This document shows, piece by piece, positions 1 to 56,162 of a DNA stretch of 56,162 bases. The notes beneath the pieces were generated by a model. The model was not told the origin of the DNA. It did not search any database and saw only the letters and a list, made by a program, of their open reading frames with translations. The stretch comes from an uncultured Marinoscillum sp. (GTDB lineage Bacteria; Bacteroidota; Bacteroidia; Cytophagales; Cyclobacteriaceae). Location: contig CACLDR010000006.1 in assembly GCA_902605755.1 (NCBI GenBank), forward strand, positions 1-56,162. Reading direction: 5' to 3'. How positions within the stretch are numbered: the first letter of the stretch is position 1; each line of letters begins with the position of its first letter. Both the position numbers and the translations under genes were made by a program.

Positions 1-367
1 ATAATATAAATGTAAGTTACAAGTACCCTGGGTTGGTAAAAGAATTTAAAATGAAAATTTCTAAGTGGCAGGAAAAAAATGAAATTTTTGATCAAGGGAT
101 TAGTTAAAAATATTAGAAAAAAGGTATTAGAATTTATAGAATCGTAAAAATTTTTTCTCTTTAAAGAGAAAGGGGATGCTTTATAGGGGCTTATATGAGC
201 TCTATGAATAGTGGTTTAAACCCTTCAACATGGATGCCAAAGCTTATGTTAGGAGAAAAGCTTACAAGGATAAGAAATAAATCATTGTTAATAAATTATA
301 ATCACCGGGGTAAATTACATATGTTCTTTTTCGGTAACCATTTAAAACTATTAATCTTCCTGCCTAA
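1..367. other. Gap with decayed sequence
   Basis: No intact gene is visible. The stretch around 225-285 reads as a short C-terminal fragment ending in a KDKK-stop pattern (AYKDKK). A related pattern (DIKDKK-stop) occurs near 11060-11100, so both may be tails of the same lost gene. Nothing else can be named. Confidence 0.35.
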
Positions 368-1050
368 CTAAACTAAGGACTCTGGTAAAATGGTCCCTCC
401 ACGCTCACCATTATGACCCCCAGTACCTTTTTCAAATTTAAAGTCATAATTTTTAAATTTAAAAGCAGATTCCATTTGCAGATTTCCCAGCCACCAGTCA
501 CTCCATTCAACGTTCAAATCATTACTACCATCTTGCATAAAAATTTTAATATCTTTTTTTATTTTTTCTGATAATGGATGGATAGATAGTTATGACTACC
601 TCGGATATCTGTGTAGCTCCCGATATGACTTAACACTTTATGAAAATAATCTGTTCTCTCCTATGCAGCTTTGAATGCACAAATTGCCCCAGAAGATACA
701 CCACCGATACCATGCAATTTTCGTTCGTCAGAAATGTTGTATTTCTTCTTTACCTCAGGTATTATTTCATCGATTAGCATGGTTACATATTTGTCATTTA
801 GTACATCATATTCCAGGCTTCTATTACTAGATTTCCACCTCGGTTTAGGATATTCTCTTGAGTAATGTCCTGGATTTACATATAGGCAAATTGTAACAGG
901 AAGCTTTTTTTTGTAGATAAGATTATCATAAACAATCGGAACTCTGAAATCTCCTAGTTCATCTACATATGCGAACCCATCTTGAAATATCATTAAAGCT
1001 GCTGGTTCCTTTAAATCATACCGCGAGGGTACATATATATAATCTTCCAT
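368..1050 (-). pseudogene. Decayed enterochelin-esterase-like alpha/beta hydrolase
   Basis: This is a broken gene of the esterase D/enterochelin esterase family, whose intact members hydrolyse esters as exported or cytosolic serine hydrolases. The first 129 codons are open and contain YVPSRYD, the MIFQDG oxyanion-side strand, and the nucleophile elbow GGVSSG near the end. A TAG at 661-663 replaces the tryptophan expected after AFKAA. The frame then continues (ERTDYFHKVLSHIGSYTDIRG), shifts once near 575-590, and finishes with MQDGSNDL, GGHNGERGG (the catalytic histidine region) and ILPESL. The N terminus and signal peptide are missing upstream of 1050. One nonsense change and one frameshift, with the rest of the family signature kept, point to fairly recent loss. 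Function before loss is inferred from family membership only. Confidence 0.8.
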
Positions 1051-1714
1051 AAAATAGTTTCACCATAGATTTAAATTTCCCACTCATACTTGGTAACTAT
1101 TACTTTGGTGACACCTGTCTGTCGGTTAGAAACAGATCTCAGCTCATAACTGAAATCTTGACAAAATACTTTTTGGGTGTTTAAAAAAAAGCTAAAAATA
1201 TCAATTAAAGTCTAAGAAGACTAATTTGGGTTACTAATATTCTCCAACCTAATGAATTATTCTCATCCGAAGGCATTGCTCTAGTCCAAATTAATTTTGT
1301 GTAATAGATTTGAGCTATGACAAAATCAAGAAGCTGCATTAGAGAAAAGTTAGCCGAGCTGGAGTCTTAATTAACTGGAGATAAGTCTTAGGATATGGAT
1401 ATAAAGTAACAAATATAAAAGCCAAGGCTGGAGCAAGTTGCGACATGGATGATCCCAAGTTAATGTGAAGCCTTTGGAATTTAAATTTTTGAATATAAAT
1501 AAAATATGATATATTCGAATTTGAAATATTATCGATAAAAGTAAAAGGGGTAATCAAAACGAATAAGAAAAGGAATTAAAAATTAAAAATTTCGTTTATC
1601 ATTCCCTATAACTAGCTTAAAAAATCAATTTGGCACTTAAAGTTGTCGAAGATAGTTTTATTTTTATACATGTGAATTCTTAAAAATTGTTAATCTAAGT
1701 TTTAATATACTGCC
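1051..1714. other. Gap filled mostly by a dispersed 470-bp element
   Basis: Most of this gap (about 1240-1707) is one copy of an element that recurs at about 8250-8720 and is described separately. Bases 1051-1240 carry nothing I can recognise. Confidence 0.5.
1240..1707 (-). repeat. 470-bp dispersed element, copy 1 (contains R2 and R3)
   Basis: This aligns by eye over its whole length with 8250-8720, with scattered substitutions and small indels. Read on the minus strand it starts with the R3 block (AACTATCTTCGACAACTTTA, then GGGAATGATAAACGAA and TTTTGATTACCCC). It runs through an AT-rich middle and ends with the R2 block, which can be read as AQIYYTKLIWTRAMPSDE. Stops interrupt every frame, so if it was ever a gene it is dead. 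I found no terminal inverted repeats or target duplications. It lies just upstream, on the same strand, of a decayed esterase, as does copy 2. Confidence 0.7.
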
Positions 1715-1924
1715 ATGAAAATGTTTGTTGTTAATCAAAATGGTGCTGAAAGAGTGGTGAGGTTGATAATTGCATGTCTTTTAGTACCGGCATACTTCAT
1801 AATCGAATCTAATTTATATACCCTCTCCTTGAGTATTGTTGGGGGGGTTGCATTGTATAACTCAATTAGTGGTAATTGTGTTATATACAGAATTTTTGGA
1901 GTCAATACATGCAAAGTAAAATGA
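1715..1924 (+). CDS. DUF2892 (YgaP-like transmembrane) small membrane protein
   Basis: A 69-residue inner-membrane protein. It matches the short DUF2892 type: a cytosolic start with an N-G-A-E-R-x-V-R motif (residues 6-12), a first hydrophobic segment at about 13-27, a second at about 33-48, then a short cysteine-containing tail (GNCVIYRIFGVNTCKV). Stand-alone DUF2892 proteins are common in Bacteroidota; their role is unknown, although the domain is fused to rhodanese in YgaP. It is alone on this strand, just downstream of the 470-bp element. The AT-rich leader has no Shine-Dalgarno sequence, as is usual in this phylum. A reverse-strand ORF over it is a shadow. Confidence 0.8.
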   Translation: MKMFVVNQNGAERVVRLIIACLLVPAYFIIESNLYTLSLSIVGGVALYNSISGNCVIYRIFGVNTCKVK

Positions 1925-2293
1925 GGTAATGCGTTAATTTTGAACAAAATCGTAAGGGAATTGTGGTTGCTATAAATTCAGAGACCAAAACATACCTAAA
2001 TGATAAAGTAGTGAATGCTCCCTCTGCTTTTCTGCCTATTACTATTGATGAACAAGAACATAACTTTTAATTTGGGAATCCTGGCTGGGTGAAAAATATT
2101 TAAATGAATGGAAACAAAGGATGGTGAATTAATAAATTATCATCATGATGGTTTCCTTTACAGGAATGTGAAGAAGATCATCGCTACCCAGACATGGCGA
2201 GACCCTAAGAAAAGAGAAATCTCCGTCGGGAAAAGAAAGAAGCTCCCCCAATGGTAAGGAGAGCTTGTTATGAGTATCACTTTGAAATATTAT
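1925..2293. other. Gap with possible gene remnant
   Basis: Between 1955 and 2265 short plus-strand reading fragments join across frameshifts, for example VVAINSETKTYLNDKVVN and later HHDGFLYRNVKKII. This suggests a decayed gene of unknown family. No functional element is evident. Confidence 0.3.
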
Positions 2294-2971
2294 CTATCTA
2301 AAGCGGTGAACGTAATAGCCAAAATAGCTTTTTATAATTTCCACTTCACCACGTTCTTCCAAAAAATCTTGAAACGCCTTAGTTTTTTGAATTTCTCTTT
2401 CAATCAGAATTAGGTCATTCATATCTTCACCTTTAAGGGAGGTACTATGGGTACCACCAAGACCACCCATATCGATAGAGGCTAATGATGTTACTCTCCA
2501 GTCCAAAATATCACTTATGCCTTTCATAAATTTGTCATAAGCCTTTACAAATTTATCTGGATCTTTGGGAATTATTTCCCAGTATTTTGAGGCTTTACTT
2601 CTCTCCCAATCACCTTCTCTTCTCCATTTCAAATTTGTCATAACCATTGACCCTTCAGCGTCATTTAAGTGCAGACGCTGCTTACTTAAGTGAGCCTGCC
2701 ACTCTGACTGGGATTTTTCAATTTTTGTTCCCCAATTTGAAGGATCACCTGATGCTATCACTCTATGTGTTACACCTTCCAAGAAGCTGACGGACTGGAG
2801 TATCATCCCTCCAGTTTTATATTCAACATCCCAGTAATCAGCAAAATTTCTGGCTATATCTGAGTTGTGACCCATTTTTACATCCAAATTATAAACTCTT
2901 ACACTGTTTTGAGCAAATGTGCAAACTGTAAAACTTAAGGATAGTAGTAGAAATAAATATTTTTTTTTCAT
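2294..2971 (-). CDS. Secreted protein of unknown function, 225 aa
   Basis: The protein begins with a clear Sec signal peptide (KKKYLFLLLSLSFTVCTFA, cleavage before QNS), so it acts in the periplasm or outside. The rest is soluble, charged and rich in Trp and Lys, with no enzyme motif I can name. Its size and alternating strand-helix texture resemble a class of secreted Bacteroidota proteins with two ferredoxin-like (dimeric alpha-beta barrel) halves. The gene at 33838-34524 and the dead gene at 53555-54254 look like the same size class, but homology is only suspected. Its leader, 40-80 bases upstream, shares a TTTAAATTACCA stretch with the leader of the 802-residue barrel gene. Family assignment is uncertain; that it is a real gene is not. 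Confidence 0.85.
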   Translation of the reverse strand: MKKKYLFLLLSLSFTVCTFAQNSVRVYNLDVKMGHNSDIARNFADYWDVEYKTGGMILQSVSFLEGVTHRVIASGDPSNWGTKIEKSQSEWQAHLSKQRLHLNDAEGSMVMTNLKWRREGDWERSKASKYWEIIPKDPDKFVKAYDKFMKGISDILDWRVTSLASIDMGGLGGTHSTSLKGEDMNDLILIEREIQKTKAFQDFLEERGEVEIIKSYFGYYVHRFR

Positions 2972-3302
2972 TGTTTTGATTTTTAAGTTAGCAAAATTTT
3001 AAGTTGGTAATTTAAATAAAATTTTTTCTAGACTTAAATTCACCTTTTTATCTCATGAAATATTTCCCTTTATATTACCTTAAAATAAGACTCGCACTCC
3101 TCCAATATCACCTTCCTAGAGAAACACTCACAAGTACTATTAATCTCTTTAAAACGGCTGTATGTTTACCAAATTTTAGCCAGATTTAAATAAGCATTTA
3201 TCTATTTTTAAATCAACTAAAAAGAATTGAAAAGAACAATTTTTTTATTTCAAATTAAAATGTTAATCTAAATACCAACTAAAGAAATTCCGAATCTGGG
3301 TT
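2972..3302 (-). repeat. Gap holding R1 repeat copy 1 (about 3083-3190)
   Basis: On the minus strand, about 3190 to 3083 reads ACAGCCGTTTTAAAGAGATT and onward. It translates in one frame as KEINSTCECFSRKVILEECE. This is one of the best-preserved R1 copies. The AT-rich leader of the 2294-2971 gene lies at 2972-3050, with a weak R4-like block at 3010-3045. Confidence 0.65.
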
Positions 3303-4150
3303 AGCATTAATAACCATATTTCCCATTTACTTGGCCAGATGTGAATTCATCATTTATTGTACAAAGCCATATCCGTTATTTTTATGGCAATCTGTTTTCT
3401 TTAAGACTAACATATGAACTGTTACAAGTAAAATTATTTGGTAAATCAATACTAATAGTTTTGTTACATTCATTTATTGTTGACCAATAATTTATAACAG
3501 TTTCAATTGCTGGTGCTCCTGCTCAACAATCACGTGGGGATATAGAACCATCAATGGGTACAACATAATCATGATTTACTGAAATTCGTAATACAGGAAC
3601 TTTGTTTGGACTACAATTATCCCAATCATAACCACTCATAGTCCCATTTACTGATCCTATTGCTTTAAATGTATCTGGTTTTTCACAAGCTAATGTGTAT
3701 CTCATAAATCCATTATATTAAATACCAGATGCAATTTTTTTTCATTCAAATTGAATTCCAAATTTATTTTTTTGATAAAGTAGTAAGAAATCCAGCATCA
3801 TCAATAGAACTCATTACTTTAAATTTGCATTCCAATGATTTTTACCCATACAGAAAGATATTTGAAGTTCCTTATGGATAATAGACCACAAAACCATGCT
3901 GATTAGCAATTTTGTTCATCTCATAATGTTTTACGATTGTTTTATATCCATGGAGAATAAAATTAATGGAGCTTTTTCCTTCAAATTTAAAGGCTCATAT
4001 ATAGTGTATAATCTGTTTGTACCATTATGGTACATATAAGTTTCCTTTTGGGTATACTATTATAGGTATAAAATTATTTTTGTCTAATAAGATTTGATTG
4101 TCATCTTCATTTCAGTTGATAAATAATGCCAGAAAGCAAATAATACTTGT
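3303..4150 (-). pseudogene. Decayed PHB-depolymerase-family esterase (LpqC-like)
   Basis: Fragments in successive frames spell out the polyhydroxybutyrate depolymerase/feruloyl esterase family in order. They are a YTIYEPLNLKEKAPLIF strand, ILHGYKT (oxyanion loop), MNKIANQHGFVVYYP, SIDDAGFLTTL, a ruined nucleophile elbow (Ser replaced by a stop in SGI-stop-YNGF), then LACEKPDTFKAIGSVNGTMS, VPIDGS (acid region), GAPAIETVINYWSTINECN and a degraded tail. At least five frameshifts or stops are present, and only the 3523-3705 segment is open for 60 codons. Intact relatives are exported serine esterases. This is an older loss than the esterase at 368-1050. Ends are approximate. Confidence 0.75.
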
Positions 4151-4516
4151 AAAAAAATTTGTGTGAAGTGATTAATTATCTTTCAACTCCTTAATTAAAA
4201 CTATCAAATTTATATCAACCTGAGTATATTATTTCATCATAGGGAATTGCACCAGTCGAAATTAATTTGAGTCATATAAATGATTTACACCCAAGATAAG
4301 AGGCTATACAAGAATATAATATAAACTCTCTGTAAGTTCGTATAAGTAGATTCAACCGGTTTTGTGTTTGCCGATTTAAATTTCAAAGTGAGCTGCACCA
4401 TTGATAATCCTGAGTGATAATCCGAGTATCATGAAAAAAGCCCCTGAAGACATTTTCGTCCACCTTTTCATAATCTATTGAAATAATTGAGACTGCATTA
4501 CGACAAATCAATAAAT
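4151..4516. other. Gap with R2 copy and a long-loop inverted repeat
   Basis: An R2 block lies at about 4231-4282 on the minus strand, degenerate. AAAAAAGCCCC at 4434-4444 pairs with GGGGCTTTT at 4523-4531, inside the last codons of the next gene. Read on the minus strand this gives a GC stem followed by a T run, so it could end that gene's transcript, but the loop is about 80 bases and I hold it weakly. Confidence 0.4.
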
Positions 4517-5413
4517 TTAATTTGGGGCTTTTGCACTGTAATAACTAATCAATTTTCCTTTGTCAATTTGATACCAATCAATATACATGTTTCCATCGCT
4601 CCCAGTAAATTGGGCATTGACCCATTCACCGTATTCATTGCTAGGCATTGGATCTATTGATGACGTTGGTTTTGCAGCGAAAGCATAAACCGTGGTCCAT
4701 CCCCAATCTTTTCCATCTGCTTTAATTTTTTGGTACTCTTTTTCAATCATTTTGTTAAATGTCTTTGCACCTACTCCTGATTCCCCATTAGAATTTTTCC
4801 AAGTTAATTTTTCACTTAACAATGACTCTAATGTTTGATAATCTCTTTTTAACCAAGCTTTATCGATTTTATTAAAAATATCTACTGTTTTTTGGGATCC
4901 TAGCATAATTTTTTGACCCTCAAAAGGGCCAAAACCGTTGCTTGCAATCGAGGTAAGAAGTCCCGTAGCGTCAAAAAAGTCTCCTTGAGCTATGATTTCT
5001 CCTTGATCATTAAAATTGAAAAAATGATAGCTTCTTAAAGGTGTTATTTGTTCACCTGTTCTAGCGTTTTTCGAATTCCATGTACCATAAGTTCTTACGC
5101 TTCCATCAAGATTGCCTTCATTGTCTGTTCCCGGAAGCCAAACCTCAGGGGTATATGCTATTTCATCAAATACCGAATGATACATTTGGAGCAGTCCTTT
5201 AAACTCTTCTTTTGATAGGTCTTCTGCTCCATATGAAGGGGGAGTGTACACAAGATCTTCAGAAAAAAGTGTCATTTCAGTTTCAAGATCTTCCGCTTGA
5301 AAAAGTTCAAAAGTTTTTTTAGCGATGGCTAAGTTTGTCTTGTATTTAGGATTTGAATTACATCCTACTGCCATCAAGGCAAAAAGCCCCAAAAGGTAAA
5401 CTAGGTTTTTCAT
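4517..5413 (-). CDS. Lipoprotein with two NTF2/SnoaL-like domains
   Basis: A 298-residue lipoprotein: hydrophobic leader then lipobox with Cys18 (LMAVGC). It carries two successive NTF2-like (SnoaL) cone folds, about residues 25-160 and 170-298. Each opens with the typical helix (AKKTFELFQAEDLETEMTLF; DIFNKIDKAWLKRDYQTLES) and contains the strand pair that lines the pocket (TYGTWNSKN; EWVNAQFTG). NTF2-like folds bind small hydrophobic ligands or act as isomerases or hydrolases. No catalytic set can be assigned, so function is unknown. It is a single-gene unit; the R4 motif lies about 45-70 bases upstream of the start, as it does for two other NTF2-like genes in this window. Confidence 0.85.
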   Translation of the reverse strand: MKNLVYLLGLFALMAVGCNSNPKYKTNLAIAKKTFELFQAEDLETEMTLFSEDLVYTPPSYGAEDLSKEEFKGLLQMYHSVFDEIAYTPEVWLPGTDNEGNLDGSVRTYGTWNSKNARTGEQITPLRSYHFFNFNDQGEIIAQGDFFDATGLLTSIASNGFGPFEGQKIMLGSQKTVDIFNKIDKAWLKRDYQTLESLLSEKLTWKNSNGESGVGAKTFNKMIEKEYQKIKADGKDWGWTTVYAFAAKPTSSIDPMPSNEYGEWVNAQFTGSDGNMYIDWYQIDKGKLISYYSAKAPN

Positions 5414-5456
5414 TTTAAAAGTTGTTTAAGTTGATAAAAATTTTATTTCTAAATAT

Positions 5457-5482
5457 AAAAAAAAACTTTTAGAGTCACTACA
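5457..5482 (-). promoter_or_regulatory. R4 promoter-like motif upstream of NTF2-like lipoprotein
   Basis: Minus-strand sequence GTGACTCTAAAAGTTTTTTT lies 45-70 bases before the start codon at 5413. The same core (TGA, TCTA, A-rich step, G plus eight or nine T) recurs at 9301-9323, 40165-40187 and 51446-51470. Whether it is a sigma-factor site or a UTR element cannot be decided here. Confidence 0.45.
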
Positions 5483-6612
5483 CCCTCAGGAGTTAAATAT
5501 AAAAATCATTCAACAGCCTTAACCAAAAGTTTGTTGAATAAATAATGGAAATTTCTTTTTTGTAATTATTTCAGATTAGCGATCACCTCACATCGACATC
5601 TCATAAACTACTTCCATTTCTGATGCCTTGAAAAATCTCATCATTATTCAATATCACCTCCTTACGGAAACACTCACACGTACTATTTATAACTTTAAAA
5701 TGGCTGTATTTATGCGAATTTAAGCTACCCAACTTTGTAAAAATATTTGAGTCTTTTCATTCACTTTTAATTTTAAGATGCACTTTTGTATTTACAAACC
5801 ATTTTAAAAATGTATTTAATAGCATAAAATTAATTTTTAGATAAATCTCTATCCCTTCGATTAGTCTTAAAAATCGGGTTTTCTTCTTTTGTGTATGATT
5901 AGTAAGATATTTATTATAGAAAACAATTTTTTAGTTCAGTCTTCAGATTAATGATCATCACGATTTTAAAGACCTATTCTTTTATACAAATCTTGTCTTA
6001 ACTATAATTTCAAAGCCTTGAATATAACTGCGAGCTTTATGATTAACAATTAGTACAATGCTAATTATTAAAGATTTATTCCTGTATAGAGCTTACAAAT
6101 ATCTTTCGATATTATTAAATCTCCTGGGCACGATGTTTAAGAGGGCCAATGATTTTTTAAATTTCATTGATTCAGAATTAATATCTAAAATTTTTTTATC
6201 AAAAACTGAACCTTCTTTAGAATATCTTTTAAACTTCTCGAGATAAAGGCGGTGTTCATAATCTTCATTAATCTATTTATCAAAAACTAGTTTTTCGCTT
6301 TTGCTTAGAATATTTTGATAAACACGAGAAATTAGACTGATGTCAATTTAGTTTCGGTTTACTAATTTTTTTTGCACGATTTATTTAGATTTATGATAAA
6401 TTCAAATTATAACACTTGTATTCAATATTACAATTATTTAGTGAGTTCTATAGATAATTGTAATATTATAATATCAAAAAAATATAGTTTTTATTTATTA
6501 AATCATTTTAGTTTTAAGGAGACGTATTTAAATTAATAGTGGAATTGTAAAAATCACTTTTAACAATTATTTTTGATTCTTAATAATTTGATCAAATTTA
6601 AAAAAATAGAAT
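5483..6612. other. Long gap with R1 copy 2 and local duplication
   Basis: R1 copy 2 lies at about 5640-5745 on the minus strand (KVINSTCECFRKEVIL in frame). A short direct duplication around TTATCAAAAACT occurs at about 6197 and 6274. A 62-codon open frame at 6058-6246 has no family features and I do not call it. The rest is very AT-rich and unassigned. Confidence 0.4.
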
Positions 6613-6894
6613 ATGAAAGATATGCTTGTAGTTGGCAAAATAAAGGAAGGCGGATTCGAAAAATTCATGGGCTTTATGCAATCTGAAGAGGGAATAGCCG
6701 AAAGAAGGAAAGTAGCAGACTTAACCAAAACTTTAGCGACTGTGTCTCCAGATAAGAGTGCGGTAATGTTCAAAATATCTGTTCATGATGAGGTTGCTTT
6801 AAAATCATTCATGGATGGCTCTAATCCAGTTTCAAAGCCTATATGGGATGAAGTTATGATGAGCTATGAGATTTTTGAGCTTAGTCAAGTTTAA
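6613..6894 (+). CDS. Small cytosolic protein, dimeric alpha-beta-like, 93 aa
   Basis: A 93-residue soluble protein without signal peptide. The layout is strand (MLVVGKI), helix (GGFEKFMGFMQSEEGIAERRKVADL), strands (TKTLATVS; SAVMFKISV), helix (EVALKSFM) and final strand (MSYEIFEL). This beta-alpha-beta-beta-alpha-beta order fits a ferredoxin-like dimeric alpha-beta barrel as in DUF3764-type or antibiotic-monooxygenase-like proteins, but no active-site residue is recognisable. The reverse gene at 23820-24079, now frameshifted, has the same layout (V-x-F/M-x-V then LK-x-x-M) and looks like a paralogue. A degenerate hairpin 36-62 bases after the stop may terminate it. Function unknown. Confidence 0.75.
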   Translation: MKDMLVVGKIKEGGFEKFMGFMQSEEGIAERRKVADLTKTLATVSPDKSAVMFKISVHDEVALKSFMDGSNPVSKPIWDEVMMSYEIFELSQV

Positions 6895-6929
6895 TTGAGA
6901 TAAAATAGTACCCCAATAGAATAAAGTAA

Positions 6930-6960
6930 ATCCTGAGATATCAGATTCCAGGAGTTATTT
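6930..6960 (+). terminator. Possible hairpin terminator after the 93-aa gene
   Basis: AATCCTG, a 13-base loop, then CAGGAGTT followed by ATTTT, 36-66 bases beyond the stop codon at 6894. The T run is short, so this is weak. Related CTCCTG/CAGGAG hairpins occur at 34617-34644 and 36386-36416. Confidence 0.4.
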
Positions 6961-6979
6961 TACAAGTTAAACAGGATAA

Positions 6980-7130
6980 TCCTAACCTCAACATTTTATG
7001 TAATACTTTCTTCTCTAACACCTCAAAGAAAGCCTTAAACTCCTCGTATCACCTCTTAAAGAGAATACTTACAAGAATATTAATCTCCTTAAAACCGCTG
7101 TTCTAAGCTAGATTTAAGTATTTCATGGAC
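6980..7130 (-). repeat. R1 repeat copy 3
   Basis: On the minus strand this holds the full R1 run: an AACAGCGGTTTTAAGGAGAT start, then sequence readable as FKEIN, a gap with one stop, and FKAFFEVLEKKVLHKMLRL. It is one codon shorter than the consensus in the middle, that is, an indel of three. It lies just downstream of the decayed hydrolase at 7214-8213. Confidence 0.65.
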
Positions 7131-7213
7131 AAGTTTTAAAGCTATTGTGAAGAAATATCAGTATAGAATTACATTGTTACTTAGTAGGGAAGGGAATGTT
7201 TAGAGAGGCTTAT

Positions 7214-8213
7214 TTACTCTTCAAGAAAAGTTTTCACATAATCACGTTGAGTGGGGTTAATCACACGATTTGCATTTCCTCTAACGTGCACGACGTCTCC
7301 TGATAAATAAGAGTACCGAATACGACAGGATTCCCAATAGGTGTTCCCTAATCTGGCAATTTATTACCGTTATATCCTTGACTTTGTGTTATAACATAGA
7401 CAGCATCTTGGGCATTAAAAAATTCCATTCCTACCTGGGATACACTACCTAAAGATGGAATTACATCATCATTATCATTGCTTATGTTTAAATATTTTCT
7501 ATTTTTAAATGGAGTAGTAGATATATTGTCTAGCCGCATTAATTAATTGATGGATCTGTAACAGCTTTTATTTTATAGAAGTTTTCTAAATGGTACTGTG
7601 GCACTGATAAGTGAGTCACAATTGCACAGACAACATCAATACCCATATTTGAATTTTCAATAAAAATGCTATTGGCCAATCCTGAACCATTTGAACTTCC
7701 TAAAATTCTAATTTTATCGGGGTTGATATTAGTGTATTCCTGTATTAAAATAGCGAGGCCATCTATCATTTCAATGTCAGGAGCTTTATTGTCTTCATTA
7801 CAAAGATTCCAGCTGTTCATATAGCCCGTTGGAGCTACTAATGCATGATTAGTCAATATAGTTGACCAATGGTTTATCTCATTTAAGCCGTTAACTCCAT
7901 CACCGTGCAGTAATATACATGCGGGAAATCCTTCTGAGGGCATATCTTCTTTTGGGATATGTACGTCAATGGAATATGTGTAACCTGTTCGTTCTTGAGT
8001 TCATGATTTTGATATTTCAATCTTGATATTTGATGCCAAAATTTTATAGTAAATTTCATTCGTTTTGTCATCTGTTAAATTGTATTTTGTATTCTTTTCA
8101 TCAGTGATATTGGTATTACTTTCCGTATAAGAATTATCTGTATTAATACAGTTAATAAACAAGATAATTGAATAAAGAATACTAAAGAAGAAGAGGAGCT
8201 ATAAGTGCATCAT
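7214..8213 (-). pseudogene. Decayed secreted alpha/beta hydrolase lipoprotein
   Basis: A broken exported hydrolase of the PHB-depolymerase-like kind. The leader MMHL-stop-LLFFFSILYSIILFINC keeps a lipobox-like end but has a TAG at codon 5. After one frameshift near 8000 the body reads YTYSIDVHIPKEDMPSEGF, ILLHGDG (oxyanion), NHALVAPTGYMNSWN and ILGSSNGSG (nucleophile elbow with Ser intact). After TDPSIN-stop and another shift come YLNISNDNDDVIPSLG (acid loop), QGYNGNKLPD and, after a stop and a shift, GTPIGNPVVF, GDVVHVRGNANRVIN and QRDYVKTFLEE. The histidine position appears changed (NR instead of NH). There are about five lesions over 330 codons. The loss is clear; the original substrate is unknown. 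Confidence 0.8.
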
Positions 8214-8249
8214 ACTTGAAATCAAAACTAATAAAAACCTTCCATTCTT

Positions 8250-8720
8250 AGTGAATTACCTCATCCGAAGGTATTGCTCTGGTCCAAATTAATTTTGTGG
8301 CAAAGATCTGAGCTAGGAAAAAATCAAGAAGCCTAATTAGAGAAAATATAGCTGAGCTGGAATCTCAATTAACTGGAGATTAGTTCAAGAAAAGGATCTC
8401 GAGGAACAATTTGAAAGCTAAGCATGGAGTTAATAGGAGGGAGCCGCGACATTGCTAATCCCAAGTTAAATGTGAAACCTGTGGAAGTTAAGTTTTTGAA
8501 AATAAATAAAAAATAATATCCTCGGCTTTAAATTATTTTCGATAAAATGAAAAGGGGGTAATCAAAACGATTAAGAAAAGGAATTGAAAATTAAAAATTT
8601 CATTTATCATACCCCCAAACCAACTATTAAACTAAACACTAATAAAACTCAAAGTTGTTGAAGATAGTTCTATTTTTTGTAATGTGACTTCTTAAAAATT
8701 GTTAATCTAGGTTTTAATTA
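8250..8720 (-). repeat. 470-bp dispersed element, copy 2 (contains R2 and R3)
   Basis: The second full-length copy of the element at 1240-1707. On the minus strand the R3 block is AACTATCTTCAACAACTTTG, then GGGGGTATGATAAATGAA and CGTTTTGATTACCCCC. The R2 end reads AQIFATKLIWTRAIPSDE and is followed by a stop. An R4-like motif (8725-8749) sits immediately upstream, as if the element were once a transcribed unit. It lies just upstream of a decayed hydrolase on the same strand. Confidence 0.7.
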
Positions 8721-8724
8721 ACGT

Positions 8725-8749
8725 TAAAAAAAACTTCTGGAGTCATCAC
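8725..8749 (-). promoter_or_regulatory. R4-like motif before the 470-bp element
   Basis: Minus-strand TGATGACTCCAGAAGTTTTT followed by more T. It lies between the decayed NTF2-like gene and the 470-bp element, oriented toward the element. Confidence 0.35.
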
Positions 8750-8790
8750 AAGCGAGGAGTTACTTAAATTTCAATTATTTTTATTTTTTT

Positions 8791-9259
8791 TTATTTTGTA
8801 GACGTCTCAAGGTTTTGTCCATTGGGATCAAAATAAAAAGTGATTCAATAATTTAACCATTTTCCCACTTGAAATAAAAACGAGATCTATTTGAGTATCT
8901 TATCCCAGCTCTATTGCCTGTACTCATCCAAGTGAGCCAGTCATTTTTCCAAATATCACCTGTCTTAAAGTAGTTGGTGTGTGCATATGGTTCTACAATT
9001 TAAATGTCATTAAATATTTATTATAATTCATAAAAGCTTGTTCTACAATAGTATACGGAGTTTACTGTTACAAACGTAGATCATTGCCTCCTCAGAATTT
9101 AGAGATTTGCTAAATTCAAAATTATTTTTTTTGTAAACTTGAAAAATCTCCAATATTTTTAAAATATACACATCTGTGTTTTTAATTGTTCCAGATGATT
9201 TTTGAGTAAAAAATAAAATTGATAAAAAGCAAAATACTGATGTTAAAATTATTTTTCAT
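8791..9259 (-). pseudogene. Decayed NTF2-like secreted protein
   Basis: It starts with a signal peptide (NNFNISILLFINFIFYSK). It then breaks by frameshift into NTF2-like pieces: IKNTDVYILKILEIFQVYKK, NSEEAMIYVCNS, NYNKYLMTFK, EPYAHTNYFKTGDIWKNDW, TWMSTGNRAGIRYSNRSR, FYFKWENG, and FDPNGQNLETSTK before the stop. The FYFKWE-G-IIES strand pair is typical of NTF2-like lipoproteins of this phylum. Several shifts and stops are present. The R4 motif is kept upstream at 9301-9323, at the same spacing as for the intact paralogues. Confidence 0.75.
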
Positions 9260-10105
9260 CTCTTTTAATCATTTAATTGATATAAATTTAGATTTTAAAT
9301 AAAATAAACTCTTAGAGTCACCACAGAATAAAGACAAATTGATGGGATTAATAGCTTCTATCGTGATTTATTATCATCCTACTGCACTTACCTGATTTTG
9401 ATGCTTTCTCTTCCTCCAAATTTCTTTCCTTTTGTGCTTGTTCTACTATTTTTTACTGTAATAGTTTAACTCAATTACATTTTTATATAAATTATCTTCT
9501 TGACATGTTATCTGTGCGTTTAGCATATTTGTTGCCACTTTTAAGTGTTGGTTTATAATGGCAACGTAATTAGATAATGCTTTTCCCTTTGTTCCTAGAG
9601 TAATATGCTCAGATGACTACAATTGTAATGTGATTTTTTTTTGCATTCTTCATTAAATTCTACATTATAATGTAGGCAAGGTGTTTCTTTATTATTGTAT
9701 ATTCTTAAATTTTGTTCTTCAATAAAGGTTTTTCTTTTTTATAACTATTTAGCGCTATGTTTTCACTTTTTAACTATACCATTATCCAAACTATTACGTT
9801 TACCTATGCCCTTACCAAAACAGAAACCTTTAATCTTACTTAAGCCTCTGATGTGCTCTTCGTAAGGAGCTAAATTATTTTGAGTTCTAGGGCAGCCTTT
9901 GGAGTAAGTGAAGACATCATTCGATTTTGCTATTATATCTTTTTTAACATTGTTATATATAATCAATTTACCTAATACTAACCTTGAACAAAATAAATAT
10001 ATCAAAATTTAATGTGTATTTATATTAGGAAGATAATGAACTCTTTATCATAAAAAAATGTCTTATATCTATCTAAATATTTTATCACTCAAATTAATAA
10101 TATAC
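9260..10105. other. Gap with R4 motif and a decayed gene
   Basis: The R4 motif at 9301-9323 (minus) reads GGTGACTCTAAGAGTTTATT. From about 9770 down to 9400 on the minus strand are linked fragments such as LGTKGKALSNYVAIINQHLKV and ATNMLNAQITCQEDNLYKNVIE across frames. An 80-codon open piece (9763-10005, KGCPRTQNNLAPYEEHIRGL) may belong to the same dead gene. The family is unknown. Confidence 0.4.
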
Positions 10106-10654
10106 ATGAAAAAATTAAAAGTTATTTTTACAGCAATCCTGTCTTTGATATTCGTTTTAAGTGTATTTGCCCAAGGTGAGCACCCCACGAATAAGACTGT
10201 ATCAAATACGATAGTGGATGTTGCAGTCAGCAACAAAGATTTCTCAACCTTGGTTACCACATTGAAAGCTGCTGATCTGGTCAGTGCCTTGCAGGGCAAT
10301 GGTCCTTTTACTGTTTTTGCCCCAACCAATGCTGCTTTCTCTAAAATTGATTCCAAAGTTTTAAGTTCTTTGTTAGAGGAGGGAAACAAAACTAAATTAG
10401 CCAATATCTTGACTTACCATGTTATCGCTAATAAATTAGTCGCAACTGATGTTATTAGCGCATTGGACAAAGGCAACGGCTCGGTAGTATTAACAGCATT
10501 AAATGGTGAAGCTATAACTGTCATGCAAAAAGATGAAAAAATATGGCTGAGGGACTCAAACGATAATTATAGTGAAATTACTGCGACAGATATTATGGCT
10601 GACAACGGTGTTATTCATGTAATAAGCTCAGTTGTTATGCCTAATAGTGATTAA
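10106..10654 (+). CDS. Secreted fasciclin (FAS1) domain protein
   Basis: A 182-residue exported protein. I chose the ATG at 10106 over the upstream in-frame ATG at 10058 because it gives a clean signal peptide (KKLKVIFTAILSLIFVLSVFAQ). One FAS1 domain fills residues about 35-180. The first conserved block is LVSALQGNGPFTVFAPTNAA, followed by LANILTYHVI with the conserved Y-H pair, and the end block GVIHVISSVVMP. FAS1 domains mediate adhesion to surfaces, polysaccharides or other proteins outside the cell. It is a single-gene transcript: a strong hairpin terminator follows 20 bases after the stop. Confidence 0.95.
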   Translation: MKKLKVIFTAILSLIFVLSVFAQGEHPTNKTVSNTIVDVAVSNKDFSTLVTTLKAADLVSALQGNGPFTVFAPTNAAFSKIDSKVLSSLLEEGNKTKLANILTYHVIANKLVATDVISALDKGNGSVVLTALNGEAITVMQKDEKIWLRDSNDNYSEITATDIMADNGVIHVISSVVMPNSD

Positions 10655-10674
10655 AACCTATATTTCATAACGGC

Positions 10675-10703
10675 AAAACCCTCAATAAACTGAGGGTTTT
10701 TTT
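10675..10703 (+). terminator. Intrinsic terminator of the fasciclin gene
   Basis: Perfect stem AAACCCTCA / TGAGGGTTT with a six-base loop followed by TTTTTTT. It is the clearest terminator in the window. Confidence 0.9.
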
Positions 10704-10744
10704 AGTTCTCATCAAAGGAATATCAATTCTTTTGAAAACAGTAT

Positions 10745-10965
10745 TGAAGCTTTTGTATCTCAGCATTGGCCTTACCGTTTCCATTAACGTCTAATACTGT
10801 GTTAGTGTAATTGTCGGTAGTGCCTATCGTACCATCCGTAACAGGATCTTTCTCATCTTCACCGAAATTGGAAAAAACCGTAATTGAACAATGAATACTC
10901 AATAGAAAAGGTGTTTTAATGTGTTTTATTTACGACTTTTATTCATTTTTTTAGCCATTAAAAGT
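10745..10965 (-). pseudogene. Remnant N terminus of a TSP3-type lipoprotein
   Basis: Minus-strand fragments read KTPFLLSIHCSITVFSNFGE, then DEKDPVTDGTIGTTDN and NTVLDVNGNGKANAE. This matches the leader and acidic linker of the sulfatase (NCGEESEDPVADGTINSTDD, VLDADGD) and of the YHYH protein (SCGDSDDPVADTP, NTVLDSDSD). It is a third member of that leader family whose catalytic part is lost. The lipobox Cys is replaced by Phe. Confidence 0.65.
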
Positions 10966-11374
10966 TCAAAAATATTTTCTATGCGAAATAAGGCAGTCTC
11001 ATCCGAAGGTGTTGCCCTATTCCATATTGATTAAAAATTTCCCCTGCTATTAGGACACCAATGACTATGTGGGAGGAAATGATATTAAGGATAAGAAGTA
11101 AGGGGCTACTTATATTAATTAAATCCCTGAGACTGAAAATGTCATCAAGTGTTGATTACAAATTTATACTATTGAATATAATTCTATCTATCAATTCTAA
11201 AGGTAGCAAGAAGCCGCAATCTTTAGTACAGTCATAGTAATCAATTTGATTTTGAAAACAAATATGATCATTCAATCAGTACCGATTTTTGTTATGCAGC
11301 CAATACATATACCAAATCCAGTATCAGTAACTTTAATCTTCACGTAAAACTCTTCGGATTTATAAATTTATCTG
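10966..11374. other. Gap with R2 copy and a decayed tail
   Basis: A degenerate R2 block is at about 10997-11030 (TCATCCGAAGGTGTTGCCCT on the plus strand). A DIKDKK-stop tail around 11060-11100 resembles the one near 225-285. The remainder is unassigned. Confidence 0.35.
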
Positions 11375-13606
11375 CTATAAATTAAACCAGTAATTAAACT
11401 TTATCACCAAAGCTCGATTTCTAGGCATAAAATTCTCAATCAAATAGTTATCCGAGTAAACGATAAATAAATCAGACATTGGTAAATAACGCCACTGAAT
11501 TCTACTATTGACATTAAAATTATCTATTTGAGTATTATATTGAATAAAAGTAGTCCAAAAAAAGTTTTTTGAAAAATTGATTTCTGCTTTAGGTCCGAAC
11601 AACAAAAGTTCCTCGCTACCGTAAATAGTTGGGAATTTTAAATTATTTTGAGAAAACTTGACACTGAAATTTCCCCAAGGTTGAATCCTATAATTAAGAT
11701 CTAATGAAAGTTCCGCTCTTGTTCCATTGTAAAATCCACCATAATTAAATCTAGTGGTGAGTTTTACTTCTCGGCGATCATCAGTTGAATATGATATGTT
11801 ACCGTTATCAAAATGATATAACTGTTCAGGTAATGGCAAACCATCGGTAAACCCAAAGGGGTAAAGTAGGTTGATATTTTTATTTGAATAAATCAACATT
11901 AAAGAACTCGTATTTTTAAATAAAAAGAAGTAGGACATATTTATTTCACTCTGTATCAAATTATTTGCAGTAGATGTTTTATCTCCACGTGTTGAAATAT
12001 TTATTCCATGCTGATTTATTAACTTATCTTTAGGATAAAATTTATATCCTGTACTGATCCACCAATGATTAAATCCTAGTATATAGGTTGTATCTTGGAT
12101 TGCATCATAATGCATTTGTCTTGGAATTAAACTAAAGTCATTTAGATAATTATCACCTAGTCCGCTAACATTAAACATTAAACTAAATGCTTCTCCACCA
12201 TATCCACCCAAAATATTAAAAAGGTGATTTCTTTTTTTTTTATTCTCTGAAAAAGCAAGCCCATAGCCTATGATACTTCTCCATTTACTATCTTTTGAAG
12301 AATAGTTAAATTCAAGACCACCAATACGATTAAAGTCACCACTTAAAATTGTCTCGGTGGTATATGCCTGTCGGTTATGAAAATATCCCCTAACAGTGGA
12401 CCTTTTTAATATGCGTTGATGGATCGCAAATGAACTGTAATTATTACCTGGTGAATCTTGGGATTGAGTTTGTGTATTCATAGCCCCAATTCTTAAGTTT
12501 TTGTGAATATTTCCACTCAAACGCGCACCAAAAAGAATTGGTATAGTATTACCATTATCATCTAAACCAATTTTACGACTAAAAAAGGGTTTGACGTAAG
12601 TTCCAAAATTATTAAAGATATCGTTATTTTCTAGAAAAAAAATTCTGCGTTCCGGAAATGTCAGGTTAACAGTGGTCAAATTCGTTTGTTGCTCATCAAC
12701 ATCGACTTGTGAAAAATCCGGATTAATAGTTATGTCTAAATTTAAATTCGAAGTAATACTAATTTTAGCGTCCATACCCGCATTGTAGCCGTAATTAGTA
12801 CCTGAAAAATTTTCGAAATTTTTGTAAATATCAGTTGAGAGATATGGAATCAAAGCAATATTTCTTTTCACTTTTTTAGGTCTCTTTTCCCAAATTAGTT
12901 GTCCCAAAAATCCTAAGTCAACAGCAAAAAATTGTACTGGTACTGGAGCCCACGAATGATGAGTATTTGTCTTTGCATCTATTCGGACAAAATTAATCCC
13001 CCAAGTATTTTTGTTTCCAAATCTCAAAGATCTAAACGGTATCATCATTTCCGCTGTCCACTTATCACCAGATATACTTGCTTCGGTATACCATTTATTA
13101 TCCCAAGCAGGATTATAGCCGGGAAATGAAAAACTTCGTCTAGCAGGTTCACCAGTAATCAAAGCCTCAGTTTGAATACCCGAGGGATTTACACCAAAAA
13201 TAAAGGCATTCGTGCCTTCATTAACAGGATCCAACACAACGGCAAAAGCATCACCACTCCAAAAATTATCTCTTTTTAAGGATTGAACTAAATATGGTCC
13301 TTTTCCAAAGCACTCAATGCCCAAATAAATATAATCATCATCATAAGCCATCCGGACAAATGTTTGAACTTCATCTTTTACAAGATCTCCAGAGAGAGGA
13401 AAATTCATTGAAAAATCTGTAGTTAATTCAGTTTTTTTCCAGAGCGCTTCATCTAATTTACCATCCAAAATAATGTTATCATTTGTTTTGTTTATTTTTA
13501 TTTGATACTTCTCATTATTTTTTTGTCCTTTTAGAGAATATAATCCAAAAAGCCAAAATATGATGATTAAAAATCTATAAGCTATCAGTTTCAAAATTGA
13601 AAACAA
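11375..13606 (-). CDS. DUF5916 outer-membrane barrel with CBM9-like domain
   Basis: A 743-residue exported protein. The N terminus is a signal peptide ending near SLKGQ. Residues about 35-230 form the carbohydrate-binding family 9-like domain (ILDGKLDEALWKK, YLGIECFGKG, FAVVLDPVNEGTNAFIFGVN, WTAEMMIPFRSL). Residues about 240-743 are the DUF5916 beta-barrel, recognisable from NPDFSQVDVDEQQTNLTTVN and FPERRIFFLENNDIF, with amphipathic strands to an aromatic end (KFNYWFNL). The length is normal for the family. It probably sits in the outer membrane and is often found near peptidases or glycan enzymes, but its ligand is unknown. It stands alone; no promoter was identified. Confidence 0.92.
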   Translation of the reverse strand: MFSILKLIAYRFLIIIFWLFGLYSLKGQKNNEKYQIKINKTNDNIILDGKLDEALWKKTELTTDFSMNFPLSGDLVKDEVQTFVRMAYDDDYIYLGIECFGKGPYLVQSLKRDNFWSGDAFAVVLDPVNEGTNAFIFGVNPSGIQTEALITGEPARRSFSFPGYNPAWDNKWYTEASISGDKWTAEMMIPFRSLRFGNKNTWGINFVRIDAKTNTHHSWAPVPVQFFAVDLGFLGQLIWEKRPKKVKRNIALIPYLSTDIYKNFENFSGTNYGYNAGMDAKISITSNLNLDITINPDFSQVDVDEQQTNLTTVNLTFPERRIFFLENNDIFNNFGTYVKPFFSRKIGLDDNGNTIPILFGARLSGNIHKNLRIGAMNTQTQSQDSPGNNYSSFAIHQRILKRSTVRGYFHNRQAYTTETILSGDFNRIGGLEFNYSSKDSKWRSIIGYGLAFSENKKKRNHLFNILGGYGGEAFSLMFNVSGLGDNYLNDFSLIPRQMHYDAIQDTTYILGFNHWWISTGYKFYPKDKLINQHGINISTRGDKTSTANNLIQSEINMSYFFLFKNTSSLMLIYSNKNINLLYPFGFTDGLPLPEQLYHFDNGNISYSTDDRREVKLTTRFNYGGFYNGTRAELSLDLNYRIQPWGNFSVKFSQNNLKFPTIYGSEELLLFGPKAEINFSKNFFWTTFIQYNTQIDNFNVNSRIQWRYLPMSDLFIVYSDNYLIENFMPRNRALVIKFNYWFNL

Positions 13607-13634
13607 AACAAAATTAAATTTCTTTTAAACATAG

Positions 13635-14035
13635 GTATTTTCAAAATCAGATTCAGGTACTCCAACTCTAAAGTAATCCTTATTTTCATAACTCACCTTT
13701 AACTTATAACGTGCTCGCTTTATAGGCGTTCCTTTAGCTGTTATAACTTCCTCGAACAATAAGGCCTGATTTTATTCTTTTAAGAGCGAGGTCGACAACA
13801 TTACCAAAGGATTTAAGACCAGATCTATGCCCCTGTCCAATATCACTAGCTATGTCCGATTTATTTGCTTGTAGAAAGTAATCAGTACTGCAATGTGTTT
13901 CTAAAAAACAGAAAATGAACCTAGCTACTTAAGATAATTGTTTGAAGGCGTGGTTATTCCATTTAAGGTTGTCGGATCTCATGTAATCTGTTTCTTGCAA
14001 ATTTGCAGAGAAGATAAGGGAAGGGTTGCTTTGTG
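13635..14035 (-). pseudogene. R5 decayed gene, copy 1
   Basis: Minus-strand fragments assemble to a protein of about 125 residues: MRSDNLKWNNHAFKQLS, stop, ARFIFCFLETHCSTDYFLQ, ANKSDIASDIGQGHRSGLKS, FGNVVDLALKRIK, frameshift, EEVITAKGTPIKRARYKL, KVSYENKDYFRVGVPESDF. The second copy (16986-17385) matches along its length. The family is unknown to me. The roughly 38 bases upstream of the ATG (13991-14028) are conserved with copy 2 and with two other sites. Confidence 0.6.
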
Positions 14036-14214
14036 AAGTCTTGAGGAAGGGATGAAGACCTATTTTGATTATATATTATTTACCTTCCCTATGGTGTATG
14101 GTGAGTTTACCAATCTCCATTTTTACAAAAAAAAATTACTTCCATAAAATGCATTTGCACCAAATAAAATTTTTTCCTAATTGAAGTTGATGAAATTAAG
14201 AATTATGTTTTGGT

Positions 14215-14493
14215 ATAAATAATAAAAGTGTTATTTCTTTTCCGAGAAATAGATTCTCTTTTTTTATATCAATTGTTATTTCAAATGCACAATAGATTCA
14301 TTTTCCCCATTTACAGCATCAACCAAAGCTTGTGTATGCATTATGGCTTTAATTGAGACTTGATATCTCCCTATTTCATCTTATACTTTTGTATTTGAAA
14401 TTGATTTAAATTTTTTTTCGGTTATAAGCAATGGTATCAGAATCATTATCATACCAATAAAAATCCAATGAATATGTTATTCTTTTTCATCAT
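14215..14493 (-). pseudogene. Decayed small exported protein
   Basis: A start-like MMKKNNIFIGFLLV leader is followed across frameshifts by FKSISNTKV, DEIGRYQVSIKAIMHTQAL, VDAVNGENESIVHLK and TIDIKKENLFLGKEI. It looks like a short secreted or lipid-anchored protein broken by three or more lesions. No family is assigned. Confidence 0.4.
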
Positions 14494-14637
14494 TCTTAAA
14501 GTATAGTTAAAATCACTAGTCAAGATAATGATTTATTACTTAAAGCTAAGTGCTTTCTTGAGTCTTGGGGATAGATTCAATTTTCTTTTGAAGTTAGTTA
14601 TGTTTCTTACAAAGTTACATGGGAGGTAGGAGTAGGG

Positions 14638-16239
14638 TTATTCATTTTTTAGGTCGAATACATAGCTCTTTAATGCTTCATAATTAGTTTGCTGTAAATC
14701 ATTGAGCTCATTATCAAGTAAATTTTCGTTTTCCAAAAGATTTTCTTGAAGATCATAAAATTCCTCATTTTCGTTCTTGACTAACAGCTTATGGGTAAGA
14801 TTTTTTACTGCATAAATCGAATTTTTTCTATTGACACTTTCAGAGTATAAATATTCACGATGTGTCCCAGGACTATTTAATAGGGGCAAAAAACTCTGAC
14901 TGTCTTCAAAAGTATTTGAAATACCAATATAATCTAAAATGAAGGAAGTTAAATCTAAACTTTGAATCATGCTTGTATCTTTGGCGTTTTTGCGACTGAC
15001 ATGAGGTCCCGAAATAATTAAAGGGACTCTAACCCCTCCTTCATATAGGGTTCCCTTACCATGTGATGCTGAATAACCACGTAAAATATCGTTATCAGTT
15101 CCATTATCACCGATAAATATGAAAAGGGTGTTTTCTTTAGTTATTTGATCCATACCTATTATTAATTGGTTGATGAAATAGTCTAATGATTCAATGCTTG
15201 CAAGATACATCCCCAAAGGATCACTGACATCAGATTGACTGTAGGTACCTTCTGGTGGTATTTCATAAGGAGTATGTGGAGCTACGTGGGTCATCCATAA
15301 AAACCAAGGCTTTGCTTGGGTCTCAATCCAATCAGATGCCAAATTAGTGAATTGTTCAGTTGCATAAACATACGATCTATTCCTTTCATTATTAACTATA
15401 AGAGAATACTCATAATAGCTGCCCACTGATCCACCTATAACTCCAGCAAAATAATCCAATCCAAAACTGTAAGGATGCTCCAAAACGGTAGGCTGACCAC
15501 TCAGATGCCATTTACCAATGACAGCGTGTACATAAATCTCAGGAATTTCCTCATTGATTTTTTGTTGAATTGATGGTGTAGATTCATCTAACTTATCTCC
15601 AGCATTTAAGACGCCAGTTCTAAATCCATATTGTCCTGAAATTAATCCTGCTCTTGTAGGAGAACAAATTGGACTTGACCATACATTGGTAAACGAAATA
15701 CCTGAAGCTCGCAAACTATCTAAAGTAGGGGTTAATGGATTTATATCATATTCGTTGAAGCCAGCCAACATATCGTTACCTAGGTCATCGGCAATAATCA
15801 ATAATATATTTGGATATACGTACGCATCATCGCTACAACCATTTGTATTTACAGTTTCTCCTGAGGTGGTTTCTGGACAATTATCTAAATCATCAGTTAC
15901 TCCATCACTATCCGAGTCTTTCTGAGAATTAGAACAACCATTTTCATCTACGATTTCACCACTAGGAGTATCCGCACACGCATCATCAGTATCGGCGACA
16001 TCATCTCCATCAGCGTCTAATACTATGTTGGCATCATCATCTGTGCTGTCATCTGTGCTATTAATTGTACCATCCGCAACAGGATCTTCACTTTCTTCAC
16101 CACAATTGGTAAATAATACAAGTGAGCAAAGGATACTTAACAAGAATATGATGTAACCTGTTATTTTTCTCCAATTTACATTAGGTGGACTGGGTATATT
16201 ATTATAAATTTCCTCAGGAGTCTCTCTATTTTTCGACAT
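14638..16239 (-). CDS. Sulfatase lipoprotein with thrombospondin type 3 repeats
   Basis: A 533-residue formylglycine-dependent type I sulfatase. Twenty-five polar residues precede a hydrophobic segment and a lipobox (VLFTNC, Cys46). Residues about 70-137 are acidic thrombospondin type 3-like calcium repeats (DADGDDVADTDD, DSDSDGVTDDLDNCP). The catalytic domain begins at about 143: metal-binding DD at 151-152, the CSPTR maturation motif with Cys192 (needs a formylglycine-generating enzyme), GKWHL (Lys243, His245), THVAPH (His318), DNG (Asp378-Asn379) and HGKG (Lys395). It is therefore predicted active, anchored to a membrane, with the substrate unknown (sulfated polysaccharide or arylsulfate). 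It lies 28 bases after a small membrane gene and probably shares its transcript. The polar extension before the lipobox is unusual; a later start is possible but no closer ATG fits. Confidence 0.93.
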   Translation of the reverse strand: MSKNRETPEEIYNNIPSPPNVNWRKITGYIIFLLSILCSLVLFTNCGEESEDPVADGTINSTDDSTDDDANIVLDADGDDVADTDDACADTPSGEIVDENGCSNSQKDSDSDGVTDDLDNCPETTSGETVNTNGCSDDAYVYPNILLIIADDLGNDMLAGFNEYDINPLTPTLDSLRASGISFTNVWSSPICSPTRAGLISGQYGFRTGVLNAGDKLDESTPSIQQKINEEIPEIYVHAVIGKWHLSGQPTVLEHPYSFGLDYFAGVIGGSVGSYYEYSLIVNNERNRSYVYATEQFTNLASDWIETQAKPWFLWMTHVAPHTPYEIPPEGTYSQSDVSDPLGMYLASIESLDYFINQLIIGMDQITKENTLFIFIGDNGTDNDILRGYSASHGKGTLYEGGVRVPLIISGPHVSRKNAKDTSMIQSLDLTSFILDYIGISNTFEDSQSFLPLLNSPGTHREYLYSESVNRKNSIYAVKNLTHKLLVKNENEEFYDLQENLLENENLLDNELNDLQQTNYEALKSYVFDLKNE

Positions 16240-16267
16240 ACCATATGAGCTTTAAGATAGTTACTCT

Positions 16268-16579
16268 TTACCTTGCCTTTATTTTATCGTTAAAAGCGTA
16301 AATGATCGTCGCAAAAAGTATAATGGCTACGATCCAAGCATAGCCTTCACCTTGCTCAAAGAAATAAAAATGCCATTCGTTATTACGATTTTCAAATCTA
16401 ATAGGTGGTGCTCCATATAAGTTACCTAAATGTTCCAAATATGATAATTGTGGTTTACTTGAACTCTCGGGTTGTAAGGAAAAAAAAATTGTTTCAATAA
16501 GTGCTTTAAAAGGTATAAATAACAAAAGAGCCAGCACCGTATTTCTCTTTCTCTTTTTTATGTATTGTATTAGTTCCAT
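16268..16579 (-). CDS. Small two-helix membrane protein next to sulfatase
   Basis: A 103-residue protein with a basic N terminus (YIKKRKRN), a first membrane helix (TVLALLLFIPFKALIETIFF), a loop of about 45 residues ending in WHFYFFEQGEGYAW, and a second helix (IVAIILFATIIYAF) with a basic tail. Both termini are predicted cytosolic and the loop periplasmic. No family is recognised. The same-strand position 28 bases ahead of the sulfatase suggests co-transcription. The gene carries a duplicated leader phrase (ATTATTGTATTAGTTCCAT twice around 16565-16605), so the start could be slightly different. Confidence 0.7.
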   Translation of the reverse strand: MELIQYIKKRKRNTVLALLLFIPFKALIETIFFSLQPESSSKPQLSYLEHLGNLYGAPPIRFENRNNEWHFYFFEQGEGYAWIVAIILFATIIYAFNDKIKAR

Positions 16580-16697
16580 TATTATTGTATTAGTTCCATG
16601 CTTATTATTTCTTTATTGAGAGAATTTCTGACCCCGTGCCGTTAGTATAATGTTCATGATTTGTTCTTTTTTCAAACATTGAGCTTCCACTTCCTTA

Positions 16698-16985
16698 TCA
16701 TAAGAACCTCGGATTCGTCAGAGTCGCCGATGGAGGAGATATAAAATTTTCCCCTGTCCAGTATGAAGCCACTTGAAATTCAATTCTTTGGTTTGAGCCG
16801 ATAATCGCTCTCACATACGAACCATCATTTGATTTGATGGATTTTGTCTCCAACTCTTTATTGAAGTTATCTTTGCTTGAATCAAAACTAACAAAATTTT
16901 TGCAACTAAAACGTTTGTAACCTAATGAATTATTTTCATCCAAGTTATTGCTTTGGTCCAAATTAACTTTGTAATGAATTTGAGT
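16698..16985 (-). pseudogene. Fragment containing R2, family unknown
   Basis: An 87-codon open piece (NNSLGYKRFSCKNFVSF, IKSNDGSYVRAIIGSNQRI, FQVASYWTGENFISPPSA) preceded by a frameshifted R2 block (FITKLIWTKAITW, about 16925-16985). Joining with the R2 consensus (TKLIWTRAMPSDENNSLG) suggests that R2 once lay inside a longer reading frame that continued into this piece. No domain is recognised. Confidence 0.45.
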
Positions 16986-17385
16986 ACTCCAACCTTGTAG
17001 TAATCCTTGGCCTTGTCACTTACTTTAGCATTCTAGGCGTCCGCTTTTTATGCGTTCTTTTGACCAGGATAATGTCATAATTAGTATAGTTTCATAATCT
17101 CTTAGTACGATAAAGCCATAATCTTTTAGTTCTTTTAGAACGAGAATGGCAACATTACCAAAAGGGTTTAGACCCGATCTCCGCTCAATTCTAATGCCAT
17201 TAGCGATGTCCAATTCATCCGTGTAAAGAAAGCCTGCAGTACTGCGATATGCTTCTAGAGCACAGTAGATTAATTTAGCTTATTTGGATTGATGTTTTTA
17301 AGGTATAGATGTTTCATTTAAGGGTATCTAATCTCATGTAATTTGTTTCTTATAAAGTTACAGAGGAGTTAGGAGGAGGGATTTT
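16986..17385 (-). pseudogene. R5 decayed gene, copy 2
   Basis: It matches copy 1 in order: leader at 17346-17382, MRLDTLK then a stop, YCALEAYRSTAGFLYTDELD with shifts, DIANGIRIERRSGLNPFGNV, VLKELKDYGFIV, and KVSDKAKDYYKVGV at the end, fused directly to an R2 block. A 62-codon open segment (17025-17213) is the best-preserved part. It is dead in its present form. The two copies bracket the sulfatase pair. Confidence 0.6.
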
Positions 17386-17594
17386 TTTGAATTTTTTTGG
17401 TATGAGGTTAAAATCTATTTTAGTTTTACATAGCTTGTCTATTTTGTGATTTATGGTTGGTTTCCAATTACTCATACATGATGAATGTGATATTAATCCT
17501 AAGAGCCTGGTATTATATTTAAGAGTTTATAGTTGGTAAAATGCTTTAAATCCAATTTTTAAGTTTTTTCATACTTGCCAGCCCCTCTTCAAAT
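17386..17594. other. Short gap, nothing recognised
   Basis: AT-rich sequence between the R5 copy and the SPFH gene. No hairpin with a T run is seen for the SPFH gene, which ends at 17595. Confidence 0.4.
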
Positions 17595-18380
17595 CTATTG
17601 ATCAACATCATCAGAAATAATTATAGGTGTTTGACCATCGGTAATAATGATTTTGGTATTAGCAGATTTTGATAATTGCCTAAATGCATCGATAGACTTG
17701 ATTTTTATTATGCCATCAGTTAAACCCTCAGATATGATAATTTGTGCATCCCGATCTCCTTTAGCGCTGATTATTTTCCTCTCAGCCTCTTTTCTTTCTT
17801 GATTTAGAACAAATTCCATTCTCATTGCATCTTGCTCTGCTTGTAATTTCCTCTCTATTGAATTGGCTAATCCTTCTGGTAATCTAATGGACTTCATTAA
17901 AACTGAAATCACATCAATTCCATCAGCTTGTTTTTCCAAGATCATTTTCATATTTTCAAGAATTTCACTCTCAATTTTTGAGCGCATGCCTGAGTGCATA
18001 TCTTTTGCAAAAAATCTAGCACAAACATCAGAAGCTGCAGATTTGAAAACGCTAGTTACTATTGGTTCATAATTCTTACCGAGATTCTCTAAAATTGATG
18101 CCACCATTTGTTCTTCGAGTCTGTAGAGAATTGAAATTTCAGATCGAACACTCAATCCCTCTTTACTCGGTAGATTAAGTTTTAATCTGATATTTTGAGT
18201 TTGAGTGCTTTGTTTGATAACTCTGGTTGTAAAGGGATTAAAAGACACTATTCCTTCGGTTATAACCTCTTTGGATAATATTCCAAGTCTTTGTTTAATT
18301 CCAACCTGTCCCGGTCGAATTACGGCACAACTATTCATCAAAACTATTATTAAGGTAATTAATAACATTTTCCATCTCAT
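17595..18380 (-). CDS. SPFH/prohibitin-family lipoprotein
   Basis: A 261-residue protein with a lipobox (LMNSC, Cys18) in place of the usual membrane helix, then an SPFH/band-7 domain. The opening GQVGIKQRLG is typical of prohibitins, followed by EGIVSFNPFTTRVIKQSTQT, ISILYRLEE, and YEPIVTSVFKSAASDVCARF. The charged helix EQDAMRMEFVLNQERKEAERKI predicts coiled-coil assembly. SPFH proteins form large rings on membranes that scaffold proteases or lipid domains. The lipid anchor implies the ring faces the periplasm, which is known for some Bacteroidota members. It is monocistronic. Function here is inferred from the family only. Confidence 0.9.
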   Translation of the reverse strand: MRWKMLLITLIIVLMNSCAVIRPGQVGIKQRLGILSKEVITEGIVSFNPFTTRVIKQSTQTQNIRLKLNLPSKEGLSVRSEISILYRLEEQMVASILENLGKNYEPIVTSVFKSAASDVCARFFAKDMHSGMRSKIESEILENMKMILEKQADGIDVISVLMKSIRLPEGLANSIERKLQAEQDAMRMEFVLNQERKEAERKIISAKGDRDAQIIISEGLTDGIIKIKSIDAFRQLSKSANTKIIITDGQTPIIISDDVDQ

Positions 18381-18919
18381 GGCTCAAAATTTTAATTCAA
18401 TCATTAAAGTATATAAAAAGTTTTAGAAAATCGATTTTTTTCTCTGATACTATATTTTATGTACTAAGAAATAATTTAGCAATAATTTTTTTTATTATTC
18501 TTTAGCAGTATTTTTTTCGATAACCGTCTATGTGAGCGACCAAGAAGAAAATAAAAGCAAGTCACAAGAATATTGCAATACATGATTCCAACCATCTGGT
18601 TCATCTGTATTCAAGAAATCCTGAATTACTAATGCTGGTACCAAAAAAAACATTAAGTAACCAGAAAATTACAAATTAACCAAACAGACGCTTTTTTCAA
18701 TTTTATCACAAGGTTAAACTAAGGAATTATTATTTTCCAAAAAATCTTTGTTTTTAGCTATTAGTTACAGCTTTCGTTTAGGTAAATCATGTTTAAAGAG
18801 TTTTTAGAAGTGTTATCTGAAGTGACTCGTATTTAGTTTTTGAATCAAAATAAAAATTTATTTACGTTATTAAAAAAATAATAGATGTATCGAATTGTAA
18901 CTAGTCTCTAATCATATGA
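18381..18919. other. Gap with decayed membrane gene, copy 1 (18510-18750)
   Basis: On the minus strand, 18750 to 18510 holds fragments such as LMFFLVPALVIQDFLNTDEP that match the copy at 21111-21345, with frameshifts in both. The two copies flank the DUF2779 nuclease gene and the DUF6150 gene. Bases 18907-18922 are a perfect 16-base palindrome (CTAATCATATGATTAG) overlapping the stop codon of the nuclease gene, without a T run. Confidence 0.5.
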
Positions 18920-20422
18920 TTAGTCTCTGTGGGCTAAAGAATTAAATCTATCCCATAAAACTCTCAATATTTCCACCATCGCATAGGTATCCATCTTACA
19001 ATATTGGAGAAGATCTTTTCTAGTTTGCTTAAAGTCCCCATCAAAGCTTCCATTTGCCATAGCGGCAAAAGTGGAACTTGCAGTGCCCCCCTCATTTATG
19101 CTCAGTTTTTTGTAAGAAAGTTCAGGGACTAGAGCTGGCAGGACTTGTTTGATAGAATAAGAGCCTTTCATTTCAGGAGTATAGTACCATCCTTTTTGAA
19201 AGGGCTTCATGAGATCTTTAAGTCTTCTGATAATCCCTTCTAAAGGAACCAGATAATCTGGAAATGCTTGGATGAGTTCTTCAATAATATTTTGTTCAAA
19301 GGAGATGTTATAAACTAATATGTCACCTTCTGACCCGCAGTCTAAAATAAATTGCTTGATGAAACTAACCCTTGGATCTTTTCCGTCTGTCTCAGCCAAA
19401 AACTCAAAGTGCTCGATTTCATCAGCGTATTGTAAATGCAAAGAATATTGAAAGGGTATTTGCTGATAAGGTCGGGTGCGATCAAACAGGGGCACCCCTG
19501 AACTTATAGTTTCAAAGTCCAAGAAATACAGGGGTCCACACAGATTGTCGAGGAACTGATTGAGTCGCATCGAATCAACATAAGAAGTATTATTTTTCAC
19601 TCCCTCTACTTGCATTCTCTGCTTATCACTCAATTCAAATTCATCGGGAATATCTTTGATGAGTATAATACCTTGATTGTAGAGCTCAAACTTCTTTTTT
19701 GTGTGAAGATTTCCAACATCAAATACGGCGTCTTTTGGAATATGATTCCAGCACTGCCCCATGAAATCACAGGTGTAAGGACTCGAGCAATGTGCTCCTA
19801 TGGATTTCTCAGGAATGGTCTCTCGATCAATAACGGTCTTAAGTCTTTCGATTTCCTTGGGAATCCTCGGTAACGATGTTTTGACCTCACTTAAAACCGA
19901 AGTTTTGGTAAAAAGTTTTTCTACTTCGATCTCTCCATCACGCTCATAGGTATTGTCAAGATGCACGATGCAGACATCTTTAAGCTTGATGCCATTCTGT
20001 TCAATGACATAGCTCTGTAAAGCGGTATCTCGAATATTAATCTTTTTTACGCTTGTCGAGCTCTTGACTTCATAAAATTTCCAACCTTCTTCATCTTCCA
20101 CCAGTATATCAGCATATACAAATACTCCATTGAAGAAAAAAGCCGCTTCATAGATGACAGGTCTACCATGATCCAAAGCTCGTTTGGTGCTTGCAAGAGC
20201 TTTATTGTATTCATAAAATAACTCAGGTTGACAGTTTATACCATCAGGAAAAAGTTGATGTGCTAATTCTCCTACTAAATTTCCTTGATCAAAGATGGCT
20301 TGTTGAGCCTCTGTTATTTCATCTTTAAGATTGTAATGATGCTTGTGATAATAAAGTGCTTTCTCACATTGCAATCCTTTGAGAAAGGTACTCTTAGAAA
20401 GATAATATTTACGCTTAGCCAT
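18920..20422 (-). CDS. DUF2779 protein: Cas4-like nuclease fused to DEDD exonuclease
   Basis: A 500-residue cytosolic protein with two nuclease modules. Residues 1-230 look like a Cas4/AddB-type PD-(D/E)XK domain with an iron-sulfur cluster. Cys19 lies in FLKGLQCEKALYYHK, and Cys212, Cys218 and Cys224 lie in HCSSPYTCDFMGQCW. The catalytic core is YADILVED (Asp105) and YEVKSS (Glu118, Lys120), followed by QSYVIE (Gln136). Residues about 295-500 are the DUF2779 part with an RNase H-like DEDD 3'-5' exonuclease pattern: LDFETI (Asp302, Glu304), YNISFEQNII (Asn372, Glu376), the YSIKQVLP helix, and YCKMDTYAMVEI (Asp478). All key residues are present, so both sites may be active on DNA or RNA. The biological role of the family is not established. 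It is monocistronic, with no toxin, helicase or methylase beside it. Confidence 0.92.
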   Translation of the reverse strand: MAKRKYYLSKSTFLKGLQCEKALYYHKHHYNLKDEITEAQQAIFDQGNLVGELAHQLFPDGINCQPELFYEYNKALASTKRALDHGRPVIYEAAFFFNGVFVYADILVEDEEGWKFYEVKSSTSVKKINIRDTALQSYVIEQNGIKLKDVCIVHLDNTYERDGEIEVEKLFTKTSVLSEVKTSLPRIPKEIERLKTVIDRETIPEKSIGAHCSSPYTCDFMGQCWNHIPKDAVFDVGNLHTKKKFELYNQGIILIKDIPDEFELSDKQRMQVEGVKNNTSYVDSMRLNQFLDNLCGPLYFLDFETISSGVPLFDRTRPYQQIPFQYSLHLQYADEIEHFEFLAETDGKDPRVSFIKQFILDCGSEGDILVYNISFEQNIIEELIQAFPDYLVPLEGIIRRLKDLMKPFQKGWYYTPEMKGSYSIKQVLPALVPELSYKKLSINEGGTASSTFAAMANGSFDGDFKQTRKDLLQYCKMDTYAMVEILRVLWDRFNSLAHRD

Positions 20423-20736
20423 TATTTTGGATAGTTTTGTTAGTATTTATCCCAATTATAGATGAAATATTCATTGGTAAAACAAAAACATTTTTTAGTA
20501 TTAACTGAAAAGGTAAGATGTTTGAAATACATAAAAACCTATTTTGGTTTTGCATTTTTTACCTAACCAATGTTATTTTGAATACCCTTTTCAACTTGAT
20601 TATTTATCATTATGATTAACCCTGAGATCAATAAGAGGTAATTTTTATGTATATTGAATTAGATTATTTTGACTTCTTAGATAAGCTGAAGCTCCTTGCG
20701 GAGAATGATGTTTAAATCAGTCCCTCTCCAATTTAG
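20423..20736. other. Gap, nothing recognised
   Basis: About 310 bases of AT-rich DNA between the nuclease start and the end of the DUF6150 gene. No hairpin or repeat family is seen. Confidence 0.4.
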
Positions 20737-21093
20737 TTAATACATCAGGGGTTGTTTTGATTTATTTTTCCAACCACTTTGTGATCTATATTTAACAAAG
20801 AATATTTTCAAATCACTTTGACTTTCATAGTCCACAAAATATATCTTTTTATCACTTTGACTCTCATATTTTGTAAAATACCATAATCCCTTATTCCCTT
20901 TACTTTGAGATTCATAATCTACCTTATACACTTTTAAATCACATTGACTTTCATAGTCTACAACATAAACTTTTACATCACTTTGTGATTCATACTTTAC
21001 AGAGAACACTGTCTGAGAGTGACCTGCTATTGGTAGAAATAGGATTATCCATTTCATTCTCCAAAGCCAATGATCGTAATTATCTGTATTCAT
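20737..21093 (-). CDS. DUF6150-type secreted repeat protein (YESQS repeats)
   Basis: A 118-residue exported protein. The more natural start is Met13 (21057), which opens a signal peptide (KWIILFLPIAGHSQ). After it come seven repeats of about 12 residues with the core YESQSDxKVYxVD: VKYESQSDVKVYVVD, VDYESQCDLKVYKV, VDYESQSKGNKGLWYFT, TKYESQSDKKIYFVD, and so on. The alternation of hydrophobic and polar residues with a fixed SQ suggests stacked strands of a beta-solenoid or hairpin ladder. This matches the Bacteroidota DUF6150 type, whose function is unknown. It lies between the nuclease and one of the two decayed membrane-gene copies. Confidence 0.85.
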   Translation of the reverse strand: MNTDNYDHWLWRMKWIILFLPIAGHSQTVFSVKYESQSDVKVYVVDYESQCDLKVYKVDYESQSKGNKGLWYFTKYESQSDKKIYFVDYESQSDLKIFFVKYRSQSGWKNKSKQPLMY

Positions 21094-21110
21094 AAGTTCT
21101 TATTTGTTAT

Positions 21111-21345
21111 TTATTTACTATAAGTGATTATGTCAGTAACTAAAATAAGAGCAAAAGCAACGAACATTAATGTAGTTATACCAAAATTCAAAAAATCTGG
21201 TTCATCTTAATGCAAGAAATCTTGAAATATTAATAGTGGTACCCAACAAAAAATTAGAGTACTAGAAAAATTATCGAACCACCAAACAAATGCTTTTTTC
21301 ACTTTTATAATTAGGCTAATGTACGGAATTATTATTTTTAAAACT
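21111..21345 (-). pseudogene. Decayed small membrane protein, copy 2
   Basis: Almost open: IIIPYISLIIKVKKAFVWWF, DNFSSTLIFCWVPLLIFQDF, LH then a stop, DEPDFLNFGITTLMFVAFAL and ILVTDIITYSK before TAA. It predicts two membrane helices. A start codon was not found. Copy 1 at 18510-18750 is more damaged. The family is not recognised. Confidence 0.5.
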
Positions 21346-21687
21346 AAAGGCTTAAATTATTGACATATGGGGTCTTATATTAATCGATTGCAGACCAAAA
21401 GTTATTGTCGAACCAAAATAATGGACATCATTTGTGTCCTTATTAAAATTAAAGACTATCCAACCTCAACACTTCATGAAACAGCTCCCCCTCTAACGCC
21501 TCAAAATAAGCCTCGAACTTCTCCAATATAACATCTTAAGCGAAACACTCTCTAATAATACAGTAATCAGTGCAATAGTCAATTAGAGCCTTAAAGTTTT
21601 TAATCAGAGAGATAAGGGAAAAATAATATGTTGGGTGGGTTTGTTTAAATTCATTTTACTAAATTTAATTATCAAAAATTTATCATT
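21346..21687. other. Gap with R1 copy 4 (about 21455-21600)
   Basis: On the minus strand R1 reads DVILEKFEAYFEALEGEL then FHEVLRLDSL and a stop, the longest uninterrupted R1 frame in the window. Downstream in the same sense is a shared extension containing GACACAAATGATGTCCATTA, also seen in R1 copy 5. Confidence 0.6.
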
Positions 21688-22740
21688 ATGAAATACATCA
21701 AACACCTGGTATTTTTAAGTATTTTTTTTTCAATTGTATTTTTTAATAGTTGTGGTGACAGCGATGATCCCGTTGCTGATACTCCTGCAAATACCACAGA
21801 TGATATTTCAATTGATGACTCTAATACAGTTTTAGATTCAGATAGCGACGGTATTACCGACTCAGATGATACTTGTGCAGACACTCCTAGTGGAGAAACT
21901 GTAGATATTAATGGATGTTCTGATTCTCAAAAAGATACAGATGGGGATGGCGTAAGTGATGATTTGGATAATTGTGAAGGTACAACTGAAGGTACGGATG
22001 TAGATGAAGATGGATGTGCCATAATTGCAGATGATAGCATTACTGATGATACAGATACAGAATGTATTACTTCCACAGCAACCAATGATATTGCTGTGGT
22101 TGCTTGTAAATATTATTACGATGACGCGCTCACTGTAGTTGTTGGTGAAACTACAATTACGATCACGTCAACAAATGAGCCAGATCATAAAAGTATGTAC
22201 TATGTACCGAGTAATCCTTTGTACGAGGAATATTCTGAACCAGATAATGAAGATTTCTACAAAAATCCAAATACAATTGCTGCTATGAATTACACCTTTA
22301 CCATACCCAGGTTTCCTGAAGCAGCTATTAATAGTGAAGCAACTCCTTTTGGCCCCATGGGAGTATCTATCAATAGCGTTGTTTTTTATAATCAATCAGC
22401 AAGGCCAGGAGATGATATATTAGAAGAGCTTAATACTTTTGATCAATATGAAGGGCATCCAACTAATACCGGTTCTTACCACTATCATATAGAACCTACA
22501 TGGTTAACCGAAACCAAAGGTGATAGCACTTTTTTAGGACTTTTACTTGATGGCTTTCCTGTTTATGGTCCTGTTGAGGATGGAGTCACTTTGACCAATG
22601 ATGATCTCGACGATTATCATGGCCATACCCACTCAAATACCCATTTCCCTGAGGGTATTTATCACTACCATATAACAGCTGAGCTGCCTTGGATCAATGG
22701 AGGTGAATTTTATGGTACTCCAGGTACAGTTACTCAATAA
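21688..22740 (+). CDS. YHYH-domain lipoprotein with thrombospondin type 3 repeats
   Basis: A 350-residue lipoprotein (lipobox FFNSC, Cys22). Residues about 25-120 are an acidic, calcium-repeat-like linker (DSDSDGITDSDDTCADTPSG, DTDGDGVSDDLDNC) nearly identical in style to that of the sulfatase at 14638. The remainder is a YHYH domain: TGSYHYHIEPTWL, GLLLDGFPVYGP, DYHGHTHSNTHFPEGIYHYH and AELPWINGGEFYG. The histidine clusters suggest metal binding; the family has no settled activity. It is monocistronic and divergent from the DUF6150 gene. Opposite-strand ORFs here are shadows. Confidence 0.93.
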   Translation: MKYIKHLVFLSIFFSIVFFNSCGDSDDPVADTPANTTDDISIDDSNTVLDSDSDGITDSDDTCADTPSGETVDINGCSDSQKDTDGDGVSDDLDNCEGTTEGTDVDEDGCAIIADDSITDDTDTECITSTATNDIAVVACKYYYDDALTVVVGETTITITSTNEPDHKSMYYVPSNPLYEEYSEPDNEDFYKNPNTIAAMNYTFTIPRFPEAAINSEATPFGPMGVSINSVVFYNQSARPGDDILEELNTFDQYEGHPTNTGSYHYHIEPTWLTETKGDSTFLGLLLDGFPVYGPVEDGVTLTNDDLDDYHGHTHSNTHFPEGIYHYHITAELPWINGGEFYGTPGTVTQ

Positions 22741-23406
22741 GAATTATTGATCTTCATCTTAGTTGTAGCTCTTGAATTTTCAATCATTGTAACTGCAGAA
22801 GTATCTTCATCAATAAATGAACAATACGAACCATTACAATTACTGTTACTTACTAATACCTTTGCCTACACTCAAATAGTTACTTTACTGGTACTTTTAC
22901 TTTAGTACCTATATGCTCTTCATTATGGTCACTATCTTTTTAACAAGATTTGATAAACTTTTTTTTAAGAATTAATTAAGGCTTTTTTTGGGGAAATATG
23001 CCTTCGAATAGGGAAGAGATTTTACTAAATATAAAAGTAAATTTTTGACATTGTAAGTGCAAAATGGTAACAATGTGATAGATGCAATACAATACATTTA
23101 ATTTAAATTTGATGTAAAACTAATATTGTCTTAATTCGTCAGTAACTATTATATTATATATCAGCTCAACTGATTTTCGTGTATTTAAGTTTTGAGAATG
23201 TTTTGAAACTAAACTATTTTTTTGCTACTCTTTGGTTTCTACTTTGAAACTAGTGGAATGTTACCATCGTTTACTTAACACCTCATCAAATTAATGAAAA
23301 CAAAAATATTTGATCTTTGTAATGGAGATGTATTGTTTTGATTGTCTTTTTTGATAACTCTATTTTTCTAACATGCTTTTGGCCAAAAGTGAGTTTTTCT
23401 GCAAGT
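22741..23406. other. Gap, nothing recognised
   Basis: AT-rich, with no repeat family or hairpin. An open minus-strand piece at 23286-23495 overlaps the next fragment in another frame and may be its frameshifted tail. Confidence 0.35.
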
Positions 23407-23706
23407 TTACTTTGTGGCTTGTTTATTCTCCAAAAAGGACGTATACCATCGATTTCTTTTTTCTTTAAATTTTTCACAGTTGTATTCAGCAACAATTTTT
23501 AAAAATATCCCTGTTGTTATTGGGCCGTTAAAATCTGTATTAAACTCAATTGTTAAATCATTTCTCACAGTACTGACATCGAGTTTTTCATCAAATTCAC
23601 GATTATTAATATATTCTTGAATCACTTTTGTTGAAGCAATTAGCATTTTCGATTCAATCGGATTACCCCAGTAAGAATTACAGATTGTTTTTACTTGGAC
23701 ATTTGA
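23407..23706 (-). pseudogene. Fragment of an unrecognised protein
   Basis: Open from a frameless upstream side: NVQVKTICNSYWGNPIESK, then MLIASTKVIQEYINNREFDE, KLDVSTVRNDLTIEFNTDF, NGPITTGIFLKIVAEYNCEK and SFLENKQATK-stop. It is soluble and charged, with no signal peptide or family match that I know. There is no clear start codon in frame, and the alternative tail lies in another frame, so I treat it as broken. It could be a real 79-codon gene starting at 23646. Confidence 0.4.
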
Positions 23707-23819
23707 TTTATTTTAAAGCTTACTTTGAAAAGAAATTTTAGATATAAAAAAAGAAGATATGATTCCTTCAAAGCTTTCTAAAGCTGTTAATCGCCAGCCC
23801 ATTAATTATATAATAATTA

Positions 23820-24079
23820 TTACTCTAGTGGTTCAAAAGAATGCATTTCTTCATTCAAAATCCCTAATTTTTCGGTTAGTCTTTTCAAATAATCTGAGCT
23901 CATTAATTGCTTTAAACCATTCATATCGACATCGTATAGCATGACTATGCAACTTGTATCATTAATTTGACCAACAGTTGTTTTGGATTCATCACAAACA
24001 GTTGCTCGTTCTTATGACCGTCAAATTCTTTTTTCCAAGCACTATAATTGTTATAAGATACTTTGATAACTAAATTCAT
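23820..24079 (-). pseudogene. Frameshifted paralogue of the 93-aa small protein
   Basis: It starts MNLVIKVSYNNYSAWKKEF and reaches DGHKNE. A single frameshift follows, then ATVCDESKTTVGQINDTSCI, VMLYDVDMNGLKQLMSSDYL, KRLTEKLGILNEEMHSFEPL and the stop. Restoring one base gives about 86 residues with the same strand-helix-strand-strand-helix-strand layout as the gene at 6613-6894. Only one lesion is seen, so loss is recent or the base call should be checked. Confidence 0.6.
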
Positions 24080-24197
24080 ATTTTTGATTTTTGGTTTCAG
24101 ATTAAATTTAAAAAACTCATTAAAAAACTTCTAAACTTATCACAACTTTGTGATAAAAAATTATTACATTGTCAAAGGCACCTTTAAACATTTTTTT

Positions 24198-24620
24198 ATG
24201 AAAAAATATATTTTGCCATTAGTAGTTGGGTATGTATCTGTTGCTGCACTAGCAGGTCTTGTGGTAGTACCTCTTTATTTCAATCCGACAACAGCCGCAC
24301 TGCATGAAGCTTTTCCTGTTGCTTATTATGCTGAACCACTTCTTTGGGCTGGATTCACAGCTGGATTATTGCAAACTTTATTACAGGTAATAATTTGGGA
24401 TAAAATGGGCTTTAGAACTATCAAAGATGGAGCCATGAATGGAATTTGGTTGGGAGCTATATTAGCAGGTATTCAAAGTTTGAATGAAGCTTCTCAATAT
24501 GCGGTATTTAACGCTGCTGGTGAGGCATTCACTAACGTCATACTTTTTATGGTATTTACCGCTGTCAGTGGAGGGGCAATTGCTTGGGCTTTTGCCAGGG
24601 GAGAAAATAGTAATGCATAA
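24198..24620 (+). CDS. Four-helix integral membrane protein, 140 aa
   Basis: I start it at the ATG at 24198 (MKKYILPLVVGYVSVAAL), not the upstream in-frame ATG at 24150, because the basic residues then precede the first helix directly. Predicted membrane segments are about residues 5-24, 46-66 (EPLLWAGFTAGLLQTLLQVI), 83-98 (GIWLGAILAGIQSL) and 112-133 (NVILFMVFTAVSGGAIAWAF). Glycine and alanine are rich in the helices. No transporter signature is seen. Similar 140-residue proteins are common in marine Bacteroidota, with unknown function. Monocistronic. Confidence 0.8.
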   Translation: MKKYILPLVVGYVSVAALAGLVVVPLYFNPTTAALHEAFPVAYYAEPLLWAGFTAGLLQTLLQVIIWDKMGFRTIKDGAMNGIWLGAILAGIQSLNEASQYAVFNAAGEAFTNVILFMVFTAVSGGAIAWAFARGENSNA

Positions 24621-24721
24621 ATATTTTAAATGCCATATTTATTATCAGTAAACCATTTTAAAGCAACAGAGCAGTGTTTTAATTATTCTTTTTATCGTTT
24701 TTTAATCATAAAATCAGCTAA

Positions 24722-25420
24722 TTAATTACAAGTAGTTTCATATTCAAAAACATGTCCTGCGAAGTTATCCCATTGTAGATCATTTTTAATTTTCTGGACC
24801 AAACTAGGGCAATCTTGAAAAATGGTACTGTAACTTTTTTTGTACTTTGACTTTTCAACAAATATTGAATAGCCCTCTTTTCCTTTTGAAACATAAAATG
24901 ATTTAGCCAATCCTCCTACCAATCCCATGCTAAGTTTGGCTCCAGCTGTTGCTTTTGATTTTGGATCATTGTATACTTTCATTTTGGTATCCCACCCCGG
25001 GTTTAAAATTTGTAGCATTCTAGGTTTCCCTTTTTTATCAGCAACCCGATAGAACACATAATAGTCTAACTTCATCATATTTTTGAAGTCAGTGTTCATA
25101 GCAGCCTTGACGGATCCTGCCCCCTGACCGATAGTATTTAAAAATCCAGCGATTGCATTATTTTTAAATCCGATTTCCTTCATGTCCGCAACCTTATATT
25201 TTTCTTTTATGTCTGTGACCGTATCTGTTGCATTTATCCACATTAATCCACTCGGGCCAAACAATCCAGCTTTAAAATTAACACCTATTTTTTCTCCATT
25301 ATTTTTAACTATATATCCCTTTCCAGCAAACCCTTGAGAATAGGGAGACATAAATTTTTGAGCAGATAAGAAATTCGAGAAAATTCCAAATGTTAGAACA
25401 AGAATAAAAAAAAGTTTCAT
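24722..25420 (-). CDS. Secreted protein of unknown function, 232 aa
   Basis: A signal peptide (KLFFILVLTFGIFSNFLSAQ) is followed by about 210 soluble residues. There is a basic, beta-rich first half (GYIVKNNGEKIGVNFKAGLF, a probable strand-turn-strand) and a glycine-rich segment (GAKLSMGLVGGLAKSFYVSK). The C-terminal helical piece contains FQDCPSLVQKIKNDLQW and a final Cys, so a Cys-Cys bridge between residues near 205 and 231 is plausible. The FQDCPSLVxKI phrase recurs in Bacteroidota exported proteins of unknown role. No enzyme motif. Confidence 0.82.
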   Translation of the reverse strand: MKLFFILVLTFGIFSNFLSAQKFMSPYSQGFAGKGYIVKNNGEKIGVNFKAGLFGPSGLMWINATDTVTDIKEKYKVADMKEIGFKNNAIAGFLNTIGQGAGSVKAAMNTDFKNMMKLDYYVFYRVADKKGKPRMLQILNPGWDTKMKVYNDPKSKATAGAKLSMGLVGGLAKSFYVSKGKEGYSIFVEKSKYKKSYSTIFQDCPSLVQKIKNDLQWDNFAGHVFEYETTCN

Positions 25421-26196
25421 GATTTTATTGACTAAGTTAGATAATATTTATTGTGAATATAATTGTTTTTTTTTTATAAAATGGCTGATTTTTGTTAATT
25501 GCAATCAATAGAAATTTTCCATGCTTAAAAACTCTTCTCATTAGGAAGTAATTCCGTGATATAATTTAGTGTCACATGATAGATTTGAACTATGCACAAA
25601 AGTAAAAGGTTATAAAAAATTTTATTGACTCGAATGAAGTGTACATCGTTAGATTGAACTAGCTATTTGCTTACCAACATGAATTCGAATTGGGGGATAG
25701 ATATGATGGAAAATCAATCTGTTGGACTTGATTCCCATAAACAAATACATAGTCTTTAGGTCAAACCAATTTAAAAGATAAAATACTAGGATTCAATTAC
25801 AAATTGAGATTATTCAATACTAAATCATGGCAAGTGCAGAAAATTAATCTAACTATAAATTAGTTTAACTTTTAACAGTTTAAGGAATGGATATACGATA
25901 AGAAATTCATGGTCTTGAAATTAGCGAGAGGTTATCACTCGATCTATAGATGATCACGAGTGTGAGCCTTTTGGTAATCAAATTATAGTACTCAGGTAAA
26001 AAAGGTGATAAAAGGGTGTGAAAAATATATCAAAATATCTTTACAGGAATAATTTTTTAATACATGACAATCAATTTTCTTTGCAAAACTTAAATAATAT
26101 GGTTTTAACTACTTGTGTTCCTCATAACGATTAGTAGCTCAATTTTCACACTTATTGTAATATTCTTGTAAATATTAGCTGTAAAAAGATTAAATC
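25421..26196. other. Long gap, possible R2 remnant
   Basis: A degenerate R2-like block is at about 25540-25600 (GATAGATTTGAACTATGCAC resembles GATTTGAGCTATGACA of copy 1). A small hairpin, CACTCG then an inner ATCTATAGAT palindrome then CGAGTG, lies at about 25936-25962. No gene is visible. Confidence 0.35.
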
Positions 26197-27204
26197 ATGA
26201 TTAACAATATAGCTGTTGTACTTTTAGGTTTAATCACAATTTTTTCATGTGGGAATAAAAAGGAATACACTATTGATAAAACAATATTAGGGTCATTTGG
26301 TGCTAAACACAGAGATGGTTACATAGATCGTATAAAATTACATAAAGAGGAAATTTTTAAAGATTCATCTCATATTAGTGATTTCGTTAGCATTACCGAA
26401 AGTAATATTGTCATGTTCGCTTTTGGTTTTATGTCGCGAGCGCAAACGATTCCAGAAGCTAAAGTTTTTCAAGAAAAAGCTTATGCTATGGATTCTTTGA
26501 ATTCACGAGTTCAGGAAATGGCTGGTATTTTGCATTTTATGGATTCCGAATGGGAAGCTTCAGAGAAAGCATTCAAAAAATCCATAGAACTAAATCCTGA
26601 AAATTTACAAGTAAGACATTGGTATACGCTGCTTTTGATGGCTTTAAAACGTACAGATGAAGGGTTTGCTCAATCAACAATTGTACATGAGATGGACAAA
26701 GCGGGCAATTTTTTAGTTGCTCGCGCATCTATTTTCTATTTTTTGGAAGATTTTGAACAGATGAAGCCACTGATGCACAAATCACTCGAAAAAGATTCTT
26801 TATCCCCTTGGACATTAGATTGGTTAGGCATGGCATATAATGGTTTAGAAGAACACGATGATGCTATAAAAACCTATCTCAAAGCCTTCAATTTATCCGA
26901 TGGAACTGTTGAAGTTGGTGGCGGTTTAGGTCACGCTTTAGGAGAAGCTGGAGAATATGAATTAGCCAAGGAAATGGCTGATTTTTATGATGAAGCTTCA
27001 AAAACAAAATATTTACCGGCATGTCAGCGTGCTTTCATTCACTTGGGAATTGGCGAATATGATAGAGCAATGTCTTTATTAGAACAAGCCTATGAAGAAA
27101 AATCATGGTTCTTACAATTTTTACAAATTGAACATTGGTATGACCCAATAAGAAATACCAAACGTTTTAAAAAATTAGAAAATAAGATGAATTTCCCTTC
27201 ATAA
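26197..27204 (+). CDS. TPR-repeat lipoprotein
   Basis: A 335-residue lipoprotein (lipobox TIFSC, Cys18). Tetratricopeptide-like helical pairs run from about residue 75 to 320: AKVFQEKAYAMDSLNSRVQE, WEASEKAFKKSIELNPENLQ (canonical TPR end), the LMHKSLEKDSLSPWTLDWLG pair, DDAIKTYLKAFNLSDG, YELAKEMADFYDEA and YDRAMSLLEQAYEEKSW. The end, HWYDPIRNTKRFKKL, matches the xxxDPIRxDPRF tail typical of TPR proteins linked to adenylate-cyclase-type or serine kinase regulators. That suggests a detached TPR domain, likely a protein-binding scaffold in the envelope. Confidence 0.88.
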   Translation: MINNIAVVLLGLITIFSCGNKKEYTIDKTILGSFGAKHRDGYIDRIKLHKEEIFKDSSHISDFVSITESNIVMFAFGFMSRAQTIPEAKVFQEKAYAMDSLNSRVQEMAGILHFMDSEWEASEKAFKKSIELNPENLQVRHWYTLLLMALKRTDEGFAQSTIVHEMDKAGNFLVARASIFYFLEDFEQMKPLMHKSLEKDSLSPWTLDWLGMAYNGLEEHDDAIKTYLKAFNLSDGTVEVGGGLGHALGEAGEYELAKEMADFYDEASKTKYLPACQRAFIHLGIGEYDRAMSLLEQAYEEKSWFLQFLQIEHWYDPIRNTKRFKKLENKMNFPS

Positions 27205-27984
27205 ATTCCATTATGATGCTAAAACGAATTCTTTTCTGCCTATCATTATTTCTTATTTCAATTTAACAGACTGAAATGTTAACTCTGATTCCCTCAAATT
27301 TATTATACATATCAGAGACGTAATTAAAATATTTTATTAACCTATTCAAGGAATATATTTAAAAGGATTGGTTCCGGACTATTGTGAAGTAAAATAGAAA
27401 TGTTTTTTAATAAAAGAACTTCTTGAGTCAGAAACTTTTGGAGCATAATTCACAAATTTAACACTCTTGAGCAAAACTTTTTGTCGAACTAAAATCATGG
27501 ATATCCTTTGTGCCCTTATCAAAATCAAGGATCACTCTAACTTCAACAATTCATGAAACACCCCCCTCTCTCAGACCTCAAAATAAGCCTCACACTTCTC
27601 CAATGTCACCTCTAGAGAAACACTCATGATAACTATTAATTTTCTCTAAAAACTACTTTTTGCTCAAGGGTTGAGTATTCTAACTCAAGAGTCAGAGGTT
27701 AGTCTTTTGAGAATGGAAATCGATTTTTAATTTTTTTTGAGGTTCGCATTCTTCCTTTTTAGGATGATAAGAGGATCTGATGACGTTGCTTTCATTACAA
27801 TACAAACTTTAAAGATTTTTATTGCAATGATAATTGTTTTAAAATCTCTAGATAGCCTTATATTTTAATCACATAACTTTTTTGTACCAATGGTGTAATA
27901 ATATTTTGAATTATTGTTATTTTTTTTTTGTTAAACTATCAGAATTAAAAACTATTTTTTAGTTTTTTTATTAAATTGTCAATC
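27205..27984. other. Gap with R1 copy 5 (about 27480-27660)
   Basis: On the minus strand, R1 with its downstream extension (AAGGGCACAAAGGATATCCA). The frame is damaged in the middle (KCEAYFEV, stop, FHELLKLE). The remaining 300 bases are the AT-rich leader of the VPS10 gene. Confidence 0.55.
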
Positions 27985-30900
27985 ATGAAAAAAAATAAAT
28001 TAATCTTTCTAATATTTACCGTTTTGTGCTCTCAAATTTTTACAATTAGTGCGCAAAAAAAGATCAAGAGTTCAGATCAACATGAAATAACCAATTTGCC
28101 ATTGGATGCATTTGAATTTCGAAATATTGGCCCTGCATTTTTATCTGGACGTATAGCCGATATTGCTCTGAATCCGACAAATGATAATGTTTGGTATGTT
28201 GCCGTTGGTTCTGCTGGTGTGTGGAAAACTGAAAATTCAGGGACGACTTGGTCTCCCTTGTTTGATGATGAATCATCTTACTCCATTGGCTGTGTTGCCT
28301 TGGATCCGCAAAATCCTGCCACAGTATGGGTTGGAACAGGGGAAAATGTAGGAGGCCGTCACGTGGCATATGGAGATGGAATCTATAGATCAAAAGACGA
28401 GGGTAAAAATTGGGAAAACCTTGGTTTGAGGGACAGTGAGCATATTTCAAAAATTGTAATTCATCCCGATAATTCAGATGTCATATGGGTAGCCGCACAA
28501 GGTCCACTTTGGAATAAAGGAGGGGAGCGTGGTGTTTATAAAACTGAGAATGGAGGAAAAACATGGAGGCAAGTTTTAGGGAATTCTGAATGGACTGGAG
28601 CCACAGATTTGCTGATCGACCCACGTGACCCGCAGGTTCTTTATGCTGCAACTTGGGATCGACATAGAACGGTCGCGGCATTTCTGGGAGGGGGACCAGG
28701 ATCTGGAATTCATAAATCTGTTGATGGTGGAAATAATTGGAAAAAACTTTATCATGGGCTTCCAAATGATCAAGATTCTAATGGTGATGGTCAAGTCGAT
28801 GATGATGATCTTCCAACTTCAAATATGGGGAAAATTGGTCTTGCTATTTCACCTCAAAATCCTAACGTGTTATATGCAGCTATTGAAACGGAAAGACTTA
28901 CAGGGGGATTATATCGGTCAGAAAATCGGGGAGAATCTTGGAAAAAAATGTCTAATGTTATTTCTGGAGCAACTGGGCCACATTATTATCAAGAGCTGTA
29001 CGCAAGCCCTCATGAATTCGATAGGCTCTATTTAATGAATGTAAGAGTGCTTACTTCTGATGATGGAGGAAAAACCTTTGTGCAATTAAAAGAGAGAAAT
29101 AAACATTCTGACAACCACGTGATAGTCTTTAAAAAAGACAATCCAGACTACTTGATGATTGGAACTGACGCGGGTATTTATGAAAGTTTTGATTTAGCTC
29201 AAACATGGCGGTACATTAAAAACCTCCCATTGACGCAATTTTATAAAGTGGCCGTGAACAATGCTGAGCCGTTTTATCATATTTTTGGGGGAACTCAGGA
29301 TAATGGATCTGCTGGAGGCCCATCTGCGACAGATGAAAGACAGGGAATTAGTAATAGGCATTGGTATAAAACTCTTGGTGCTGATGGGCATCAATCTGCT
29401 ACTGATCCAGTGTTCAATAATATTATTTATGCTGAAACCCAGCAAGGAGGCCTACATAGAGTTGATTTGTCCTCAGGAGAGCAAATATTGATTCAACCTC
29501 AAGCACAGGAAGGAGATCCACATGAGCGCTTTAATTGGGATGCTCCCATTTTGGTTTCTCCTCATGATCCAGCAAGATTGTATTTTGCTTCTTATAGAGT
29601 TTGGAAATCAGAAAATAGAGGAGATGACTGGATCCCTATTTCGGATGATCTCACCCGTAATGAGGAACGATTAAGTCTTCCAATCATGGGGAGACAGCAA
29701 TCATGGGATAACCCATGGGATGTCAAGGCGATGTCAACTTATAATACCATAACATCTTTGAGTGAATCGCCTATTAAAGAGGGGCTTATTTACGCTGGAA
29801 CAGATGATGGTTTTATTCAAGTCAGCGAAAATGGTGGAAATAGTTGGACACAGATTCCCGTTACCAGGTTGGGTCTCCCGTCTCGTAGTTTTGTAAATGA
29901 TATTAAGGCCGATATTCATGATGTTAATACCGTTTATGCTGTTTTAGATAACCACAAAGAAGGTGATTTTAATCCTTATTTATTCAAGAGTGTTGATCGT
30001 GGACAAACATGGAGTTCATTAAGCTCCAATCTTCCAAAACGCACTCTTTTATGGCGAATTGTACAGGATCATGTCAATAAAGATTTACTTTTTTTAGCTA
30101 CCGATTTTGGGATATATACTTCAATTAATGCGGGAGAATTTTGGTATAAATTGCCTGGGACACCAAATATGGGCTTCCGAGATTTAGTAATTCAAAAAAG
30201 AGAAAACGACCTTGTTGCCGCTTCATTTGGACGCGGATTTTTTGTTCTCGATGATTACAGCCCTTTACGTGAAATGAATTCGACTCTGCTAAATCAAAAA
30301 TCTAAGCTTTTTACTCCCAGAACTGCCAAGTGGTTTGTTCCAAAAAGTTCATTAGGAAATACTGGTTCTGACTTTTACATCGCCAAAAACCCATTATTTG
30401 GTGCAGTTTTCACTTATTATTTAAAAGATGATTATCTCACCAAACAAGAATTACGTCAAAAACAAGAAGAAATTGCAAATGAAAAAATGACAGATATTCC
30501 TTTTCCTGGTTATTCATCTCTTGATGAGGAAAAAAGAGACCAAGATGCCCAAATTTGGATTTCAATTTCAGATGAGGAAGGAAATATTGTCCGACATCTC
30601 AAAGAAAAAGCACGGAAAGGTACTCATCGTATTGCCTGGGATCTACATCATTCAAGCACAAATGCAATTGATCCCCAGGTTACTTCCTCTCGAGAGTCTG
30701 TTGGACCTATGGTTACTCCCGGTACTTATTCAGCGGTATTATTCCTAGAGGAAGATGGTGTGGTGATTCCTCTAAGTGAATCTGTTTCGTTTGAAGTAAA
30801 ACCTATTCGTAAGGGTGTGCTGCAAGGAGTAGACTATGCTACTATCAATTCCTACAGGAATGACATAGCTCAATTTGAACTTTCATTTCTAGCTTTTAAA

Positions 30901-31293
30901 GACGAATTAGTGCAAGTAGATAACATAGTCGCTGGCCTAAAAAAAGCGCTTAAAATGACACCAGTGAAAGTTAAAAAATTTATATCACAGCTTTATGAAA
31001 TTGAATCAAATATCAATTTGTTGCATGATAAATTTTATGGAAGTCCTTCTCGAAAGGAGGTGGGAGAGAAGTATCCACCAACTGTCGAGTTACGTTTAAG
31101 AATTGCAAAAAGAGGGCTTTCTACTTCATACGGACCCACGGGACTTCATCGATCAAGTTTTATCATCGCAAAAAATATGTTAAAGGGCTTACTTCCAAGT
31201 TTAGCTGAACTTAAAAATAATGTAATGACTTTAAGTGAGGAAATGAAAAGCGCAGGGGCTCCATTTATTAAAGGAGCTGACAATATCAAATAA
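27985..31293 (+). CDS. VPS10/sortilin-like Asp-box beta-propeller exoprotein
   Basis: A 1102-residue secreted protein. The ATG at 27985 is preferred over an in-frame TTG at 27976. The signal peptide (KKNKLIFLIFTVLCSQIFTI) ends near SAQ. It carries about nine Asp-box/BNR turns: KTENSGTTWSPL, RSKDEGKNWENL, KTENGGKTWRQV, KSVDGGNNWKKL, RSENRGESWKKM, TSDDGGKTFVQL, KSENRGDDWIPI, SENGGNSWTQI and KSVDRGQTWSSL. These give a large propeller (residues about 40-770) as in VPS10/sortilin N-terminal domains. A strand-rich domain (about 830-930) and a helical C terminus follow. Such proteins are often annotated as glycosyl hydrolases, but no sialidase catalytic set is visible. An EF-hand-like insert, DSNGDGQVDDDD, probably binds calcium. 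Many overlapping ORFs here are shadows. Confidence 0.95.
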   Translation: MKKNKLIFLIFTVLCSQIFTISAQKKIKSSDQHEITNLPLDAFEFRNIGPAFLSGRIADIALNPTNDNVWYVAVGSAGVWKTENSGTTWSPLFDDESSYSIGCVALDPQNPATVWVGTGENVGGRHVAYGDGIYRSKDEGKNWENLGLRDSEHISKIVIHPDNSDVIWVAAQGPLWNKGGERGVYKTENGGKTWRQVLGNSEWTGATDLLIDPRDPQVLYAATWDRHRTVAAFLGGGPGSGIHKSVDGGNNWKKLYHGLPNDQDSNGDGQVDDDDLPTSNMGKIGLAISPQNPNVLYAAIETERLTGGLYRSENRGESWKKMSNVISGATGPHYYQELYASPHEFDRLYLMNVRVLTSDDGGKTFVQLKERNKHSDNHVIVFKKDNPDYLMIGTDAGIYESFDLAQTWRYIKNLPLTQFYKVAVNNAEPFYHIFGGTQDNGSAGGPSATDERQGISNRHWYKTLGADGHQSATDPVFNNIIYAETQQGGLHRVDLSSGEQILIQPQAQEGDPHERFNWDAPILVSPHDPARLYFASYRVWKSENRGDDWIPISDDLTRNEERLSLPIMGRQQSWDNPWDVKAMSTYNTITSLSESPIKEGLIYAGTDDGFIQVSENGGNSWTQIPVTRLGLPSRSFVNDIKADIHDVNTVYAVLDNHKEGDFNPYLFKSVDRGQTWSSLSSNLPKRTLLWRIVQDHVNKDLLFLATDFGIYTSINAGEFWYKLPGTPNMGFRDLVIQKRENDLVAASFGRGFFVLDDYSPLREMNSTLLNQKSKLFTPRTAKWFVPKSSLGNTGSDFYIAKNPLFGAVFTYYLKDDYLTKQELRQKQEEIANEKMTDIPFPGYSSLDEEKRDQDAQIWISISDEEGNIVRHLKEKARKGTHRIAWDLHHSSTNAIDPQVTSSRESVGPMVTPGTYSAVLFLEEDGVVIPLSESVSFEVKPIRKGVLQGVDYATINSYRNDIAQFELSFLAFKDELVQVDNIVAGLKKALKMTPVKVKKFISQLYEIESNINLLHDKFYGSPSRKEVGEKYPPTVELRLRIAKRGLSTSYGPTGLHRSSFIIAKNMLKGLLPSLAELKNNVMTLSEEMKSAGAPFIKGADNIK

Positions 31294-31465
31294 AATGGTT
31301 TTAAAATTTTAATCTAATTTGATAAATATGCTTTGAAGTAAGCGATCTGGATCAACTTGGTGATGTCTAACCTCACTTTTACTATTCGCATTTATCACCG
31401 CAATCAATAGAATTCACATGCTTTTCACCTCTAATTTTGAATTGTATATAAATTGAATAAATTAT

Positions 31466-32077
31466 TTAATAAGTTTTTGCTGTTCCCCAATACTCATAAC
31501 TCGCAATTTTCCAACCTGGAATGAACATTTGATCCATTTGATCCATCTTAAAACCGTTATTAGTTATAATTTTTGGAATATCTCTATTAATATGACAACC
31601 ACCCCCAAAGGTACTCCAAATAGGATCTATTCTATTTTGCCATCTCTCCACTTTTCGATTAGGTGCTTTTCCATGTTCACAAAATATAAAAATCCCGTTC
31701 GTGCTTATTACTCTTCTAATCTCTTCCATTGCAGAATTGTAATCTGGTATTGTACACAGAGAATATGTTGACACTACACAATCAAAAAAATTATTCTCAA
31801 AGGGTAAGGATTCTGCACCTGTTTTAATAAATTCAAAATGAAATTTACTGGGGTTAAAATTATTTTTAGACCACATTTCTTCTGAAGGGTCAATTCCTAT
31901 AATTTCATCTACTTTGTCGGTATTATAAAATGGTAAATTCAAGCCAGAGCCTACTCCAATCTCGAGTACCCGACCATGAGCTAAGGGTATTACTTTTTTC
32001 CTCTGCTTCATTTTTGGTGATACTTTACAAGCAGAGTTTACCAGGATGGGTAATAAGTATTTTTCGTACAAATTCAT
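31466..32077 (-). CDS. Class I SAM-dependent methyltransferase
   Basis: A 203-residue cytosolic enzyme. Motif I is VLEIGVGSGLNLPFY (residues 37-51), the acidic loop is EIIGIDPSEEM, motif II is FFDCVVSTYSLCTIPD, and motif III is EEIRRVISTNGIFIFCEHGK. The overall layout and the final WKIASYEYWGTAKTY resemble small phospholipid or ubiquinone-type methyltransferases that act on membrane lipids or small molecules. The substrate cannot be read from sequence. Monocistronic; the length is typical. Confidence 0.93.
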   Translation of the reverse strand: MNLYEKYLLPILVNSACKVSPKMKQRKKVIPLAHGRVLEIGVGSGLNLPFYNTDKVDEIIGIDPSEEMWSKNNFNPSKFHFEFIKTGAESLPFENNFFDCVVSTYSLCTIPDYNSAMEEIRRVISTNGIFIFCEHGKAPNRKVERWQNRIDPIWSTFGGGCHINRDIPKIITNNGFKMDQMDQMFIPGWKIASYEYWGTAKTY

Positions 32078-32820
32078 GTTAATTAATTTACGTTTATTGG
32101 TAATAATTATTAAATGAGGTGTTTGAAGTGATCTATTCTGGTTAGCTTTCGAAGCATAAAGCTAATAAGATTTTATTATCATCAGTGAATTCTGCTTATC
32201 CTACAGGTATCGCTTCAATCCAAATTAATTTTGTGTATGTTATTTGATTCGGTATTTCAGATGGAATAATAAAAATCTTTAGTTGATTCCAGCTTGTGTT
32301 TTTATTCCTCTTAAAGCTTTTGTCATCATATCTTACTATTGAATCTTTACAAATAACCGATTTATTGGATGCTACAACAAATTTTATGTAAAATAGGAAT
32401 AACTGTATATGATAGAAATTTTCCCAACAGAGAGCTCTTGAATTTTCCATGAGCCAATAGTCTATAGGTAAAATTAAATAAAGAGAAGTGAGGTTTGTAA
32501 GCTCTCATTTCCAATATCTATTATTACATTTTTAATGATTTTATCTTTAACAATCCTATAATTTTAATGAAAAAAATCACTTGAATCATAAGGTGTCTTA
32601 CGCTATTCAATAATCCCCAATTTTCTTCATTTTCAAATCCAATAATTGGGGCTGAAATAAATATCATTTAAAAATTGGAGAACATTCCTAGGATAGGAGC
32701 TTTAAACGCTATTTCAATATTTTAATCTTGGATTCAGGTCATTTACTCTAATCAATTCTCAGAAAAATTTCCTCATAACCTAGAGCAAATGATCTTTGAT
32801 TTCCTATTTTACTCAATATT
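32078..32820. other. Gap with R2-containing decayed ORF (32196-32450)
   Basis: The minus-strand 84-codon piece at 32196-32450 ends in PNQITYTKLIWIEAIPVG, an in-frame R2 copy, preceded by SWNQLKIFIIPSEI. R2 is thus the C-terminal end of an open frame here. No domain is recognised, and the start is arbitrary. The rest of the gap is unassigned. Confidence 0.4.
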
Positions 32821-33372
32821 TTAATATGAGAATTCCCTTAAATCTCGCTCTTTTGCCCTTTTATAAACATTAACTCTTTTAATCTTCCCGTCAATAAATT
32901 GAACATCATGAACGTTATACTCAAAAATTTCATTTCCATTTTCATCTATATCTGTATAATCATTTCCTGTCGTTAGCCACTGTTCAATGACACCATCTTT
33001 ATTTTTAGCGGCATTTGCTATCATCCATTTTACTTCCCACTTCGGATCGGTGGATTGAAACCAATTGTCCAGTACCTCTATTTGAGCCTTGGTACCATTT
33101 ACCACATACCCATCAGGAGTGTAACCTATCCAATCCTTAGCATTTATTTCGGCAATTTTATCTAGATTTCTTTCATTATGAGCTTTGATGTAATCCATCC
33201 AAGTCTGTTGATTATTGGTTTCTCCAACAAGCAAAGGAGTCAAAACATCTGTCCCGGGCATTTTAACGGAACCAATTATAACAGGATCATTAGATTTTAT
33301 ATTTTTTTTATGTGAGTTTTCACAAGAAATAATTACTAATGTGCTTATGATTAGTGGAAATATATTTTTCAT
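32821..33372 (-). CDS. NTF2-like lipoprotein, 183 aa
   Basis: Lipobox IISC (Cys17), a linker to about residue 55, then one NTF2/SnoaL-like domain. The opening helix is QTWMDYIKAHNERNLDKIAE, the pocket strand WIGYTPDGYVVNG, the middle helix TKAQIEVLDNWF, and strands WEVKWMIANA, VIEQWLTTGNDYTD and FEYNVHDVQF follow. The arrangement matches envelope NTF2-like proteins that bind an unknown small ligand. Unlike two other intact NTF2-like genes here, it lacks an R4 motif upstream. Confidence 0.85.
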   Translation of the reverse strand: MKNIFPLIISTLVIISCENSHKKNIKSNDPVIIGSVKMPGTDVLTPLLVGETNNQQTWMDYIKAHNERNLDKIAEINAKDWIGYTPDGYVVNGTKAQIEVLDNWFQSTDPKWEVKWMIANAAKNKDGVIEQWLTTGNDYTDIDENGNEIFEYNVHDVQFIDGKIKRVNVYKRAKERDLREFSY

Positions 33373-33549
33373 TTTTTTGGATTGTTTAGATTGTACAAAT
33401 TTTTCTTTTGGAATTTACTTATACTTTATCAAAGTATATGAAAAGTAGGGGATACTTAATGGAGGTTTTTACAATGTTATAGATAAGGTTTTATTCTCAT
33501 CAAAAACATATTTTATTGAAATAAACAAAGAAAGAATAACACCTCAGAA

Positions 33550-33699
33550 TTATTTTTTTATCAAGTTTCTTATGAATCTTGAGATAGGAGCCATTAATCC
33601 AAAAGTAAGAAATACTAATACGGAATTAAAAATAATTGAGGCAATTAGTGACAAAACTAAGAATCCAATGATTTCAGGTAAGTATTTCTTTAGATTCAT
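33550..33699 (-). CDS. Very small membrane protein, 49 aa
   Basis: A 49-codon frame: MNLKKYLPEIIGFLVLSLI, ASIIFNSVLVFLTFGLMA, PISRFIRNLIKK, then TAA. A basic start, one long or two tightly packed hydrophobic helices (about residues 9-38), and a strongly basic tail make it look like a real membrane peptide. It lies 178 bases upstream of, and on the same strand as, the NTF2-like lipoprotein. No family is known to me. The hydrophobic stretch with sensible charge flanks is the main support; there is no Shine-Dalgarno. Confidence 0.55.
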   Translation of the reverse strand: MNLKKYLPEIIGFLVLSLIASIIFNSVLVFLTFGLMAPISRFIRNLIKK

Positions 33700-33837
33700 A
33701 TCGCAATATTAAAAACCAATATTTACCAAATTTACTTAAAGGATTAAATGCTAATTTATTTATTAAAAATATTTGCTTAACCGAACAAAATTACTTTTTT
33801 TACGGTATAATCTAACTTTAAATTAAAATACAATAAA

Positions 33838-34524
33838 ATGAAAAATATTTTAACTACTTTATTATTGTTTTATTCCCTTTTTGCGAGTGCACAATATTGC
33901 ATATTTTTTAATTTTGAAGCGAAAGAACCAGAAATGGTTGTATCGACTTTAAAGGGTATGATGGATACCGATTGGGGTAAAGATATTCAAGGCACAAAAT
34001 CTCTTTTTGCTCTAAATTTTAACGGTAATGACCAGGCTACCCATACTATGCAATTTTGTTTTCAGGATGAGGCTGGGCTAGAATCATTTATGACTTCATG
34101 GGGCCAGTCAACGGACGCACAGTTGTTTGGAGATAAGTTGGGTAAATTTATCAATGAAGTTTCTCAATCAATTAACACCCCTGCTTGGTATAAAAATGAT
34201 TGGTCAAATGATAATGTTTTCATGGTTTATCAAATGGAGGTAACAAATCCATCAAAATATGTACAAGAATTTGCTGCATTTTCTCAAAAAATGGCGCCTA
34301 AATATGGATTTGCCAATAATTCATATGGTGTTGGATATCCAATCGTAGGAAAAACAAACGATTTCTCCCATTTTGTGTGGATTGGTTCGACAGATGTTAA
34401 GACTGCACTGGCTGGGACTAAGCAGCTATATGCAGATCCTGAGTTTGCTGTTTTCGCCAAAAAGGTAGCTGGTATAAGAAAGATGGTTAATACACTTATG
34501 ATGGTAAAATTGGCAGATTTCTGA
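33838..34524 (+). CDS. Secreted protein with probable duplicated alpha-beta fold
   Basis: A 228-residue exported protein with signal peptide (KNILTTLLLFYSLFASA, then QYCIFFNF). Two halves of about 100 residues each show strand-helix-strand-strand-helix: FFNFEAKEPEMVVSTLKGMM and MQFCFQDEAGLESFMTSWG, then MVYQMEVTNPSKYVQEFAAF and FVWIGSTDVKTALAGTKQLY. This suggests a tandem ferredoxin-like dimeric barrel, as in secreted ABM-like proteins. No catalytic residues are recognised. Monocistronic, followed by a perfect inverted repeat 93 bases beyond the stop. Confidence 0.85.
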   Translation: MKNILTTLLLFYSLFASAQYCIFFNFEAKEPEMVVSTLKGMMDTDWGKDIQGTKSLFALNFNGNDQATHTMQFCFQDEAGLESFMTSWGQSTDAQLFGDKLGKFINEVSQSINTPAWYKNDWSNDNVFMVYQMEVTNPSKYVQEFAAFSQKMAPKYGFANNSYGVGYPIVGKTNDFSHFVWIGSTDVKTALAGTKQLYADPEFAVFAKKVAGIRKMVNTLMMVKLADF

Positions 34525-34616
34525 TTCAATATTTAAATTTAAAAAAACTTAGATAATTTTTTTGTTTGAATAGAGTTCAATACCTAATTAATACTGGGAA
34601 ATGTAATTTAATTGTT

Positions 34617-34644
34617 AACTCCTGAAGTTTAAACTTCAGGAGTT
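34617..34644. repeat. Perfect 28-bp palindrome
   Basis: AACTCCTGAAGTTT followed at once by its exact reverse complement. As RNA it gives a 12-14 bp stem with almost no loop. There is no T run on either side, so it may be a bidirectional terminator core between convergent genes, or a protein-binding site. Confidence 0.7.
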
Positions 34645-34699
34645 ATACAAGAATTCAGAAAATTCTTGATTAAAACTTTTGTCAAAAAAAAAAAAAATT

Positions 34700-35163
34700 T
34701 TGTACATTCCTTTTTAAGTGCATAGTCAAAATCAACGCTTATTGTCATATTAAATGTAATGAAACACCTGCCATCAAATTTCAAAAAAAGCCTCGGGATC
34801 CAATCTATATTACTTGTTTAGCAACAACCATAATTACCATACATCTATTTTCAAATGGCTATACAGATTCCAGATTTAAATAATTCAATTTGGCAATAAT
34901 CCTTAGCTTATTACTTACTTTGAGTTTCGTTAGTCACTTTAAAATAAAGATAACTTTTTGTTCCTGTAAAATTTTTGTTTGGAGTTAATGTCCTTAATCT
35001 AACCAACTCTATTGTCGGAAAGGTCAAAATGATTCTAGTAAACAATCTTCAGCGTAGGGCTTATGAAAGTACTTTTGATGACAAAAGACAAATAATATTT
35101 TTTTAGTCAGAATACTTTTCAACTAATTTAATCAAGTTACTATCAAAAAGCCTACCCAAGATT
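34700..35163. other. Gap with R1 copy 6 (about 34745-34890)
   Basis: A degenerate R1 copy in the usual minus orientation (plus-strand GTAATGAAACACCTGCCATC, AAGCCTCGG, then AAATGGCTATACAGATTCCA). A 13-A run precedes it. Otherwise nothing. Confidence 0.45.
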
Positions 35164-35930
35164 TCATTGTTTTATAATTGAAAAGGATATATTACAATTC
35201 TTGAGTCTTTCCCCGTTTGGTCTTTTAAATTCACCGACAATGCCAGCTTTTTTATTGATGGCATTTTCTATAAAATAATTGCATTTTACACCTCCTATGG
35301 ATCTTAGTTTTCCTTGAAATCCTTTATCATAATCGGTTTCATAATAATGAATTTTTATATGTCCAATTTTAATTAATTTACATACAATACTAATCTCTTT
35401 TCCAAAGCTTGTCAATCCGTCAAATACAAAATTTTTATTTCCCAAAGATTTAATATTACCTTTATTTTGTCTTTTTTCAGTATATCCTGTGGCGGTGTGA
35501 TAGGTAATCGGAGTTTAACCGATTTTAGTAAGCTTGCTTGTTACACCTGAACAGTTATTCCGACTATTGTTATTTGCATCGGTAAATACAATATTATTTA
35601 CAGATTTTATATTCCCTTGCGAGCCCAATTTGTTATCGTTCATATAGTAGGTTACAGTTTTTAACTCATGACAAGAAATTTTTGCATTGCCTATTTGATA
35701 ATTAATGGGAGGTAATATATCCAAATAAATATTATTCATATAAATCTTAGCTTGGGCACCGGTTTTGAAAAAATAGATTTCATCAATGGTTGAAGATATC
35801 TGATAGAATCTATTATCATCCATTAAATATAGACTTTCCGGGGAGCCCATCTTAGAAGAAATTATAAAGCCAAGTTCCTGACTGAAAATGCATGTGGTAA
35901 TAAAGAAGCGATCAGCAATAATTTCCTCAT
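35164..35930 (-). pseudogene. Secreted protein gene with one frameshift and one stop
   Basis: It starts MRKLLLIASLLPHAFS, a good signal peptide. One missing base follows, and the frame continues QELGFIISSKMGSPESLYLM through STIDEIYFFKTGAQAKIYMN and NCSGVTSKLTKIG to a TAA at 35515-35517. The same frame goes on (TPITYHTATGYTEK, GNKNFVFDGLTSFGKEISIV, YFIENAINKKAGIVGEFKRP) to a stop at 35164. Without the two lesions it would be about 255 residues, beta-rich, with a repeated GNIKS phrase. No family is recognised. With only two lesions it may be very young, or one may be a base-call error. Confidence 0.7.
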
Positions 35931-36119
35931 CAAAAAAAATTTAATAGAAGTTATATTAATTAATATGCATAAAAATATGCTACATAAATTAATCTTTAAT
36001 TCGATAATTTTTAGTTAGAAATATGTTGTCTTTGAAAAAGTAGCGTCTCCATAAATGATAATGAGATTCAAGTTTTTGGAAGTTATTACTTTTTATAATA
36101 AACAAAAAATAATAACTTA

Positions 36120-36260
36120 GGGTAAGGGTTATTTAAAAAAAGGGTAATCAAAACGGAAGGGAAAATAGTGCAAAAAAACTCCGATTATCATACCCCATTA
36201 ACCAAATACTTAAACTAACATATAAATAACCTAATTTTGTTGAGGATAGTTCTTTTTTTT
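36120..36260 (-). repeat. R3 hairpin block, stand-alone copy
   Basis: Minus strand: AACTATCCTCAACAAAATTA, then TTAGTTTAAGTATTTGGTTA, GGGGTATGATAATCGGAG, a spacer, and CTTCCGTTTTGATTACCC. The last two segments pair imperfectly (GGGTA...CGG with CCG...TACCC). The same block begins both copies of the 470-bp element. It lies about 190 bases upstream of the broken secreted gene. Confidence 0.55.
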
Positions 36261-36385
36261 AGCAACAATAAAAACTAACAATATATTGAACTCACTATGA
36301 AAAATCTGTTGTTTTCATTATTTCACTATTCTGTTGATAAACATATTTACTCTTATTTTATGTTTGTTATCCAAAAAATATTAAT

Positions 36386-36416
36386 AAACTCCTAAGATAC
36401 CATACCCTAGGAGTTT
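36386..36416. terminator. Possible hairpin, CTCCTA/TAGGAG
   Basis: Stem AAACTCCTA / TAGGAGTTT, 13-base loop. On the minus strand it is followed by ATTAATATTTTTT. No gene ends next to it, so this may be a relic. Confidence 0.35.
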
Positions 36417-36700
36417 CTTAGATAAATTCAGTAGCCTGATCAAATTGTTAATTAAAAAAATTGAGCCAAACTACCTATCTAACTTTTTAATTCCATCCGT
36501 TTGTAAAACATTTTTCATCCCACGGTTTTAACAACTTATAAGTAGATAAAGGTATCTTTTTCAGGCATTAAATTAAATCTCCAGGATTTAGCGAAAAAAT
36601 CTTAAGGGATGATATTAATAAAGAAAAAACAAAATTAAGCTGGAATAATCAGTAGGCAGTTCTGGCATTGTTGATCTTGGATGTGAAACTTAAAGGCCAT

Positions 36701-36752
36701 AAAAAAGGGCAGTAAAAACAGCAAGAGAGAATACTGCTTGTTACGCCCTTTT
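36701..36752. other. Imperfect long hairpin in gene-free DNA
   Basis: AAAAAAGGGCAGTAAAAACA and GCAAG pair with CTTGTTACGCCCTTTT across a short loop. Plus-strand T and minus-strand T runs at both ends would let it terminate transcription either way. No gene is adjacent. Confidence 0.4.
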
Positions 36753-37638
36753 CAACCAATTAAATCAAACACTTATTTGAAAAAATAAAATTGATGAGGC
36801 TGCATCGTTTTCCCATATATTTCTCATAAATAATGTTAAAAAAACTCCTAAAATTCTAAATCAAAAAAGTTCTTTTAAAATTAAACAGCATGCGCTCACC
36901 TCATTACATCATAAATAATAAATTTTTTAATATTTCAAAACAAGTTACAGATTCCTCTTAAATCACCTATTTAGAAAACCCTTTTAATCTTCTTAAAATG
37001 GCCTTAATCACTTAAAATTTAATTGCTCCGATAAAGTAAGATGCTCATTTTAATCACTCAATTTAAGCTTCCATGTATTATTTTTTGTGTATTTCTTTGG
37101 CTAAAAAAAAGTCATAAGTTTGCAACTCTTTCATAAGGATAAGACTACACTACTGAGGGGATAAAGACTCAATTTACACTTTAGTGCAATCCCATTATAA
37201 ATGTCGCTCCATTTACTATGATAAAGTTAGCGGCATGACAATTCGATTTTTAAACAGTAGATTAACTTGGCTAAATGATTACCTGTTTGAGGGTAGGGTC
37301 ACTCAATTAAATTGTCTAATCTCGTTTAATTTGTTACTATCGAGGTTAAAAAGAGTTAAAAGTAGGTTGTTTTGCAAAGTGTTGGTAAGGATTAGACCTA
37401 TTTTTGTGTTGATTATATGCTCCGAAGTATCTATTATTTTCCCATCTACCTATTACTGCCAGTTCTAATTACTAACCATACTAGACTGACAACATAAACA
37501 TTTAAAAGTTTGTAAATGGCAGATTACGCAAAATACAACCGTAAGTTTTTCGAGATTTGTCTTTCCTTTTAAAACTGCATTGACTATTAGTTGATTATCA
37601 AATTTGATTATTTTATTTGTTTATGGCATATTTTTCAG

Positions 37639-40047
37639 TTAATTTTTTAATCTTTTTAGTTCCTCTGCTGAGCTATTTTTTCTTGTTTTCCTTTTTTGAA
37701 TATTTTGATTACCTAAATTAATACGATAGTTGACACTCAAAACAGTCGTTTCCCATTTACCTCGAAATGAGTTACTAATTTCTTCATTTGGTATTTCAAC
37801 CCCCACTCTAAAAATATTGGTTTTTAAAATATCATTTATTGAAATTCGAAGACTCGACTGTTCGAATTTTTTTTCAAAACCAAAATTAACAGCCCCATTT
37901 GGTTTTATTTGACCTGTTCCAAATGGCTCTCCCGAATTATACCACCCAGATAATTGTAGGGTTATTTTATTCGTCAATTCATAGGTTTGAAATAAGCTTA
38001 AATTCAAACTTTTGGATTTTACCGAAAACGTATTTTCAGTAAATCCTGCTTGAACATAAAATAAATTTGCTGCAGTATTTAACTGTATGTTCCACCAGTC
38101 AGTTATCTTAAAAGGTGTCGAAAAAGACAAATTAAAATTATTTTTGAAATTAAGATTTTCAGAGGCCAATACCTGTTTGTTACCGATAATTCTTGGTTGA
38201 AAAAGGCCAATTGAATTTTCATCATGACTGTACTGAAATGACCATATGAAGGAATTTAGCATATATTCAAGCCTAAATGCATTTGTAAAGGCTGGTAATA
38301 ATGTAATGTTTCCCGTAGCTAAGTTATTTGGGTCAAGGAAAAGTACTACAGGTGCTAATTGGAAGAAAGTGGGCCTAGTTATTCTCCTGCTGTATGAGGC
38401 TACCCAACTATTTTTATTATTGATTCTATGATTAATAAATATGCTGGGGAACCATTTATTAAAATTTCGATCTACTAAATTTTTTTCTGTACGCGAGTCA
38501 ATTTTTGTAATTGTTTGCTCTTGCCTTACACCTAATTGGATATCAATTTTTTCGGATGCCTTGATTTGGAAGGAGGCATAACTAGCATATATATCTTCTT
38601 TCATTTCAGCATAATTTGTTAAATCAAGATCTTGAATCCAAAGTCCATTAAGGATGGTATCAACACTCGCATCATTTTCCAAATCTGAAAATGTTACCTT
38701 CATACCAGCCTCGAAAGAAATAGATTTATTTATTACACCTTGATAATCCAAAGCGAATGTTGAGATTTGAATTTCAGTGTCTTTACCAGTACGTATCTCT
38801 CTTATATTTTGTGCATTTCCAATTTTAACGGTATGAATTACTTTATAATTAAGAGGATTTCTTGCATCGTATATAATCTTATCAAAATTGGCTGTGAGAA
38901 TATTATCATCACTGAAATTGTGTTGAAAATTTAAATTCCCGAGTAAGTTTTGCCAACTATTGTCCCCAATAACATTTTGCGTCATTTTATCATATGGATT
39001 TGCCTCAAGAGTTCTGTTGATATGTCCACTGGATTCCAAAATTTCCTGGTGATCAAAAAGGTTGATTTTGAGACCAAAAATTGTTTTATTGCTTAAATTA
39101 ATATCAAGCCCGAAAGTTCCATTTTTATCTGAATTAAATGGGAGCCTCTCATTTATGGAATTAGTTATCAGAAAATCATTACCAAATGGAAGTTGCCATG
39201 TATTTTTAAATTCTTGTGTAGAATAATTATTTCTTATAGATAAATCGCCGTAAACATTTATTCGATCATATTTTGAGTTTAAATTTAAAGTGCCACCATA
39301 CTTTCCACGATTACCATATCCCAAAAATGCCGAAATACTTCCATTTGTTCCCATATCCTCGTTTTTTTTCAAAACAATATTGATCATACCTGCGTCTCCT
39401 TCTGCTTCATATTTAGATGAAGGAGTAGTTATCAGTTCAATTTGCTTCACATTTTCGGCATTAATCCCATTCATCATTTCTACTAAGGCCTCCATCGGTA
39501 GACGTGTTATTTTTCCGTTCATCATAATTTTTACGCCCTGCTTACCTACTAATGAAATTGCATTATTCATCTTATCAACCGTGACGCCGGGTGATCGCTG
39601 AAGGGCATCAAGTAATGAACCTCCTGAGCTACTAATGTTATCTTCTACATTGATTACAGTACGATCAATTTTTTGTTCAAATAGTGGTTTTTTTGCCTTC
39701 ACGATAACATCACTTAGAACTGCAACATTCTCATAAAGTTTTATGTCGCCAAGATTAAGAGGAGAATTTTTTACATTTAGCTCAAATATGGGTGTAGAAT
39801 AATTCAAGTAGCCTACAGAACTTACTTTGATTATGTAATGACCCGCGATGATTCCTTCAAGTTTATAATGACCAGATTCATTAGTTACTTGACCTTTTAT
39901 TAATGAAGAGTCTGAGGGATCAAGTAATAGTATACTTGCAAAAGGAATTCCCTCTCCACTTTCTGTTTTTGTTACCCCGGTAACTTGAAATTGTCCAAAG
40001 CTCAAAAAGGGAAGGAAGTAAAGTCCTAATTGGATTAATTTGTACAT
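37639..40047 (-). CDS. Outer-membrane beta-barrel family protein (TonB-receptor-like)
   Basis: An 802-residue outer-membrane protein. The signal peptide ends at about residue 18 (LPFLSFG). A carboxypeptidase-regulatory-like beta-sandwich (about 20-105; TESGEGIPFASILLLD, GHYKLEGIIAGHYIIKVSSV) is followed by a plug domain (about 115-225; SSSGGSLLDALQRSPGVTVD, VKIMMNGK, IELITTPSSKYEAEGDAGMI). A barrel with aromatic strand ends follows (SYSRRITRPTFFQL, a conserved family signature). This is the OMP_b-brl_3-type family related to TonB-dependent receptors. No TonB box is evident and the substrate is unknown. The tail, KRKTRKNSSAEELKRLKN, is unusually basic. An R4 motif lies about 120-140 bases upstream. 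Confidence 0.93.
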   Translation of the reverse strand: MYKLIQLGLYFLPFLSFGQFQVTGVTKTESGEGIPFASILLLDPSDSSLIKGQVTNESGHYKLEGIIAGHYIIKVSSVGYLNYSTPIFELNVKNSPLNLGDIKLYENVAVLSDVIVKAKKPLFEQKIDRTVINVEDNISSSGGSLLDALQRSPGVTVDKMNNAISLVGKQGVKIMMNGKITRLPMEALVEMMNGINAENVKQIELITTPSSKYEAEGDAGMINIVLKKNEDMGTNGSISAFLGYGNRGKYGGTLNLNSKYDRINVYGDLSIRNNYSTQEFKNTWQLPFGNDFLITNSINERLPFNSDKNGTFGLDINLSNKTIFGLKINLFDHQEILESSGHINRTLEANPYDKMTQNVIGDNSWQNLLGNLNFQHNFSDDNILTANFDKIIYDARNPLNYKVIHTVKIGNAQNIREIRTGKDTEIQISTFALDYQGVINKSISFEAGMKVTFSDLENDASVDTILNGLWIQDLDLTNYAEMKEDIYASYASFQIKASEKIDIQLGVRQEQTITKIDSRTEKNLVDRNFNKWFPSIFINHRINNKNSWVASYSRRITRPTFFQLAPVVLFLDPNNLATGNITLLPAFTNAFRLEYMLNSFIWSFQYSHDENSIGLFQPRIIGNKQVLASENLNFKNNFNLSFSTPFKITDWWNIQLNTAANLFYVQAGFTENTFSVKSKSLNLSLFQTYELTNKITLQLSGWYNSGEPFGTGQIKPNGAVNFGFEKKFEQSSLRISINDILKTNIFRVGVEIPNEEISNSFRGKWETTVLSVNYRINLGNQNIQKRKTRKNSSAEELKRLKN

Positions 40048-40617
40048 TATGATTGGTTGATCTTGGTTGAAATTTAAATTTGATAGATTAAAAACTATAT
40101 TTGGGGTTGATTTTTCATTTTAGTTTGTTGTTTTTAGGGCGATGAAATTTTAAAGTGGTAATTTAAAAAAAACTTTTAGAATCGAAAGATCCTGGAGATT
40201 AATGAAAACTTTACAAATCAAATGTGTTCAAATTATTTAATTTGATAATTCCCAAACTTTGGTCTTTGATATTCTATGATATATCCTAAAATTTTGATCT
40301 AGAAATACTTTGAAGAATTTGAACAATAGGCGTTCCGTTTCACCGAGCACCAGGCTTGTATTTATTAAGGTTTTTTTTCTAATGAAGAAATTTTGACTTA
40401 ACAACTTTTAAATTAGCTACTGCGTTGAAGTATACCTACTAAATTATAAATCTCAAATATGGTTTAAGAAATAGTTTAATACTCTCTTAATCTGGATTCA
40501 TAGTAGTCTTGAAAAAACGTATTAAGTTGAATACAGAAAAATTTTACTTGAAATTTCTCAAAATTTTTCCTAACGTCTTTACATTTTGTTAGTTGGTTTT
40601 CTTTATTTATTCACTTC
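40048..40617 (-). promoter_or_regulatory. Leader gap with R4 motif (about 40165-40187)
   Basis: Minus strand CGATTCTAAAAGTTTTTTTT then AAATTACCACTTTAAAATTT. The second half is shared with the leader of the 2294-2971 gene. The rest of the gap, to 40617, is unassigned. Confidence 0.45.
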
Positions 40618-41376
40618 TTATTTAAAAAAATCAAGTCTTTGTGAGCCATAGTGATTTGCTATATTATCCTCTGCCATGGATGTTAAATAGAATTCAATTG
40701 GGCCATAAGTTTTTGAATATGTAAATTTTCTTAATGTCCAAATTATAAGTCGCCTTGTCCAATCTGGAAGATGACTGATTTTAATGGTTTATTCCATGAT
40801 TTTAATACTAACTCAGCTAATTCATTTTGGGTTCATATGTCAATTCGTTCTAAAGTTTCTTCTTCTATTCTAGCAAGCATCTTATTAACAATAACTTTTG
40901 CCATATTAAGTAAATCCATCATGTATGAGAAAATTTATTTGGTCGTATTATACCGTAATTGACCCCTAAGTTTTTCAACTCATCAATGAATTTTTCTTTA
41001 GTCTCAAATATTTTCAGGTGTGTTAGTTTGTCTCCGTTTATTGCAGAAATATATTGAAATGCTTGAACTTCATCTTTCAATGCCTCTTTCAATAAATTTG
41101 AATTTCTTAGACAGTCAAGATCCAAATAGGTAATACCATCCTTTTATCGAGTTATACCAATGGATTAAAAAACAAAATCATTTTTTTATTCCTTTTATTG
41201 AATCTGGTTCTGTTATTGAGCTTTGAAAAAATCATCAATATTTTTAATTATCCTTTTGGGCTTCTTTACGAATTAATATTCTTACCCAGAATCCTCTCTT
41301 TTTGACTTTTTTTCAAGATATTGTCCTAAGTATCCTGTTGCTCCTGCTACTAAAACTTTTTTTCGATTAATTTTTC
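40618..41376 (-). pseudogene. Decayed atypical SDR / NAD(P)-binding protein
   Basis: Fragments in order: KKVLVAGATGYLGQYL (Rossmann GxxGxxG), KKRGFWVRILIRKEAQK, IDDFF, TEPDSIKGI, then an open 68-codon piece (DLDCLRNSNLLKEALKDEVQ, FQYISAINGDKLTHLKIFET, LGVNYGIIRPNKFSH). The end is NMAKVIVNKMLARIEEET, WNKPLKSVIFQ, DWTRRLIIWTLRKFTYSKTY, GPIEFYLTSMAEDNIANHYG and SQRLDFFK before the stop. This is an NmrA-like/atypical short-chain dehydrogenase as found beside DoxX or nucleoside-sugar genes. Five or more lesions are present. Confidence 0.75.
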
Positions 41377-42129
41377 ACAAAGTTAGGAGCTTGTTAGGTG
41401 CTTTCTCTTGACTATCGTTAAGCACGTCTTTTCTTATGTATTCGTTTTTTTATTCTACTAAGGGTTTTGGGATAAACCCCTTGATAAGAATATATTTTTG
41501 GGGTACCCTTTGAAGCAATTCGCCTTGTGTATTTAATGAATCTAGGTAACATTACTAAGCTGATTTGGTGACAAAAGAAGTAATAACTTTTATAAGTAAG
41601 AAGTTCATTTTCTGAAGCAATCCGTGCAATTACCTCCACTTTAGGAACTTAAATTAATAATGATTTAATTTTTGACTCCGTAAATTAATATTTCCGTTTG
41701 CTCCACGGCTTTATAGTTGTAAAGAGCAGGAATATTAAATGTGTAACTTTTACCTGCATAAATAAATTGTCTTTCAGTGTAAAAGAAAGTGATTTTATCA
41801 ATTCTATGGGTATTATAAAAAAGGATGACACATACTTTGCCAATTAAATATATTCTATCTAAAATTATTTCTTTAGTAAAAATATTTTCATGCTTTTTAG
41901 AGGTTTATTTCTTATTGAGTTTTGGAGTAATGTTATTTCGGTGTTATTTTAATAAAACATAAAATTTTATAGACTCAATTAATTTGCACATAATTTATTT
42001 TGTTTCGACAACGGCTAGTTGAACTATGTTAGCTTTCAATTTTTATCAAAACCATTCTTTAGATGATATAAATTAGCTCTGAAAATCTTTGTTATTTGGA
42101 AATTCCATCTCCATATTTCAAGTCATCCA
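41377..42129. other. Gap, nothing recognised
   Basis: A 73-codon minus frame at 41418-41639 is basic and low in complexity, with no family. I do not call it. Confidence 0.35.
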
Positions 42130-42330
42130 TTTTAAAAACAATTATCGAAATTAACCATTGTAACTTCCTTCGAAGAAAGTAAAAAAAGCTGTTAAAATTC
42201 TAAAATGGGATATTAATTCAAGTAATTCATTTATTATTGGAGATATTGATACTAAGGAAGTTAAAACCTTAAAAAAAGTGATTTATTTCTTGAGAAGTTT
42301 TAAAGGAGGTAGGAGAAGGGTTATATGCGG
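42130..42330 (+). pseudogene. Possible heavy-metal-associated domain remnant
   Basis: Plus-strand fragments KAVKILKWDINSSNSFIIGD and IDTKEVKTLKKVIYFL resemble the second half of an HMA (metal-binding ferredoxin-like) domain, preceded by a damaged NHC motif. The last 37 bases (42286-42322) match the conserved R5 leader. The call is tentative. Confidence 0.3.
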
Positions 42331-42386
42331 TAATTGTAAACAATTAAATAAACCTTTTTTAATTTTTAACATTGGCAAAAATTGTT

Positions 42387-42896
42387 TTATGATGAGAACA
42401 TTGGATTGTTATCAAATTGATTCCTTTGAACGTCATTTCCTGTCTCAATATAATACTTAAAACCTCTTACCACAGAGAGTAAATATTTATTCATATTTGG
42501 AAGAAAGTAGGTTTGTTTAATTAGAGGGACGATACAAGAGGGGTATTTTTTCAAAGCTATTTCAGGGTAAATGTTTAATGATATTTTAAGTTGAGAAACA
42601 TTTTTTTTCAATTTCAAAATTTCCCAAATTACTTTTCCTAGGTTTTGGTTACCTTTTACTATTATCAATTCATAACCTTTACCTTCCCTCCATTCAATGA
42701 AATATCTATTCAAGACTAAATTATTATAATATTTAATCGTATCTCTTGCTCCGACCTTCCCCCATTTCTGACAAGTGTTAGCCTTACAAAATGGATGACT
42801 ATGATTAAGGTTGTTTGGTGATGATATGACCTTCCAAATTTTTTCAGTTGAGCAATTAATGATCACCTCTGAACTTAAAACTGATTTTGTAACCAT
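42387..42896 (-). CDS. SRPBCC (START/Bet v1-like) family protein
   Basis: A 169-residue cytosolic protein. The helix-grip fold is marked by the opening strand SSEVIINCSTEKIWKVISSP with SPNNL, then the HPFCKANTCQKWGKVGARDT loop and the strands RYFIEWREGKGYELIIV. A long C-terminal helix (LPNMNKYLLSVVRGFKYYIE) would close a hydrophobic ligand cavity. SRPBCC proteins bind lipids, polyketides or co-solutes. The RGFKYYIETG phrase is common in the polyketide cyclase/dehydrase branch. Monocistronic, convergent with nothing. Confidence 0.85.
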   Translation of the reverse strand: MVTKSVLSSEVIINCSTEKIWKVISSPNNLNHSHPFCKANTCQKWGKVGARDTIKYYNNLVLNRYFIEWREGKGYELIIVKGNQNLGKVIWEILKLKKNVSQLKISLNIYPEIALKKYPSCIVPLIKQTYFLPNMNKYLLSVVRGFKYYIETGNDVQRNQFDNNPMFSS

Positions 42897-43146
42897 AAAA
42901 TCTTCCTATTACCTTTAAAACTATAAATAAAAGAGATGAACCTATTTTGATTTTGTATAAACACCGCTAATTTTGAAATGGAGGGTTCTTTTTAACATTG
43001 ATGGATAATATAATTACCGTAGAGCTTTGAAACTAGAGAATCTCAAAATAATATAAACTTTTCATAATAATTATGTTGATTGTAATTTGTTTTGGAACTA
43101 TTCAATAGTTTATGAGTGTTATGAAGACTCATTAAATTAAATTAAA

Positions 43147-43221
43147 ATGTCAAATTATAAATGTAGTTGTGGTAAGACTAAAAATGTTAATGGTAATTGT
43201 GATGGCTCACACAAAAGTTAA
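43147..43221 (+). CDS. CDGSH-like 24-residue peptide
   Basis: A complete short frame MSNYKCSCGKTKNVNGNCDG then SHKS and TAA. It has C-x-C and CDGSH, the ligand set of CDGSH iron-sulfur proteins, but nine residues instead of the usual eight separate the second and third cysteines, and the family's Pro before x-C is missing. A minimal CDGSH unit needs partners to form a dimer, so it may be a free peptide, a zinc ligand, or a remnant. It lies 34 bases ahead of a same-strand gene and could be co-transcribed. Confidence 0.6.
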   Translation: MSNYKCSCGKTKNVNGNCDGSHKS

Positions 43222-43255
43222 ACGACACCTTTTTTTGAGAGAGCCTTAGGAGTAT

Positions 43256-43513
43256 ATGAATAAAATAGTCAATCAAGACAAGGCTAAATATCAAAGTGAA
43301 TCAAAGCTTTTCGCTTATTACTCTAGGTTCTTCGACAGATTTGTTATCGAAGAATTCAGGAGAAAGCACGATGCTGATACTTCCTTCAAGGGTCACAGGG
43401 CAATGATGCTTGAAATAGAAGCATATGTTCAAAAGGTTACGAGGTACGATAATAAAGCAGACTACTATAATTTAGTCGACACGCTGAAGAGGTTGGCTGA
43501 AAATGATGTTTAG
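43256..43513 (+). CDS. Small helical cytosolic protein, 85 aa
   Basis: Charged, mainly helical (ESKLFAYYSRFFDRFVIEEF, DTSFKGHRAMMLEIEAYVQK, KADYYNLVDTLKRLAE), with no signal peptide or membrane segment. No family is recognised. It is just downstream of the CDGSH-like peptide on the same strand and ends next to the converging DUF4177 gene (stop codons adjacent at 43511-43516). Confidence 0.7.
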   Translation: MNKIVNQDKAKYQSESKLFAYYSRFFDRFVIEEFRRKHDADTSFKGHRAMMLEIEAYVQKVTRYDNKADYYNLVDTLKRLAENDV

Positions 43514-43744
43514 CTAGTGTCCATTCAAATTTCTTGAAAAGGTAATAATTACTGCCTCTCTACTCCAAAACAGCAACAATCGATGCTTCTCGATCAACTG
43601 AAAGGAGATATCCCAACCCTCTTTTCCATACGCATTCATGACATCCGTCATTTTTTGAAGAGGCAATTTACTAGATCCAAATAGTAATGTACTTAAAGCC
43701 CCTTCCTTAACTATCTCAACCTTATATTCCTTTTTAATATTCAT
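43514..43744 (-). CDS. DUF4177-like small protein, 76 aa
   Basis: I start it at the ATG at 43744 (MNIKKEYKVEIVKEGALSTL) rather than the far upstream ATG at 43912, because the first 56 residues of the longer frame are not family-like. The core YKVEIVKEGALSTLLFGSS, PLQKMTDVMNAYGKEGWDIS and FSREAVIITFSR fits DUF4177, a ferredoxin-like domain whose YGKEGWD signature is diagnostic. Cytosolic, function unknown. The two converging genes leave no room for a terminator. Confidence 0.8.
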   Translation of the reverse strand: MNIKKEYKVEIVKEGALSTLLFGSSKLPLQKMTDVMNAYGKEGWDISFQLIEKHRLLLFWSREAVIITFSRNLNGH

Positions 43745-44652
43745 TTTTCTTAATTCATATCTAAAAGTTAGTAGGTTTAAGAAATAAAACCAAACTGTAA
43801 CTGCAAGAGTAAATACTGTTCGGTAATGAAAGTCAATGGTTAAGAATACACTTTGGAAGAATTTAATTTTGGCTCCTAAACTTTGGAAAGAATATGGAAT
43901 GTAGATATTCATTGCGCAAGAAAGAGGGAAAGATGGGGGATATAAACTTTTGAAAATAATTTTAGTTAAGTTAGGTAATTTGAACCAACTAAATAATTAT
44001 ATTGTTACAAGGTGTGGACAAATTATATTTAAATAAAAAAAAGTGCGCGATTTCTTTAAAAAGTATTCTAAGAGAGATATGCTCTAAAGTAATTGTCGAA
44101 AACTGTAGGGACATAGCAAAACAAAAAATTAAAAATAAATTAGTTTCTGCAGTTAAAGAAGAAATGAAAAAAGTGATCGTAAAGAAGATGAAATTGAATT
44201 GATATTTTGGAACTAATTTTTTTATAGTATTTTCCAATTTTCTCAACGAAATTCTTTCAATTCTAGGCTTCATTTAGAAAATTAGTATTCTTGTTTAAAG
44301 ATTGGAGTTAAAAAGGGCAAGTAATAATAGGTATTCCTTCGATCATATCAAGCTTTAGGGCACTGCTTTAATAGAATCTAATTAGTCAAAAGTCACTTCT
44401 AAAAACCATTCGGTTGCTTGGTATTGCCTATTTTGGTTTGCGATAGTACAATTTTCCGATTAATACTTTATTAAGCCGAATAAATAAGTATTGCCTTATT
44501 AATCCGAGAAATTAGATAATCAGCCCTTTTAAAAATTAAATACTCACTATTTAAGTGAAAACGATCTACATTCTCATTATCTTACGAAATTGCTAATAAC
44601 ATGCAAAAATTTATGTCATAATGCGCTATTCTCTTGATAAGAAGCTTAACCC
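43745..44652. other. Gap with one doubtful ORF
   Basis: A plus-strand frame at 44002-44202 (TTG start) contains KCAISLKSILREICSKVIVE and SAVKEEMKKVIVKKMKLN, which could be a basic helical peptide. The reverse frame across it is equally open, so neither is called. Nothing else is recognised. Confidence 0.35.
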
Positions 44653-45504
44653 TTATCTTGTGGAATTATTTAAATTGTTATGAGATGTTTTTTCGAGTTT
44701 AAAGTAATCACTAAAAAACATAAGTTGATATTTTATTGAATTTGACCAATAATTCCAATTGTGACTGCCTGGGCGTATAATATATTCATGCGGTATTTTT
44801 CTCTCAACCAACTTATTATGTAATCTCTTGTTAGCGTTAAAGAAGAAATCATCAACTCCGCAATCAAATATTAGCTTCAAATGCTTACCATTTAACATAT
44901 GAACCATATTAATTACTGTATTTTTTTCCCAATTCTCTTTGTGATTAGAATATTGGCCAAGTCGTTTGCGTATATCCCAATTATTTGGAAAAGGGCGAAT
45001 GTCTACACCCCCACTCATACTTCCAGCTGCTCCCCAAACATCTGGATGCTTAAATGCGAGGTAAAAAGCACCATGGCCTCCCATACTTAAACCTGTAATT
45101 GCTCGGCTAGTTTTTTTAGCTAAGGTATTATATTGTTTATCAATCGTTCCGATAAGTTCTTTTGAAATATAGGTTTCATACTTCATTTTATTATCGATTG
45201 GGCTATCAAAATACCAACTATTAGTTCCGCCATCAGGGCAAACAATTATAATATTGTATCTATCAGCATATTCTTTTATAAAAGGAACTTCTGATAGCCA
45301 ATCAGAATAATTTCCATCAGCGCCATGAAGTAAATAGAGCACAGAGAGGCCGTCTTTTTGTGTAGAATAATTGTCAGGTACAATTACAATATTTGGAATA
45401 GATTTTTTCATGGAGTTACTTATAATCATCACTGTATCCACTGTAGAGGCAGATAAAAATGGGGAATTACAAACTAGAAATAACAATATTAATTTTAGTC
45501 TCAT
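44653..45504 (-). CDS. Secreted esterase of the esterase D / antigen 85 type
   Basis: A 283-residue exported serine hydrolase. After the signal peptide (KLILLFLVCNSPFLSAS) the alpha/beta-hydrolase landmarks are VLYLLHGADGNYSDW (oxyanion), IIVCPDGGTNSWYFDSP, the nucleophile elbow GLSMGGHGA (Ser140), LIFDCGVDDFF (acid, Asp218 or Asp219) and PGSHNWNYW (His248). The family covers S-formylglutathione hydrolase, feruloyl/acetyl xylan esterase and mycolyl-transferase-like enzymes. The secretion signal favours a carbohydrate or xenobiotic ester substrate. It is the only intact member among four hydrolases of this fold in the window. Confidence 0.93.
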   Translation of the reverse strand: MRLKLILLFLVCNSPFLSASTVDTVMIISNSMKKSIPNIVIVPDNYSTQKDGLSVLYLLHGADGNYSDWLSEVPFIKEYADRYNIIIVCPDGGTNSWYFDSPIDNKMKYETYISKELIGTIDKQYNTLAKKTSRAITGLSMGGHGAFYLAFKHPDVWGAAGSMSGGVDIRPFPNNWDIRKRLGQYSNHKENWEKNTVINMVHMLNGKHLKLIFDCGVDDFFFNANKRLHNKLVERKIPHEYIIRPGSHNWNYWSNSIKYQLMFFSDYFKLEKTSHNNLNNSTR

Positions 45505-46118
45505 AATTTTAATGTTTTAATACCTTAACAAGTTTACTTTATGAGTGACTGCATCCCATAGATGCTAAACTAATGTAAGTATTCTAGATTATTTTCACTC
45601 GATTTGATTTCCCCCAAAAACCAATGATTATTATTGCTAAAGGGCTAAACTAATAATTCTAATTAATGATTCAAAAATCTATAACGTTAAGACTGTGGAG
45701 TTACCTGAATATTGATTACTGACCAGGAAAACAGATTGTGGGTTTGGAATTGGTAATGCTCAGATTTCAGCTTCCTAATGTTTTTTTGGTCATTGATTTG
45801 AAACTTGACAAAAAAGGGTTTAATGTATGTTAGTATATAAATTTATATTTCATTTTTCTATATTTTAAGGCTATTTATCATTGAAAAGCTTCAATAAATA
45901 ACTTTCAAAACTCCTTGATTTTTACCTCTATATGGGCAAGCAATGTTTAGAGAATTAACAAATTACGGATATATTAATCGAGAAAAAATAATATAGGTAG
46001 GTATATCTTCAGACGTTTGATAACAAATGGGGACTACCTAATTTCACCTAACATTAAAATAATAATTAACTTGTAATCGGGAGAGGATAATAATGCTAAT
46101 AAGAAAAAATAGGACAGA
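45505..46118. other. Gap, nothing recognised
   Basis: About 600 bases with no repeat family or open frame above 60 codons. Confidence 0.4.
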
Positions 46119-46157
46119 TAAAAAACCTCACTTAAGTATGTTTTAATGAGGTTTTTA
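46119..46157 (-). terminator. Intrinsic terminator of the NTF2-like gene
   Basis: On the minus strand AAAAACCTCA, 16-base loop, TGAGGTTTTTT, about 17 bases after the stop codon at 46174. Confidence 0.8.
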
Positions 46158-46173
46158 GATTTTTTAATGTTAA

Positions 46174-46545
46174 TTATTTTTTCATTGCATTAACCATACT
46201 CAATGAATCATCAAAAGTCATCATCAAGGACAATTTATCATTATTTACCTCAAAATAATGACCAAATATTGTATTCATTCCATCAGCAGTAGCATTTACT
46301 TTACAGAAAACCTTATTGCCCTCACTAATCATAAATTCCGGGTGTACATGGAAATTGTCCCATAATCCAGGAATTTTAGACATATTGGCCATCAGATTCT
46401 GTTTTCCTTTGTGTGTTCCAGATAATGGATGTTTATCTCCAGGAAAGATCCAAGTAACATCATCATGAAGGATGCCCATGAAAGATTCCATATCACCTTT
46501 TCCGAAAAAGTCATATCCTTGCTGCACTAATTCTTTTGCATTCAT
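46174..46545 (-). CDS. NTF2/SnoaL-like cytosolic protein
   Basis: A 123-residue single-domain SnoaL-like protein without signal peptide. The opening helix is AKELVQQGYDFFGKGDMESF, the pocket strand is VTWIFPGDKHPLSGTHKGKQ (the conserved Trp and turn), and FMISEGNKVFCKVNATADGM and the FGHYFEVNNDKLSLMMTFDD strand pair complete the cone. Such proteins act on or bind small molecules, and several are limonene-epoxide-hydrolase or polyketide-cyclase-like. Here no catalytic diad is obvious. A degraded R4-like motif (46593-46615) lies 48-70 bases upstream; a strong terminator follows. Confidence 0.9.
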   Translation of the reverse strand: MNAKELVQQGYDFFGKGDMESFMGILHDDVTWIFPGDKHPLSGTHKGKQNLMANMSKIPGLWDNFHVHPEFMISEGNKVFCKVNATADGMNTIFGHYFEVNNDKLSLMMTFDDSLSMVNAMKK

Positions 46546-46884
46546 ATAAATTCTGTTAATAGTCTAAATTTTAACTTCAAAATAAATATATTAAAAAAAC
46601 TATTAAGTTGCCACACATTAGAAGTTCTTTTTTTACATTATGAAGGATTTGCCTCAACTCAACATCCTATGAAATAATTCCTGCTCTATTGCTTCGAAAT
46701 AAGCCCCAAACTCTTTTAATGTAATAATATCACCTCTTTACAGATTCTCTCACATAAACTAATTATTTCACCTAAAAACGGCTGTATGCATTCCACATCT
46801 AAGCATCTCAATCCTATAATAATCCCTCGTCTAGAAAATGTCAAAGAGGATATTGGAAGAAAAGATGTCAAGGATAGTCCGGGA
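46546..46884. other. Gap with weak R4 motif and R1 copy 8
   Basis: Minus strand TGGCAACTTAATAGTTTTTT at 46593-46615 is a weak R4. R1 copy 8 lies at about 46640-46810 (TAVFR, then EFGAYFEAIEQELFHRMLS with stops in between). Confidence 0.5.
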
Positions 46885-47499
46885 TTAAAAATCCCTAACA
46901 GCGCGTACTCTGCGCTTGATGTTTTTTAGAACTTTGCCCTGAATACCATCAATAAAATTATGATACCACGCACTGATGTTATTGTCCTGCGAAGAACTGT
47001 AATAACTGAAGTTAGCAAAGCCGCCAACTACATCCCTTTCAAGGTATAATAAATTAAGTTCATCCTTTGAAGGCAAAAACCAATCATCATAGGTTGCTCC
47101 ATCTATTGTTACCATATAATCAGCACAGAGTTTTGCTGCTATTTCGTCCTCGCTACATCCAGCCAAAATATTTAGGGTGTTCTGCGCTCCCGTACCAATT
47201 GCAGTTCCATTTGCTTCTAAAATTTCAACTTCATAGCAACCCCATTCAGCAGATCCAGCTGTGCCCCACTCGGCTCCAGCTGCTGTTGTTTGATCTTCTG
47301 TTGCCGCAATCAATCCGTGTACTTCTCCTGCTTTATATCCATTATCGTCTTCCTCAAGAATGTAAAATATAATCCCTCCTTGGTATACATCTCCGATTGC
47401 TACGTCAGCAAGAGGATTATTCGTATTTTCATCACAGTTAGTGTACAATATAAGTGAAAAAAGGATGCTTAAGCAGAGGGGATATTTGATGTTTTTAAT
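46885..47499 (-). CDS. DUF1566 (Lcl-type) lipoprotein lacking an ATG start
   Basis: The body is intact: GDVYQGGIIFYILEEDDNGY, HGLIAATEDQ, WGCYEVEI, GAQNTLNILAGCSEDEIA, DDWFLPSKDELNLLYLERDV, YYSSSQDNNISAWYHNFIDG and the family end RRVRAVRDF, that is, a DUF1566 C-type-lectin-like domain. Upstream in the same frame is a complete lipoprotein leader, KNIKYPLCLSILFSLILYTN then the lipobox Cys, but its natural start reads ATC ATT AAA (47502-47494) where ATG ATT would be expected. Translation could use ATT (47499) or the internal TTG (47448, which would lose the leader). The linker DENTNNPLADVAIG recalls the DPVADGT linkers of the sulfatase and YHYH proteins. Either a start-loss pseudogene or a non-ATG gene. 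Confidence 0.7.
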   Translation of the reverse strand: MKNIKYPLCLSILFSLILYTNCDENTNNPLADVAIGDVYQGGIIFYILEEDDNGYKAGEVHGLIAATEDQTTAAGAEWGTAGSAEWGCYEVEILEANGTAIGTGAQNTLNILAGCSEDEIAAKLCADYMVTIDGATYDDWFLPSKDELNLLYLERDVVGGFANFSYYSSSQDNNISAWYHNFIDGIQGKVLKNIKRRVRAVRDF

Positions 47500-48002
47500 G
47501 ATGACGACTTGCTTTTGATAAAATGTAAATTATGTTTTCTTCTAATTATCTTAAAACTATAATATAATTAGTGTTGACCAAAACCAATTGATTTTTTTTT
47601 TGTAAACTTTTAAAGCTAATTCTCAATTTTGTAATTAAAAGAATGACTTTTAATATTTTATTGACGGAAATTTTGTACTCTTATCATAAAATAGAAATAG
47701 CTATTTTGAGTTTTACAATTTAATATTTTGAAGCATTTAAAGTTTCTTTTACATATTTAATTAATTCTATAAATTCTGTTTATACGTGTAAGCTCATCCA
47801 AGAGCTTATCAGTTTACCAACGTGGACTTGAAATGGGAACTAATTTGGTGATAATCTTGAGTGGGCATACCAAATGAGATTAAAATTATCTTTCAATTTG
47901 GCTTTACTGGGTTATTCATACATTTATAAAAAAATTAATTCTTTAAAAAATTTAATTATTCGAATTATGCATCATCTTGTTATTTTAGGTTAAATTAAGG
48001 TT
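47500..48002. other. Gap, nothing recognised
   Basis: Divergent intergenic region of about 500 bases, AT-rich, presumably holding the promoter of the TerB-like pair. No repeat family. Confidence 0.4.
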
Positions 48003-48218
48003 ATGAATAGATTAATTGAGTTTTGGGGAGTTTATTATCCAATCATTTTAGCCTTTTTATCATTTTTATATTCCGTTACCCTTTGGTTTACCGGAAATCA
48101 ATTGGAGGGAATTTTCGTTGGAATCTGGGTTCCATCAATCTTATCGGCATCAATTGCATTGAGACAGAGGAGAACTGAACATCACAATCAAAAAAAACAG
48201 GATCTAGACAAAGAATAA
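48003..48218 (+). CDS. Small membrane protein coupled to TerB-like gene
   Basis: A 71-residue protein with two membrane helices (YYPIILAFLSFLYSVTLWF and LEGIFVGIWVPSILSASIAL) and a charged cytosolic tail (RQRRTEHHNQKKQDLDKE). Its stop codon overlaps the ATG of the next gene (TAATG), so the two are translationally coupled and probably work together. No family is recognised. No signal for cleavage is seen. Confidence 0.8.
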   Translation: MNRLIEFWGVYYPIILAFLSFLYSVTLWFTGNQLEGIFVGIWVPSILSASIALRQRRTEHHNQKKQDLDKE

Positions 48219-48760
48219 TGGAAAATATTGTGATGTTTACTATCGGTACGGTAATATTCATCTTATACCTTCTCGGGTATGTGATGATGATTAATAAAGC
48301 GCATAATTCTCAACAAACAGATTTGGAAAATGATCCAGAACTTATATTGCACTATAGAAAAGAAGATTTATATAGGGTATTAAATATATTAGTACACCTA
48401 GCAAAGTCTGATGGGCATGTATCTGGAGAAGAGAAAACGATGATTAGCAGAATTGGTAGAGAAAATAGTCTCGGTCCAGATGAAATAGAATTACTTATCA
48501 ACGAGCCTAAACCTGTAGGGGAAATTGAAGATTTGCCTAAGGAAGCTAAACTGGAATTAATAATTGACATTATCAGATTGATGAAGATAGATAATGAAGT
48601 TCATCAGCAAGAAATTAAATTTTGTGAAAGTATTTCAGTAAAGCTAGGTTATAATGCTGAAGTAGTACAGGACCTATCAGCTCATATATCTACCGCCGCA
48701 CAAGAAAATTCAAGTAAAAAATTGTTAAAGGAAATTATCAATAAATTTTATAGAAGTTAA
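48218..48760 (+). CDS. Membrane-anchored TerB-like protein
   Basis: A 180-residue protein. Residues 3-25 form a membrane anchor (VMFTIGTVIFILYLLGYVMM). About 50-150 is a TerB-like all-helical domain with the opening LNILVHLAKSDGHVSGEEKT (the acidic SDGHVSxEE loop is the TerB hallmark), GPDEIELLINEP, and the pseudo-repeat MKIDNEVHQQEIKFCESISV. TerB-type domains bind metal and sit under the membrane in tellurite-resistance and stress modules. No TerC, TerD or TerZ is near. The gene is translationally coupled to the membrane protein at 48003. Confidence 0.87.
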   Translation: MENIVMFTIGTVIFILYLLGYVMMINKAHNSQQTDLENDPELILHYRKEDLYRVLNILVHLAKSDGHVSGEEKTMISRIGRENSLGPDEIELLINEPKPVGEIEDLPKEAKLELIIDIIRLMKIDNEVHQQEIKFCESISVKLGYNAEVVQDLSAHISTAAQENSSKKLLKEIINKFYRS

Positions 48761-49217
48761 AAAAACTAAAGTTAATAATAGTTTATTTAATTGAAACCAA
48801 ATTATTACAACTCTGTTAAGGCTTATTTTTATCTCAGCTCCAGTTTAACAATGAAGGATTGAGATCGAGTACACGCTAAGGTCATGGAAGAACGGATTTA
48901 GAACGAGGATTAAGGCGGGAAAGCAAGAGGAAAAGATTACAATCATTTAGAATATTATGATTTAATTATTTCCGTATTAATTTGGATTATGGTCCCGCAG
49001 TGGTAATATGGTTGAAATCAATTCGCTCATAACCGTTGACGAATGGGCTATTTTTGTTTAGATAATTTACTTTATAATGACAAAGTTTTAAGTATTTGAC
49101 GAGATAAATCAGATAATAAATTCAAAAAAAGTGGGAAAAGATTAATTTTTTTTGGAGACAGCAGTTTAATAACACGAGGTAATGATATTAAAAAAAATCT
49201 TTCAATATTAAAGTTGA
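48761..49217. other. Gap, nothing recognised
   Basis: About 450 bases between the converging TerB-like gene and the PLP enzyme. A GC-richer patch at 48860-48930 and short frames such as GPAVVIWLKSI may be gene remnants. No terminator hairpin. Confidence 0.35.
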
Positions 49218-50138
49218 TCAATCAAAAAGTCCATTTGAAAGATATTTTAGTCCGGTGTCGCAAGCCACAGCAACAACTCTCGATTTAGGGCCTAGTTCAT
49301 TAGCTAATTGTAATGCTCCTGCCACATTCATTCCACTAGAAGTACCACAAAATATTCCCTCCCTAATTGCAAGATCTCTGCAAGTTTTTCTTGCAGTGGA
49401 CTCTTCAATGGTGATAACATTCTCAACATATTTAGAATTATAGATGGCAGGAATAAATCCAAGACCTACTCCCTCTACATTGTGTGCCCCTTTAATACCT
49501 TTTGAAAGTATAGGAGAACTTGCAGGTTCTATTGCAAAAATTTTACAATTACTCCCTACATTTTTGAATGATTTTGCAATTCCCATTAATGTTCCTGCAG
49601 TTCCGATAGTATCGCAAACTGCATCGATATCTTTATCAAGTTGTTGAAGTATTTCATCTCCGAGTGGAACAAATCCTTCAATAACGTCACTATTATTCAG
49701 TTGATCAGTAAAGAAAGTATCAGGTTCATTTGAGATTTCTGATGCTCTACTGATCATCTTACTTATAAGTTCCTTCGTAATTTTTCCATTATCACTTTCA
49801 ATAATTTCTAAATCTGCACCTAATGCTTTCATTAATCCAATTTTCTCCTTCCCAAACACATCTGCGGTAATCAATCTAAATCGATACCCTTTAATCCCAC
49901 AAACAAGAGCTAGTCCGGCTCCAGTACTCCCACCAGAATATTCGACGACAGACATTCCTTTCTTCAAAATTCCTCTTTTTTCTGCACCTTCAATCATAGC
50001 AAGTGCCATTCTATCCTTTTTTGAGCCCGTTGGATTATTTGCTTCTATTTTTACAAAAACCTCACCTGACCCTTCCGGAACTATTTTGTGAAGCTTAACA
50101 ATAGGAGTATTACCAATTGTGTCTAAAATATTTTTCAT
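49218..50138 (-). CDS. PLP-dependent cysteine-synthase-family enzyme
   Basis: A 306-residue fold-type II PLP enzyme of the O-acetylserine sulfhydrylase/cystathionine beta-synthase family. TIGNTPIVKL opens the protein. NPTGSKKDRMA holds the PLP lysine (Lys41). SGGSTGAGLA replaces the usual TSGNTGIGLA asparagine loop. GTAGTLMGIAKSFK is the phosphate-binding turn, and CGTSSG and ACDTGLKYLS end it (usual form PDSGERYLS). It would make cysteine from O-acetylserine and sulfide, or a relative such as a beta-replacement or dehydratase reaction. The changed substrate loop (SGGST) argues that the canonical OASS activity is not certain. No cysE or sulfide gene is nearby. Confidence 0.9.
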   Translation of the reverse strand: MKNILDTIGNTPIVKLHKIVPEGSGEVFVKIEANNPTGSKKDRMALAMIEGAEKRGILKKGMSVVEYSGGSTGAGLALVCGIKGYRFRLITADVFGKEKIGLMKALGADLEIIESDNGKITKELISKMISRASEISNEPDTFFTDQLNNSDVIEGFVPLGDEILQQLDKDIDAVCDTIGTAGTLMGIAKSFKNVGSNCKIFAIEPASSPILSKGIKGAHNVEGVGLGFIPAIYNSKYVENVITIEESTARKTCRDLAIREGIFCGTSSGMNVAGALQLANELGPKSRVVAVACDTGLKYLSNGLFD

Positions 50139-50335
50139 AATTTAAATTAGGATTTGTTGAGCAATGATTTACTTCTCAATCATTCTGTAATTAAATTGTT
50201 GAATTGGATTTGGGAAAATTTTTAATAACATGTGTTATTGACATGATAAAGAACGCTTTTAAATCAGATTTTAGAACTATTCTATTCCATGTGATTAAAT
50301 CTTATGTACATCCACCCATAGCTGTATTATTGCAA

Positions 50336-50792
50336 TTATTCTATAATGAGACCATTTGACAGAAATGAGAGTGTCATTCGAGGCTCGGTTATTGCCAAGA
50401 CTTCCTTTTTTGATTTACCTTCATCTTCTGCATAATGTCGTAAGGTTTTAACGCTCAATGTGTCTACTGATAGTCTTCCATTTACAATTGTTGATTTTCC
50501 CTCTAAATTGGCTATTGGAACAAAAAATCCATGATCTTTAAATTTCACAAAATCTCATTATCACCGATTTCTACATTAATCTAACATCCTTTTTTAGAGC
50601 AATATGAGATAATTTCTCCTTTCATTGGAATGAGTTTATCTTCCGTATTAAAATATCATTTTTACTTGAGATATTTACCTCAAGAATTTAAAAATTAAAT
50701 TGTTCCCCGTAATATTTAGCATTTTCAATTTGGGCAAGGCAGTATAACGAAAGAATGACAGTTAACAATGAAATATTTATTTTTTTTATCAT
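50336..50792 (-). pseudogene. Decayed DUF4920 secreted protein
   Basis: The signal peptide is IKKINISLLTVILSLYCLAQ, then AKYYGEQF, frameshifts, MKGEIISYCSKKGC-stop (the CxxKGCW motif of the family, with W changed to a stop), and a 70-codon open piece: VKFKDHGFFVPIANLEGKST, VNGRLSVDTLSVKTLRHYAE, DEGKSKKEVLAITEP and FLSNGLIIE. The order matches DUF4920, whose intact members have an OB-like fold and are secreted. At least three lesions. Confidence 0.8.
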
Positions 50793-50890
50793 TTAAATAT
50801 GTTCATTGTAAATTCCATATTAGAAAGATTGTTATCATTTACCAATGCGCAATTTCTTTTACAATAGTGTTGAATTTTGATAACAAAAAA

Positions 50891-51403
50891 TTATCTTTTT
50901 AAAGGTTTTGTAAAAGTGTTTATGAATTTAATTTTTTCATCTTCAAACTGAATAGCCTCTTGATACCTTACTCCAATATTATTTACAATTTGGCTATCCC
51001 AGATTAGGACCCATTCATCTCCATCTTTTGTTTTAACGGAAAAATGAACGGCAGAACTGTAATCTATTACTGTAGAAGATGACCAAAACTTAGTTAAAAA
51101 ATTCACAACACTATCTTTTCCTTCTATCCTTTTTCCATCTGGAAGACTCCATAAAACATCATCAGTGAAGTAATTTGATAAATTATCGAATCTTTTTTCT
51201 TGACAATTTTTAAGTAAATTTTGAAATTTTACAACACGATCTGGATTTCCCATTGAAAAGTCTTGAGCATAGGTAGCCTGAAAAAGGTAATTAGGTTTTT
51301 CTTGACTTTTTGCAACGTTTTCCTGGTTATTTAATTGGGTATTTTGATTACGTGAACAGGCAAATGAAATAGCAATTAATGTGATCAACGGAATATTTTT
51401 CAT
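50891..51403 (-). CDS. NTF2-like lipoprotein, 170 aa
   Basis: Lipobox SFAC (Cys16), linker to about residue 50, then one NTF2-like domain: RVVKFQNLLKNCQEKRFDNL, YFTDDVLWSLPDGKRIEGKD (pocket strands with the conserved Trp), SVVNFLTKFWSSS, VHFSVKTKDGDEWVLIWDSQ, and YQEAIQFEDEKIKFINTF. Envelope-located; ligand unknown. The R4 motif lies 47-67 bases upstream (51446-51470), matching its position before the 4517 and 8791 paralogues. Confidence 0.87.
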   Translation of the reverse strand: MKNIPLITLIAISFACSRNQNTQLNNQENVAKSQEKPNYLFQATYAQDFSMGNPDRVVKFQNLLKNCQEKRFDNLSNYFTDDVLWSLPDGKRIEGKDSVVNFLTKFWSSSTVIDYSSAVHFSVKTKDGDEWVLIWDSQIVNNIGVRYQEAIQFEDEKIKFINTFTKPLKR

Positions 51404-51445
51404 AGGCTTTAAGTTATTTTATTAAAAATTATTAGTACGAGTAAA

Positions 51446-51470
51446 TTAAAAAAAAACGCTAGAATCACCA
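51446..51470 (-). promoter_or_regulatory. R4 promoter-like motif upstream of NTF2-like lipoprotein
   Basis: Minus strand GGTGATTCTAGCGTTTTTTT followed by AATTTA. Same geometry as at 5457-5482 and 9301-9323. Confidence 0.45.
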
Positions 51471-51644
51471 AATCCAAAGTTTGATATACAAATCCATAAA
51501 CCCCTTAAATTGTTTGAATTCAAAATATTGTAATATTAAAATCTTACTTCTTTTTTTGAAATAAGATTGGACTTAAAAAATTATCGTTAATGAATTTTTC
51601 AAATACATTTTCACTAGCGCTTGAAGTGTTCAGAAAAGTTGCTA

Positions 51645-51780
51645 AATATGGCATTTACACAGCCGTTCTCAAAGTGTTACAGTATTTACAGTATTTCTCA
51701 ACGAAGGTGACATTCGTAAGGTTCAAGCGTAATTTGAGTTGTTTTAGGAAAACTATTTCATGAAGTATTGAGGTTATGGG
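51645..51780 (+). repeat. R1 repeat copy 9, the only one on the plus strand
   Basis: Plus-strand ACAGCCGTTCTCAAAGTGTT reads TAVLKVLQYLQYFSTKVTFV. The later part keeps ACTATTTCATGAAGTATTGA (the FHEVL region) after frameshifts. It lies in the promoter region of the PDZ lipoprotein gene. Confidence 0.55.
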
Positions 51781-51827
51781 CTTAAATATTTAGTAGCTTT
51801 AAACAATGAATAATAAACAAACTAAAA

Positions 51828-52577
51828 ATGAAAACAAAAATTATTAAAAACCTCTTGGGAGCACTGATATTTATTTTTATATCCTGCTCATCAACTCCTG
51901 ATTCGAGTAAAATTGCATCTTTAGCTAAAAGCTGGGTGACCTCATCATATGAAAGTAAGGATGCTGCTTTGAAAATGGTCACGGAAAATATGAGCGATGA
52001 TGGTTATAATGTAGGCGCTCGATATGTTGGAGTTGGATTTAATTACAATTCTGATGTGATGGAAACAGATGGTATGATTGTAACTAACGTAATAAAAGGA
52101 AGTCCAGCATCATCAGTTATTGAAGTTGGCGACAAATTTATCTTAGTAAATGGAGTATTAGTAACAAAAAAATCGACTGAAGATGGAAGTCTGTCTTTTA
52201 GGGGTAAGCCCGGTGTTCCAGTTACTGCAACTGTTTTAAGAGAGGGTGAAGAAATTTCAATTACATTTGAAAGAGGAATTGTAGAACCTACATACTCAAA
52301 ACAACAAATCATCGAAAACATATTGGATGCTGATGCAGATAATTGGAGTGAAAATTCTCGAGGATATGAAATTCGTGAGGTTGTAGCGGATGCATCAAAA
52401 GGAATTGTTTATGTAAAGACCTGGGATAAATTTTTAGATGAGGTTTCAGGACTTGAAGCTGAAGCTCTTACGCTTATAAGATTTGAATTTGACCAAAATG
52501 GTAAAGTTTTAACTGTAGGTAATATGACAGAAAGTGAATTAGTTTTAAGACAAACGGGTTGGTCGATCACACGATAA
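51828..52577 (+). CDS. PDZ-domain lipoprotein
   Basis: A 249-residue lipoprotein (lipobox FISC, Cys20). Residues about 60-155 are a PDZ domain: RYVGVGFNYN (carboxylate-binding loop), TDGMIVTNVIKGSPASSVIE, VGDKFILVNGVLVTKKSTED and ATVLREGEEISITFERG. A C-terminal domain of about 90 residues (about 160-249) has no recognised fold; it contains VVADASKGIVYVKTWDKFLD and ALTLIRFEFDQNGKVLTVG. There is no protease domain, so it is a PDZ adaptor or substrate-binding lipoprotein rather than an HtrA enzyme. A clear terminator follows. Confidence 0.9.
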   Translation: MKTKIIKNLLGALIFIFISCSSTPDSSKIASLAKSWVTSSYESKDAALKMVTENMSDDGYNVGARYVGVGFNYNSDVMETDGMIVTNVIKGSPASSVIEVGDKFILVNGVLVTKKSTEDGSLSFRGKPGVPVTATVLREGEEISITFERGIVEPTYSKQQIIENILDADADNWSENSRGYEIREVVADASKGIVYVKTWDKFLDEVSGLEAEALTLIRFEFDQNGKVLTVGNMTESELVLRQTGWSITR

Positions 52578-52583
52578 TTAAAT

Positions 52584-52609
52584 AGCCTCAATTTTAGGGG
52601 CTTTTTTTT
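52584..52609 (+). terminator. Intrinsic terminator of the PDZ gene
   Basis: Stem AGCCTC / GGGGCT with a seven-base loop, then eight T, starting 7 bases after the stop codon. Confidence 0.85.
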
Positions 52610-53275
52610 ATTTCTTGCGCTGGTATTTCTTCCTCACATTCTTGAATAAATTAACAATCCATTAACTAGGTTCCTTATTTCATACCTAATAGCCTTATAA
52701 TAGCCAAATCCAACTATTGTTATCTACTTCAAACATTCGATGTTCTTAAAGTATCCTCTCAAGAACTAACATCAGTGTCACAAAAATACTATTACTCTTA
52801 ACTAGAAGATGAAATTCGACATAAAATGTTTGATTAATATTCCGTTGATTGTTTAAGAAAATTTTTGATAACGAATGTTTAAAGTTTGTTTATGATCATA
52901 GTTGTGGCATTTCGAGAATAATTTTAACATTTTTTAAGACGATTTTAAAAAACACAGAACTATCTTTTACAACTTTTAGTTATAGTGTAGTTATTAGGTT
53001 TTTGGTTAGGAGTATGACAAACAGATCTTATTTATAACTTTCTTCTCTGTTTTGATTACTCCTTTTCCTTGGTCTCATATATTTTGTTCTTCGAACTTTT
53101 AGTTGTCTTAAATATCCAAAAGTAATACTACTTCGGCCCAAACATTAACTCAGTTTATTTACTTAGCTGCTTCAATTTCAAACTGATTTTAGCAATTACA
53201 TGCTTTGATAAATTCACAAATATGTGACCTAATAATGAACCTATTTGTTTTATCAGCAGTCATTATTCAGTATGC
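52610..53275. other. Gap, nothing recognised
   Basis: AT-rich, about 670 bases. A 62-codon frame at 52849-53037 has no coding features and is rejected. Confidence 0.35.
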
Positions 53276-53554
53276 ATGTAGTTTTATTAGGGTTACTAGG
53301 ATTGGTAACTGTTTTATGGTTATCAGAAAAGAGGGTAATTTTTGATGCTTTAGGAACTATTGATCTTTTGCTTGGAATAAAGCGAAACTAGGAATGCCAA
53401 TTATGTTATTTTCCTTTGTACTTTGGGCAAGGTGTTTTTGAATTTGTATATAAAACCTCTGCATTTTGGTTGGTCGGAGTTTTTAATAAAATTTTCATTT
53501 TGCAAATAAAAATTTTGTCTGTTGTTAATATTTTAGCCTTAACCTTAAAAAAAA
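53276..53554 (+). pseudogene. Remnant of a membrane protein
   Basis: HVVLLGLLGLVTVLWLSEKR, then a stop, and in another frame FGQGVFEFVYKTSAFWLVGV and FNKIFILQIKILSVVNILAL. Two or three hydrophobic helices can be read. The LGQGVFEFV phrase recalls concentrative nucleoside transporters (CNT), but the rest is too damaged to be sure. Confidence 0.35.
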
Positions 53555-54254
53555 ATAAAAAATATACTATTATTCTTTCTCTTCATAGGAATACTGTCTG
53601 TGTTAGGACAATAAACACAAATGATGCGAGCTTATATTTTGGAAAAAGGCAATGAAGCTGCATATTTAGGAATGGAAAAAAATTGGCAAATAGCCTCGTA
53701 AGTCATGGTCGATAAAGGATTTTTTATTTAATGGTCGGTTTGGAAACGAACACCGAGAAAGGGTGATGAAAATTGGGCACATAACTATTTTTTTAGTAGA
53801 TGGACCTTTGATCAAAATCCAAACGAAGAAGATATTCTTTGGAAGAACATTTATAAAGCTTTTAAAGGGCTAAATGAAAAAGCTGTCGATAAAATGCTTT
53901 CATCCGATGGAATCATCAAAGAGGTTAGACAAATGACCTATAAAGAAGTAGCATCATCGGGATGGTGAGGATAAGAATAGGAAATAGGTGACAAGGCTTA
54001 TTTTCATTACATGACAGAAAAAAACAAAGATTTTGTTGATTATGAGAGTTCATTATGGAAATCTGTAGCTCAAAAGCATATACTTGATTGATGCAGAAAG
54101 TTTTGGGGACTAGTATAAAATCACCGAAAAGAATAAAGCTGTGAATGATACTGATTTTACCCATTTAGCATTTAATTTTTTCACAGATAAGAAGAATAAT
54201 CAGCAACTACTTGAGCAAGATTTCTTATTCAAGAAAATTGTGGGAGGGACTTGA
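53555..54254 (+). pseudogene. Freshly lost secreted protein gene (start loss plus stops)
   Basis: From an ATA where ATG is expected (53555), one frame runs KNILLFFLFIGILSVLGQ (signal peptide), stop, MMRAYILEKGNEAAYLGMEK, NWQIAS, stop, VMVDKGFFI, stop, WSVWKRTPRKGDENWAHNYF, FSRWTFDQNPNEEDILWKNI, YKAFKGLNEKAVDKML, IIKEVRQMTYKEVASSGW and YFHYMTEKNKDFVDYES. A single frameshift then leads to the tail (DTDFTHLAFNFFTDKKNNQQ) and a stop. The length (about 233 codons) equals that of the secreted protein class at 2294 and 33838. Start loss, a few stops and one shift, with the frame otherwise kept, mark it as recently inactivated. Confidence 0.7.
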
Positions 54255-54480
54255 AAATTCTCGAGATTTGTTGTCTGCAGAGGAACTTACTTTAGTTTAC
54301 TCCACATTTTAATTTGAAAAAAAAAGGATTTGCATAATTCCGAGGAGATGGTAATTTTATGAGTCTTTTTAAATCAGTCTTGCAAACTTTTATCAACTTT
54401 AGATAATTTACAAAATGAAAAACTATTTTAATTCAAGTTATTCAATGTATATCTTAATTTTTTGTTTCAAACAAAATCCT

Positions 54481-55383
54481 CTAATATGTCTTTGTCATAT
54501 TCTCAACAATACAAATTAAAAAATCTGCTTTATTAAAATTCTCCGGCTGAAGCTTTTTAACATTTTCTTGATTGACTGTACTTATTGTCAAATATTTAAG
54601 TTTGGGAGCTTCATTTTTTAGATACCAAAGAATGCCATCAGAGGAATCCTCATGTCTATCGGAATGATAACTTCCATTAACATGTAGAAATAACTTGTTT
54701 TCGGAATAATTTTGAAGGATAAAATACGCCATTGTGGCATCCTTTATGGCTTGGGCCTTCGGAAAGTTTACATTGACATGACCAGGAATCATATTTATCA
54801 TTTTTTTATATCCCGGAAGGTTTGGGTCATATTTAATTGGTAGGGGTGAAATCCATTCCTTTTCAGTTTTTGTTAAATTTTCTAATATAGAAAATCCGTT
54901 TCTGTAAACAAGAGAGGCATATCTTCTGGGTATATTAGTTGAAACAAATTTTATTGAATTATTTCTTGCATAATCAACCAGAGGTTTATAGTCTGTTTCA
55001 AAATTTGACCAAAGACGGGCTAGAGAATCTAACTCGTAGTAATCAATTAATTTATTTAAATATTGCTGTACAAACACTTCATTATCCCTCTCAAATATTT
55101 CAGAACCGAGAATTAAGTTGTTTTTTACGTTCAATGATTTTGAAATTTCAAGTGTCAGCCAATGAACAATAGGATTATTGTGAATTTCTCCCAGTAATAT
55201 AATATTTGCAGAATTTAATTTTTTGATAAGTTTTTTATAGGTAATCCTTTTACCATTACTGCGGTATAATTTGTAATTTGGGTTTCCTTGTCCAAATGAA
55301 GAAGCAAAAGAAATAAAAAATATAAGTCCTCCTAAAAATAGTCTCAAACACATGTGATTAATTTTATACTTAGTTATTGTCAA
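54481..55383 (-). CDS. ChaN-like haem-binding protein
   Basis: A 300-residue exported protein. Either Met1 or Met11 (MCLRLFLGGLIFFISFASSF) starts the signal peptide. The ChaN/EreA-like core has ANIILLGEIHNNPIVHWLTL (Glu66, His68 and His74; haem- or metal-binding loop), LILGSEIFERDNEVFVQQYL, NSIKFVSTNIPRRYASLVYR, and the end strand FLHVNGSYHSDRHEDSSDGI with the second histidine cluster. ChaN proteins bind haem cofacially and take part in iron or haem uptake at the outer membrane in relatives. No haem transporter is adjacent. Monocistronic. Confidence 0.9.
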   Translation of the reverse strand: MTITKYKINHMCLRLFLGGLIFFISFASSFGQGNPNYKLYRSNGKRITYKKLIKKLNSANIILLGEIHNNPIVHWLTLEISKSLNVKNNLILGSEIFERDNEVFVQQYLNKLIDYYELDSLARLWSNFETDYKPLVDYARNNSIKFVSTNIPRRYASLVYRNGFSILENLTKTEKEWISPLPIKYDPNLPGYKKMINMIPGHVNVNFPKAQAIKDATMAYFILQNYSENKLFLHVNGSYHSDRHEDSSDGILWYLKNEAPKLKYLTISTVNQENVKKLQPENFNKADFLICIVENMTKTY

Positions 55384-55549
55384 ATTTTTCCAAACTTATA
55401 ATCCCGCTAATCAAGTTTGATAGTTCAAAAAATTTGCACGATTCAATCTTTCTTAATATCTAAAAAAAATATAAATATTATATCTGTTTTTTTGTTAAAC
55501 CATGGTGATTATAATTAAATGAGAGAATAAATTTAAAAATTTAAGGTAT
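55384..55549. other. Short gap, nothing recognised
   Basis: Intergenic leader of the ChaN-like gene. Confidence 0.4.
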
Positions 55550-56041
55550 TTAAAGATTTAAAACCTTTTCACCTTTACCATTGTGTTTATAAATACTTTT
55601 TGAACCATCTATTTCAAAGAAATATTCTTCGTTATTAAATATTTCATATAGATTTTCATTACTGAAAGCATATTCACTTGATCGATGGACATGGTCAAGT
55701 ACGATTTTCTCGAGATTATTGCTTCGTAAACCGTATACAATATGCTTATCAATAATTGTGTCCCAATTCTTATTTGGAGTCAATCCCTTTAACTTCCTCC
55801 AAATACAATGTCTTTTGAATAGGTCTAAATTATAATTTTGAAATATTATGTATTCACTTGGATCAGGGAATGGAAAAATTTTCATTGCGTATTCTGCATT
55901 CAAGAACTCACCAAAATCCTGTAATCTTTTAAGTGTTAAATCAACTAAACTTAAATGTGTCATATTGGTTCGAAGCCACGCAAAGACTATCTCTAAATCA
56001 GGATGATCACACATCTTGAATATGGGTTCTTTGTTCTCCAA
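55550..56041 (-). CDS. Hypothetical cytosolic protein, 163 aa
   Basis: No signal peptide or membrane helix. Rich in aromatic and charged residues: HPDLEIVFAWLRTNMTHLSL, VDLTLKRLQDFGEFLNAEYA, MKIFPFPDPSEYIIFQNYNL, RHCIWRKLKGLTPNKNWDTI, and the acidic end NLYEIFNNEEYFFEIDGSKS. A strand-helix mix is predicted, with no known domain. The full reading frame, uniform composition and an AT-rich leader support a real gene. Confidence 0.65.
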   Translation of the reverse strand: MENKEPIFKMCDHPDLEIVFAWLRTNMTHLSLVDLTLKRLQDFGEFLNAEYAMKIFPFPDPSEYIIFQNYNLDLFKRHCIWRKLKGLTPNKNWDTIIDKHIVYGLRSNNLEKIVLDHVHRSSEYAFSNENLYEIFNNEEYFFEIDGSKSIYKHNGKGEKVLNL

Positions 56042-56162
56042 ATTTATAAGTTTTTATTTAGGTGGGTCAACAATGATAACAAAACGAAAACTCAAAGGTA
56101 TTTGAACATTTTAAGTTATTCAAAAATCATTTGTTATGAACAAAAGATTAAACATAGAATAT
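56042..56162. other. End of window, no gene seen
   Basis: AT-rich leader sequence reaching the window edge. Confidence 0.4.

Follow-up and report, generated by a model that had tools for sequence, protein, structure and literature searches.

The closest described relatives of the short gene studied here are the CISD/NEET proteins (PF09360), for which Lin et al. 2011 (PMC3174974) distinguish seven types. The motif given there reads hydrophobic-C-x-C-x2-(S/T)-x3-P-hydrophobic-C-D-G-(S/T/A)-H, so that eight residues separate the second and third cysteines and a proline stands two positions before the third, and the structures known to that work are beta-sandwiches with an N-strand, a P motif carrying the lid-Pro and a dimer module. 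The tandem CISD proteins of type 6 (Magnetospirillum MmCISD, human Miner2/CISD3) place two of these eight-residue (x8) motifs in ~80 residues, unlike the single short motif described below. A second family enters as a partner, by fusion or adjacency and with a separate fold: YceI (PF04264; TT1927b, E. coli YceI, BcnA). In one open-access library we found no published link between CDGSH and YceI proteins and, judging by titles and abstract openings, no CDGSH protein from a phage.

Results

We examine a 24-residue open reading frame in the window, by which we mean the whole stretch of 56,162 nucleotides that was analysed. The frame, MSNYKCSCGKTKNVNGNCDGSHKS, lies on the forward strand at 43147–43221, with an ATG at 43147 and a TAA stop that ends at 43221, and we refer to it and its homologues as mini-CDGSH. 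The peptide is laid out as C6-S-C8, nine residues (x9), C18 and then D-G-S-H22, with Gly16 two positions before the third cysteine; C6, C8, C18 and H22 are the candidate ligands. The first-pass annotation had described this frame as carrying C-S-C and CDGSH with nine rather than eight residues between the second and third cysteines, without the conserved proline and ahead of another gene, and it was right on every count: coordinates, frame and sequence are correct, the spacing is nine, Gly16 occupies the proline position, and an 85-aa ORF starts 34 nt downstream of the mini-CDGSH stop.

The core motif is C-x-C-G-x-T-x4-G-x-C-D-G-S-H (43162–43212, forward strand), and throughout three mini-CDGSH alignments (A2, A4, A5) C6, C8, G16, C18, D19 and H22 are invariant. 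An 18-row alignment has C6, C8, G9, T11, G16, C18, D19, G20 and H22 invariant, and the position of the window's T11 is T throughout A2 and A4 and either T or S among the A5 peptides. The family as a whole can be written as C-x-C-[mostly G]-x-[TS]-x4-G-x-C-D-[mostly G]-[mostly S]-H in a short frame, a pattern that the window copy matches. The x9 spacing and the missing proline are traits of the whole family and no local damage. The window's own genome (an assembly ~68% complete) holds a single copy.

How far does this peptide belong with the CISD proteins? It keeps their set of three cysteines and one histidine in the order C-x-C...C-D-G-x-H and has a Ser/Thr at the third residue after C-x-C. 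It departs from them in the nine-residue gap, seen in the window, in 44 bacterial loci and in 84 of 84 viral loci (a uniformity that is partly built in, since the confirming queries were x9 and the bacterial count takes x9 only), and in the glycine, invariant in A2, A4 and A5, that stands where they have proline. In addition, the five residues before C6 and the two after H22 leave no room for the N-strand, P motif and dimer module as laid out in Lin et al. 2011. Its sole Pfam match is zf-CDGSH, at E 0.2 and 12.4 bits, below the gathering score of 29.5; among 18 members, 12 match that model at E up to 1 (best E 5.9e-4), and NCBIfam returned no match for the 18. PHROGs gave six families, each from one of 21 members and none convincing (best E 0.018), and when PDB sequences were searched with a profile, the CDGSH chains scored no better than E 0.9 and 3.5. 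Because it departs from CDGSH domains in spacing, proline, Pfam score and dimer module, we keep mini-CDGSH outside PF09360 and class it as a variant of the CDGSH kind; the family is without a model in the libraries searched.

Conservation in relatives, on which the first-pass annotation had made its case depend, is clearly present: short x9 frames occur at 44 distinct bacterial loci and on 84 viral contigs. Within the genus, two of ten genomes carry mini-CDGSH, the second being G006 (E 1.1e-7); a further match, in G004, comes from a tandem CDGSH gene of the classic type. A profile search of 390 sampled genomes of the order gave eight matches at E <1e-8, the window's own included; the other seven (E 3e-9 to 4e-14) all come from one other family and from genomes of 1.2–1.6 Mb. 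Across 395 genomes of the phylum, a narrow three-row profile found the own copy as sole strong match, the next best (E 9.8e-5) lying in an 82-residue frame, so the family is sparse. One scan of a species-genome collection returned 18 loci, G006 among them, all titled Bacteroidota; most are flavobacterial MAGs or single cells, and Polaribacter sp. MSW5 is also among them. In the family of this Polaribacter record, 22 of 397 genomes match (E up to 1e-5), with carrier sizes of 1.2–2.7 Mb and 3.6 Mb for Polaribacter itself; the x9 motif is present at 21 of these loci and was not found at that of G998. De-duplication of the bacterial x9 genes leaves the 44 loci, a set that is x9 by selection and omits two further copies from G799. 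That genome (1.7 Mb, the genome of L087) has three mini-CDGSH matches. Most members seen are free-standing, and their length is mostly 22–45 residues.

To ask how the gene evolves, we compared the 51-nt core between pairs picked solely by the similarity of the DNA flanking the gene. Eleven independent bacterial pairs differ by 41.5 synonymous and 15.5 non-synonymous changes, with synonymous sites making up ~20%, and the seven closest of the bacterial pairs differ by 13 synonymous changes and none that is non-synonymous. For 25 viral pairs the counts are 88.3 synonymous against 59.7 non-synonymous (synonymous sites 19%). Mini-CDGSH is under strong purifying selection. A terminator-like hairpin follows within 80 nt of the stop at 16 of 44 bacterial loci, as against 28 of 440 random windows; none stands behind the window copy.

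Now we consider the neighbours. A YceI gene lies directly upstream on the same strand at 22 of the 44 bacterial loci, with 5–36 nt between YceI and the mini-CDGSH ATG where this was measured (~100 nt in L079), and the two are fused at three more (L084, L085, L150). In the fusions the peptide is N-terminal, and what Pfam recognises as YceI is confined to the region after it; L084 and L085 contain no ATG, GTG or TTG between peptide and YceI, and in L150 an internal Met could start YceI separately. At the remaining 19 loci, the window among them, no YceI is seen; for L076 the upstream DNA amounts to just 287 nt. YceI was found neither near the window peptide nor elsewhere in its genome, at the ~68% completeness given above, and it was found in 0 of 84 viral loci. 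Because of these three absences, a mechanism based on YceI leaves some members unexplained.

YceI accompanies 25 of 44 mini-CDGSH loci (22 adjacent, 3 fused) as against 1 of 41 classic x8 loci, and we reject YceI as a general neighbour of CDGSH genes. The single classic x8 locus with YceI belongs to G004, a genome of the window's genus: there a tandem CDGSH gene begins 11 nt past the YceI stop; in G1241, from the window's family, YceI is likewise followed by a tandem CDGSH gene after a 39-nt gap. At both loci, which are 2 of 30 retrieved, the tandem gene stands behind YceI on the same strand, as mini-CDGSH does, and this order means that a classic CISD can take that place in the operon too. 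As an observation in its own right, G004 (L072/L121) and G1241 (L249) present an apparent operon that links type 6 CISD to YceI.

Regulators of two families recur. MarR is found at 12 and HxlR at 5 of the 44 mini-CDGSH loci, both counts being lower bounds since one query was used for each, and at least 17 of the 25 YceI-linked loci have one or the other. A pirin gene follows the fusions L084 and L085, and pirin is also a neighbour at L100 and L132, both without YceI, the former having FMN-reductase and flavodoxin-fold genes as well. An AF2 model of the L085 fusion shows a YceI barrel, which Foldseek matched to polyisoprenoid-binding TT1927b (1wub, E 8e-11) and E. coli YceI, and, at moderate confidence, a helix at residues 32–51 between peptide and barrel. 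The mini-CDGSH part has a pLDDT of ~71, and no CISD is among the Foldseek matches listed for this model (50 of 768). A phage mini-CDGSH modelled alone from 59 aligned sequences gave a low-confidence result (pLDDT 60, pTM 0.22).

The viral members come from two scans of viral contigs, with 46 and 76 loci, that combine to 84 distinct loci in 21 nucleotide clusters. We ran PHROGs on 30 neighbour proteins from 18 of these clusters; four of the proteins had no match. Structural, packaging or lysis families (holin, endolysin, terminase large subunit, tape measure, head protease, head morphogenesis) stand beside mini-CDGSH in 9 of the 18 (L160, L165, L175, L179, L186, L193, L194, L195, L208). In L174 a helicase loader and a single-strand DNA binding protein, which we take to be of the T4 gp59/gp32 type, adjoin the peptide. 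The other tested clusters gave generic matches only (2OG-Fe(II) oxygenase, GroES, ribonucleotide reductase, SSB, NinG, phosphohydrolase), and the neighbours in the L154 cluster had no PHROGs match. Models built from the holins and endolysins confirmed in these loci place a holin in 49 of the 84, spread over 9 of the 21 clusters, and an endolysin in 32 of the 84; the distances listed from holin frame to motif are 12–30 nt in the L160 and L165 clusters and 512–610 nt in the L194 cluster.

Some phage versions are larger. By eye, L159 and L202 have, ahead of the motif, what looks like a membrane helix at the N-terminus together with a stretch rich in Lys/Arg, L180, L188 and L208 have a longer N-terminal part, and in L205–L207 the motif forms the C-terminus of a 222-residue protein. 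A cultured-phage collection (tblastn, four mini-CDGSH queries) and plasmids (one query) gave no convincing match, the best at E 3, in searches whose sensitivity is limited by the short queries and the low-complexity filter.

Returning to the window, we find that the surroundings of its copy differ from those described above. The 85-aa ORF downstream (43256–43513, forward strand) has only a sub-threshold Sigma70_ECF match in Pfam and belongs to a multicopy family of the genus, present in 8 of 10 genus genomes with the own one counted; beyond the genus, 1 of the other 49 genomes has a single weak match with stops. It follows mini-CDGSH only in the window and G006 among the loci searched, and the CDGSH pattern was not found at the other fetched loci of the 85-aa family. 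The first-pass annotation had looked to short homologues with the same neighbour; the homologues are borne out, the shared neighbour weakly, and we reject the 85-aa gene as a functional partner across the family. This gene is possibly mobile or amplifying. Six matches occur in G003, several fragmentary and two with stops.

On the other side lies a divergent SRPBCC-like gene (42387–42896, reverse strand), for which Pfam gives a weak, sub-threshold Polyketide_cyc2 match. In G528 (L079) a homologue 41% identical to it, differently oriented, adjoins mini-CDGSH. A search of the 9 congeners found the gene in none of them; it is present in 6 of 7 small genomes of another family of the order (37–42% identity), beside the peptide in one of these. 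This distribution hints at horizontal acquisition and makes it a candidate for such a transfer.

Discussion

The reading that we favour, and hold to be slightly on the probable side, is that mini-CDGSH is a real family of minimal CDGSH-like x9 proteins, probably with a [2Fe-2S] cluster, that act in the cytoplasm with YceI in redox or electrophile defence and are also carried by phages. Its conservation in Bacteroidota and phages, its position behind YceI in many bacteria and its fusion to YceI are direct observations. The remaining steps are built on motif and context. The three cysteines and one histidine would bind a [2Fe-2S] cluster as in CDGSH/NEET proteins, with zinc as the main alternative, since neither the Thr/Ser nor the CDGSH block has been lost and tandem CISD can fill the same operon slot. 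The peptide would fold around its metal or on a partner, because 24–30 residues leave no room for the beta-sandwich dimer module usual in CISD proteins. A cytoplasmic location is suggested by the YceI fusions, in which the peptide would precede a predicted signal or membrane helix, and by the two phage versions in which it follows an apparent membrane helix and Lys/Arg-rich stretch. From the gene context, mini-CDGSH may be co-expressed with YceI under MarR/HxlR control; regulators and neighbours suggest redox or electrophile stress, and a likely role, drawn from the family names of the neighbours, would be to serve, under quinone/electrophile or oxidative stress, as a labile module for redox or cluster donation. 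In phages it would be a small accessory gene, in many cases close to lysis genes. We put forward more tentatively, and with some doubt, the stronger proposal that these proteins form a separate minimal class of natural Fe-S proteins, ~22–30 residues long with a nine-residue loop of their own, found in Bacteroidota and phages, which would serve in many bacteria as a cytoplasmic redox partner of the YceI lipocalin and in phages during late infection or lysis.

What else could the window frame be? It is very short, below the usual gene-calling length, as a chance ORF might be; the window, read in six frames, contains the strict pattern C.C.{7,10}CDG[STA]H once, against 0 occurrences among 200 first-order Markov sequences of equal length, and together with the wide bacterial and viral conservation and the purifying selection in flank-chosen pairs this leads us to reject chance, whose probability we regard as negligible. 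The metal deserves more thought. A chain of 24–30 residues is too short for the CISD beta-sandwich (PMC3174974), the extra residue and the Gly for Pro alter the loop, and many phage members lie near lysis, head, tail or replication genes and not near redox enzymes, all of which would suit a zinc knuckle, in which the same ligands hold Zn and stabilise a short peptide for contacts with protein or nucleic acid, with no redox role. Against this stand two retained elements that belong to the published [2Fe-2S] motif, the Ser/Thr after CxC and the CDGSH block, and the two genomes of the window's family in which a classic tandem CDGSH takes the place behind YceI; we judge the knuckle unlikely.

A different doubt concerns the genus copy alone. 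While the wider family is functional, this ORF could be a remnant, derived from a phage or from other Bacteroidota, that is decaying or was acquired recently and is functionless now. Only two of ten genus genomes carry the peptide; in G006 there is no in-frame start codon, the nearest ATG being out of frame, Ser21 of CDGSH is changed to Leu and the adjoining 85-aa copy is truncated (this broken frame could be decay or an assembly error); the window copy lacks an adjacent YceI and a terminator-like hairpin; and the distribution of its SRPBCC neighbour is the one given above. Without YceI, with a neighbour restricted to the genus and with the only congener copy startless, the window copy is atypical and may be a relic. 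It nevertheless keeps its ATG, an intact frame and every invariant residue, and its core differs from that of G006 by 5 synonymous changes in 9.3 sites (pS 0.54) and 4 non-synonymous changes in 41.7 sites (pN 0.10), so that we consider loss of function improbable, if a little less so than the zinc knuckle. Finally, with its stop 34 nt before the 85-aa ATG on the same strand, and the same gene order in G006, the peptide might be a Cys-rich leader that senses, say, cysteine or iron and through its translation controls the 85-aa gene. Elsewhere it is often downstream of YceI, fused to YceI or followed by a terminator-like hairpin, and the 85-aa gene follows it in this genus only, among the loci searched; such a regulatory role seems to us very improbable.

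If the stronger proposal of a separate minimal class of Fe-S proteins is true, few genetically encoded iron-sulfur proteins would be as small as mini-CDGSH, which would also be, as far as the literature was searched, the first CDGSH-like protein reported from phages. A 17-residue CDGSH-like core evolving as a gene in its own right would indicate how little chain a natural metal or Fe-S protein needs and would offer a minimal test system for what the CDGSH loop requires, and the fusion would tie the CDGSH and YceI families together. The gene is common to bacteria and uncultured phages, and NCBIfam and PHROGs gave no convincing match for it.

Three other genes of the window drew our attention. 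A PDZ-domain gene at 51828–52577 is 80% identical over 249 aa to one at 1737–2486 of L147, which adjoins the mini-CDGSH of G817, a genome of the Polaribacter family; this is surprisingly close for different orders. A fasciclin-like gene at 10058–10654, 33 kb from the peptide, is 56% identical to a gene of a small-genome relative (L078, L101), where the homologue lies ~0.5 kb from mini-CDGSH. The frame at 20737–21093 encodes a DUF6150 protein with repeated YESQSD-like strands.
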